Source: Phycisphaerales bacterium
GTDB lineage: Bacteria > Planctomycetota > Phycisphaerae > Phycisphaerales > SM1A02
Length of the DNA: 41,701 nt
NCBI GenBank assembly: GCA_009692015.1
Contig: SIAB01000003.1
Span: forward strand, 1 to 41,701
Reading direction: 5' to 3'
Shown here: positions 1-41,701 of the stretch, piece by piece
How positions within the stretch are numbered: the first letter of the stretch is position 1
Layout: every line of letters begins with the position of its first letter
Made by a program: the position numbers and the translations under genes
Notes under the pieces: generated by a model
What the model was told of the DNA's origin: nothing
What the model saw: the letters and a program-made list of their open reading frames with translations, nothing else
The model's database searches: none

Positions 1-863
1 TTTGGTTCGTCGAAGGCACGAAGCGCTCGGAAGGCTCGTTCTGATCCATCACAAGTGATCGCGCTTGAAATCTGCACCTTACCGATACGCACTCCGCCAC
101 GGCGATATGTTTCGAGTGCTTCTGCTTGCGGCTCAAACATGACCGCACTGTGACAGATGTCGTGGCATACGCGCAGGTATTTTCTGGGATCTGGAAGACC
201 AGCACTCGGTCGAACGCACTGTTCGAAAAAGTCAACAACGTCTTTCGCGCGGTCGAGCGCGCATCCAGGTTCTGGTTCAAGATCGAGATGAATGCAGATG
301 CCGCGCGACTCTTCGAGGCGTTTGAGATGTCTGGCAACTTGCTCGAGTTGCGCAGATGCCAAGCCAACACTCGCGCCGCATCCTTCTTGAGTGAAAGTAG
401 ATCGCCATCCAAGCGGAAGGGTTGAGATCGAACCTTCACCGGCGATGTCTGGCGCGATCGACGCATCTGGCAGCAGATCAGCCAAGATGTCAGCGAGACT
501 CATCGTGTAGAGGGCGCGGCGCACATCGGCCCAGTGCGGTTCGTACACCGCCTTCTTGCCGCGACCAGCGTGAAAGTCGCCATATGGAAAGCCGTTCATC
601 GTGAAGACGACGAGTCCGCGGTTGAAGAGCCAGTCGCGCAGGCGCGCAGTTCCATCGGCGTCCTCGCGAATCTCGCGCGCCGCGTTGGCGCTTAGCCAGA
701 GTCCAATCGGCATGAGTCCGGTTGGTTGAACGAGTAGGCGCACCGCGGTCGTGTGGCGATCGAGCGCGGCCAGGGTGTTGGCAAGCGTGCTGCCTGCGTG
801 CACATTGGTGCAATAGCCGACGACGGCGGGACGATGGGCGAAACTGCCGGACGACGAACTCAT
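1..863 (-). CDS. eboE: EboE, xylose-isomerase-like TIM-barrel protein of the ebo cluster (3' end outside window)
   Basis: I read 287 codons from the ATG at 863 to the window edge with no stop, so the gene is partial. The translation resembles EboE throughout: an N-terminal CTNVHAG segment, GLWLSA near residue 55, FTMNGFPYGDFH near 87-98, GSISTLPLGW near 145, LDLEPEPGC near 195, the metal-site-like VCHDICH near 235 and KVQISSA near 270. EboE belongs to the xylose isomerase-like TIM-barrel group and is encoded in ebo clusters, which move a metabolite across the inner membrane (scytonemin precursor in cyanobacteria). Its exact reaction is unknown. The start overlaps the stop of the amidotransferase gene by 4 bp (ATGA), so the two are translationally coupled. 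Further ebo genes (eboC, eboF) could lie beyond position 1 but are not seen. Confidence 0.88.
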   Translation of the reverse strand, partial: MSSSSGSFAHRPAVVGYCTNVHAGSTLANTLAALDRHTTAVRLLVQPTGLMPIGLWLSANAAREIREDADGTARLRDWLFNRGLVVFTMNGFPYGDFHAGRGKKAVYEPHWADVRRALYTMSLADILADLLPDASIAPDIAGEGSISTLPLGWRSTFTQEGCGASVGLASAQLEQVARHLKRLEESRGICIHLDLEPEPGCALDRAKDVVDFFEQCVRPSAGLPDPRKYLRVCHDICHSAVMFEPQAEALETYRRGGVRIGKVQISSAITCDGSERAFRALRAFDEP

Positions 864-1546
864 GCGCGCACGGTCGACTGTTTGTGGTTGCGCGCGGCTG
901 CGATGAGTTGCGCGATCACAGCATCACCCATCGTGGCATCGCGCGTGCGTTCAGGATGCCATTGCACGCCGACATAAAAAGGCTTGCGCGAATCTCGAAT
1001 CGCCTCAAGTATCCCATCGTCCGACCATCCAATTGCTTCGAACGGGCCGGCATCTGCGAGTGCTTGATGATGCCAACTGGCGACGGCGCCTGAGCCGATG
1101 GCGCTCTCAACCGGATGCACGTTGTCGAAGCGGTGGCGGTCACCGTCGGGTTTGTGATCGTGCAGGTGTTGAATGAGCGTGCATCCTGCGTGCACTCCCA
1201 TCAACTGCATGCCGAGGCAGATTCCCAGAACCGGTTTGTCGGGATGGTGCGCGAGCGCGTCGAGCAGCGCGAACTCTGCGGCCTGTCGGTCGCTATCCAT
1301 GATCTGCGCCTCGGGGTGCAGCGCAATACCAAATGGCCTGGTGTCAATGTCATCGCCGCCCGTCATGATGATGCCATCGACCAACTGAATCATTGCGGCG
1401 CGCACCGATGCAATCGCCGGCAGGATGATCGGCGTGCCGCCCGCACGAAGCACCGCTGAGATGTAGGTGTGTTTGACCTCGTGACGGGGTCGACCCTTGT
1501 CGTCGCGCACGAGATTTGCGGTCACTCCAATGATTGGATTGCACAT
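860..1546 (-). CDS. Class I glutamine amidotransferase, gamma-glutamyl-GABA hydrolase (peptidase C26, PuuD-like)
   Basis: This 228-residue protein has the full class I amidotransferase triad: the nucleophile Cys110 in GICLGMQ, and His197 and Glu199 in QWHPER. The N-terminal PIIGVTAN, the GGDD loop near 63-66 and the length match the PuuD/peptidase C26 family, which hydrolyses gamma-glutamyl-gamma-aminobutyrate or related gamma-glutamyl amides in the cytoplasm. No synthetase domain is fused. It overlaps eboE by 4 bp and probably heads that transcription unit, because CATAAT lies 6 nt before its ATG and no Shine-Dalgarno is visible. Coupling to eboE suggests its real substrate could be an amide of the ebo metabolite; that is inference. 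Confidence 0.87.
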   Translation of the reverse strand: MCNPIIGVTANLVRDDKGRPRHEVKHTYISAVLRAGGTPIILPAIASVRAAMIQLVDGIIMTGGDDIDTRPFGIALHPEAQIMDSDRQAAEFALLDALAHHPDKPVLGICLGMQLMGVHAGCTLIQHLHDHKPDGDRHRFDNVHPVESAIGSGAVASWHHQALADAGPFEAIGWSDDGILEAIRDSRKPFYVGVQWHPERTRDATMGDAVIAQLIAAARNHKQSTVRA

Positions 1547-1552
1547 ACGCCC

Positions 1553-1558
1553 ATTATG
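1553..1558 (-). promoter_or_regulatory. -10 element for the amidotransferase-eboE unit (leaderless type)
   Basis: CATAAT on the minus strand is followed by 6 nt and the ATG at 1546. No Shine-Dalgarno lies between, so the transcript would start at or next to the start codon. The -35 region is weak. Confidence 0.5.
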
Positions 1559-1605
1559 ATCGAAGGATGCTCACCGTGTGTCGCCGCCACACGAGTTGAC
1601 TGGCG

Positions 1606-3195
1606 CTACTTCGCGGGGCGCTTGTTCAGTGTGTAGTAGGCATCGGCATGCAAGAGTGAATCGCCATCAACACTGCGCACGCCTTCGGCGTGAAGTTCAT
1701 GCACGAAGCATTCGCGCAGGCCATCCACGTGCAAAAATATGTGCCGACGATCTGCAGATAGCGTCGCTGGCTGCACGCTGAGCGACTGCGTATCGACTTC
1801 AGGACTTCCATATGGCGCGTGCAAGAGATAGGTGAACGACGACATGCGCCAAGACTGCGGATTCTGCGCGCTCGCGGCGTCGACGGGTGTTGTGAACTCG
1901 ATCTCGAATCCGTCGTGTTGCGCCCGCATATGAAGAATCTCGAATGGGGTTTCGCCAGTCCATCGCACCCGTTGCAGTCCTTCTGTTGCAATGCCGAGCG
2001 ATGCCCAACCGCGACTTGTTTCACCTACGAGCAGTGAGTGGTCGCGGTCCCAGGCAACTCGAATCGCGCCGCATGCCAGCCCGCTTCGAAATGGAAAGCA
2101 GGCGCCTTGCCACACACCATCGATCTGCTCGAGATCGGCCCGCATCAAGCACGCGGCGTACTGATCAGCAATGATGATCTGTCCATCAAATGGACCGAAC
2201 TTGCCGTGCGTTGTGTCCCAAACAAATCCAGCGGCGCTGCGTCCCATCTTGTCATACGGAAACCACACCGCGGGAAGAACGAGCGTCGGCATCTGCTCCT
2301 TCGCTGCCATGATTCGCTTGCCATCTGGATAATCGAGCGGTGATCCATCGGGTCGCACAGGACGACTCGCCCCGAGCGTGTCAGGTGCGCCGTCGACGGT
2401 TGGCACTGGGTAGGCGACGCGCGACTTGGCATCGAATGCGTCGAGCGATCCAAAGGGATGGCCATACCAGCCACCTTCGGTGAGCGGTGACAACTTATTC
2501 ATCGGGCACCACTCACCCTGATTGTCGGCGTAAAAAATGTCACCGGCGGGACTGCGCCCGATCGAACTCGGTGATCGAAGTCCGCCAGCGAATGGTGTCA
2601 TTGTGCCGTCTGGTGAAACTCGCATCGCCCAACCGCGCCAAGGCATCACTCCAAATGGGCGCGCCCCAAATGGAATGTTGAGTGTGATGATCGCGTTGCC
2701 ATCGCCGTCGAAGATGGGACCGAAGCAATACTCGTGGTAGTTGCCTGAGATTTGCCACGAATCGCAGAGAGTTTCGCTGCGATCGACGCGACCATCATTG
2801 TTACCGTCGAGCATTCGAGAGAGTTCGCCGCGCTGTGCGACGTAGATCCACGGGAATCTGTCGCTGGACTTCATCGCAAGTCCTAGTGGTTCTTGTAGTC
2901 CGTCGGTGAAGAGGGTCCAGGTTGGAGTTGCGGTCGACGCACCTGCGATTGTGAAGACATCGCCGCGGCGGGTGCAGACCATCACGCGGTCGTCGCCAAG
3001 TGGAAGTATTCCCGTTATCTCTGGCACAACTGTTTTAGGTGCGGGAATCGTCTCGATCGTCCAGTAGAGCGCTTCACGATGTGGAAATCGCACTGGAATG
3101 ACCGCAGTGGATGGCGCCAGCACCGGTTCGTCTTGCGCACCGACCGCGCGCGTGCAGGCGAGTGCGACAAGGAGTGTGGCGCGGGCGTGATTCAC
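1606..3195 (-). CDS. Secreted sorbosone/glucose-dehydrogenase-like beta-propeller protein
   Basis: This 529-residue protein has a short signal peptide (likely cleaved after Ala20, before QDEP). A beta-propeller of the sorbosone/PQQ-glucose dehydrogenase type fills about residues 40-400, with repeats around GILPLGDDRVMVCTRRGDV, NNDGRVDRSE and YADNQGEWCP. The C-terminal 110 residues form the small beta domain found at the end of planctomycete heme-binding propeller proteins, ending HADAYYTLN. It has no CXXCH, so heme must come from the partner: its start overlaps the stop of the five-heme cytochrome gene by 4 bp (ATGA). I infer a periplasmic dehydrogenase pair, with this subunit oxidising an unknown substrate and the cytochrome taking electrons. 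The propeller could also be only structural. Confidence 0.78.
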   Translation of the reverse strand: MNHARATLLVALACTRAVGAQDEPVLAPSTAVIPVRFPHREALYWTIETIPAPKTVVPEITGILPLGDDRVMVCTRRGDVFTIAGASTATPTWTLFTDGLQEPLGLAMKSSDRFPWIYVAQRGELSRMLDGNNDGRVDRSETLCDSWQISGNYHEYCFGPIFDGDGNAIITLNIPFGARPFGVMPWRGWAMRVSPDGTMTPFAGGLRSPSSIGRSPAGDIFYADNQGEWCPMNKLSPLTEGGWYGHPFGSLDAFDAKSRVAYPVPTVDGAPDTLGASRPVRPDGSPLDYPDGKRIMAAKEQMPTLVLPAVWFPYDKMGRSAAGFVWDTTHGKFGPFDGQIIIADQYAACLMRADLEQIDGVWQGACFPFRSGLACGAIRVAWDRDHSLLVGETSRGWASLGIATEGLQRVRWTGETPFEILHMRAQHDGFEIEFTTPVDAASAQNPQSWRMSSFTYLLHAPYGSPEVDTQSLSVQPATLSADRRHIFLHVDGLRECFVHELHAEGVRSVDGDSLLHADAYYTLNKRPAK

Positions 3196-6005
3196 CAGAC
3201 GTACTCCAATCGAATGTGCGCTTCGTAAGGACGCACCGAATCTGAACCCGTGCGAAATCCGACCGGGATGAGCAATTCTGCTTCACCCGACGTTTCGCGC
3301 ACGAACGCGCCGCCACTCTTTGCGAAGATGGTCGGTCCGCCCTGTGATTGCCAGCCTTGATCGCGGCGGATGAACGCGCTTGCGACCCACGCGCGCACAG
3401 TCACGCCTTGCAGTTCACGCTTCGAGCGAATGACAATGTCGCGAATGAGGTGAGCACCGCCGACAGCAGGTGCGGGAGCAATGCGCTCTTCGACCTCGAG
3501 CTCGCCACGGGCCGTGCGAAAGGTCGGCACATCGTCGCCGTCACGATCGACTCCAACGAACTGCCATCCACTCTCGCGGCCGATAGCGACTGGCCAGTCA
3601 TTCGTCGCCGGATCGAGCACCGCAACGGCATCGCCGGGGGGAAAGTCGATCACATCAATTCCCGCAGGCTCGCACAGCAGACCGGCGCGACCGAACCATG
3701 TACCAGCAGCGTCCATAAATCGTCCGCGCCACGCCTTGGCCGTGCGGCGATGTTCAACGTCATAGACAAAGTGAAGTTGGTCTGCGAATCCAACGGCGAG
3801 GCAGCGCGCGCTGAGACCATTCATGAAAGTGCCAAGCACGATTGGGCGGATCGTTGGAGCGAGTTCGTACGCGCTTCCAGGAATCATCCCCTTGGGCAGC
3901 GGCATCGATGCGCCAAGCGCGAGGTAGGACCAAATCGCGGCGATCTGTTTCGACGGGTCTCCCGCGAGAATCTCAGTGTGCACTCGTTGACCGGGCTGCC
4001 AGAATGTCGGCATGCGCGTGCCTGGATAGATAGCCGCAGGATTTCGCATGTACTTCTCAAACCACGAGTGACGAATGCGCGCGTAGGTATATGAGAGATC
4101 GATCGCGGGAACGCCAGCCGCTGGATATCCCGCGCAACCATGGCATGCGATGCAGGCGAATCCCTCTGTGCCGACGAGTTGCCGTCCCTCTGCGATTACC
4201 TCTTCTCGCATTGGCGGATCACTCTCAATCGCCGGTGCGTTGTCGGCCGCGGCAAAGAGTGCGGCGAAGGGGGCAGTTGTCTCGCGACCGAATTGAGGCA
4301 TGCGTGCCAGCATGTATGGACGAACGGCGCCGGTGCCCGCGAGCACTTCGTCGATGGCGGTCGTTCGCAACTTCGCACCAGCACCCGTGAGTGTTGGTGG
4401 CACACGACCCTGTTCGCCGATGTCTGCAGTTCCTTCGAAGAGCGCAAGCGCGCGTGCGGTGGGCTGTCCAACGTGGTCGCGCGCATGGCACGCCGTGCAG
4501 TTCAACGCGAGCAAGTGCAGCGCGAGCGACTCGCTTGCGGGCAACGCAGCGGCAAGCGCCTCATGATCAGTCAATCGTGAGCGCAGTGCAGCGCGTTCTG
4601 TGGCGGTGAAGGCATAATCAGGAGCATGTGCGGCGGCAGCATCCTCTGCGAGGCATCCGCGCGAAGTGTCGAGAGCGGCAAGCGGCGCGTATGTGCGCTC
4701 AGTCATCGATGGCTGCGAACTGCCATCGGGCGATCCATGACACTGCACACAACCGAGTTTCGCAAAGAGGGCGCGACCATCAGGGATGCTTGGGCTTCTC
4801 GATGCATCCGTCGTGAAAGGATCGATCTTGCTCGGCGCGCGCAGCGCAATCGCTTCTCGCGTGTATGCCGATGCTGGGATGCGTTCGCGCGCGACACCAG
4901 GACCCATCCATTCGAGCCGCAAGTCGGCATTCCCGGCCCCTTCGAAATACGTCACAAGAAGTTCATGTGGCCCCGCAGTCAATTCGCGCGTGGCAGACTT
5001 CCAATCAAACCCATGCACGCCTGGACTCTCCATGAGCAGTGCGCCATCAAGCGAGAGCGACGAGCCATCGTCACTGCCGATCCAGAGTTGCCAACTGCCA
5101 GCGGTTGGAATTGTGAGCGTTGCCGTGATGCGCGCTCCCCAGGCATCCGCGCGCGCAATGGTTGGAATGTCGACTTCAGCCATCGTGTCCATGCGCGTTG
5201 GAGTGAGTAGCGGTCCGGGTCCTGTGCCGATGAAGGCGCCCTCGTAGTAATTGACCGAAACTCCTGGAGCCTTGGTCAGCGCGAATGATCCATCGGCGCT
5301 TCGTCCTTGACCTCGCAATAGATACGACGCGATGGCCATCGCTTCATCGCGCGACAGATTGAAGTTTGGCATCTGACCACCGGGCCAGACGCGCGCGGGG
5401 TTGAGAAGAAACTCGACCAGTGCGGGGCGAGTCCACTTGTCAGCCAGCCACGATTCGTCGGCGAGTGCTTGATCACTGGATGCAGGATGGCACCCCACAC
5501 AGCCCAGCGTGCGAAAGAGCCGCTCGCCACTATTGAGTTGTGCGGGGAAAGTGGTGGGCGATTCCATTGCTGGGTCGGTCGCATCGGCGTGCAGCGATGC
5601 GAGATACGCAGCAAGATCGCGCACGACCGAACCCACGTCGGCTGGTGGGACGTGCGTCAATACGTTGGGCATACGCATTCCAGTGGCGCCGATGTGCGGA
5701 TGTCCTTCAAGAAATTTCGCGATCCACGAAGCTGTCGTGCGATCACCGATGTGCGCGAGCGTCGGCGCGGGAAGCATGCCAGCGTGGGCGACGATCGCCG
5801 CGTCGGCAGCATGGCACGCGATGCAATTGGACCGCGCGATGAGCAGATCAGCATCGCGCGTGACAGCGACCACACCCGCGCCAGGCAAAGAGGCGGTATT
5901 CGCCGCTGGTTTGTCGCAGGCGAGAAGAATCGAACAAGTGAAAAGCGCAAGCGCGCGAATGAAAGGCGGCGACGAACGGATGGTGAGTATCGTTCGTCGC
6001 CGCAT
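3192..6005 (-). CDS. Five-heme cytochrome c lipoprotein with PA14 domain
   Basis: This 937-residue exported protein has a hydrophobic N-terminus ending in a lipobox (LLAC, Cys30), so it is probably a lipoprotein. It has five CXXCH heme c motifs at about residues 61, 169, 417, 502 and 617. A PA14-like carbohydrate-binding domain sits between hemes two and three (about 250-365; IGSDDGSSLSLDG, VTYFEGAG). MPN motifs after hemes one and two supply likely distal Met ligands. The C-terminal 250 residues have no heme and I do not recognise them. A TATCAT box 7 nt before the ATG marks it as the first gene of the unit, and the propeller gene follows with a 4-bp overlap. The role is likely periplasmic electron transfer from the partner dehydrogenase, with PA14 holding a glycan or the cell surface. 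Confidence 0.85.
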   Translation of the reverse strand: MRRRTILTIRSSPPFIRALALFTCSILLACDKPAANTASLPGAGVVAVTRDADLLIARSNCIACHAADAAIVAHAGMLPAPTLAHIGDRTTASWIAKFLEGHPHIGATGMRMPNVLTHVPPADVGSVVRDLAAYLASLHADATDPAMESPTTFPAQLNSGERLFRTLGCVGCHPASSDQALADESWLADKWTRPALVEFLLNPARVWPGGQMPNFNLSRDEAMAIASYLLRGQGRSADGSFALTKAPGVSVNYYEGAFIGTGPGPLLTPTRMDTMAEVDIPTIARADAWGARITATLTIPTAGSWQLWIGSDDGSSLSLDGALLMESPGVHGFDWKSATRELTAGPHELLVTYFEGAGNADLRLEWMGPGVARERIPASAYTREAIALRAPSKIDPFTTDASRSPSIPDGRALFAKLGCVQCHGSPDGSSQPSMTERTYAPLAALDTSRGCLAEDAAAAHAPDYAFTATERAALRSRLTDHEALAAALPASESLALHLLALNCTACHARDHVGQPTARALALFEGTADIGEQGRVPPTLTGAGAKLRTTAIDEVLAGTGAVRPYMLARMPQFGRETTAPFAALFAAADNAPAIESDPPMREEVIAEGRQLVGTEGFACIACHGCAGYPAAGVPAIDLSYTYARIRHSWFEKYMRNPAAIYPGTRMPTFWQPGQRVHTEILAGDPSKQIAAIWSYLALGASMPLPKGMIPGSAYELAPTIRPIVLGTFMNGLSARCLAVGFADQLHFVYDVEHRRTAKAWRGRFMDAAGTWFGRAGLLCEPAGIDVIDFPPGDAVAVLDPATNDWPVAIGRESGWQFVGVDRDGDDVPTFRTARGELEVEERIAPAPAVGGAHLIRDIVIRSKRELQGVTVRAWVASAFIRRDQGWQSQGGPTIFAKSGGAFVRETSGEAELLIPVGFRTGSDSVRPYEAHIRLEYVW

Positions 6006-6012
6006 CGGGCAG

Positions 6013-6018
6013 ATGATA
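6013..6018 (-). promoter_or_regulatory. -10 element for the cytochrome/propeller unit (leaderless type)
   Basis: TATCAT on the minus strand is followed by 7 nt and the ATG at 6005. It lies just past the stop codon of the SIMPL gene, so the cytochrome gene can be transcribed independently of it. Confidence 0.5.
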
Positions 6019-6030
6019 TGTAAGGGTGCG

Positions 6031-6804
6031 CTACGAGCCGACTTCGTAGGTCAGGCTGACCACCGCCTTCACGGTCTTGTCGATCGACGAAGTGTCGTTC
6101 ATTCCCCAGTCGCTGACGTCGGTCGATCCCAACGGAACGATTTGGAAGACGCCTTGCGAGGCGCTGATGAGTCCACCAACTCCTGCATTCGATCCGCGCG
6201 CGAGAAGTTTAGCGCGTTCATAACCGTTGGCCGTCGCTTTCTCGAGCAGCGTCATCTTGATCGCCTCGAGCGCACTGACCGTGTAGCTGGGTGAGCCAGA
6301 GAAGATTTCAACACCGTTCTTGATGAGACTCGTTGACGTGAACGCGAGATCGCGCACAGCGGCTACGCGTGATGATCGCACTGAGATCAACTGACTAAGC
6401 AGATAGAACTCAATCTTGTTTGTCGAGATGCCTTTTTCGTTGGGCACGTACAGAATCGTCGTGTCTACTTCTCGCATGGTGACTTCGTCCGCCGCGAATC
6501 CTTGCGACAAAATGAGCGCGCGCAGTTGACTCGAGTTGCTCTCGATGATCGCAAACGCATCTGCGAGCGTCGCGGCGCGTGAACTCACTCTCGCAGTCCA
6601 ACTAGCACGATCGGACACCACCGCAGTTTCTGCGAGTCCCTTGACGTGGATGGGTGCGGCGTTCTTGTTGATACTCGCGATGGCTTTTCCGAGAGATTGC
6701 GATCCAATCGTGACGCCGAGCGCAAGTGTTGCGCCGAGGCAGAACATACCGAAGCCAAAGTTTTTGACGAGCGGGGGAATGCGATTGATGAGCGTGTCAG
6801 ACAT
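6031..6804 (-). CDS. SIMPL domain (DUF541) periplasmic protein, membrane-anchored
   Basis: This 257-residue protein has one N-terminal membrane anchor (about residues 16-36) followed by a SIMPL/DUF541 domain: VKGLAE near 55, a middle ILYVPNE segment, and the helix TLLEKATANGYERAKLLA near 195. E. coli YggE and BP26 belong to this family; the function is poorly defined and linked to oxidative or envelope stress. The start at 6804 is chosen because AAGGA lies 7 nt upstream, whereas an in-frame ATG at 6846 has no site. It is one of few genes here with a clear Shine-Dalgarno. The divergent gene at 6845 is 40 bp away, so their control regions overlap. Confidence 0.85.
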   Translation of the reverse strand: MSDTLINRIPPLVKNFGFGMFCLGATLALGVTIGSQSLGKAIASINKNAAPIHVKGLAETAVVSDRASWTARVSSRAATLADAFAIIESNSSQLRALILSQGFAADEVTMREVDTTILYVPNEKGISTNKIEFYLLSQLISVRSSRVAAVRDLAFTSTSLIKNGVEIFSGSPSYTVSALEAIKMTLLEKATANGYERAKLLARGSNAGVGGLISASQGVFQIVPLGSTDVSDWGMNDTSSIDKTVKAVVSLTYEVGS

Positions 6805-6844
6805 GAGAGCGTCCTTGCAAATGTGCGAGCGAGGTGCGACATCC

Positions 6845-7246
6845 ATGCCGCGCCGGAAGAGCGAGAGTAGACATGGGCAGGTTGTTGTAAAGCGAATTCA
6901 TAAAATTACTTCAGCCAGTGATTGGACTCGTGCTTGGTTATCTGCAGTCGCTCTCGCCGTGATGGTTGGGATGAGTGTGGCGGCGATGGCGCTCGGCGCA
7001 GACCGCGTGTTTGTCGGGGGTGGTTGGGAGTCGTCGACTCTTTGGAACACACTCGCCTTCGCACTCAATCTGTCCGCCGCATTTCTTGGCGGCATCGTCG
7101 CGACATGGTGGGGCGGTCGCAGGTTCGCGGGTTATGGACTCGCCGTTGTGATACTTGCGCTGGGGACACTCATGGTGATCTCAACCGAGTTCATTCTGGT
7201 CGATCGGAGCGTCCCTCCGACGCGTCCCGCAGTTATGGAGTTCTAG
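6845..7246 (+). CDS. Small two-helix membrane protein, unknown function
   Basis: The product has about 133 residues. A basic N-terminus precedes a hydrophobic segment (about 28-52), then a polar loop with FVGGG, then a second helix pair region from ALNLSAAFLGGIVATWWGG to VVILALGTLMVIS (about 70-112). I recognise no family. The reading frame is believable because of the clean membrane-helix pattern and a stop well clear of eboB. The start is uncertain: ATG 6845 is the only ordinary start that keeps the first helix whole, while ATG 6962 would cut into it. It is the only plus-strand gene in the first 23 kb, divergent from SIMPL and convergent with eboB. Confidence 0.55.
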   Translation: MPRRKSESRHGQVVVKRIHKITSASDWTRAWLSAVALAVMVGMSVAAMALGADRVFVGGGWESSTLWNTLAFALNLSAAFLGGIVATWWGGRRFAGYGLAVVILALGTLMVISTEFILVDRSVPPTRPAVMEF

Positions 7247-7320
7247 GACTGGGCGAAGTGCTGCCGTGATACCAATGACGAGAAAAATACAGATATGCCA
7301 AAGCCGACCGCAACGCTGGC

Positions 7321-8115
7321 TCAGATCCGAAAATTGGCTGACTGCGAGAGGAATGTCTTGGGGTTGTCGAAGCTAACTTTTCGGATGATTTGCTCGAGAT
7401 GCCCGCGTTTTCGCATCTCTTCGCGGCATTTTGGCACGGCAAGCGGATCACTGACCCCCCAATCGGCTGCAGAATTGATCCAAAGTCGGTCAGTTCCGTG
7501 CATCTCGAAGATGTCAGTTGCGCGCTGTGGTGTGCACTTGGTGTCGGGATAGAGCGTCATTCCCGCCCAGAATCCGCGGTCGAGCACCATGCGCACGGTG
7601 TGTTCTTCGACATGATCAATGAGCACTTTTCCCGGATCAACTCCGTGCGCCTGAATCGCATCCATGATGATGCGCGTGCCCTTCATCTTGTCTTCGAGAT
7701 GGGGGGTGTGCACAAGAATCAAGAGCCCGCGACTCTTGGCGAGGGCGATGTGCTCTTCGAGCACGACGAGTTCATTGCGCGAATTTTTGTTGAGCCCGAT
7801 CTCGCCGATGCCAAGCACATTGGGTCGCGAGAGAAACTTGGGAATCTCAGCGAGCACCTCGCGCGCAAGCCCAATGTCTTCGCTCTCCTTTGGATTGATG
7901 CAGAGCCACGTGTGATGTTGAATGCCAAACTGCGCAGCACGCTTGGGCTCAGTATCGGTGAGTTGCCCGAAGTAGTCGACGAATCCTTGCGCGCATGAAC
8001 GGTCATAACCCGCCCAGAATGCCGGCTCGGTGATAGCGACACAGCCCGCAAGCGCCATGCGCTGGTAGTCGTCGGTCGTGCGCGAGACCATATGAACATG
8101 TGGGTCGATGTACAT
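7321..8115 (-). CDS. eboB: EboB, TatD-like metal-dependent hydrolase of the ebo cluster
   Basis: This 264-residue TIM-barrel amidohydrolase of the TatD type has the expected metal ligands: HVH at 6-8 in the first strand, Glu in GIGEIGLNK near 124, His in LVHTPH, His in LIDHVEEHT, and Asp in AADWGVSDP. EboB proteins are this type of hydrolase and accompany EboD and EboE. The reaction is unknown; the protein is cytoplasmic, with no signal peptide. It begins 12 bp after the stop of the small gene at 8128-8442, which itself follows eboD by 19 bp, so the three form one transcription unit. The assignment to EboB rather than a generic TatD nuclease rests on both sequence style and the neighbouring eboD. 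Confidence 0.82.
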
Positions 8116-8127
8116 CGCGAAAGTCTC

Positions 8128-8442
8128 TCAGTTACCCGGCTCATTCAACGGAACCGCACCGATCGCTCCCTTGGTGTGGGCCGCAGCGATGGGATCGACC
8201 GAACGGTCACTCCAGAGTTCGAGCATGCGACAAGCCCGCTGGGGGCGACCGTCCCGCAGCAGATCGACTGCCGCAACAAGCGCGCGCACCCGAACGTCAG
8301 AGGTGGTCGACGAAGTTGCGACCCCCTCAGCCTCTGCAGCGCGGTCGAAACGATCGAGAAATGCGGCAATATCAAGCGCCTTGGCGCGGTGCTCGAGAAA
8401 GTATCGATCGACAACTTGTTTCGAAGTGAGCGGGATCGACAT
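8128..8442 (-). CDS. Small conserved-looking protein between eboD and eboB, unknown function
   Basis: The product has 104 residues, is soluble and probably all-helical. Its start contains the segment DRYFLEHRAKALDIAAFLDRFDRA (written here only to show the repeated Arg/Asp pattern of an amphipathic helix). The middle is Ala/Arg-rich and the tail ends in NEPGN. It is not EboA, which is about twice as long. I chose ATG 8442 over 8451 because both an AGGA motif and a TAGGAT box sit at sensible distances from it. It lies 19 bp after eboD and 12 bp before eboB, so it is almost certainly co-transcribed and probably serves the same pathway. No domain is recognised. Confidence 0.7.
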   Translation of the reverse strand: MSIPLTSKQVVDRYFLEHRAKALDIAAFLDRFDRAAEAEGVATSSTTSDVRVRALVAAVDLLRDGRPQRACRMLELWSDRSVDPIAAAHTKGAIGAVPLNEPGN

Positions 8443-8449
8443 GGGCGAC

Positions 8450-8455
8450 ATCCTA
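8450..8455 (-). promoter_or_regulatory. TAGGAT box or AGGA ribosome site before the small ebo gene
   Basis: TAGGAT lies 7 nt before the ATG at 8442, matching the leaderless pattern seen elsewhere. The same bases contain AGGA 8 nt from the ATG. Since the gene is inside a unit, the ribosome-site reading may be the right one. Confidence 0.3.
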
Positions 8456-8461
8456 TGACGA

Positions 8462-9598
8462 TCAGCGGGGCGCGAGGGCGCGGGCCGAGGCCGCAACGAT
8501 CGCGCGGTCCATCACGTGTACTTCAGTCGACGCGCCGATCGATTGCAAGAGCGTGACGTTGAGTTGACCACCCAGGTGTTCTCGAAACTCCTCGAGACCA
8601 CGCGCGAGTTGGTCGGTCTGGGCGAGCAGTGGATGCCAAGTCGGCAGGGCGAGCGATTGCAAGCACGCTCGGACACGCGCCGCAACGGTGGCCTCGAGCA
8701 CAGCTGTTCGCACCGCGTATTCACAGTCAAGCGCGATGCCGATCGAGACCGCTTCGCCGTGGGTGATCGTGTAACTGCTCATCGACTCGAGTTTATGCGC
8801 CGCCCAGTGGCCAAAATCGAGTGGGCGCGCTTCATGCAATTCAAATGGATCGCCCCCCGCGGTGATGTGATCCAAATGCAGGGCGGCACTGCGCGCGATG
8901 ATCGGCATTGCAACTGCGAGATCACGCGCCCGAAGGCAGCGAGCATCGCGCTCGATCTGATCGAAGAGTTGCGCATCTCTCAGGCATGCGATCTTGACTG
9001 CCTCGCTGAAGCCGCTCAGAAAATGTTGGTCGGTGAGCGTCGTGAGAAAAAGTTCGTCCGCAATCACCGCCCACGGCACCGCGAATGTGCCAACAAAGTT
9101 CTTCTTGCCAAACTGATTGATGCCGTTCTTGACCCCCATTGCGGCGTCATCCATGGCAAGTGTTGTCGTGGGCATACGAATCAGCCGCACCCCGCGATGC
9201 GCAAGCGTGGCACCGAATCCAACCGCGTCGAGCATCGCGCCGCCGCCGATGGCCAGCACAAAGCTCTTGCGGTCGATGCCGTGGCGATCTGAAGCGGTCA
9301 GCACTTGCTCGTAGACATCAATCGAGTTTTTTGCATCTTCGCCGCCCGACACGATCTCGACCATGCGAAGTTCTGGCAGCTCGTCTCCACAACGCGTGCG
9401 GGCACCCAAGTAGTTCGCAAGTCGATCGGCAAGGTCTGGATGGGCGTGGTGGACGCCGTCATCGATAAAGACAATCAACCTTCGCTCGACACTGTGCGCC
9501 AGAACATCGGCAAGCGCGCTGTTTGCAGGATCAAGTGCGTCGCGGGTGAACTGCACTCGGTGTTGAAAGTCGACTTGAAATGAGCGGTTCTGCGACAT
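8462..9598 (-). CDS. eboD: EboD, 3-dehydroquinate-synthase-like sugar phosphate cyclase of the ebo cluster
   Basis: This 378-residue protein is homologous to 3-dehydroquinate synthase and 2-epi-5-epi-valiolone synthases. It has the nucleotide-binding VLAIGGGAMLDAVGF near residues 115-130, PTTTLAMDDAA near 142-152, a metal ligand Glu in GFSEAVKIA, and the His pair in DFGHWAAHK and THGEAVSIG. EboD is the cyclase-like member of ebo clusters and probably makes or modifies a cyclitol-type metabolite using NAD and a metal. The start at 9598 is preferred to ATG 9643, because 9643 lies inside the terminator hairpin of the upstream htrA gene. TATCCT lies 16 nt before the chosen ATG. It heads the eboD-small gene-eboB unit. 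Confidence 0.87.
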   Translation of the reverse strand: MSQNRSFQVDFQHRVQFTRDALDPANSALADVLAHSVERRLIVFIDDGVHHAHPDLADRLANYLGARTRCGDELPELRMVEIVSGGEDAKNSIDVYEQVLTASDRHGIDRKSFVLAIGGGAMLDAVGFGATLAHRGVRLIRMPTTTLAMDDAAMGVKNGINQFGKKNFVGTFAVPWAVIADELFLTTLTDQHFLSGFSEAVKIACLRDAQLFDQIERDARCLRARDLAVAMPIIARSAALHLDHITAGGDPFELHEARPLDFGHWAAHKLESMSSYTITHGEAVSIGIALDCEYAVRTAVLEATVAARVRACLQSLALPTWHPLLAQTDQLARGLEEFREHLGGQLNVTLLQSIGASTEVHVMDRAIVAASARALAPR

Positions 9599-9630
9599 AG
9601 AGAAGAGACCGCAGAGGATAGATGCGAAAC

Positions 9631-9666
9631 CAAAAAATGCCACGGCGGAGGGCGTTCCGCCGTGGC
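9631..9666 (-). terminator. Intrinsic terminator after htrA
   Basis: A perfect 11-bp stem (9639-9649 with 9656-9666) with a 6-nt loop is followed on the minus strand by an A and six U residues. It lies 69 bp after the htrA stop and 33 bp before the eboD start. It separates the branched-chain catabolic run from the ebo unit. Confidence 0.9.
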
Positions 9667-9735
9667 TTGGTACCCGCGATTACACATCGCAGGCGTGTCC
9701 GCATTTCGTGCGGAACACGAAGGAGATTTGTTGCG

Positions 9736-10764
9736 CTAGGGCAGTGGTCTTGCCTCAAGTGTTGCGGTTGTCGTGAGCAACTGGCCAGCGCGCATCACTT
9801 CGAGTGTGATCGGTGTCTGGGGAGCGTGACTGGCAATCGCGCGCATGAATTGTGCGGGGGTTTTCGCCACGTCGCCGTCGACTGAGACGACGATGTCGCC
9901 CCGTTGCAATCCAGCGCGGTACGCAGGAGTGTCTGCCCCGACGGCGGCAATCAGCACGCCATCGGTCGCGTTGTCACGAATGGGTCGCATCGAAACGCCG
10001 AGCCATCCCCGCTGCACGACTTTGCCCTTCGCAAGCGCATCAACCACGCGCGTCACCACATGGCTGGGAATTGCGAACCCAACTCCAGAACTTCCGCCGG
10101 TCGCAGAGGCGATGCCGCTGTTGATGCCGATGACCTTTCCATCAAGATCGAGTAGAGGACCACCAGAGTTACCAGGATTGATCGCCGCGTCAGTCTGGAT
10201 GTACTCCTCGAAGGTCGAGAGACCCATCCCGTCGCGACCCTTGGCGCTGACGATGCCGGCGGTGACCGTCTGTTCAAGACCAAATGGACTGCCGATCGCG
10301 AGCACCCAGTCACCAGTCTGAATGTCGTTCGAGTCTCCGAACAGCGCGGGAGTGAGTTCTGTTGCGCTGATTCGGATGACCGCGAGATCACTCTCGCGAT
10401 CAATACCAACATGCACGGCACGAAACTCGCGACCATCGGCGAGTTGCACAGATATTTCGTTGCTTCCGGCGATCACATGATTGTTTGTGACGATCATGCC
10501 ATCCTTTGAGAGGATTACCCCAGTTCCTTCACCGTGCCCACGCGCCGAAGTTGTCGTAATCGCAACGACGCTCGGGCTTGCTCGGCGCGCAACTTCGCGA
10601 AATGCCCGCGAGAGTGCCCGCGCGTAACTCAGATCAGCCGAGACTGTGTTGGTGGGGGGCGCGCGGCCTTCAGCCACTGCACTCGCATTCGCCCCAGTCA
10701 TTCCAACGACCACTGTGATTGTCGCGAGTGCCGCGCGTGTTCGGTGTTGTCTCGAGTCGCCCAT
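9736..10764 (-). CDS. HtrA/DegP-like serine protease with one PDZ domain
   Basis: This 342-residue protein has an N-terminal signal or anchor (about 11-32), a trypsin-like S1C protease domain with the triad His96 (NNHVI), Asp126 (ESDLAVI) and Ser200 (GNSGGPL), and one C-terminal PDZ domain (about 245-335). This is the DegS/HtrA layout, acting in the periplasm on misfolded or signal proteins. The start at 10764 has a strong AAGGAGG at 7 nt; the ATG at 10770 touches that site and is unlikely. A 7-bp inverted repeat in the leader reaches into the ribosome site. It is the last gene before a strong terminator, 59 bp downstream of the TrmH-family gene. Confidence 0.92.
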   Translation of the reverse strand: MGDSRQHRTRAALATITVVVGMTGANASAVAEGRAPPTNTVSADLSYARALSRAFREVARRASPSVVAITTTSARGHGEGTGVILSKDGMIVTNNHVIAGSNEISVQLADGREFRAVHVGIDRESDLAVIRISATELTPALFGDSNDIQTGDWVLAIGSPFGLEQTVTAGIVSAKGRDGMGLSTFEEYIQTDAAINPGNSGGPLLDLDGKVIGINSGIASATGGSSGVGFAIPSHVVTRVVDALAKGKVVQRGWLGVSMRPIRDNATDGVLIAAVGADTPAYRAGLQRGDIVVSVDGDVAKTPAQFMRAIASHAPQTPITLEVMRAGQLLTTTATLEARPLP

Positions 10765-10775
10765 TTCCATTCCTC

Positions 10776-10796
10776 CTTCGTAGCAGTCTTACGAAG
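10776..10796 (-). promoter_or_regulatory. Inverted repeat in the htrA leader overlapping the ribosome site
   Basis: CTTCGTA and TACGAAG form a perfect 7-bp stem with a 7-nt loop. The 3' arm includes the first three bases (AAG) of the AAGGAGG site used by htrA. It could be an RNA fold that limits ribosome access or an operator half-site pair. I cannot tell which. Confidence 0.4.
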
Positions 10797-10823
10797 CGCG
10801 TGCGAGAGAGGTTCAGGCAATGT

Positions 10824-11654
10824 TCATGCGATGTTCGAAAGTCGATGCAGACAGATGCTTGCTGCAACTGCGGCGTTCAGTGAGTCGACCGCCGACGCGA
10901 TTGAAATGCGCACGCACGCCGTCGAAATCGCCCGAACAGCAGGCGATATGCCGGCGTACTCGCCGCCCACCACAAGCACTGTTGGCGGTGTACTGCGCGC
11001 CCGACCATCGAACTGCGCGATGTCGCGCGCATCACCGTGGCAGACCGCACAGAGAATGCGTAAATCATCGCGTTGCGATTTCATTCGCGCGAGCGTGGCG
11101 CTGAGATCATCGCTCCATGCGAATGGGATGCGCAGTGCGTATCCCATCGAGACGCGCACCACCTTTCGGTAAAGCGGATCGTGCGAGTTGCCCGAGAGGA
11201 TCACGCCGCCCACGCCAAACGCCGCGGCGCTCCGAAAGATTGCGCCAACGTTGTCCATGTTGCCGACCCCATCGAGCGCAACGAGCAGTCGATCGGTCGC
11301 AAATGGCGCTTCACTCACCGAACGCGCGTCGAGTTGGCCACGCGTGCCAATGGCAAGCACGCCGCGGTGCACATCGAAACCGGCGGTCTGCTGCATCAGC
11401 GCATCATCAACAACAAAGATCGAGAGGTCGCAGCGCGCCGCTTGGGCAGCCGCGATTACGCGCGGGGCGAGGCGATCCGAGGTGAGCACACTTCTCGTGA
11501 GCCCTGGAATCGTCAACATCGTTTCGAGTATCGGCAGCGTCTCACCGACGAAGACTCCCTCTGCTCGGCGCGCTCCAGAGAGATCGCGCTCGCGCAGAAA
11601 GCGGTAGTCGCTCAGGCGAGGATCATCAATATCGGTGATGCGAATCGGCAGCAC
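10824..11654 (-). CDS. TrmH/SpoU family RNA 2'-O-methyltransferase
   Basis: This 276-residue protein has an N-terminal substrate-binding region (about 1-105) and a SPOUT knot domain with the three family motifs: NVGAIFRSAAAFG near 133-145, VLVVGGEYAGIS near 226-237 and the C-terminal VDSLNAAVAAS. Such enzymes methylate ribose 2'-OH in tRNA or rRNA with S-adenosylmethionine; the target base cannot be inferred. The second motif has GEYAGIS where many relatives have GSEGxGL, but the Glu is kept. The start is a GTG 7 bp after the E2 stop, so it is probably co-transcribed with the dehydrogenase genes. Confidence 0.88.
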   Translation of the reverse strand: MLPIRITDIDDPRLSDYRFLRERDLSGARRAEGVFVGETLPILETMLTIPGLTRSVLTSDRLAPRVIAAAQAARCDLSIFVVDDALMQQTAGFDVHRGVLAIGTRGQLDARSVSEAPFATDRLLVALDGVGNMDNVGAIFRSAAAFGVGGVILSGNSHDPLYRKVVRVSMGYALRIPFAWSDDLSATLARMKSQRDDLRILCAVCHGDARDIAQFDGRARSTPPTVLVVGGEYAGISPAVRAISTACVRISIASAVDSLNAAVAASICLHRLSNIA

Positions 11655-11661
11655 AGCACTG

Positions 11662-13014
11662 TTACTGCGTGAACTCGTGCGGATTCTCGAGCAACCGAAT
11701 CACTTCGTTGAGAAAGCGCACTGACTCGGCGCCATCGACCACGCGGTGGTCACACGAGATCGAGAGGGGAAGCACAAGTCCTGCATAGAACTTGCCATCC
11801 TTTACGAGAACCCGCTCGCGGGCCCGACCTGCGGCGAGAATTGCAACCTCGGGATAGTTGATGATCGGCGTCGCGAACATTCCGCCATACGAACCGACGT
11901 TTGAAATCGTGAATGTGCCACCAAGCGACTCTTCGCGCGAAATCGAACGATCTTTGCATTTACTCGCCAGAGTTCGAATCGACTTTCCCAACTCAACAGC
12001 GGACAGGCGATCGGCATCGCGAATCACAGGCACCATGAGTCCAGAGTCGGTGTCGACGGCCACGCCGAGATTGATGACACCCTTGATGAGGATTTCATTG
12101 GCCGCATCATCGACGTTTGCATTGAGTGATGGAAAGGTGCGCAGTGCGCGGCAGACGGCGATCATCACGAATGGAAGCATCGACATCTTCTCGCCGATGA
12201 CGCGCGAATACTCGCGGCGTTTGATGTCGAGTTGTGTGACGTCAGCTTCGTCCATTGCGGTGAAGTGCACGGCGGTTTGCACCGATCGGGCAAGCGCCTC
12301 GGCGATCTTGCGCCGCATGCCACGAAAAGGAATGCGCTGCGAGACGCCATCCTTATCGACTGGCGGAAGTTTGGCTGGTGCTGGCACAGCGCGTGCAACA
12401 AATCCAGAAGCGCTGCCTGTTTTGGGGGCGCTCGCAGATGACGCAACGTCGGTCGCGGTGACGCGGCCGCCGCGACCTGTACCGCCGACTGTGTTGATAT
12501 CGATCGAGAGTTCGCGGGCGATGCGCCTGACTGCTGGAGTTGCAAGCGCCTTGGCAGCAACCTTCACAACTTCGTGTTCACTCTCGCGCCGCGCGAAGCG
12601 GGTGCTGACACTCAGTGTGCCCTGCATGCTGCCGACGACCGTTCCTTGATCTTCACTCGCGCCCTTCACCGCTGCTGCAACTTGACCCGAGACACATGCA
12701 GGAGGCGGCGCTGACGCTACCGCCGCCACTGTCGCGCTCTTTGTGGTCACGGTCGACGCGGTGTATCGCACCAAGACCGCCGCGACCTTGATGATGTCGC
12801 CTTCTTTGCCGCAGAGTTCTGTGATTGTGCCAGCCCAAGGACTCGGAACTTCAACGAGCGCCTTGTCAGTCTGCATCTCAGCCATAGGCTGCGACTCTTT
12901 GACGGTTTCACCAGCCTTCACGAGCCAACGGATGAGTTCAGCTTCTACCAACCCCTCGCCGAGATCGGGTAAGAGAAAGTGACTCTTGTCTGCGGGTTGT
13001 TTGAGTCCAGCCAT
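11662..13014 (-). CDS. 2-oxoacid dehydrogenase E2 component (dihydrolipoamide acyltransferase)
   Basis: This 450-residue protein has a lipoyl domain with Lys51 in the MQTDKALVEV motif, a flexible linker, a peripheral subunit-binding domain (about 155-195; TPAVRRIARELSID) and a catalytic domain ending in DHRVVDG (His423, Asp427). It transfers the acyl group from lipoamide to CoA as the core of the multienzyme complex. There is one lipoyl domain, as in branched-chain and many Gram-positive-type pyruvate complexes. Neighbouring leucine dehydrogenase and acyl-CoA genes favour the branched-chain 2-oxoacid complex, but pyruvate remains possible. No E3 gene is in the window. TATTCT 6 nt before the ATG suggests an internal promoter in addition to read-through from E1-beta, 36 bp upstream. 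Confidence 0.9.
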   Translation of the reverse strand: MAGLKQPADKSHFLLPDLGEGLVEAELIRWLVKAGETVKESQPMAEMQTDKALVEVPSPWAGTITELCGKEGDIIKVAAVLVRYTASTVTTKSATVAAVASAPPPACVSGQVAAAVKGASEDQGTVVGSMQGTLSVSTRFARRESEHEVVKVAAKALATPAVRRIARELSIDINTVGGTGRGGRVTATDVASSASAPKTGSASGFVARAVPAPAKLPPVDKDGVSQRIPFRGMRRKIAEALARSVQTAVHFTAMDEADVTQLDIKRREYSRVIGEKMSMLPFVMIAVCRALRTFPSLNANVDDAANEILIKGVINLGVAVDTDSGLMVPVIRDADRLSAVELGKSIRTLASKCKDRSISREESLGGTFTISNVGSYGGMFATPIINYPEVAILAAGRARERVLVKDGKFYAGLVLPLSISCDHRVVDGAESVRFLNEVIRLLENPHEFTQ

Positions 13015-13020
13015 GGGAAG

Positions 13021-13026
13021 AGAATA
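13021..13026 (-). promoter_or_regulatory. -10 element before the E2 gene (leaderless type)
   Basis: TATTCT is followed by 6 nt and the ATG at 13014. A TCGACC -35-like hexamer lies 18 bp upstream of it, giving one of the better promoter matches in the window. Confidence 0.5.
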
Positions 13027-13050
13027 AGCCTTCGTTGGTAAGTGGGTCGA

Positions 13051-14019
13051 TCAGAATGAAAGGGCCGCGTCGATCGCTCCAGAAATGCGGGCAGCATCAG
13101 GCATGTAGTTCAATTCCAACTTGTAATAAGGCATAATCGTGTCAAAGCCAGTGACGCGCTGCACCGGCGCTTCGAGATACAAGAAGCACCGCTCCATGAT
13201 CTGCGCAGCAACTTCTGCTCCCATACCACCCGTGCGCGGCGCTTCGTGCACAACAACGCAACGCCCCGTCTTCTTGACACTCGTCTCGATTGCATCAAGA
13301 TCCATTGGATAGATCGTGCGCAGATCAATCAATTCGATCGAGCGCGACGATTTCTCGATGCTCTCCATGCACTGCAGGACACTCGCCCCCCAACTGATGA
13401 CGGTGAGATCGGTGCCCTCGCAGACAATGCGCGCCTTGCCGATTGGAATTGTGTACTCATCTTCAGGCACCTCTTCGCGGTAGGCACGGTAGATGCGCTT
13501 TGGTTCGAAGAAAATGACAGGGTCAGGATCGCGAATCGCGCTGATGAGAAGTCCCTTTGCGTCATAGGGAGAACTCGGCATCACAACTTTGAGCCCAGGC
13601 TGATGGCAGTAGATCGTTTCAGGTGAATCGCTGTGCAACTCTGGCGCGTGAATGCCACCACCAACAGGCACGCGAATCGTCAGCGGAATCGTGATTGTGC
13701 CGCGGGTGCGAGTGCGCATGCGCGCGGCGTGACTACAAATCTGGTCGTAGGCCGGTCCCAAGAATCCATCGAACTGAATCTCTGGGATGGGTCGCAGCCC
13801 AGCCATCGCAAGTCCGATCGACGTGCCGATGATTCCGCTCTCGGCAAGTGGCGTGTCGACGACGCGGCGGGCGCCGAATCGTTTGTGCAATCCTTCAGTG
13901 ACTCGAAAGACACCGCCGTTTGGGCCGACATCTTCCCCGAGCAATAGCACACGTTCGTCGCGCTCCATCTCTTGGATGAGTGCAAGGTTGATCGCTTGAA
14001 CAAGGTTGAGATTTGCCAT
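13051..14019 (-). CDS. 2-oxoacid dehydrogenase E1 component, beta subunit
   Basis: This 322-residue protein shows the E1-beta hallmarks: LNLVQAINLAL at the start, GEDVGPNGGVFRVTEGL near 28-45, DTPLAESGIIGTSIGLAMAG near 55-75, EIQFDGFLGPAYDQI near 80-95, and C-terminal HEAPRTGGMGAEVAAQI and RVTGFDT. With the alpha subunit it forms the thiamine-diphosphate enzyme that decarboxylates the 2-oxoacid and acylates E2 lipoamide. The start has AAGGA 9 nt upstream, lying within the end of the alpha gene, and the two genes are 3 bp apart, so translation is probably coupled. Confidence 0.93.
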   Translation of the reverse strand: MANLNLVQAINLALIQEMERDERVLLLGEDVGPNGGVFRVTEGLHKRFGARRVVDTPLAESGIIGTSIGLAMAGLRPIPEIQFDGFLGPAYDQICSHAARMRTRTRGTITIPLTIRVPVGGGIHAPELHSDSPETIYCHQPGLKVVMPSSPYDAKGLLISAIRDPDPVIFFEPKRIYRAYREEVPEDEYTIPIGKARIVCEGTDLTVISWGASVLQCMESIEKSSRSIELIDLRTIYPMDLDAIETSVKKTGRCVVVHEAPRTGGMGAEVAAQIMERCFLYLEAPVQRVTGFDTIMPYYKLELNYMPDAARISGAIDAALSF

Positions 14020-14022
14020 GGG

Positions 14023-15129
14023 TTAGTGTCCTTTCGCCGCCACGGGAGCCTGGGATGCGAGCGAGTGCGTCTGCATCATGTCGCGTTGATGGGCAAGGTC
14101 GGCAGATAACTCGGCGAAGGTGTGATTGAAGACATCAGAGACTTCGGGCGCAACGATCTCTTCGGCGCGCGCAACCGCGGCCGCGACTTCGATCTCAATG
14201 CGAGCTTGCATCACTTCTTGCTTCGATGAGTTCCAGAGTTTCTTGCGCTCGAGCAAGTTGCGCGTGCGCAAGAGTGGATCGCGTTCTTTCCACACATCCA
14301 CCTCGGCCTGGTCGCGGTAGCGCCGCGCATCATCGGCGGTCGTGTGATCACCGAGTCTGTAGGTCACCATTTCTATGAAGGTCGGACGCGACTCTTCGCG
14401 GGCGCGCGCCGCAGCTTGCTTCACTGCGTAGGCGCAGGCAAAGATGTCGTTACCGTCGACTTGCACGACGGGCATGCCGTAGGCAATGCCGCGCTGTGCG
14501 ACGGTTGGTGCGCTGCACTGAATTCTTCCTGGAACGCTGATTGCCCAGAAATTGTTTTGGCAGCAGAAGACGACTGGAAGATCAAGGTTCGCCGCGAAGT
14601 TCGCCGCCTCGTGAAAGTCACCTTCACTCGTGGCGCCATCCCCAAAGAACGTGCACGAGATCTGCTTTTCGCCGCGGTATTTCGCAGCCCACGCCAGCCC
14701 TGCGGCGTGCAACATCTGCGTGCCGATTGGCACAGCGATCGGCGTGGCGAAGTGCGCGCGCGGCATCGCGTTTCCGCGCTCGTCACCCATCCAGTGCAAC
14801 AGGATCGATTCCATGGGAATGCCGCGCCAGAACAGTCCACAATTCTCGCGGTAACAGGTGACAAGCCAATCATCTTTGTTCAGTACATACGCGGCCGCCA
14901 GGCTGGTGGCCTCTTGTCCCATGTTCTGTGGATAGGTACCCATGCGACCAGAGCGCTGCAACTTGAATGCAACTTCATCGAGGTATCGGCACGATGACAT
15001 CGCCTCATAGAGCTTCACAAGGTCTGCGTCTGGGATCAGTCCCGCGCCGAGTTTTTCGTCGTAGTTTCCATGCTCGTCGAGGATCGAAACGCGTTCGATC
15101 TCCAGTTTCAGAATGCTTGTGATCGGCAT
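14023..15129 (-). CDS. 2-oxoacid dehydrogenase E1 component, alpha subunit
   Basis: The product has 368 residues. The thiamine diphosphate motif starts at FFGDGATSEGDFHEAANFA and closes with the downstream NN pair of CCQNN (GDG-X(n)-NN). YRENCGLFWRG and RLGDHTTADDARRYR are the substrate-channel and phosphorylation-loop regions of E1-alpha. It makes the decarboxylase with the beta subunit. The ORF is open to 15279, but homology and a TACACT box 6 nt before ATG 15129 fix the start there; no Shine-Dalgarno is present. The order alpha-beta-E2 is the usual one. A branched-chain substrate is inferred from context. Confidence 0.92.
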   Translation of the reverse strand: MPITSILKLEIERVSILDEHGNYDEKLGAGLIPDADLVKLYEAMSSCRYLDEVAFKLQRSGRMGTYPQNMGQEATSLAAAYVLNKDDWLVTCYRENCGLFWRGIPMESILLHWMGDERGNAMPRAHFATPIAVPIGTQMLHAAGLAWAAKYRGEKQISCTFFGDGATSEGDFHEAANFAANLDLPVVFCCQNNFWAISVPGRIQCSAPTVAQRGIAYGMPVVQVDGNDIFACAYAVKQAAARAREESRPTFIEMVTYRLGDHTTADDARRYRDQAEVDVWKERDPLLRTRNLLERKKLWNSSKQEVMQARIEIEVAAAVARAEEIVAPEVSDVFNHTFAELSADLAHQRDMMQTHSLASQAPVAAKGH

Positions 15130-15135
15130 TGAAAA

Positions 15136-15141
15136 AGTGTA
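15136..15141 (-). promoter_or_regulatory. -10 element for the 2-oxoacid dehydrogenase unit (leaderless type)
   Basis: TACACT is followed by 6 nt (T-rich, no ribosome site) and the ATG at 15129. It lies 50 bp after the gamma-glutamyltransferase stop, so the dehydrogenase genes can be expressed separately from the genes upstream. Confidence 0.5.
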
Positions 15142-15190
15142 GCGGCGATGGCGTTTCTCACCGAATCGACACGCGATCTGCCGCCGCGAG

Positions 15191-16810
15191 TTATCGCGCA
15201 GCAACAAGTCCGTCGGCGCGCAGATCGCTCGCACCCATCCACCCATCTGCCATCTGCACGATCGCCTGCCCGCGCCCAAATGTCACCGATCGCTCAGAGG
15301 CGATGGAGATCTCATGCCCGCGCGATGCGAGCGTTGCGACAGTTTCTGCGGCGAATCCAGGTTCGAGTTGGATGCTCTTCTCGCGCATCCACTGCCAACG
15401 TGGCGCGTCGAGCGCGGCCTGCGCATTCTGGCCATGATCAACCATGCGCGTGATGACTTGGGTGTGACCTTGCGGCTGCATGAATCCGCCCATGACTCCG
15501 AATGCCATCGCAGCCTCTTCGCCCGCTGCCGTGCGGCGCGTGACGAACCCGGGAATGATCGTGTGGTATGGGCGTTTATTGGGGGCCACACAATTTGGAT
15601 GACCCACTTCGAGATTGAAGCACGCTCCGCGATTCTGCATGGCGATACCAGTGTTTGGAATGACGATGCCCGATCCAAAGCCCATGTAGTTGCTCTGAAT
15701 GAACGAGATCATCATGCCGCGCGAATCGGCGGCGCAGAGATAGACCGTGCCTCCTGGTCGTGGAACACCACTACTGAAATCTTGGGCGCGCGACCGATCG
15801 ATGCGCGCGGCGAGTGCAGCGATGCGATCACGCGCCAGCAACTCGGCAACGGTCACCCGCATGTGTGCCGGATCTGCGACGTGTGTATGCGCATCCGCGA
15901 ATCCAAGTTTGATCGCCTCGATCGAGATGTGCAGGGCATCTGGGCAATCGGGCGAGAGCGATGCAATGTCGAAGTGTTCGAGAATCGCAAGCGCGATGAG
16001 TGCGGCGATGCCCTGTCCATTTGGAGCGATCTCATGGGCTCGAAAACCCCGGTAATCCTGCGAGATTGGCGCCGAAAAGTCGCTGCGGTGTGCCTCAAGA
16101 TCGCTCAGCCGCAGGTGTCCACCAGCGGCGCGCGCCGCGGCGTCGATGGCAGCAGCAAGTTCGCCTTCGTACATGGCATCTCCACCACTCTGCGCGATCA
16201 ACTCGAGCGTTCGCGCGTGTTGTGCGAGCACCATGCGCGCGCCGGCGACGGGCGCAGCGCCATCCTTGAGAAACGTCTTAGACCACTCGGCAGTGTTGTT
16301 GCGCTTTGAATAGACCGCGGCGGCGCGCTGCCACAACTTTGCGGTGAGCGGCGCGACTTGGAAGCCGTTGCGTGCGTAGTCGATCGCTGGTGCGAGCAAA
16401 TCTGCAAATGGAAGTCGCCCAAAGTTCTTCGAGAGGTCAGCCCAAAGCGCAACTTGTCCGGGTGTTGTGACTGGCAGCCACCCATCGGTCGGAATCGTTG
16501 TGCCAGAGAAACAATCGCGCGTGAGTGCAGTCGGGGAGCGCCCACTTCCGTTTGCGCCGTGCAGGGTTGTGCCATCCCAGATCAGCGCGAAAGCGTCACC
16601 GCCGATTCCGTTTGTGGTTGGTTCAACAACGGTCAACACAGCGGCAGTTGCGATGGCCGCATCGACCGCTGATCCGCCGCGCTGCAGCATTTCGAGGCCG
16701 ACCTGGGCGGCAAGTGGTTGACTGGTCGCGACCATCGCGCGACCGAAAACGAGTTGCCGCTGCGATGGGTAGGGCAGATCACCAGAGCATGGGATCGCAC
16801 TCAAGATCAC
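15191..16810 (-). CDS. Gamma-glutamyltransferase (Ntn hydrolase, self-processing)
   Basis: This 539-residue member of the gamma-glutamyltranspeptidase family has the N-terminal MVATSQPLAAQVGLEMLQRGGSAVDAA-type region (around residues 26-53) and NGIGGDAFALIWD near 67-79. The likely autocatalytic nucleophile is Thr355 in GGTVYLCAAD, followed by GFGSG and NRG motifs in the small subunit. These enzymes cleave or transfer gamma-glutamyl groups, for example from glutathione. No signal peptide is obvious, unlike classical periplasmic GGT, so it may be a cytoplasmic paralogue with another substrate. Its start overlaps the stop of the membrane protein gene by 4 bp (ATGA), tying it to leucine dehydrogenase. 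Confidence 0.9.
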   Translation of the reverse strand: MILSAIPCSGDLPYPSQRQLVFGRAMVATSQPLAAQVGLEMLQRGGSAVDAAIATAAVLTVVEPTTNGIGGDAFALIWDGTTLHGANGSGRSPTALTRDCFSGTTIPTDGWLPVTTPGQVALWADLSKNFGRLPFADLLAPAIDYARNGFQVAPLTAKLWQRAAAVYSKRNNTAEWSKTFLKDGAAPVAGARMVLAQHARTLELIAQSGGDAMYEGELAAAIDAAARAAGGHLRLSDLEAHRSDFSAPISQDYRGFRAHEIAPNGQGIAALIALAILEHFDIASLSPDCPDALHISIEAIKLGFADAHTHVADPAHMRVTVAELLARDRIAALAARIDRSRAQDFSSGVPRPGGTVYLCAADSRGMMISFIQSNYMGFGSGIVIPNTGIAMQNRGACFNLEVGHPNCVAPNKRPYHTIIPGFVTRRTAAGEEAAMAFGVMGGFMQPQGHTQVITRMVDHGQNAQAALDAPRWQWMREKSIQLEPGFAAETVATLASRGHEISIASERSVTFGRGQAIVQMADGWMGASDLRADGLVAAR

Positions 16811-17487
16811 TTGGGAGAGTCTCCCGCACCGCCGCCCGCGAATTCATCGGTGAAGCGCACGCGCACCTTCACCGCCTGGCCACGAGCCGCCGAAAAAATG
16901 CCTGTGCAGAATTCCTCGGTCGCACGGCGCGCTTCGATGCGCACATCGGCGAGGGCGGCCTTGCTCGCGGCGACCACGAGCACGTTTGCGCGAATAGTTA
17001 CCTTCAACCTGTCGATGGCTTTCGCGTCTCCGGTGAAGTGACCTCCCCAGTCGTTGTCGACCATCGTCTTGATCTTCGCTGGATCGCTCTGCACTTCAAC
17101 GATCTTCTCATTCACGATCGGTGGCGGCGCGGTCACGACGATCACAGCGTCGAGTTCTTGTGCCGTCCAGTTGCCATCGGCGGGAATGATGTACTGCGCG
17201 CGATTGCCAGAAACTGCGAGCCAGATGTGCTTTGTGCCAACCTGAAGCGAGTAACCGAACGCCCCAATCAATGCTGGATCGTCACACTGAATGTTCGTGT
17301 CGACCTCGCGCCAGCCAACGAGCAGTCCGCCCTGTGATTGAAGGTCTCCGAGCGCGCTGGTCAATGTGACGACCGGTGTCGGAGCTGGGCTCGGACCAAA
17401 CACGTCCATCGCGCGCCACACCACAAGTGTTGCCGCAAGAATGGCAGTGATTACAACCGCCGCACATCCAGGTTTGAGCCACTTCAA
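16807..17487 (-). CDS. Single-pass membrane protein, DUF4230-like layout, unknown function
   Basis: This 226-residue protein has one N-terminal membrane helix (about 8-26), a Pro-rich linker and an exported domain. The order of features (VIVVTAPPPIVNEKI in the middle and a late helix, ARRATEEFCTGIFSAARG, followed by a VKVRVRF strand) resembles DUF4230 proteins. I am not sure of that family. It overlaps both neighbours by 4 bp, so it is translated between leucine dehydrogenase and gamma-glutamyltransferase. Why a surface-exposed protein sits there is not clear. Confidence 0.65.
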   Translation of the reverse strand: MKWLKPGCAAVVITAILAATLVVWRAMDVFGPSPAPTPVVTLTSALGDLQSQGGLLVGWREVDTNIQCDDPALIGAFGYSLQVGTKHIWLAVSGNRAQYIIPADGNWTAQELDAVIVVTAPPPIVNEKIVEVQSDPAKIKTMVDNDWGGHFTGDAKAIDRLKVTIRANVLVVAASKAALADVRIEARRATEEFCTGIFSAARGQAVKVRVRFTDEFAGGGAGDSPK

Positions 17488-18563
17488 CGAGCGTGAGCAA
17501 TCTGCGCAGACGTGCTCTGCCGCGCCGCGTCGATTCGTCGTCGCGCATACGAGATCGCCGCATCGGACGTGCTCGCCGCATTGACCGACTCGCGCAGAAC
17601 GGTGAGCATCGTCTCTTCGATCGCCGCGACCTTCTGGTCGATGACCTGCTCGGTCATTCCCAGATGCAGTCCGCCGAGGCGAATGAGTCCGCCAGCGTTT
17701 GCGATGAAGTCAGGCGCGTACAGAATGCCTCGCTGCTTGAGAAGTGCGCCATCCTCGGTTGGGTTGAGCAACTGATTGTTGGCTGTTCCACAGATGATTT
17801 CGCAGTGCATGTTTGAGATCGTGCTGTGATCGAGCATGCCACCCATGGCGCATGGCGCGATCATGTCGAGCTTCTCAGTAAAGAGGTTGAGATCGTTTCC
17901 AAGAGCTACACAGCCGAGTTCTTCGACCGCGCGCTTCATTGATGGCACGTGCACATCGGTCACCATGACCGCAGCACCCGCAGAACGCAAGAGCTTCGCG
18001 AGTTTGAATCCAGTTGCGCCGCATCCCTGAACTCCAACCGAGATGCTCGAGAAGTCGACCTTTCGGCCGAGTTGGCGCAAACACGCCTTCATCGAGTTGA
18101 AGCATCCCAGAGCGGTCCAAGGGCTTGGATCGCCGCCGTGTGAGACGGCCTCGCCGCCCATGATGTGCCGACATTCCTGCGCCATCCAATCGCAGAATTG
18201 AGGGCTGACGCCAACGTCTTCTGCAGCGATATAGGTGCCGCCGTGGCTCTCGACGAAGCGACCCATCGCACGACCCTGCGCTTCGGTGGGTTGTTCGCCA
18301 GCGCGTGGCAACAGAATGATGCTCTTTCCGCCGCCGAGCGCGAGGTCGGCCGCCGCAGCCTTGTATGTCATTCCTTCGGAGAGGCGCAGAACGTCAAAGA
18401 GTGCATCGCTCTCAGAAACGTAGTGAAAGCGCCGCGTGCCACCGAGCGCATTGCCCAGAACAGTCGAGTGGATCGCAATCACAGCGCGCAAACCCGTCGC
18501 TGGATCATTGAGGAAAGAGATGCGTTCGTGACCGTGCTTGACCATGCTTTCGAGAACCTGCAT
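17484..18563 (-). CDS. Leucine/valine dehydrogenase (Glu/Leu/Phe/Val family)
   Basis: This 359-residue NAD-dependent amino acid dehydrogenase has Lys68 (MTYKAAAADL) and the catalytic Lys80 (ALGGGKSIIL) at the classical leucine dehydrogenase positions. It also has the GVQGCGATGFKLAKLL Rossmann motif near 182-197 and the C-terminal PDFIANAGGLI. It deaminates leucine, valine or isoleucine to the 2-oxoacid, the substrate of the complex encoded 2.4 kb downstream. The start has GGAG 8 nt upstream. The 124-bp upstream gap holds a possible promoter. It overlaps the next gene by 4 bp. Confidence 0.9.
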   Translation of the reverse strand: MQVLESMVKHGHERISFLNDPATGLRAVIAIHSTVLGNALGGTRRFHYVSESDALFDVLRLSEGMTYKAAAADLALGGGKSIILLPRAGEQPTEAQGRAMGRFVESHGGTYIAAEDVGVSPQFCDWMAQECRHIMGGEAVSHGGDPSPWTALGCFNSMKACLRQLGRKVDFSSISVGVQGCGATGFKLAKLLRSAGAAVMVTDVHVPSMKRAVEELGCVALGNDLNLFTEKLDMIAPCAMGGMLDHSTISNMHCEIICGTANNQLLNPTEDGALLKQRGILYAPDFIANAGGLIRLGGLHLGMTEQVIDQKVAAIEETMLTVLRESVNAASTSDAAISYARRRIDAARQSTSAQIAHAR

Positions 18564-18610
18564 TGAGAACTCCGTGAGTTTTGTCAGAAGATGATGAGAG
18601 ACGAGCGGAG

Positions 18611-18637
18611 GCTATACGAGTGCGTCGATCTAACCAA
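18611..18637 (-). promoter_or_regulatory. Possible promoter of the leucine dehydrogenase unit
   Basis: TTGGTT (18632-18637) and TATAGC (18611-18616) are 15 bp apart on the minus strand, in the 124-bp gap between the acyl-CoA dehydrogenase stop and the leucine dehydrogenase start. The spacing is short. The leader would be about 40 nt and contains a ribosome site, unlike most starts here. Confidence 0.3.
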
Positions 18638-18687
18638 ACTATGCCGGGCCAATTGAGTTGTCGCACAACAGTGGACGAATCTCGTAA

Positions 18688-20622
18688 TCAAACTTTCGCA
18701 CCCGAAAAGGTGCTGCCAGAGCCGAACTGTTTGATGCCCTGAGCCACCATGGGATGACCAGTGCCGCGGGCCGCCATGACTGGCGTGCTCTCAGGAATCG
18801 AATACTGGGCGTTGCTCAATCCATCGGCCTGATCGAGCACAGAGTCGGCACAGGTGCGGGCGTTGGCGTCGATGTTCCAGCGCAAACCGCGCACAGCTTC
18901 GTCAATGTTCGCGCTGGCAATTGCGCAGAGGTGGTCGACCACCACGAGCTCATGCGCAAGTTCCTTTCCGGCGAGTCCGGCGCGAAGGCGAGCGTCACAC
19001 TTGCTCAGCGTGCAGGCGATGGCATGAATCCACAACGCAGAGTTTGAGAGGCGGGCCTGAATGAACTGGTTAGTGATCAGTCCTTCTTCGTGCTCCTTGA
19101 ACATCATCTTGACGTTGTACGAGTGGTCGCGAATGCGAAACATCAATTCCTGCGCGTAGCGATGAAGCTTGGGATGGATGTTCTCGAAGCGCGGAACCGA
19201 GCGCCGCATTCCTAGGAAGAGTTCACCACCGATGCGGGCTGCGGCCCCGAATTGTTTGAATGGCTTGGCCTTGATTTGCAGCATCCACTCGCCGAGTTGC
19301 TTCGATCCATAGGCAAAGATGAATGAGTGCATCACCTCGTTGGCTCCCTCGACAATCGTGTTGATGCGCGAGTCACGCCAGATGCGTTCGATGTTGTTCT
19401 CGGTCATGTACGACTCGCCGCCGAGAATCTGCATGGCATCATCGACGGTGCGGAATCCATATTCACTACAAAACACCTTGCACATGGCAGTTTCGAGCAT
19501 GATGTCTTCGTCGCTGCGATCGAGAAAGCCGGTGGTCATGTAGAGCATCGCGTCCATCGCGTAGACGTACGCGGCACTGCGGGCGAGACGTTCTTTGACT
19601 AAATCGAATTCACCAAGATTGCGGTCGAATTGAAAGCGATACTTCGCCCACTTGGTCGCTTGTTCGAAGGCGTACTTCGCGCCACCGATCATTCCGGCCG
19701 AAAGTGTGCAACGACCGTAGTTGAGGCAGGTCAGTGCGACGATGAGGCCGCGCCCCTCTTTCGAGAGCAGGTTTTCGCGCGGGACCTTCACGTTGGTGAG
19801 TCGAATGCGCGCCTGCCACGTGCCACGAATGCCGCACTTGGCGCGGTTGCGGCTGAAGATCTCGATGCCCGGCATGTCAGGAGTGCAGATGAGCGCGGTG
19901 ACACCATCTTTGACCTTTCCAGTCTTGGGATCGGTCAGCTTCTGCTTGCACATCACCGTGAAGAGTCCGCTGAGTGCCGCCGAGGTCGCCCATTTCTTCT
20001 CGCCGTTGAGGATGTAGTTGGTGCCGTCCTCACTAACTTCGCAGCGGGTTTCTTGACCGCCCGCATCGCAGCCGACATTTGGTTCGCTCAGGCAGAAAGC
20101 GCTTAGCGTGTTGGCCGCCATGCGCGGCAAATACTTCGCCTTCTGGGCATCGTTGCCGAACAACATGAGGGCACGGCATCCAATCGATTGATGGGCCGAG
20201 ACGAGCACGGCGGTCGAGCCACAGGTGCGACCGATGCGCTCGAGGACGCGGTTGTAACTCGTGATGCCGAATCCGCCACCACCGTGTTGCGCCGAGATGG
20301 TCATGCCGAGCACGCCGAGATCGAAGAGGCGGGTGATGACCCAGTCTGGAATGTGTTGGTCTTGATCGATCTCGTGGGTCGGATGTTCGGTCGTGAGATA
20401 GTGATCGAGCTTGGTGAGCAGGGCAGCGCAACGCACCGTCTCTGCGGGCGCGATCGTTGGGTATGGAAAGAGCAGATCTTCGCGAAAATTGCCCCAGAAG
20501 AAGTTCTTTACCGCACCCATCGTGGACGGATCTGGACCGAGCATCTCTTGCGCTGCCTCGATTTGTTTGCGGTCTTTATCAGAGACATTCTTGAGACTGT
20601 CGGCAATGTTTGTGCTGCTCAT
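18688..20622 (-). CDS. Acyl-CoA dehydrogenase, long form (VLCAD/ACAD9-like)
   Basis: This 644-residue flavoprotein dehydrogenase is longer than the usual 380-residue form. The core has AFCLSEPNVGCDAGG near 186-200, KKWATSAALSG near 220 and the catalytic Glu in IVEGANEVM near 425. About 200 C-terminal residues resemble the extra helical domain of VLCAD/ACAD9 enzymes. It oxidises an acyl-CoA to the 2-enoyl-CoA. The context (crotonases upstream, leucine dehydrogenase downstream) fits branched or fatty acyl-CoA, but chain length cannot be read from the sequence. The ORF stays open to 20844; homology begins at MSSTN, so 20622 is the start. TATCTT lies 10 nt before it. Confidence 0.88.
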   Translation of the reverse strand: MSSTNIADSLKNVSDKDRKQIEAAQEMLGPDPSTMGAVKNFFWGNFREDLLFPYPTIAPAETVRCAALLTKLDHYLTTEHPTHEIDQDQHIPDWVITRLFDLGVLGMTISAQHGGGGFGITSYNRVLERIGRTCGSTAVLVSAHQSIGCRALMLFGNDAQKAKYLPRMAANTLSAFCLSEPNVGCDAGGQETRCEVSEDGTNYILNGEKKWATSAALSGLFTVMCKQKLTDPKTGKVKDGVTALICTPDMPGIEIFSRNRAKCGIRGTWQARIRLTNVKVPRENLLSKEGRGLIVALTCLNYGRCTLSAGMIGGAKYAFEQATKWAKYRFQFDRNLGEFDLVKERLARSAAYVYAMDAMLYMTTGFLDRSDEDIMLETAMCKVFCSEYGFRTVDDAMQILGGESYMTENNIERIWRDSRINTIVEGANEVMHSFIFAYGSKQLGEWMLQIKAKPFKQFGAAARIGGELFLGMRRSVPRFENIHPKLHRYAQELMFRIRDHSYNVKMMFKEHEEGLITNQFIQARLSNSALWIHAIACTLSKCDARLRAGLAGKELAHELVVVDHLCAIASANIDEAVRGLRWNIDANARTCADSVLDQADGLSNAQYSIPESTPVMAARGTGHPMVAQGIKQFGSGSTFSGAKV

Positions 20623-20632
20623 GGGTTTTCGC

Positions 20633-20638
20633 AAGATA
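20633..20638 (-). promoter_or_regulatory. -10-like box before acyl-CoA dehydrogenase
   Basis: TATCTT lies 10 nt before the ATG at 20622, with no ribosome site between. The leader would be only a few nucleotides. Confidence 0.35.
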
Positions 20639-20680
20639 CAGGCAATGCTCCCCGTTGCCGCGCGTGATTGAAACGAAGAG

Positions 20681-21553
20681 TTATGAGGTGGGCTTGAGAA
20701 ACTGAGCCAGTTTCTCGCGCGCTTGAGGAGTGTGACGCAGCGCCACGAGGTGGGCGCGTTCTGCTGCGATGGCGCTGGTCCATCCACTGCGTGCTCCGAT
20801 GGCGACGCAATCGAGCACTGCCTCGGCGGCGAGAGTCGAGGCAAGTTCGCCGCGGGCGCGGCGGAGGGCGGCGCTCACTTCGGTAGCAGTCGAAGGTGAG
20901 ATTGCTCGCGGCTGGCTTAGCGGCCCTGTTCTGGGATGGTCTTTCAACCATGCCACTGCCACAGGGAGTGCTTCACTCGGCGATGGCGCAGTGGCGTCGA
21001 AGAGTCCAGCGGGAGTCTCGGTGACCAAGTTAGTGCGCCCTGTTGCTGTTTGGAGAATCGCATCAAGCGCATCAATGCGCGCGGGCAACATCTGCGTGCC
21101 GCCCCATCCTGGACAGATTCCAAGCGAACACTCTGGCAATCCGATGCGCCAAGGTTTGTCGCTCGCGGCGGGCACCACTGCGACTATTGCGTCGCAGTGC
21201 ATGGCGAGTTCGAGTCCGCCGCCCAGCGCTGCGCGGTGCACGAGCGCCACAGTTGGACAGGCGATGGTGTGAAGTCGCGCAAACGCGTCTGCTCCGAGTT
21301 CGAGATAACGGTGGAGCGCGTCGTCATCGAGCGCATCGATCTCAGCAAGGTCGGCACCCGCCACAAAGACGCGCTCACTCGCCGAACGCACAACGACTCC
21401 CGAGGGCTTCGTCGCAGCGACAGCATCGAGCGTCGCGGCAATCTCGGCGATCAACCAGCCATCGAGCACTACAACTCCGCCGCGCGGTTTGGATGGGTTT
21501 GCGATTAGCGAGACTGCGACGATGCCATCGCCCAATGGTTCAACTGGAAGCAT
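20681..21553 (-). CDS. Enoyl-CoA hydratase/isomerase, FadB N-domain-like
   Basis: This 290-residue crotonase-fold protein has the oxyanion motif VFVAGADLAEI near 62-72, then ALGGGLELAMHCD and GLPECSLGICPGWGG. Both acidic residues used for hydration (Glu in GGGLELA and Glu in LPECS) are present, so it is probably a true 2-enoyl-CoA hydratase. The sequence style resembles the hydratase domain of FadB/FadJ, but no 3-hydroxyacyl-CoA dehydrogenase domain follows. It starts 2 bp after the stop of the next crotonase gene, so the two are co-translated. It is followed by the acyl-CoA dehydrogenase 58 bp away. Confidence 0.87.
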   Translation of the reverse strand: MLPVEPLGDGIVAVSLIANPSKPRGGVVVLDGWLIAEIAATLDAVAATKPSGVVVRSASERVFVAGADLAEIDALDDDALHRYLELGADAFARLHTIACPTVALVHRAALGGGLELAMHCDAIVAVVPAASDKPWRIGLPECSLGICPGWGGTQMLPARIDALDAILQTATGRTNLVTETPAGLFDATAPSPSEALPVAVAWLKDHPRTGPLSQPRAISPSTATEVSAALRRARGELASTLAAEAVLDCVAIGARSGWTSAIAAERAHLVALRHTPQAREKLAQFLKPTS

Positions 21554-21555
21554 GC

Positions 21556-22344
21556 TTACCTCGTGGCAGTTGGCGGGGTAGAAATTGCCTGAAAATGGCG
21601 CGAAAGATGGGCTTGGGCCTCGGGACCCGCGATGACCTTGGCCGAGAGTTCGGCAGCCTCGCGGGCGATGCGGGCATCGTTTGAACCATCGAGTTCATTC
21701 AACATGCGCTTCGTGCACGCGAGGGCGTGCGGGCCGCCAGTCATCAACCGCGCGACTAGTTCAGCGGTGGTGCTCTCGAGTTGATCGCGCGCAACACAGT
21801 GGGTGACGAGTCCGCGATTGAACGCCTCGTCGCCGCGCATCGTTCCGCCAGCGAGCAGCATGGCGCGGGCGGGTCCTGCGCCGATCTTCTTGACGAGCCA
21901 CGGAGCAACTACGGCGGGGCAGACTCCAAGATCAACCTCGGGATAACCGAGCTTCGCCTCAGGATGCGTCACCGCGAAATCGCAGACGACAACGAGCCCG
22001 CATCCTCCACCGATGGCCGCTCCTTGCACCCGCGCGATTGTCGGAACTGGAAGTTGCCGCAGCGCAAGCAGCGCCATCGAGAGTTGCTGCAACATGCCAC
22101 CCATGCGCAGCGCATCATGCAGCACAGCTTTGAGGTCCACGCCAGCACAGAACGACTTGCCTTCACCCGCGATCACAACGACGCGCACCTCGTGGGGCGC
22201 ACTCGTGATGCGCGCCGATACTTGCGCGATCGTGCTCGCCAGGGCGTGAATCAGCTCGAAACTCAGCGCATTGCGGGCGTCCGTGCGGCGCAGCGTGATC
22301 GTTGCGCAACCCTGTTCGATCGAGAGATGTACGAGTTCATCCAT
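21556..22344 (-). CDS. Enoyl-CoA hydratase/isomerase, methylglutaconyl-CoA hydratase-like
   Basis: This 262-residue crotonase has KSFCAGVDLKAVL near 62-74, AAIGGGCGLVVVCDFAV near 108-125 and GYPEVDLGVCPAVVAPWLVKKIG near 132-155. The first hydratase Glu is replaced by Gly in GGGCGLV while the second (PEVDLG) remains. The PAVVAP pattern is typical of methylglutaconyl-CoA hydratases (LiuC/AtuE group) of leucine breakdown, so that is the best guess. No 3-methylcrotonyl-CoA carboxylase is in the window. It lies 26 bp after the previous crotonase gene and 2 bp before the next. Confidence 0.84.
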   Translation of the reverse strand: MDELVHLSIEQGCATITLRRTDARNALSFELIHALASTIAQVSARITSAPHEVRVVVIAGEGKSFCAGVDLKAVLHDALRMGGMLQQLSMALLALRQLPVPTIARVQGAAIGGGCGLVVVCDFAVTHPEAKLGYPEVDLGVCPAVVAPWLVKKIGAGPARAMLLAGGTMRGDEAFNRGLVTHCVARDQLESTTAELVARLMTGGPHALACTKRMLNELDGSNDARIAREAAELSAKVIAGPEAQAHLSRHFQAISTPPTATR

Positions 22345-22353
22345 ATTGGTGAA

Positions 22354-22359
22354 AGGGTA
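22354..22359 (-). promoter_or_regulatory. -10-like box between crotonase genes
   Basis: TACCCT lies 9 nt before the ATG at 22344. It could be a weak internal promoter. Confidence 0.3.
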
Positions 22360-22370
22360 CGCAAACCATC

Positions 22371-23168
22371 TCAGGATGTTGCTTTACGGCGCTTCCAGAA
22401 GTCGGCGAGAAGTAGTCGTGATTCAGGCGCAGTGCAAAGTGCGGCCGTGGCCTCGGTCACACTGTCCGCGTGCGCGCCAAGCGATCCTGATGGATGGGTG
22501 CCATCCAATTCGTTGAGCCACAACTTTGTGGCGCGAAGGGCCACGGGCGATTTCACTGCGATGGCGCGGGCGAGGGCGGTGGCGGCAATCTCGAGCGCAT
22601 CCGCGTCGCACGCGAGCGTGTGCACGAGTCCGAGCGCCTGGGCGCGCTTCGCATCGACGACATCACTCGAGAGCGCGAGGGTGCGCGCGCTGCCACATCC
22701 GACAGTCGCCATCAGCGTGGGCAAACTCACTGCCGGCGAGAGACCGATGCGGTGCACGGGATACCCAAACGTCGCTTGCTCGCTCGCGCAGACAATGTCG
22801 CACGCCGCGACAATCGCGCATCCGCCGGCGAGTGCGGCCCCCTGCACCTGCGCGACCACGACTGCAGGCATGGCGCGAATGGCGCGTGTCAACGCTGAGA
22901 GGCGCCGGACGAATTGCGCAAGCGTCTGCTCGTTCTGCACGCACTCTTCAAGGTCGAATCCGCTGCAGAAGACCCGACCAGTCGCCCGCAAAAGCAAGAC
23001 GACAATCTCGTCGTGGCGGGCCAACGAATCGGCCTGTGCGATGGCGCGCTCAAGTTGCTCTAAAAGCCCACTTCCAAGCGCGTTTCGGCGACTCGGATCA
23101 TCGAGTGTGATCGTGCACAACTTGGCACACACGGCGGTGCGAACACGTTGTGATGCGGGGTCATCCAT
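22371..23168 (-). CDS. Enoyl-CoA hydratase/isomerase family protein lacking both usual catalytic Glu residues
   Basis: This 265-residue crotonase-fold protein has RVFCSGFDLEECV near 66-78, ALAGGCAIVAACDIV near 113-127 and TFGYPVHRIGLSPAVSLPTL near 134-153. Where hydratases have Glu in GGGxE and PExxLG, this one has Ala/Ile and Val/His (GYPVHR). It therefore may be an isomerase, hydrolase or thioester-binding relative rather than a hydratase. The start is ATG 23168, supported by GACAAT 6 nt upstream and a CTGACA -35. The ORF could extend to 23297, but that would cross the divergent promoter. It is the first gene of the minus-strand catabolic run. Confidence 0.84.
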   Translation of the reverse strand: MDDPASQRVRTAVCAKLCTITLDDPSRRNALGSGLLEQLERAIAQADSLARHDEIVVLLLRATGRVFCSGFDLEECVQNEQTLAQFVRRLSALTRAIRAMPAVVVAQVQGAALAGGCAIVAACDIVCASEQATFGYPVHRIGLSPAVSLPTLMATVGCGSARTLALSSDVVDAKRAQALGLVHTLACDADALEIAATALARAIAVKSPVALRATKLWLNELDGTHPSGSLGAHADSVTEATAALCTAPESRLLLADFWKRRKATS

Positions 23169-23174
23169 TTGTGC

Positions 23175-23204
23175 ATTGTCGCCTGACGCGACAGAGTGTG
23201 TCAG
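23175..23204 (-). promoter_or_regulatory. Promoter of the crotonase run
   Basis: CTGACA (23199-23204), an 18-bp spacer and GACAAT (23175-23180) precede the ATG at 23168 by 6 nt. This is the best complete promoter in the window. It overlaps the divergent promoter of the phosphatase operon. Confidence 0.55.
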
Positions 23205-23212
23205 GGTATTGT
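23183..23212 (+). promoter_or_regulatory. Promoter of the histidine phosphatase-mgtE operon
   Basis: CTGACG (23183-23188), an 18-bp spacer and TATTGT (23207-23212) precede the ATG at 23226 by 13 nt. Its -35 lies inside the opposite promoter. The two -35 boxes form an inverted repeat CCTGAC/GTCAGG. Confidence 0.5.
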
Positions 23213-23225
23213 CACAAGCAATCCC

Positions 23226-23819
23226 ATGCCGTCGCGCGCTCAACAAATCTGGCTCATTCGCCACGCCGAGACGGCGTGGAGTCGCGATGGTCGTCACACC
23301 GGTCGCACCGATATCGAGCTGACCGCGGCGGGTGAGAACGAGGCTGATCGACTCGCGGCGCGTGTTAGCGGCCAGTCATTTGCGCTTGTGCTGTCGAGTC
23401 CGCTCAAACGTGCGATGGACACTGCGCGCCGATGTGGAGTTGGCGCGGCGGCGCAGCCAGAGAACACTCTTCTTGAGTGGGACTACGGAGATTTTGAAGG
23501 GCTCACCTCTGCGCAGATCGCGCAGACCCATCCTCACTGGGATCTGTGGCGGGATGGCTGCCCTCATGGCGAAACACTGGCGGCAGTCGCGGCACGCGCT
23601 GAAGCGGTGATCACGCGGTGCATCGCAACGCAAGGAAACGTGTTGCTCTTTTCGCACGGGCACATGAGTCGCATGTTGGCTGCAATGTGGTTGCAATTGC
23701 CGCCGTCGCGCGGTCGCAGCTTTGGTACGAAGGCTGGTTCAGTCAATATCTTTGGATGGGAGCACGGCAATCGTGTGCTCTGGCAGTGGGATAGCGTCGC
23801 CACACTCGAAGGACATTAA
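23226..23819 (+). CDS. Histidine phosphatase family protein (phosphoglycerate mutase-like)
   Basis: This 197-residue protein has the catalytic RHG-type motif LIRHAETAW near residues 9-17 (phospho-histidine His12), SSPLKRAMDTA near 57-67, the acid Glu in EWDYGDFEG and the second His in LFSHGHMSRML near 142-152. It is a 2H-phosphatase. The substrate could be a small phosphate ester or the alpha-ribazole/phosphoglycerate type and cannot be told here. ATG 23226 is chosen over an in-frame GTG at 23196, which lies within the promoter. The TAA stop overlaps the mgtE ATG by 1 bp. Confidence 0.88.
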   Translation: MPSRAQQIWLIRHAETAWSRDGRHTGRTDIELTAAGENEADRLAARVSGQSFALVLSSPLKRAMDTARRCGVGAAAQPENTLLEWDYGDFEGLTSAQIAQTHPHWDLWRDGCPHGETLAAVAARAEAVITRCIATQGNVLLFSHGHMSRMLAAMWLQLPPSRGRSFGTKAGSVNIFGWEHGNRVLWQWDSVATLEGH

Positions 23820-25258
23820 TGAGCACGCCGCACGACCACAACGAAGAACACGCCCTGGTGCGACCAGAAGCGACTCTGCTGAGCGACCCACTTATCGATA
23901 CGCCTGAGGATGTTCGCGTTGACACGCTCATTGAAGATGACGCGCCCATCGCGGCGATTGCGGACGCTGTTGAACAACAAGAAGCTCCCGATGCGGCTGA
24001 GACGCTCGAGACACTCTCACAAGACGAAGCGTCGGACGTGCTGGGCGAGATGCAAATCGACGCGGCTGCGGATGCGCTGAGCCACATGGCGACCCCGCTC
24101 GCGGTGAGCGTGATCGAAGACCTGATTGAAGAGGATCCCGCCTACGCAGGTCGTGTGCTTGGCGAGATGGCTCCCGACGATGCAACTGACTTGTTGCAGG
24201 CTTTGCCAAAGCGCGACCGCGATCGATTGCTCGCAGCGATGGCCACCGGAGCAGCCTTGCGCGTGCGCGAACTGCTGGTCTATCCCAGAGAGTGCGCGGG
24301 AGGAATCATGACGACGCAGTATCTCTCGGTGCGCGAGCACGAGACAGTCGTCGAAGCGATCGAGCACATTCGCCGCGGTGAACCGATCGAGAGCGCGCAA
24401 CAAGCCTTTGTCACTGACCGCAAGGGGCGGCTGAAGGGAGTCATCGGACTTCGCAAGTTGCTGGTTTCGCGGGCCAACGACTGCATTGGCGACATTTGCG
24501 AGCGGCGCATCGATGCGGTGCAACCAGAGATCGACCGCGAACTGCTGGCGCGCGAGTTTGAGCGTTACGACTACCTCGAATTGCCAGTCGTCGACAAAGA
24601 TCAGCGACTGCTCGGCATCGTGACCGTCGACGACGTGATCGACATCATTCGCGCCGAGGGCACCGAAGACGCGCAGCGGATGGTGGGTGCAGGAAAGGAA
24701 GAGGGTGTCTATTCGAGCGTTGTGCAGAAAATGCGCGGACGATTTCCGTGGCTCATCGTCAATCTCTTCACGAGCGCCATCGCCGCTCTGGTCGTATTGC
24801 AATTCGAAGTCATCATCACAGAGATCGCATTGCTCGCGGTGCTCATGCCGCTGATCGCCAACCAATCAGGAAACGCTGGACAACAATCACTCGCAGTCAC
24901 CCTGCGAGGCATCGTGCTCGATCACATTCGTCCGCAGCGATCACTCGGTCACATTCGCCGCGAACTGACGGTCGGTGTGCTCAACGGATTACTCTGTGGA
25001 TTGGCGGTTGGCACAGTTGTCGCAGCCATCAAGATGAGCACGGGTGGCAGTTGGCACATTGGATTGGTCATCGCCCTCAGCATGATGATCACGCTGGCCA
25101 TCGGCTGTGGAACGGGCAGCGCAATGCCGCTCATCGTGCGACGATTTGGCTTTGATCCTGCGACGGCTTCGACCATTTTCTTGACGATGGTGACCGACAG
25201 TATGAGCTTCTTCATCTTTCTCGGACTCGCGACACTCTTCTCGAAATGGATTATCTAA
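23819..25258 (+). CDS. mgtE: Magnesium transporter MgtE
   Basis: This 479-residue protein has the complete MgtE layout: an acidic N domain with superhelical repeats (about 35-165), a CBS pair (about 167-290; MTTQYLSV, GVIGLRKLL, GIVTVDDVIDII), a plug helix and five membrane helices (about 320-479). The pore loop reads PLIANQSGNAGQQS, with Ser where most relatives have the first Gly of GGNAG. The late DxxS/T site (TMVTDSMSFF) with the pore Asp is present. It lets magnesium into the cell and is gated by cytoplasmic Mg binding to the N and CBS domains. The start overlaps the phosphatase stop by one base and its end overlaps the next gene by 13 bp. Confidence 0.93.
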   Translation: MSTPHDHNEEHALVRPEATLLSDPLIDTPEDVRVDTLIEDDAPIAAIADAVEQQEAPDAAETLETLSQDEASDVLGEMQIDAAADALSHMATPLAVSVIEDLIEEDPAYAGRVLGEMAPDDATDLLQALPKRDRDRLLAAMATGAALRVRELLVYPRECAGGIMTTQYLSVREHETVVEAIEHIRRGEPIESAQQAFVTDRKGRLKGVIGLRKLLVSRANDCIGDICERRIDAVQPEIDRELLAREFERYDYLELPVVDKDQRLLGIVTVDDVIDIIRAEGTEDAQRMVGAGKEEGVYSSVVQKMRGRFPWLIVNLFTSAIAALVVLQFEVIITEIALLAVLMPLIANQSGNAGQQSLAVTLRGIVLDHIRPQRSLGHIRRELTVGVLNGLLCGLAVGTVVAAIKMSTGGSWHIGLVIALSMMITLAIGCGTGSAMPLIVRRFGFDPATASTIFLTMVTDSMSFFIFLGLATLFSKWII

Positions 25259-27270
25259 GCAAAGACCTTCATCCGCGCTGGACACTGCGCCGCAGATTGG
25301 TCGCGATGATTGGCGCACCACTGCTCGTCACATTTTGCATCGTCATTGCTGTGCAGTTCTCGTCGCAACGCGAGCAAGTCATCGATGGACTGCGCCAAGC
25401 GACCCTTGCCGACGCGATAGCATCAAGCTTGCGTATCGACGGCGAGTTTCTGTGTGTGGCACAGGCGGTCGAGTCGCGGGTGGCCGTGCTGGGATGGATG
25501 AGCGATCAACTTACTCCGATCGACTCGCAACTCTCACGCGATCGCATCATGCGATTGCTGCGGGCTGATCTCGAGACCAATCACTTTATCTTTGGTGCGG
25601 CGATCGCATTCGATCCTGGTAGCCCAGCAACGGCGCCAGGTGGGTATGCCCCGTACGTCTGTCGGACAGTGGCTGCAAATGGGCAGACTGATCAACAAGA
25701 CTTTCGCACCCTCGATCTCGCTCTTTCGCAGAAGTACGCCGATGAGCCGTGGTTTCGAGATGCGGCGGTCCATCCCAATGGATTCTGGACCGAACCATAT
25801 TTCGACAAGGGTGGCGGCGACGTACTCATGGTCACCTATGCGCAGAGCGTCAAGGCGCAGACAGGAGTGCCAGCCGCGGTTGCCACCGCCGACGTTTCAC
25901 TGCGCGACATTCGTCGCTGGATGAAGCAAGTGAGCGGCGGAAAAGCCGCTGCATTCGCCATCGTCTCGGCGGGCAACAAGTTCATTTCGTCTCCAAAGTC
26001 GATGGCGCTGATGCAGGGCATCGACGACTTCACGGCGGGCTCACTTGAACATAGTGTTCTCAAAGCAACCGCAGCGTTTCGACGGGGTGGCGCCGAGTTC
26101 GTGCGATCGGGAAGTAGTAGTCCCTACTCGTTCGATGGAACCCGCATGGTGTTAGTCACGATGCCAACGACTAACTGGGTGTTCGTCGGTTTTTTCCCAG
26201 AGGCGCAAGTCGTTCCGGTAGTGCTGCGAGCGTTGGCATTCGGTCCAGGAGTCGTGCTTGTTGGCGTGCTAGTTGCCTTGACGATCGTGTGGTTTGGGGC
26301 CAATACAGTCGTGCAGCCGCTACGCGGAGTTACCGCGGCACTTGCGCGGTTGGCGACGGGAGATCTGGCGGCGCGTGCTCCGATGACGGCTCGCCGCGAT
26401 GAAATCGGCGTCTTGTCACGGGCGTTCAATCGGATGGGTGACGCACTGCAGTCGGCGATCGCCGAGCGCGAGAGTGCGACGGTGAAACGCCTGGCAGTCG
26501 AGGCACAGGTCGGGGCCGCGCGCGCAATTCAACGTTTACTCTTGCCTGCAAACACAGGCGATGACGAGCAAGAGACGATGCGCTCGACGCGCGAGTTCGC
26601 CGGGGTGGTGTTGAGCGGATACAGCGAACCAGCGGGCGAGATTGCGGGAGACTTTTTTGACTGGTTTGCCCGCAGCGATGGCACGGTGGTGGTGATGATC
26701 GCCGATGTCTGCGGCAAGGGGATGGCCGCAGCGATGATGATGGCGGTGAGTCGCACACTGCTTCGCACGAGCGCGATGGAGGCGAGCGACCCCGGCGAGG
26801 CGCTCGCAACGATCAACAGCGAGTTGATCGCCCAAGCGCCACAGTCGAAGTTCATGACAGGAATCCTGCTCTATATAGATGCGTCCACGGGAGTGATTCG
26901 CTATTCGAACGCGGGGCATCCAATGCCGCTGTTGGTTGCTCGTGATGGCGCGGTACGCGAAGTGATGGCGGCGACAGGAACCGTGCTCGGCATTCAATCG
27001 ATCGAGCTGTGGACCACCAGCGCAATCACCATGAACCACGGCGAGAGTCTCGTGCTCTTTTCGGATGGCGTGACCGAGGCGATGGTTCGCGACGATGACG
27101 TCGAGAACATGTTTGGATCGCAGCGCGCGATCGCCGCAGTTTCGGCGGTGCCTCGGGGTGGTGATGGCAACGCCGAGCAGCTCGGGCGGGCGCTTGTGGC
27201 CGCGGTTGAGGCATTCAGTTGCGGAAACCGCCATGATGATCTGACGGTTGTCACGGTGGCGCGCACGTGA
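25246..27270 (+). CDS. Cache-HAMP-SpoIIE membrane protein phosphatase (PP2C type)
   Basis: This 674-residue sensor phosphatase has one helix at about 21-40, a large periplasmic Cache-like domain (about 45-330; YADEPWFRDA, YFDKGGGDVLMVTYAQSV), a second helix at about 335-357 and a HAMP segment (about 358-412). A coiled coil is followed by a SpoIIE/PP2C domain (about 440-672). The PP2C domain keeps the metal acid residues in PAGEIAGDFFDWF, VMIADVCGKGMAAA and SDGVTEAMV. It probably dephosphorylates an anti-sigma antagonist or similar protein in response to a periplasmic ligand. The start lies within the end of mgtE, so the two are coupled. No cognate anti-sigma factor is in the window. Confidence 0.88.
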   Translation: MDYLSKDLHPRWTLRRRLVAMIGAPLLVTFCIVIAVQFSSQREQVIDGLRQATLADAIASSLRIDGEFLCVAQAVESRVAVLGWMSDQLTPIDSQLSRDRIMRLLRADLETNHFIFGAAIAFDPGSPATAPGGYAPYVCRTVAANGQTDQQDFRTLDLALSQKYADEPWFRDAAVHPNGFWTEPYFDKGGGDVLMVTYAQSVKAQTGVPAAVATADVSLRDIRRWMKQVSGGKAAAFAIVSAGNKFISSPKSMALMQGIDDFTAGSLEHSVLKATAAFRRGGAEFVRSGSSSPYSFDGTRMVLVTMPTTNWVFVGFFPEAQVVPVVLRALAFGPGVVLVGVLVALTIVWFGANTVVQPLRGVTAALARLATGDLAARAPMTARRDEIGVLSRAFNRMGDALQSAIAERESATVKRLAVEAQVGAARAIQRLLLPANTGDDEQETMRSTREFAGVVLSGYSEPAGEIAGDFFDWFARSDGTVVVMIADVCGKGMAAAMMMAVSRTLLRTSAMEASDPGEALATINSELIAQAPQSKFMTGILLYIDASTGVIRYSNAGHPMPLLVARDGAVREVMAATGTVLGIQSIELWTTSAITMNHGESLVLFSDGVTEAMVRDDDVENMFGSQRAIAAVSAVPRGGDGNAEQLGRALVAAVEAFSCGNRHDDLTVVTVART

Positions 27271-27926
27271 GTGGGGGGTCGCTTCGCGCCTGCCGAGTCT
27301 GCGGCGCCGAGGCACTCATTGTGTTCATGGTGATTGATGGCAGCACATACTGGCGGTGCGAAGCTTGCCAGGCGACGCTGCTAGCCGAGGCGCATTTGCC
27401 AACTATCAGCCAAGAACGCGCGCGATATGAGTCGCACCACAATGATCCACACGATCTCGCATACTGCGCGTTTCTCAACAAAGTCGCGGCGCCGTTGATT
27501 GAACGGCTTGCGCCGGCGAAGTCAGGACTCGACTACGGATGTGGTCCAGGGCCGGCGCTTGCGCAGATGCTCACGCGAGCCGGGCACACGGTCGCGTTGT
27601 GGGATCCAATATTTTTCGCAGACAAAGCGGCGTTAGATGCAACATACGACTTCATTACCTGCACCGAAGTCGTCGAGCACTTTCATCAACCGCGCAGTGA
27701 GTTCGCGCGACTCAACAGTCTGCTGCGACCGGGTGGATGGCTCGCCCTGATGACCACGCTTCAAACCGATGATGCCCGATTCGAGCAGTGGTACTACCGG
27801 CGTGATCCAACGCACGTGACGTTCTATCGCGCCTTCACGATGCGACACATTGCCGCGCAGTGCGGTTGGCAGTGCGAGATGCCCGCGAACAACGTGGTGA
27901 TGATGCGTAAGGGCACTCAGGAATAG
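27267..27926 (+). CDS. Class I SAM-dependent methyltransferase with N-terminal zinc ribbon
   Basis: This 219-residue protein has four cysteines, Cys9, Cys12, Cys31 and Cys34 (two CxxC pairs), that form a zinc ribbon. A methyltransferase domain follows, with the SAM motif [12 protein letters not shown] near 88-99, a CTEVVEHF motif IV near 128-135 and [12 protein letters not shown] near 150-161. This type methylates small molecules or surface sugars; the substrate is unknown. It starts with GTG, whose G precedes the TGA of the phosphatase gene (4-bp GTGA overlap). Its last 10 bp overlap the end of gcvP on the other strand. Confidence 0.83.
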
Positions 27927-30856
27927 GAGCTCATCCCGTCGCATGTGCACACGAGATTGCGATCGCCATATGGATTGTCGACGCGCCCGACCGCTGGCCA
28001 GAACTTGAACTCCTTGATCCACGGCGCCGGATAGGCCGCCTGCTCGCGCGAGTAGGCGTGCGTCCACGTATCGCTGCTCACCGCCGCAGCCGTGTGTGGA
28101 GCGTGCTTGAGCGGATTGTCGTTGCGGTCCATCGAACCCATTTCGACGGCGCGAATCTCTTGACGAATGGCAATCAGCGCATCGCAGAATCGATCTAGCT
28201 CAGCCTTCGACTCTGACTCGGTCGGTTCGATCATCAGCGTGCCAGGAACCGGCCAACTCATCGTTGGCGCGTGGAATCCATAATCCATCATGCGCTTGGC
28301 AACATCATCAATCTTGATGCCCGCGCTCTTCTCGAAGCCGCGAAAATCTAAGATGAACTCGTGCGCGCAGCGACCATGCTGGTTGGTGTAGAGCACGTCG
28401 TAGTGGCTCTTAAGCCGCGCCGCCATGTAGTTGGCGTTGAGAATCGCAACCTCGGTGGCGCGCCGCAATCCATTGGCCCCCATCATTGCGATGTACATCC
28501 ACGAAATCAACAGGATCGACGCACTTCCATAGGGCGCGGCGGCAATTGGCCCGATCGCATGACGACCAGCAGAATCGGGACGCATCACAGGATGCCCCGG
28601 TAGGAAGTCTTTCAAGTGCGCCGCAACGCCGATGGGTCCCATGCCTGGGCCGCCGCCGCCGTGTGGAATACAAAAAGTCTTGTGCAAGTTGAGATGGCAC
28701 ACATCAGCGCCGATCTTGCCAGGGCTCGTGAGACCAACCTGTGCATTCATGTTGGCGCCATCCATATAGACCTGACCGCCACTGGCGTGAACGATGGCGC
28801 ACGCTTGAGTGATCGTCTCTTCGAACACGCCGTGCGTTGATGGATAGGTGATCATGACCGCCGCGAGATTCGCCGCATGCAGTTGCGCCTTCGCTTCGAG
28901 ATCGGCGAGATCGATGTTGCCAGCGGCATCACAACCAACAGGCACGACTTTCATTCCGGCAACAACGGCGCTTGCGGGATTTGTTCCGTGCGCAGAGACA
29001 GGAATCAAACAGACATCGCGGTGGGCATCGCCGCGGTGCTCGTGGTAGGCGCGAATCACGAGCAATCCCGCATACTCGCCTTGTGATCCAGCATTCGGCT
29101 GCAAACTCATGCCTGCAAACCCGGTGAGTTCGCAGAGCCAATTCTCGAGTGTGCGAAAGACTTCGGCGTATCCCCGCCACTGATCGCGGGGAGCGAAAGG
29201 ATGCATCTGCCCGAACTGCGGCCAGGTCACCGGAACCATCTCGCTCGTCGCGTTCAACTTCATTGTGCACGAGCCGAGCGTGATCATCGAGTGCACGAGG
29301 CTGAGGTCTTTCGAGGCGAGTCGATTGATGTAGCGCAACATCTCGTGCTCGCCGTGGTAGCGGGTGAACACATCCTGCTGCATGAACGGCGTCGTGCGCG
29401 CGAAGACGGGTGGAATGCACGAGAGTGGGGCATCGACGGATGCCGCGGTGGGCGGCCGTTTGCAACCAGAAAAGACCTGCACTAGCAGCTCGACTTCGGC
29501 GAGCGTGGTTGCTTCATCGAGTGTGACGCCGAGCGTGTCGTCGCCGTATGTGCGCAGATTGAGTCCGCGACTCGCCGCGGTTGCGAGCACATCGCCGCAA
29601 GTGAATCCACCGCCAACTCTCACCCGCAGCGTGTCGAAGAATGCGCCGCTGCCGCAGTCGTGGCCGAGCGCGCCGAGCGAGCGGGCGAGTGTGAGTGTGA
29701 GCGCGTGCACGCGCTGTGCAATCTTGGTGAGCCCAGCGGGTCCGTGATAGACGCCGTACATGCCAGCCATTACGGCGAGCAGAACTTGCGCGGTGCATAT
29801 GTTCGATGTTGCGCGGTCGCGCTTTATGTGCTGCTCGCGGGTTTGGAGCGCCATGCGCAGGGCGCGGTTGCCGTGCACATCACGTGAAACACCGATGATT
29901 CGCCCGGGAAGCTTGCGCACGTATGCGTCGCTTGTCGCGATGAACGCGGCGTGCGGTCCACCAAATCCCATTGGAACGCCGAAGCGCTGTGCACTTCCAA
30001 CGGCGATATCGGCTCCCCACGACGCGGGCGAAGCAAGCACAACGAGCGCCAGTGGATCGCAAGCCGCGACGAGCAGCGCCCCCGCACCATGCGATTTCGT
30101 GGCGAGCGACTTGTAACACTCGATGCGACCATCCGTCGTTGGGTATTGCACGAGCACACCGCAGAACGCATCAGATGGTTCGAACTTCGCTGGATTGCCA
30201 ACAACCATTTCTATGCCGAGCCATTTCGCGCGCATCTCAACGACCGCAATCGTCTGGGGATGGCAATCCTCAGCAACGAAAAACTTGCGGCGACTCTCGC
30301 CGGCAATCGATAGGCACATGTGCATCGCTTCGGCAGCAGCGGTTCCCTCGTCGAGTAGCGATGCGCCGCAGAGTGGCAAGCCCGTCAAGTCTGCAATCAT
30401 CGTTTGAAAATTGAGCAGCGCCTCGAGCCGCCCCTGCGCAACCTCGGCTTGGTAAGGCGTGTACGCCGTGTACCACGCCGGATTCTCAAGGATGTTTCGC
30501 AAGATCACGCCTGGCACAATCGTGTCGACGTAACCCATCCCGATGAATGATCGATTGACGATGTTGCGTTCACCAAGCGCCCGCAGCGCCGCGAGCGTCT
30601 CAGCCTCACCCCGCTCAGCGAGCGCCGCGGTGTTGGTCGGATCATCGATAACAACCGCGCTCTTGAGCCGAATCGAATGGGGAATCGTCGCGGTGATGAG
30701 CGCATCAAGCGATGCAAACCCAATCGCGCCGAGCATCGTGGCGATGTCGCCATCACTAAGTCCAATGTGTCGCCGCACAAACGTGTCGGTGGGATCGAGC
30801 GGGCGAGTTGCGGGTGATGAGCTGATGTTGGTACGCGAAGAGTCGAGCATGGACAT
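27917..30856 (-). CDS. gcvP: Glycine dehydrogenase (decarboxylating), P-protein of the glycine cleavage system
   Basis: This 979-residue single-chain P-protein has an N-terminal half with [25 protein letters not shown] and [20 protein letters not shown]. In the C-terminal half the pyridoxal phosphate Lys726 lies in [18 protein letters not shown]. It decarboxylates glycine and passes the aminomethyl group to lipoyl GcvH. The genes for T, H and L proteins are not in the window. The start at 30856 is one of two nearby ATGs (the other at 30850). TATACT lies 10 nt upstream on the minus strand. It converges on the methyltransferase with a 10-bp overlap and no room for a terminator. Confidence 0.96.
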
Positions 30857-30866
30857 GGGTTCACGG

Positions 30867-30872
30867 AGTATA
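30867..30872 (-). promoter_or_regulatory. -10 element for gcvP
   Basis: TATACT lies 10 nt before the ATG at 30856, with no ribosome site between. The divergent box for the peptidase gene lies 22 bp away, so the two promoters share the 50-bp intergenic region. Confidence 0.45.
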
Positions 30873-30893
30873 GGAAGGGGGGGTCAGACAACC

Positions 30894-30899
30894 TATAGT
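30894..30899 (+). promoter_or_regulatory. -10 element for the M28 peptidase unit (leaderless type)
   Basis: TATAGT is followed by 7 nt and the ATG at 30907. It also overlaps an in-frame GTG at 30898, which makes that GTG an unlikely start. Confidence 0.5.
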
Positions 30900-30906
30900 G
30901 CGCTCA

Positions 30907-33024
30907 ATGACAAACGTCACTCATCGGTTTCGTACATCGCCAGCCTTGGTTGTCGCAGCGCTCGTATTAACCTCGTTCACATCCGCGCAAGACGCTGCGC
31001 CCGACCTCGCGCCCGCGCCCACGCTCATCGATGCGAAGCCAACATCAAAGATCATCGAAGGACGGGTCAATCCGTATTCGTACAACCCAAAGAACACCGA
31101 TGGACACACCGACGTCGATCTGCGCAGCATCTTCGAGGGTCTCGGCCCAATCGCGACTGATTGGTATCAGCACGTGCTCACACTTTCAAATCCGTTTTTC
31201 GAGGGACGCGTGCCCGCATCGCGCGGAAGTGTGATCGCCGGCGAGTACATCGAGTTCTATTTCAAGCAGGCGGGTCTTGAGCCGGCGTTTCCTGCGATGA
31301 GTGTTGATCCATCCAAGAATGATGGATCGATCATCGTCGCCGCATCGATCGAGGGTGCCACGCCACCACCATCGTCACCATCGACCCATCCAGAGTGGAC
31401 GAGTTGGCGGCAACAATTCGAATTGGCGGGCGCTGGTCCAAAGCTTGTCAGCGCGAGTGCAACGTGGGCAAACGCAACCGCTGCGCCAACACCACTCGGG
31501 CGTGGATCCGCCTTCTCTGTGCTTGGAAACAGCGCATCTGGCAAAGTCACTGGCCCAGTTTCGTTCGCGGGGTACGCGATCACCGAGGGCAAAGATGGCT
31601 ACACATCATTCGGCGAGAGCAAGGAAGATTTCGCTGGTCGCATCGTGATGTTCATGCGCTACGAGCCACTTGATGATGAAGGACGCAGCCTCTGGGCAGA
31701 CCGGCGATTCAGCCCATCGGCAGCGGTGGCGCCAAAGATGGAAGCCATGGTTGCCCGCAACCCCGCGGCGATCATCATGGTGAATCCTCCTGGTGCGCGC
31801 GATGGCCGCACGACACTAGAGAACAGTGAAACCAGCCGATTCGGTGGCCGGCTCGCCGTGCCAGTGATTCAGATGTCGGCCCAAGCGGCTGATGAACTTA
31901 TTCGCGCGGCTGATTCGCAGGGTCGATCGCTGATGGATCTGCGAAAACTCTGCGACCAGGGCCAACTGAAACCGCTGAACTTTCGTGACGACGTAAAAGT
32001 CTCGATAGAGGCAGAACTCACCGACGGCGTCATCCAAACGCACAATCTCGGCGGGGTACTGCGCGGCAAAGGATCGCTCGCCGATCAGTGGGTGATCATC
32101 GGCGCGCACTACGACCACGTCGGATTCGGTTTCTACGGCGCCGATCCATCCAATCGTGGCAAGTTGCATCCTGGGGCAGACGACAACGCATCGGGCACAG
32201 CTGCGATGCTCTGTCTCGTGAAAAAACTCGCTGCCTTCTACCAATCCGACGCCGCCCCAACTGAGATGCGCTCGGTGCTCTTCATGGGATTCAGCGCCGA
32301 AGAGGTTGGACTCGACGGCAGCGACTACTGGACGAAGAATCCGACGCTCAAGAATGAACAAGTGCAAGCGATGATCAACCTTGACATGGTGGGTCGTATG
32401 CGCAACGACGAGCTCGCCATCGGCGGCACCGCGACTGCCAAAGATTTCATGAATGACCTGCGTCCTCTGTTCGAAGCGAGCGGGCTCACGATTCGCGCCG
32501 ATCCATCGGGGCGCGGTCCAAGTGACCATGCGAGTTTCTATCGGGCGGGAATTCCAGTGCTGTTTTTGTTCACCGGATCACACGACGACTATCACAAGCC
32601 AACCGACTTTGGATACACGGTGAATCCGCAGGGTGCGGCGCGGGTCGTTGAGTTGACCGATGCACTGCTCAAGATGATGGCGACGCGCCCAGAAAAGTTT
32701 GAGTTCGCTTCGACTGATGGCATCGCAACAACTGGCCGCCAGACTGGTGCGAAGGTTCGATTCGGGGTGATGCCGGGGTATGGCGAGAGCGACGCCGAAG
32801 GTGTCAAGGTCGAAGGCGTGAGCGCCGAGACGAGCGCGTCCGATGCCGGCATTGTCGCGGGCGATCTCTTGATTGGATGGGGGGAGAGCGCGCTGACTGG
32901 TCCGGCAGATCTCATGGCGCGACTGCGCGAACAAAAGCCTGGCGACGTTGTGAAGGTGAAACTAAAGCGCGGCAGCGAAGAGATCGTCGTTGAGGTCACG
33001 CTGCGTGCGGCGAAGTCGGAGTAA
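30907..33024 (+). CDS. Secreted M28 metallopeptidase with protease-associated insert and C-terminal PDZ domain
   Basis: This 705-residue protein has a signal peptide (about 1-27, ending TSAQ), a PA-like insert (about 195-340) and the M28 zinc peptidase core. Zinc ligands are His401 (AHYDH), the bridging Asp425 (GADDNASG), the acid pair Glu465/466 (SAEEVG), Asp in NLDMVGR and His in SHDDYHKPTD. A PDZ domain occupies the last 100 residues (GVSAETSASDAGIVAGDLLIGW). This is an aminopeptidase-type enzyme acting outside the inner membrane. Fusion to PDZ is seen in several environmental M28 proteins. It is followed by the GH95 gene 3 bp after its stop. Confidence 0.9.
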   Translation: MTNVTHRFRTSPALVVAALVLTSFTSAQDAAPDLAPAPTLIDAKPTSKIIEGRVNPYSYNPKNTDGHTDVDLRSIFEGLGPIATDWYQHVLTLSNPFFEGRVPASRGSVIAGEYIEFYFKQAGLEPAFPAMSVDPSKNDGSIIVAASIEGATPPPSSPSTHPEWTSWRQQFELAGAGPKLVSASATWANATAAPTPLGRGSAFSVLGNSASGKVTGPVSFAGYAITEGKDGYTSFGESKEDFAGRIVMFMRYEPLDDEGRSLWADRRFSPSAAVAPKMEAMVARNPAAIIMVNPPGARDGRTTLENSETSRFGGRLAVPVIQMSAQAADELIRAADSQGRSLMDLRKLCDQGQLKPLNFRDDVKVSIEAELTDGVIQTHNLGGVLRGKGSLADQWVIIGAHYDHVGFGFYGADPSNRGKLHPGADDNASGTAAMLCLVKKLAAFYQSDAAPTEMRSVLFMGFSAEEVGLDGSDYWTKNPTLKNEQVQAMINLDMVGRMRNDELAIGGTATAKDFMNDLRPLFEASGLTIRADPSGRGPSDHASFYRAGIPVLFLFTGSHDDYHKPTDFGYTVNPQGAARVVELTDALLKMMATRPEKFEFASTDGIATTGRQTGAKVRFGVMPGYGESDAEGVKVEGVSAETSASDAGIVAGDLLIGWGESALTGPADLMARLREQKPGDVVKVKLKRGSEEIVVEVTLRAAKSE

Positions 33025-33027
33025 CGC

Positions 33028-35577
33028 GTGCGCGCGCTGACACTCGTTGCGGTTGCGTTCGGATTGCAAGCGCCAGCAGTAGTGCCGCCACTTGCGCCAC
33101 CGCCACCACGCGTCACGATCGTCGCATCAGATGATGTGGCACCGCCAGGAGTCGTGCTCTGGTACAGCAAGCCCGCAGAAGCGTGGACGCAAGCGCTTCC
33201 GGTGGGCAATGGACGACTCGGCGCGATGATCTTTGGCGGCGTTCGTGAAGAGCGCATTCAACTGAACGAAGACTCACTCTGGGAAGGCAACGGCAATCGC
33301 GAGACGACTCCGCAGTCGGCTGGAAGTCTCGCACGAATTCGCGAACTGCTCTTCGACGGACACGTGCATCAGGGGCAAGATCTCGCCGCGCAGACGATGA
33401 TGCGTTCGACGACGAGCGACTCGTATCAGACGCTTGGCGACTTGCGGCTCGAGTCGCCACTTTCGATCGACGCGACCGACTATCGCCGCGGGCTCGACCT
33501 CTCGACGGGAGTTGCGGTCACCGCGTGGCGCGACCGCGAGGCGCAGTATGTGCGCACGGTCTACGCATCGCATGCGGTCAACGCGATCATCATTCGACAC
33601 GAGAGTGACGAGCGCGAGGGAGTGTTTCTGAAGATCGCACTCGATCGCCCCCCCTCGAGTGCTGGATGCGCGCTGACGATTACGAGTGAAGTGCTCGGCG
33701 AGCGGGGGGTGATTCGCCTGCGCGCCGCAACCGACCCCGACCCCGCAGTTGGCGTGCGGTTTGGCAGTGACATCTTCATCGAACTCGAAGGTGGATCGCT
33801 GGCCGTCGATGGCAATGCGATCGTCGTGCGGGCATCCAACGCGGTCAACATCATCGTTGTGGCGGCGACAGACTTTCCATACGTGGGCGATCAGCGCCGC
33901 GCCGCACTCGCCGCACTGCGAGCTGGCACGCCCGTGGCGCGTCCCAGTGTCGAAGCACTGCTTGCGCAGACGATCGCGACTCTTCCAAGCGAGCGTCGTC
34001 AACTGCGAGAGGATCACGAACGCGCTTGGCGCACGCTCTTCGATCGATTCGATCTTGAACTTGGACCACCCAACGTCGAGGCTGAGCAACTGCCCACCGA
34101 TGAGCGACTGCAACTGGTGCGGGCGAATGCGCAGGCCAGCGATCCTGGACTCATCACGCTCTACACGCAATACGCACGCGCACTGCTCATGTCATCGAGC
34201 GTTCGGGGCGGTTTACCCGCCAATTTACAGGGCATTTGGTGCACTGATCTCGAAGCGCCGTGGAACGCGGACTATCACATCAATATCAACTTGCAGATGA
34301 ACTACTGGCCCGCCGAGGTGCTCAACATTGCGCCGACGGTTGATCCGGTGATTGACTTTCTCGATCGGCTCGCTGTACGCGGCGAAGAGGTTGCTCGCAC
34401 GATGTATGGGGCAAATGGTTGGATGGCACATCACGCAACCGATGCCTGGTGCAGTGCGGTGCCAATGGGGCCGCACACCGTATGGGGTTTGTGGCCGCAC
34501 GGCGGTGGATGGATGACGCAGACCGTGCACGATCATTGGGACTTCAGTCGCGATGATGAGTTCTTGCGCACACGGGCATTTCCACTTCTGCGTGGCGCGG
34601 CTGAGTTCTACCTCGACTATCTCACAGTCGACGCTGCGAGTGGAAAACTCGTGAGTGGTCCGAGTTCGTCTCCCGAAAACTCGTTTCGACTTCCTGATGG
34701 ATCGACTGCCGACACCGGCATGGGCAACACGATGGACCAGATGATCATCCACGACCTCTTCGCGAATCTGATCGAAGAGGCGACGGCGATGGGTGCCGAT
34801 GGGATGAATGATCCGGTGGTCGTTCGCGCAATCGCGGCGATCGCGAAACTCAAGCCACCGGCGATTGGTGCCGATGGTCGCATCATGGAATGGGCAGATG
34901 CATGGGATGAATCAGAGCCCGGCCATCGTCACATGAGTCATCTCTTTGGCGTGCATCCAGGAAGACAGATCACGCCAGAAGAGAGTCCGGCGCTCATGGC
35001 CGCCGCCCGAAAGTCGCTCGAGTTTCGCCTTGCCCACGGCGGCGGGCACACTGGATGGAGCCGCGCCTGGCTCGTGAGCATGTTCGCGCGATTGAAGGAT
35101 GGCCCGCAAGCGTGGCAGCACATGCAGATGCTTGTGAGCAAGAGCACGCTGCCGAATCTGTTTGACGACCATCCACCATTTCAGATCGATGGAAACTTTG
35201 GCGGAGCCGCTGGAGTGGCCGAGATGCTCGTGCAGTCGCACCGCGAAGTCGGCGAGGGTGCCGACCGTGGACATGTGCTCGAGCTGCTTCCGGCGCTTCC
35301 TGCGCAGTGGTCACGGGGATCGGTGCGCGGACTTCGCGCGCGCGGTGCTGTGGCGATCGACATGCTCTGGACGGAGGGCGCACTCTTGCTGGCGACGATT
35401 CAGACCAGTGGCAGCGAGCCGCTGCGCGTCGCGTGGAGCGAGCAGCAACCGCTTCCCACGATTCTGCGGGCGAGTGATTCGATTGTGATTACCCCCGAGC
35501 GATTTGGAAACTGGCTACTCGTTGCCCCGGCCGGCAAGCGAGAGACATTTCGCATCTCGCAGTTACCAGTGAAGTGA
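33028..35577 (+). CDS. Glycoside hydrolase family 95 (alpha-L-fucosidase-type)
   Basis: This 849-residue protein has a short signal peptide and the GH95 three-part layout: N-terminal beta domain (about 40-280), linker, and (alpha/alpha)6 barrel (about 330-770) with a C-terminal beta cap. Catalytic-site matches to the bifidobacterial 1,2-alpha-L-fucosidase are clear: Asn419 and Asn421 in YHININLQMNYWP, Glu550 in SSPENSF and Asp721 in QIDGNFGG. It is predicted to invert alpha-linked fucose or a related sugar (some members use galactose). The start is GTG 33028, 3 bp after the peptidase stop, so both exported enzymes come from one mRNA. This suggests breakdown of fucosylated glycoprotein or algal polysaccharide. 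Confidence 0.92.
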   Translation: MRALTLVAVAFGLQAPAVVPPLAPPPPRVTIVASDDVAPPGVVLWYSKPAEAWTQALPVGNGRLGAMIFGGVREERIQLNEDSLWEGNGNRETTPQSAGSLARIRELLFDGHVHQGQDLAAQTMMRSTTSDSYQTLGDLRLESPLSIDATDYRRGLDLSTGVAVTAWRDREAQYVRTVYASHAVNAIIIRHESDEREGVFLKIALDRPPSSAGCALTITSEVLGERGVIRLRAATDPDPAVGVRFGSDIFIELEGGSLAVDGNAIVVRASNAVNIIVVAATDFPYVGDQRRAALAALRAGTPVARPSVEALLAQTIATLPSERRQLREDHERAWRTLFDRFDLELGPPNVEAEQLPTDERLQLVRANAQASDPGLITLYTQYARALLMSSSVRGGLPANLQGIWCTDLEAPWNADYHININLQMNYWPAEVLNIAPTVDPVIDFLDRLAVRGEEVARTMYGANGWMAHHATDAWCSAVPMGPHTVWGLWPHGGGWMTQTVHDHWDFSRDDEFLRTRAFPLLRGAAEFYLDYLTVDAASGKLVSGPSSSPENSFRLPDGSTADTGMGNTMDQMIIHDLFANLIEEATAMGADGMNDPVVVRAIAAIAKLKPPAIGADGRIMEWADAWDESEPGHRHMSHLFGVHPGRQITPEESPALMAAARKSLEFRLAHGGGHTGWSRAWLVSMFARLKDGPQAWQHMQMLVSKSTLPNLFDDHPPFQIDGNFGGAAGVAEMLVQSHREVGEGADRGHVLELLPALPAQWSRGSVRGLRARGAVAIDMLWTEGALLLATIQTSGSEPLRVAWSEQQPLPTILRASDSIVITPERFGNWLLVAPAGKRETFRISQLPVK

Positions 35578-35626
35578 GTGGTACGCACTGCTTGGCTCGC
35601 TGCCAAACCCAACTTCAATTCTGGCT

Positions 35627-36007
35627 TTAATCCCAGCGAAAGACGCCCTTGCGCCAAGCGTAGATGTACGCGATCACACTCGTGCCGACGAAAAATGCGA
35701 TGCGCGCGAAGAAGAGAAACGCTTCGGCGCTGCGTGGTTCGAGTTGGGCAAATGTGACTGCCCACGGGTAGAGAAAGACGATTTCGACGTCGAAGACAAG
35801 AAAGGTCATCGCCATCACATAAAAGCGAACGTTGAATCGCTTCTTGGTCGTGCCGATGGGATCCATCCCAGATTCGTATGCGAGCCCTTTGACTGCGCTC
35901 TCAACCTTTGGACCCAGCAGCGAACTCGCCACGATATTGATAATCGCAAAGCCGATCGCCATTACAAAGATCAGAACGACTGGAAGGTAGGAACCGATGG
36001 TGCCCAT
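35627..36007 (-). CDS. nuoA: NADH-quinone oxidoreductase subunit A (isolated)
   Basis: This 126-residue protein has three membrane helices (about 8-32, 65-87, 95-118) and the family signature YESGMDPIGTTKKRFNVRFYV followed by FLVFDVEIVFLYPW. NuoA is a small membrane subunit of complex I at the junction of the membrane and peripheral arms. Elsewhere it heads the nuo operon; here it stands alone, convergent with GH95 and divergent from the SMR pair. TAGACT lies 9 nt before the ATG. Length and conserved acids are complete, so it looks functional. Confidence 0.95.
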   Translation of the reverse strand: MGTIGSYLPVVLIFVMAIGFAIINIVASSLLGPKVESAVKGLAYESGMDPIGTTKKRFNVRFYVMAMTFLVFDVEIVFLYPWAVTFAQLEPRSAEAFLFFARIAFFVGTSVIAYIYAWRKGVFRWD

Positions 36008-36016
36008 AGGTGGCGA

Positions 36017-36022
36017 AGTCTA
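36017..36022 (-). promoter_or_regulatory. -10-like box for nuoA
   Basis: TAGACT lies 9 nt before the ATG at 36007, in the 38-bp gap shared with the divergent SMR promoter. Confidence 0.4.
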
Positions 36023-36033
36023 GCGATCCTCGC

Positions 36034-36039
36034 CATAAT
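36034..36039 (+). promoter_or_regulatory. -10 element for the SMR pair (leaderless type)
   Basis: CATAAT is followed by 6 nt and the ATG at 36046. This is the same hexamer and spacing as at 1553-1558. Confidence 0.5.
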
Positions 36040-36045
36040 CGGGCG

Positions 36046-36402
36046 ATGGCGTGGACACAACTCTTCTTCGCTGCGCTCTTCGAGGTGGCGTGGGCGATTG
36101 GCATCACATTCACCGATGGGTTCACAAAGCTCTGGCCATCGCTCGGAGTCGTCGTCGCTACGCTCGCAAGCTTCGCGCTGCTCGCGCTCGCGCTTCGCCG
36201 CATCGCGTTGGGCACCGCATACGCAGTCTGGTCGGGCATCGGTGCGGCGGGCACGGCATTGTGCGGCGCACTGCTGCTTGGCGAGCCGCTGACATTCTGG
36301 CGCGTGGTCTCGCTCTGCGCGATCATCGCGGGAGTACTCGGGCTCAAACTTCTGCATGATCCCACGCCAACACCAGCGCCTGCGAAGGTCGAGCCTTCAT
36401 AG
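36046..36402 (+). CDS. Small multidrug resistance family transporter, Gdx/SugE type
   Basis: This 118-residue protein has four membrane helices. The essential Glu13 is in place, and Trp16, Ser42, Tyr59 and Trp62 also fall at the positions conserved in guanidinium exporters of the Gdx (formerly SugE) group. It probably exports guanidinium in exchange for protons as part of a dimer. Positive charges lie mainly in loop 2 (LRRIALG) and the C-terminal tail, which predicts both ends inside. It is directly followed, with no spacer, by a second SMR gene of opposite charge pattern. ATG 36046 is chosen because earlier in-frame codons would overlap the promoter. Confidence 0.88.
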   Translation: MAWTQLFFAALFEVAWAIGITFTDGFTKLWPSLGVVVATLASFALLALALRRIALGTAYAVWSGIGAAGTALCGALLLGEPLTFWRVVSLCAIIAGVLGLKLLHDPTPTPAPAKVEPS

Positions 36403-36729
36403 ATGGACCAGCTCGCCTGGATCGCACTCTTGGGCGCGGGTTGCTGCGAAGTGCTCGCAACGACCTGCATCAAACTCAGCGATGGGATGCGTCTAGTGCG
36501 ATGGCTCGTCGGATTTGTGGCCACGATGTGCGGCAGCCTCTATCTCTTGAGCGTCGCGGTGCATGAGATTCCAATTGGCACGGCGTACGCCGTTTGGACG
36601 GGCATCGGAGCAGTTGGGACCGCCGCCGCAGGAATGTGGGCGTTCGGCGAGTCGAAGGCTGCGGCGCGCATCGCGTGTTTGCTGCTGATCATCGCGGGAG
36701 TAGTGGGGTTGAGAGTTTCCGCCGGATAG
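36403..36729 (+). CDS. Small multidrug resistance family transporter, second subunit
   Basis: This 108-residue protein has four membrane helices. The membrane Glu is at position 16 (GCCEVLA), and GTAYAVWTGIGAVG forms the third helix core. Positive residues sit in loop 1 (CIKLSDGMRLVRW) and loop 3 (ESKAAAR), so both ends are predicted outside, opposite to its partner. Adjacent SMR genes with opposite bias, such as YkkC/YkkD, form antiparallel heterodimers. Its ATG begins at the base after the stop of the first gene. Confidence 0.87.
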   Translation: MDQLAWIALLGAGCCEVLATTCIKLSDGMRLVRWLVGFVATMCGSLYLLSVAVHEIPIGTAYAVWTGIGAVGTAAAGMWAFGESKAAARIACLLLIIAGVVGLRVSAG

Positions 36730-36741
36730 TCGCGAGGTCGC

Positions 36742-36747
36742 TACTAT
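36742..36747 (+). promoter_or_regulatory. -10-like box for tRNA-Pro
   Basis: TACTAT lies 12 bp before the first base of the tRNA. I see no good -35. Confidence 0.35.
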
Positions 36748-36759
36748 GCTCCTCCCTCA

Positions 36760-36834
36760 CGGGGCGTAGCTCAGCTTGGCTAGAGCGCCTGCTTTGGGAG
36801 CAGGAAGTCGTCGGTTCAAATCCGGCCGCCCCGA
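36760..36834 (+). tRNA. tRNA-Pro (anticodon UGG)
   Basis: The 75-nt cloverleaf has a 7-bp acceptor stem (CGGGGCG with CGCCCCG). The first pair is C1-G72, as is typical for bacterial tRNA-Pro. The anticodon arm is CCTGC-TTTGGGA-GCAGG and the T arm is GTCGG-TTCAAAT-CCGGC. The discriminator base is A and CCA is not encoded. Confidence 0.95.
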
Positions 36835-36841
36835 TTCATCT

Positions 36842-36878
36842 CGCCCAACCAGAAGCACCCCTTCTGTTTGGGCGTTTT
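36842..36878 (+). terminator. Intrinsic terminator after tRNA-Pro
   Basis: CGCCCAA pairs with TTGGGCG and CAGAAG with CTTCTG around a 5-nt loop, with one mismatch. Four T residues follow. It lies 7 bp after the tRNA and ends its transcript. Confidence 0.8.
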
Positions 36879-36953
36879 CGTTGGGGCGGGGGGGTCGCCG
36901 CGATGAGCAGCCACGATTGAGATGTTTGGAGATGTTTCACCAATACCCGCCCC

Positions 36954-36959
36954 TACTCT
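36954..36959 (+). promoter_or_regulatory. -10 element for the chorismate mutase/prephenate dehydrogenase gene (leaderless type)
   Basis: TACTCT is followed by 7 nt and the ATG at 36967. It lies inside the coding frame that would start at 36922, which argues against that earlier start. Confidence 0.5.
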
Positions 36960-36966
36960 GCGCGCG

Positions 36967-38043
36967 ATGCCCGACGACAATCTTGACGCAGTGCGCGAAC
37001 GCATCCGACAGATCGACATCGATCTCATCGCACGCGCCGCAGAGCGACTCGCTCTGGTGAAGCAAGTCGGCGATATCAAGCGCCGCCTCAACCTTCCAAC
37101 CGTCGATTACGCGCACGAACACGCCGTGCTCGCCCGCGCGCGCGCGGCAGCGATTGAACATCGCCTCGATCCGCGCATCGCCGAAGATCTGCTTGCCCGG
37201 CTCATTCGCGCATCGGTGGGGGCGCAAGAAGATGATCGACTTCGTTTCTCAGGCGCCGGCGCGGGAAAGTGTGCGGTCATCGTCGGCGGAGCAGGTCGCA
37301 TGGGACGCTGGATCGCCCAGTTTCTTTCCGCCCAAGGTTTCGCAACGGGTGCCCTCGATCCTGCGGGCACTGCCGAAGAAAATGCGTGGGCGCGCGGCGC
37401 GCTCGCTAGTGCTGATCTCGTGGTGATGGCCGCATCGCCAGGAGTCACCGCGCATCTTTACACAGAGTGGACAGCATCACCTCCGCGCGGCGTCGTCGTT
37501 GACATCGCGAGCATCAAGACTCCGCTGCTCGAGCCCATTCGCGCCCTGCAGCGCGGCGGGTGTTGCGTGGGGTCGATCCATCCAATGTTTGGACCGTCGG
37601 TCGCGCTTCTGCGCGATGCGGATGTTGTGGTCTGCGATACGGGTGATGCCCGCGCAATGGCAATGGTTGAGCAACTCTTCACCCCAACGACTGCTCGCAT
37701 CGTGCGCATGCCGCTCGCCGATCACGACCGCGCCATGGCAGACTTGTTGAGTCTCGCGCACGCCACCGCAATTGCATTTGCCGTTGCGCTTCCAGCGACG
37801 CAACAGCCGGTGCGCAGCACGACGTTTCGCGCGCTTGAGTCGCTTGCGGCCGCGGTCGTGCGCGAGAGTCCTGATGTTTACTACGAGATTCAGGCGAAGA
37901 ATCCCTACTCGGCGCAAGCGGTTGAGCGGTTGCGCGACGCACTGTCGCGGCTCGTTAGTGCGATATCCAATCACGACAGCGCCGCCTTCGCTCGACTGCT
38001 CGAAGAGGGAAAGTCGCGTTCCTCGCAGAGTGCTACGAGTTGA
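36967..38043 (+). CDS. tyrA: Bifunctional chorismate mutase/prephenate dehydrogenase (T-protein)
   Basis: This 358-residue protein aligns with E. coli TyrA in order. The AroQ chorismate mutase helix bundle occupies about 4-85 (LDAVRERIRQID, ERLALVKQVGDIKRRL). The NAD-binding prephenate dehydrogenase domain begins at about 98 (CAVIVGGAGRMGRW), with VVDIASIKTPLL and the active-site IHPMFGPSVALL near 200. It converts chorismate to prephenate and then to 4-hydroxyphenylpyruvate for tyrosine. The start at 36967 follows the promoter box and leaves a full mutase domain. The last 11 bp overlap the end of the convergent TPR gene. Confidence 0.9.
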   Translation: MPDDNLDAVRERIRQIDIDLIARAAERLALVKQVGDIKRRLNLPTVDYAHEHAVLARARAAAIEHRLDPRIAEDLLARLIRASVGAQEDDRLRFSGAGAGKCAVIVGGAGRMGRWIAQFLSAQGFATGALDPAGTAEENAWARGALASADLVVMAASPGVTAHLYTEWTASPPRGVVVDIASIKTPLLEPIRALQRGGCCVGSIHPMFGPSVALLRDADVVVCDTGDARAMAMVEQLFTPTTARIVRMPLADHDRAMADLLSLAHATAIAFAVALPATQQPVRSTTFRALESLAAAVVRESPDVYYEIQAKNPYSAQAVERLRDALSRLVSAISNHDSAAFARLLEEGKSRSSQSATS

Positions 38044-40120
38044 TCGCGCGCGCTCGAGCGAATGCGTCAGAGTCGTGCGCCTCGGGGTAGAGCACGAGGC
38101 GCGAGTTCATCATGAGCTGCGCGGCACGCTCGCGATGTTGGTTCGCGGCCGCCGAGTTGTTGCGGACCGATTCGACGCGTGAGATCCAGTGCAACGCTTC
38201 GATGTTGGCGCCCTCATGACGGAGTGCGAACAAAAGACTGATCGCGGCGTTGTCGAGGTCGCCACTCCAGGCAAGTGCTGCACCCAAAATGCAGTGCGCC
38301 TCAGCGGCCGTCTGTGAGACTTCAAGCGCATCGAGGGCGCGTTCGATCGCGTTCTCAAAATCTCCTTGCACGAGTGCGACGCGGGCGAGTCCAATATGCG
38401 CCGCGGGTTGACGCGCGTCATGTTTCTTCGCCACTTCAAAGTGCGCGATCGCCTGCGCGTGGCGTCCTGCCAAGACCAGCGCTGTGCCGAGTCCAGCTTC
38501 AAGTTGTGGACGGCCTTTCGCGGCAGCGATGATCAAGGTCAATTGCGCATCGAACTCGGCAATCGCCGCTGAATCTGCCCCGCGCGCCGACTGGGCGAGT
38601 AACGCCGCAAGCAGCAAACGGGCATCTAGGCACTCCGAGTCGTGCGCGATCAGAGTGCGCAACACGCTCGTGGCGCCATCCAAGTGAAACTGCGCCCCGA
38701 GACAGCGCGCCAGACAGAGCACATAGCGGGGGTCAGTCGGTCGTTGGTCGACGAGGCGTTGAAACGTGACTGCTCCTTCATTGAATCGTTGCCGCGACAT
38801 CTGCACGACGCCGAGATTAAAGAGACTCTCGCGCCGCACGAGATCGAGTTGTCCTTGCACGTCGGCGGGCAGCGCCGCCATGTATCCAAGGTCGATCAAC
38901 TGCGTGATCGCATCCGCCGCTTCGTAGGTATTCAGACGCGCTTCGGCGGGATGCAGTCCGCTGTTGCCTTCGACTTCTTCCCACGACGCGATGCGCGGTG
39001 GGATGGTCGACTGGGTGAGTGACTCACTGAGTACGCGCCCATCCATATCTTCACCCGCTGCGAGTCCAAAGAGGGCGAGGGCAGTCGGCGCAATGTCGAG
39101 GATGATCGGAAGTGCAGGGGATGATCCCGCGCGAATGCCACCCCCCGACATCACAAGAACTCCAAGTGGACGGTGCCAACTCGATTCGAGTTCGGCGCGC
39201 CGTTCTGGCGCAAGATCGGCGAGCACGGGTCGCAAATGATCGCTGTGAAATCCGTGGTCAGAGAGCAATATCAGGGTCGTGTCGGGTCCTGCCGCGGCGA
39301 GTAAATCGCGCAGGGCTTGGTCGTGCCATTCGTACACAGCGTCCATCACTCCGCTGTACTGGCGAAGTTCGCGCTCGCTGACGTGTGCCATGCGCGGCGG
39401 AACAAACTGCATGAAATGATGACCAACGGTGTCGATCGCGTCGAAGAAGACCATCCCACACTGCCACTGCGCATCATTGCGAAGTGCATCGCAGGCGATC
39501 GCGCGAATACTCGTTGCGTACGCCATCAACTTGCAGAGGGTTGCGACACGCGCGCTGGTGCGTCCGATGGTGTCGGCGCTCGGCAAGAGTGCGCGCAGTG
39601 TCTCAGCAGGAAAGTTTGCGGCGCGTTGTCGAAGCGCCGCAACACGCTCGCGACGAAGTGCTGGCGATACCGATCCGTCAACAAGTGGCCACGGGCTGGT
39701 GGCAGCAGATGGCTCTCCCTCTTGCAAGAGATTCGAGACGACTCCACCGACAATCGGTTCGGCAGGATGCGATGCGTACCAACCGACTGTGTGCGTGCGA
39801 ATTCCAGATTGTGACAGGATGTTCCAGAGTGCTTTACCAGAGCGCGAGGTGCTTGTCGCGACTTGCAATCCAGAGCCGTCGGCCTTTGGTTCGACGAAGT
39901 TCAGAATGCCATGTTTGTCAGCGGTTTTGCCAGTTGTGATAGATGTCCAGAGCAGTGGAGAGAGCTTTGGTTCGAGTGTGCGTAGATCGGCGCGTACTCC
40001 GGCGTCGATGGCAGCCTTGAGGGTCGGCATCCGCCCAGCGGCGATGAGTCGATCGATGATGATCCAATCGGCGGCATCCCATCCCACTACGAGTAGTCGC
40101 CGAGTCGGTGCGAGCGTCAT
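38033..40120 (-). CDS. Alkaline phosphatase superfamily (type I phosphodiesterase-like) protein with C-terminal TPRs
   Basis: This 695-residue protein has an N-terminal phosphodiesterase/sulfatase-fold domain (about 7-420). Metal ligands are Asp15 in VGWDAADW, the nucleophile Thr59 in LLWTSITTGK, Asp/His in FFDAIDTVGHHF and the SDHGFHSDH motif. Tetratricopeptide repeats follow (about 440-690; GLARVALVQGDFENAIERAL). It probably hydrolyses a phosphodiester or nucleotide pyrophosphate, with the TPRs binding partners. No signal peptide is seen, although members are often exported. EboF proteins belong to the same superfamily, but this one is 30 kb from the ebo genes. The start at 40120 follows TACGAT by 6 nt. 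Confidence 0.85.
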   Translation of the reverse strand: MTLAPTRRLLVVGWDAADWIIIDRLIAAGRMPTLKAAIDAGVRADLRTLEPKLSPLLWTSITTGKTADKHGILNFVEPKADGSGLQVATSTSRSGKALWNILSQSGIRTHTVGWYASHPAEPIVGGVVSNLLQEGEPSAATSPWPLVDGSVSPALRRERVAALRQRAANFPAETLRALLPSADTIGRTSARVATLCKLMAYATSIRAIACDALRNDAQWQCGMVFFDAIDTVGHHFMQFVPPRMAHVSERELRQYSGVMDAVYEWHDQALRDLLAAAGPDTTLILLSDHGFHSDHLRPVLADLAPERRAELESSWHRPLGVLVMSGGGIRAGSSPALPIILDIAPTALALFGLAAGEDMDGRVLSESLTQSTIPPRIASWEEVEGNSGLHPAEARLNTYEAADAITQLIDLGYMAALPADVQGQLDLVRRESLFNLGVVQMSRQRFNEGAVTFQRLVDQRPTDPRYVLCLARCLGAQFHLDGATSVLRTLIAHDSECLDARLLLAALLAQSARGADSAAIAEFDAQLTLIIAAAKGRPQLEAGLGTALVLAGRHAQAIAHFEVAKKHDARQPAAHIGLARVALVQGDFENAIERALDALEVSQTAAEAHCILGAALAWSGDLDNAAISLLFALRHEGANIEALHWISRVESVRNNSAAANQHRERAAQLMMNSRLVLYPEAHDSDAFARARAINS

Positions 40121-40126
40121 GAACTG

Positions 40127-40132
40127 ATCGTA
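40127..40132 (-). promoter_or_regulatory. -10 element for the TPR phosphodiesterase-like gene (leaderless type)
   Basis: TACGAT is followed by 6 nt and the ATG at 40120. It lies in the 37-bp gap after the DUF899 stop. Confidence 0.5.
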
Positions 40133-40157
40133 CTGAAGGGGATGTGGCGCGCTACCG

Positions 40158-40742
40158 TCACGCGAGCGGCTTGTGTGGGCTCCACTCCTTGTGACCATCG
40201 GCAAAGAGTTCGAAGAGTGGCCAGATGCTGCAGAACTGATCGCCTGGACCGAAGAACGCGCTGCTCACGCGGGCGATTGATCCGTCGGCACTGCGGTGAA
40301 ACGAACTCACGCCCGGATATCGCGAATCAGGTTTCGGTTCGTACCCCATATCGAGATTGAAACTTGTGCCGCCATCGCTGACAACCGGGTAGTTCCATCC
40401 GCGCAGTGCGATCTGCGCCGTGAGCGACTCGGGCGAGTCTAGGGATGCCAACACGAACGCACAGCGTTGGGCAAGGTGTCGGGCGAAGCCTATGAATCCA
40501 TCTGCCCACAGTGCACAGTGTTGGCAGCGCTCTCCCATGTTGTGCACGATCAACATGTCGTCGTGCGCGCCGAAGAGTTGCGAGAGTTTGACAGTCGATC
40601 CATCAGGACGGCGAAAGTCGTAGTCGTGCACTGGTGCCGCGGCGATCTTCATGCGCAGCGCGCGGCGCTCGGCTTGGAGTGCTTTGAGTTCTTCGTCGAT
40701 TGCTTTGGCGCGGGCGATGTGGGGGCTTTGGGCAGTGGTCAT
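40158..40742 (-). CDS. DUF899 thioredoxin-like family protein
   Basis: This 194-residue protein has an N-terminal coiled helix (about 8-36) and a thioredoxin-like fold with Cys73-x-x-Cys76 (GERCQHCALWADGF). The block SAFFGPGDQFCSIWPLF near the C-terminus is typical of DUF899 proteins. They are presumed redox proteins; no substrate is known. The CxxC pair here favours an active disulfide. The start at 40742 is supported by TACCAT 6 nt upstream; the open frame to 40847 is rejected. It is divergent from fpg. Confidence 0.82.
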   Translation of the reverse strand: MTTAQSPHIARAKAIDEELKALQAERRALRMKIAAAPVHDYDFRRPDGSTVKLSQLFGAHDDMLIVHNMGERCQHCALWADGFIGFARHLAQRCAFVLASLDSPESLTAQIALRGWNYPVVSDGGTSFNLDMGYEPKPDSRYPGVSSFHRSADGSIARVSSAFFGPGDQFCSIWPLFELFADGHKEWSPHKPLA

Positions 40743-40748
40743 TCGGGC

Positions 40749-40754
40749 ATGGTA
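40749..40754 (-). promoter_or_regulatory. -10 element for the DUF899 gene (leaderless type)
   Basis: TACCAT is followed by 6 nt and the ATG at 40742. Confidence 0.5.
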
Positions 40755-40852
40755 CAAGCGGATTCGCCCGTGTTTCTGTGAAGGGGCGACCGACTCGCGC
40801 GCGATCGCGCCCGAAGCGATGACCCCGATCGCCGCCGCCCATCCCATCCAGT

Positions 40853-40858
40853 TACCCT
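40853..40858 (+). promoter_or_regulatory. -10 element for fpg (leaderless type)
   Basis: TACCCT is followed by 7 nt and the GTG at 40866. No ribosome site is present. Confidence 0.5.
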
Positions 40859-40865
40859 CTTTCGC

Positions 40866-41701
40866 GTGCCAGAACTACCAGAGGTCGAGACGATGCGGCG
40901 AGAATGCGAGCGCAAACTCGTGGGTCGAATGCTGGGTCGTATCACTGTTGCGCCAGGATCTGCGCGGCAACTCGTCGGCGAGTGTCGGGAGTGGTCGAGT
41001 CTGCGCGGACAGCGCGTTCGCGCGCTTGAGCGCCACGGCAAGTGGCTGCTCATGAGACTGCACAGCGGCGTGACCGTGGCGATCCATCCTCGCATGTCGG
41101 GACGGCTGCTGGTGTGCAATCCAACCGAACTCGCGCGGTTGGCCCCGCATGCCCGCGTTGTCATGCGCCTCGACAACGGTCGACTCGCTGTGCTGAACGA
41201 TGCGCGTCGGTTCGGCCGAGTGTTGCAATTGCCCGTTGGCACTAATCAGCCCCAACGGACGGGGCCAGATGCCATGAAGATTTCTCGCGCTTCGTTTGCC
41301 GCGGCGCTGACATCTACCTCACGCAGCGTCAAGGCGGCGTTGTTGGATCAGGTGCTGTTGGCCGGAGTCGGCAACATTTATGCCGACGAGATGTTGTGGA
41401 TGGCGCAAGTTCATCCCGGTGGGAGGGCCGACGCGCTCACCCACGCGCAATCCGGAGAACTTCACAAAGCAATGGGACGGGTGCTACGCGGCGCAATTGT
41501 CCGCAGTGGCACGAGCTTCGACGCGGGATATGAAGGCGGGCGCAATCAGCACCAACGGACGGGGCCAGATGCCATAAAGATTTCTCGCGCTTCGTTTGCG
41601 GCGGCGCTGACATCTACCTCACGCAGCGTCAAGGCGGCGTTGTTGGATCAGGTGCTGTTGGCCGGAGTCGGCAACATTTATGCCGACGAGATGTTGTGGA
41701 T
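40866..41701 (+). CDS. mutM: Formamidopyrimidine-DNA glycosylase, with in-frame duplicated segment (runs off the window)
   Basis: The GTG-started protein begins PELPEVETMRR, with the catalytic Pro1/Glu2. It continues with HGKWLL (the Lys57 equivalent), IHPRMSGRL, LNDARRFGRV and the H2TH region LLAGVGNIYADEMLW. It removes oxidised purines such as 8-oxoguanine from DNA. After GTSFDAGYEGGRNQHQ, where the C-terminal zinc finger should follow, the frame instead re-enters the RTGPDA segment. A 158-nt stretch then repeats exactly 300 nt (100 codons) after its first copy, and the frame stays open to the edge. If real, the protein has two H2TH domains; if an assembly error, the true C-terminus is missing here. 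The zinc finger is not seen. Confidence 0.87.
   Translation, partial: MPELPEVETMRRECERKLVGRMLGRITVAPGSARQLVGECREWSSLRGQRVRALERHGKWLLMRLHSGVTVAIHPRMSGRLLVCNPTELARLAPHARVVMRLDNGRLAVLNDARRFGRVLQLPVGTNQPQRTGPDAMKISRASFAAALTSTSRSVKAALLDQVLLAGVGNIYADEMLWMAQVHPGGRADALTHAQSGELHKAMGRVLRGAIVRSGTSFDAGYEGGRNQHQRTGPDAIKISRASFAAALTSTSRSVKAALLDQVLLAGVGNIYADEMLW
41244..41401 (+). repeat. Tandem repeat copy 1 within fpg
   Basis: This 158-nt stretch recurs 300 nt downstream with three mismatches (41251 C/A, 41276 G/A, 41300 C/G). It codes the linker and H2TH region in its normal context. Confidence 0.95.
41544..41701 (+). repeat. Tandem repeat copy 2 within fpg, cut by the window end
   Basis: This is the second copy, in the same reading frame and offset by exactly 300 nt. 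One mismatch changes Met to Ile, one is silent and one changes Pro to His (the NQPQ/NQHQ site at the junction). It replaces the expected zinc-finger coding sequence. Confidence 0.95.

Follow-up and report, generated by a model that had tools for sequence, protein, structure and literature searches.

The fpg-like frame at the end of the window (the window being the whole stretch of 41,701 nucleotides analysed here, which is all of contig C58) returns to the start of its own H2TH domain shortly before the zinc finger would be expected. We consider it quite likely that the repeat created in this way arose by chimeric extension of the contig end, the added sequence probably coming from a second strain. 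An earlier note on this DNA had left the choice between a recent duplication of the H2TH domain and a join of two strain variants at the end of a contig. The latter has the better support, because C58 ends inside the second copy, because strain-level mismatches occur where other contigs of the bin overlap at their ends and because the contig does not fit a path model of a true duplication; the first option is less well supported and keeps a small share of the probability.

The frame contains no stop codon and has the domain order N-terminal Fpg, H2TH and then the beginning of a second H2TH copy (coordinates are listed in the table). In a profile search, the N-terminal domain Fapy_DNA_glyco (PF01149) was found at residues 1-119 (E 1.6e-27) and the H2TH domain (PF06831) in two stretches, the best of them at residues 135-217 (E 8.9e-35). 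The first H2TH match lies at 41268-41516; the second, at 41577-41699, is partial, and about half of this domain is missing from the frame. The only cysteines are residues 14, 40 and 84, and no CxxC..CxxC pattern occurs before the contig end.

Table. Coordinates of the fpg-like frame, the repeat, its join and the two gcvP copies
Feature	Position	Strand	Remarks
fpg-like frame	40866..41699	+	GTG start, 278 codons, open at the contig end
Copy 1 of the 300-bp unit	41244..41543	+	includes the H2TH domain; from repeat search and copy comparison
Upstream member of the short common sequence	41244..41258	+	AATCAGCCCCAACGG
Join	41544..41558	+	AATCAGCACCAACGG (Asn-Gln-His-Gln), a few residues ahead of the position of VYGR and the zinc finger in relatives
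Partial copy 2	41544..41701	+	158 bp, 3 mismatches, truncated by the contig end; likely a chimeric extension
gcvP, window copy (presumed glycine dehydrogenase)	27917-30856	-	87% identity to the C93 copy
gcvP, second copy in the bin (presumed glycine dehydrogenase)	G000:C93:21117-24056		87% identity to the window copy

Translation of the frame shows the in-frame jump backwards by 100 codons after NQHQ that had been described before. The description of the repeat as an exact 300-bp tandem repeat holds for its arrangement, a direct repeat with a spacing of 300, and fails for exactness and length: 41544-41701 is identical to 41244-41401 at 155 of 158 positions, and the second copy reaches only 158 bp because the contig itself stops at 41701. 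This match is far beyond chance, and the family is the only direct repeat detected within 40000-41701. The three base differences named earlier, including the change from Met to Ile, were all recovered (41251C/41551A, 41276G/41576A and 41300C/41600G). The final 101 bp of copy 2 match copy 1 exactly.

The sequence AATCAGC(C/A)CCAACGG, proposed as the common element at the two sites, is indeed present at both, as the comparison of the copies confirmed. The base at 41551, which changes Pro to His, probably stems from the downstream site of the join and would then not count as a copy difference; one of the closer relatives (L170) has GTSFDAVYPGGGMKRYLKVYGR, which parallels GTSFDAGYEGGRNQHQ of the window. 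If the mismatch at 41551 belongs to the downstream site, two real copy differences remain, so that the copies differ at two of the 143 bases of 41559-41701. The stretch downstream of the 41551 mismatch, 41552-41701, is exactly 150 bases long. This would be the length of one read if the reads were 150 long and agrees with the 149-bp overlap that is usual in this bin (see below), but coincidence is possible.

Both inner differences (41276/41576 and 41300/41600) fall on third codon positions, which fits an origin from a haplotype slightly better than sequencing error. Differences at such positions are also what evolution would have left, and they thus agree with a second explanation: fpg, in the organism or in one of its strains, could really have undergone a recent tandem duplication of 300 bp, with the short common sequence as the site of slippage or unequal exchange. 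We regard such a duplication as unlikely. The in-frame join, which has a chance probability of 1 in 3, and the short homology at both sites are as expected of real slippage, and the frame is free of stop codons, though this would be true for any copy of an open frame. The common sequence itself suits a molecular chimera and genomic slippage alike and does not discriminate between them. A weak point against the duplication is the change from Met to Ile, which goes through ATA, a codon used for only 19 of 631 isoleucines in 25 chosen frames of the window.

In related proteins the zinc finger follows soon after the H2TH domain. We extracted 46 relatives, 19 from a search of the genus, one from genome_contigs and 26 from a search of the class; they are the best-scoring part of a larger set, as the class search gave matches in 193 of 397 genomes. 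A regular CxxC..CxxC finger is present in 45 of them, the exception (L172) having a slightly irregular one, and in the relatives measured the first cysteine comes 67 to 78 residues after GNIYADE. As GVGNIYADE starts at residue 167 of the window frame, the finger is expected at about residues 234-245, and the jump occurs just before this position. The earlier description of the repeat as replacing the zinc-finger region goes further than the sequence shows: the contig stops inside copy 2, and a zinc finger may or may not come after it. A search of the bin for the zinc finger domain PF06827 gave no match at E 0.001 (the best score with the threshold relaxed to E 10 was E 0.67), while the same search matched 10 of 14 control genomes; this absence says little, given that the bin is 85.8% complete and that the smallest contig seen in it has 5,064 bases. 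A short exit contig carrying the zinc finger may simply have been left out of the bin.

The same relatives bear on a third explanation, an old and functional duplication that defines a subfamily of Fpg proteins having two H2TH domains. It has in its favour only that the frame is open up to the contig end, and we judge it very improbable: the two copies are 98% identical in DNA, whereas identity to the Fpg relatives of the class is at most 44% among the matches listed, and none of the 46 relatives carries the GNIYADE motif twice (it occurs once in 38, and in the other 8 as a variant missed by the pattern). An H2TH profile search of 101 family genomes gave matches in 91, and among the matches listed C58 is the only case of two H2TH matches in one frame, which counts against both an old and a recent duplication; the other pairs on a common contig among the matches listed (G418, G196 and G430) are about 5 kb or more apart. 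Across the class, 247 of 397 genomes had an H2TH match, and the three genomes that appear twice among the matches listed (read by eye) have them on separate contigs each time. In the titles and abstract openings returned by a literature search, an Fpg with two H2TH domains is not mentioned. Another assembly of the same species was searched for in genome_contigs, which gave a single relative with 31% identity, and in viral_contigs, which gave none.

The Fpg protein of the window is only distantly related to those of its genus: 9 of the 18 other genomes have an Fpg match, with 32-39% identity, versus 67-87% for full-length gcvP matches in the genus. The best-scoring Fpg match (42%) belongs to another family of the class. 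Possibly, the Fpg encoded by 40866-41543 is a transferred or an older paralogous copy. The gene upstream of fpg (40158-40847, minus strand) has a patchy distribution, with a match in 6 of 19 genomes of the genus, its own included.

An argument for a chimeric end comes from the other contigs of the metagenome bin (98 contigs, 1,744,059 bases, 3.0% contamination). The window is the complete contig, with no base beyond 41701, and copy 2 runs up to this final base. When contig ends were compared with one another (blastn, E 1e-5; 156 ends from 80 of the 98 contigs), 18 pairs were found to dovetail. In ten of these the overlap is identical and exactly 149 bases long, which suggests a fixed overlap of the assembler; these ten pairs might allow neighbouring contigs to be ordered. 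Four further pairs have shorter exact overlaps (71, 116, 139 and 140 bases), and four are inexact: 160 bp at 99.4%, 351 bp at 99.1%, 450 bp at 97.1% and 628 bp at 96.0% identity. In addition, the end of C34 matches the interior of C73 with 98.0-99.3% identity. The inexact overlaps and the C34/C73 match indicate that the ends of contigs in this bin are places where variant sequences come together. Two of the features expected of a contig-end artefact, a repeat that stops with the contig and variants at other ends, are present. The inexact overlaps span a range of divergence that includes the two differences in 143 bases of copy 2.

The remaining matches between ends are low-complexity sequences or diverged repeats common to a few ends (C28, C35, C41, C61, C63 and C97); the end of C61 carries a 28-bp palindrome, and close to the 3' end of C53 (L149), at about 100 to 410 bases from it, there is a many-copy array of diverged direct repeats that are about 80% alike. 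Among the 156 ends, only that of C58 repeats the interior of its own contig as one partial copy, which argues against a systematic fault of the assembly and to that extent against an artefact. Its exact end of 101 bp, as compared with the usual overlap of 149 bp, is unlike a regular repeat branch, which favours the artefact.

There are further signs that the bin is mixed. It contains a second gcvP gene, 87% identical to the copy on C58; the two are about as close to each other as those of different species of the genus. Some contig ends resemble each other at 79-86% identity (C80/C81 and C21/C24). Taken together, the two gcvP genes and these ends suggest that the bin probably combines more than one related population, two of them judging by gcvP.

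Next to the comparison of ends, we traced simple paths in a k-mer model at ten values of k between 41 and 149, taking the unseen remainder of copy 2 to be identical to copy 1. For a true duplication, the path from the left flank stops at 41340-41448 for k 41-149, because the bases common to both copies merge, and for no k tried does it end at 41701. If the remainder of copy 2 and the exit to the zinc finger are both removed, the path stops at 41701 for k 119, 127, 141 and 149. With the exit retained beside a chimera of 158 bp, it stops at 41558 for the same values. The three models share one stopping point (41340-41401) as long as k does not exceed 102, and small k thus does not separate them. 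By the ends that the model predicts, the printed contig is what one would expect of a weakly supported dead end extended at large k. The artefact needs a missing exit path too, and repeats longer than k, such as a true tandem of 300 bp, also break contigs nearby, which is a point for the duplication. The model follows simple paths only; real assemblers may extend beyond them, and the assembler used for this contig may differ.

According to the chimeric reading, the organism would hold an ordinary fpg gene with a single H2TH domain that runs into the zinc finger just past the join. The assembled path would have run into a weakly supported end at NQHQ, where about 150 bases copied from the gene's own H2TH part, probably in the version of the second haplotype, would have been added. 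The short sequence common to both sites could have mediated the join, either in a chimeric (template-switched) library molecule or through a wrongly glued read.

It is improbable, in our estimate, that one strain carries a genuine and very recent in-frame duplication with two H2TH modules ahead of the zinc finger. If it did, the contig would capture a domain duplication shortly after it had occurred, but the event would be an ordinary one: the product, with two consecutive H2TH domains before the zinc finger, would probably be a damaged or selectively neutral allele, a minor and probably deleterious variant of a housekeeping repair gene. The chimeric reading calls for caution, as terminal partial repeats on contigs from strain-mixed bins can mimic domain duplications. 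A comparison of contig ends, combined with the predicted end of the simple path, allows a first separation of such repeats from real ones where reads are not at hand.

Compared with known Fpg/MutM proteins (PF01149, PF06831 and PF06827), the window frame shows the expected order of an N-terminal domain followed by one complete H2TH domain; it differs in that the relatives have the zinc finger where the window frame returns to the start of a second H2TH domain, after which the contig ends. With the chimeric contig ends of strain-mixed assemblies, C58 shares the partial copy at its end, the few mismatches and the inexact overlaps elsewhere in the bin, but it differs from them in overlapping its own interior instead of another contig.
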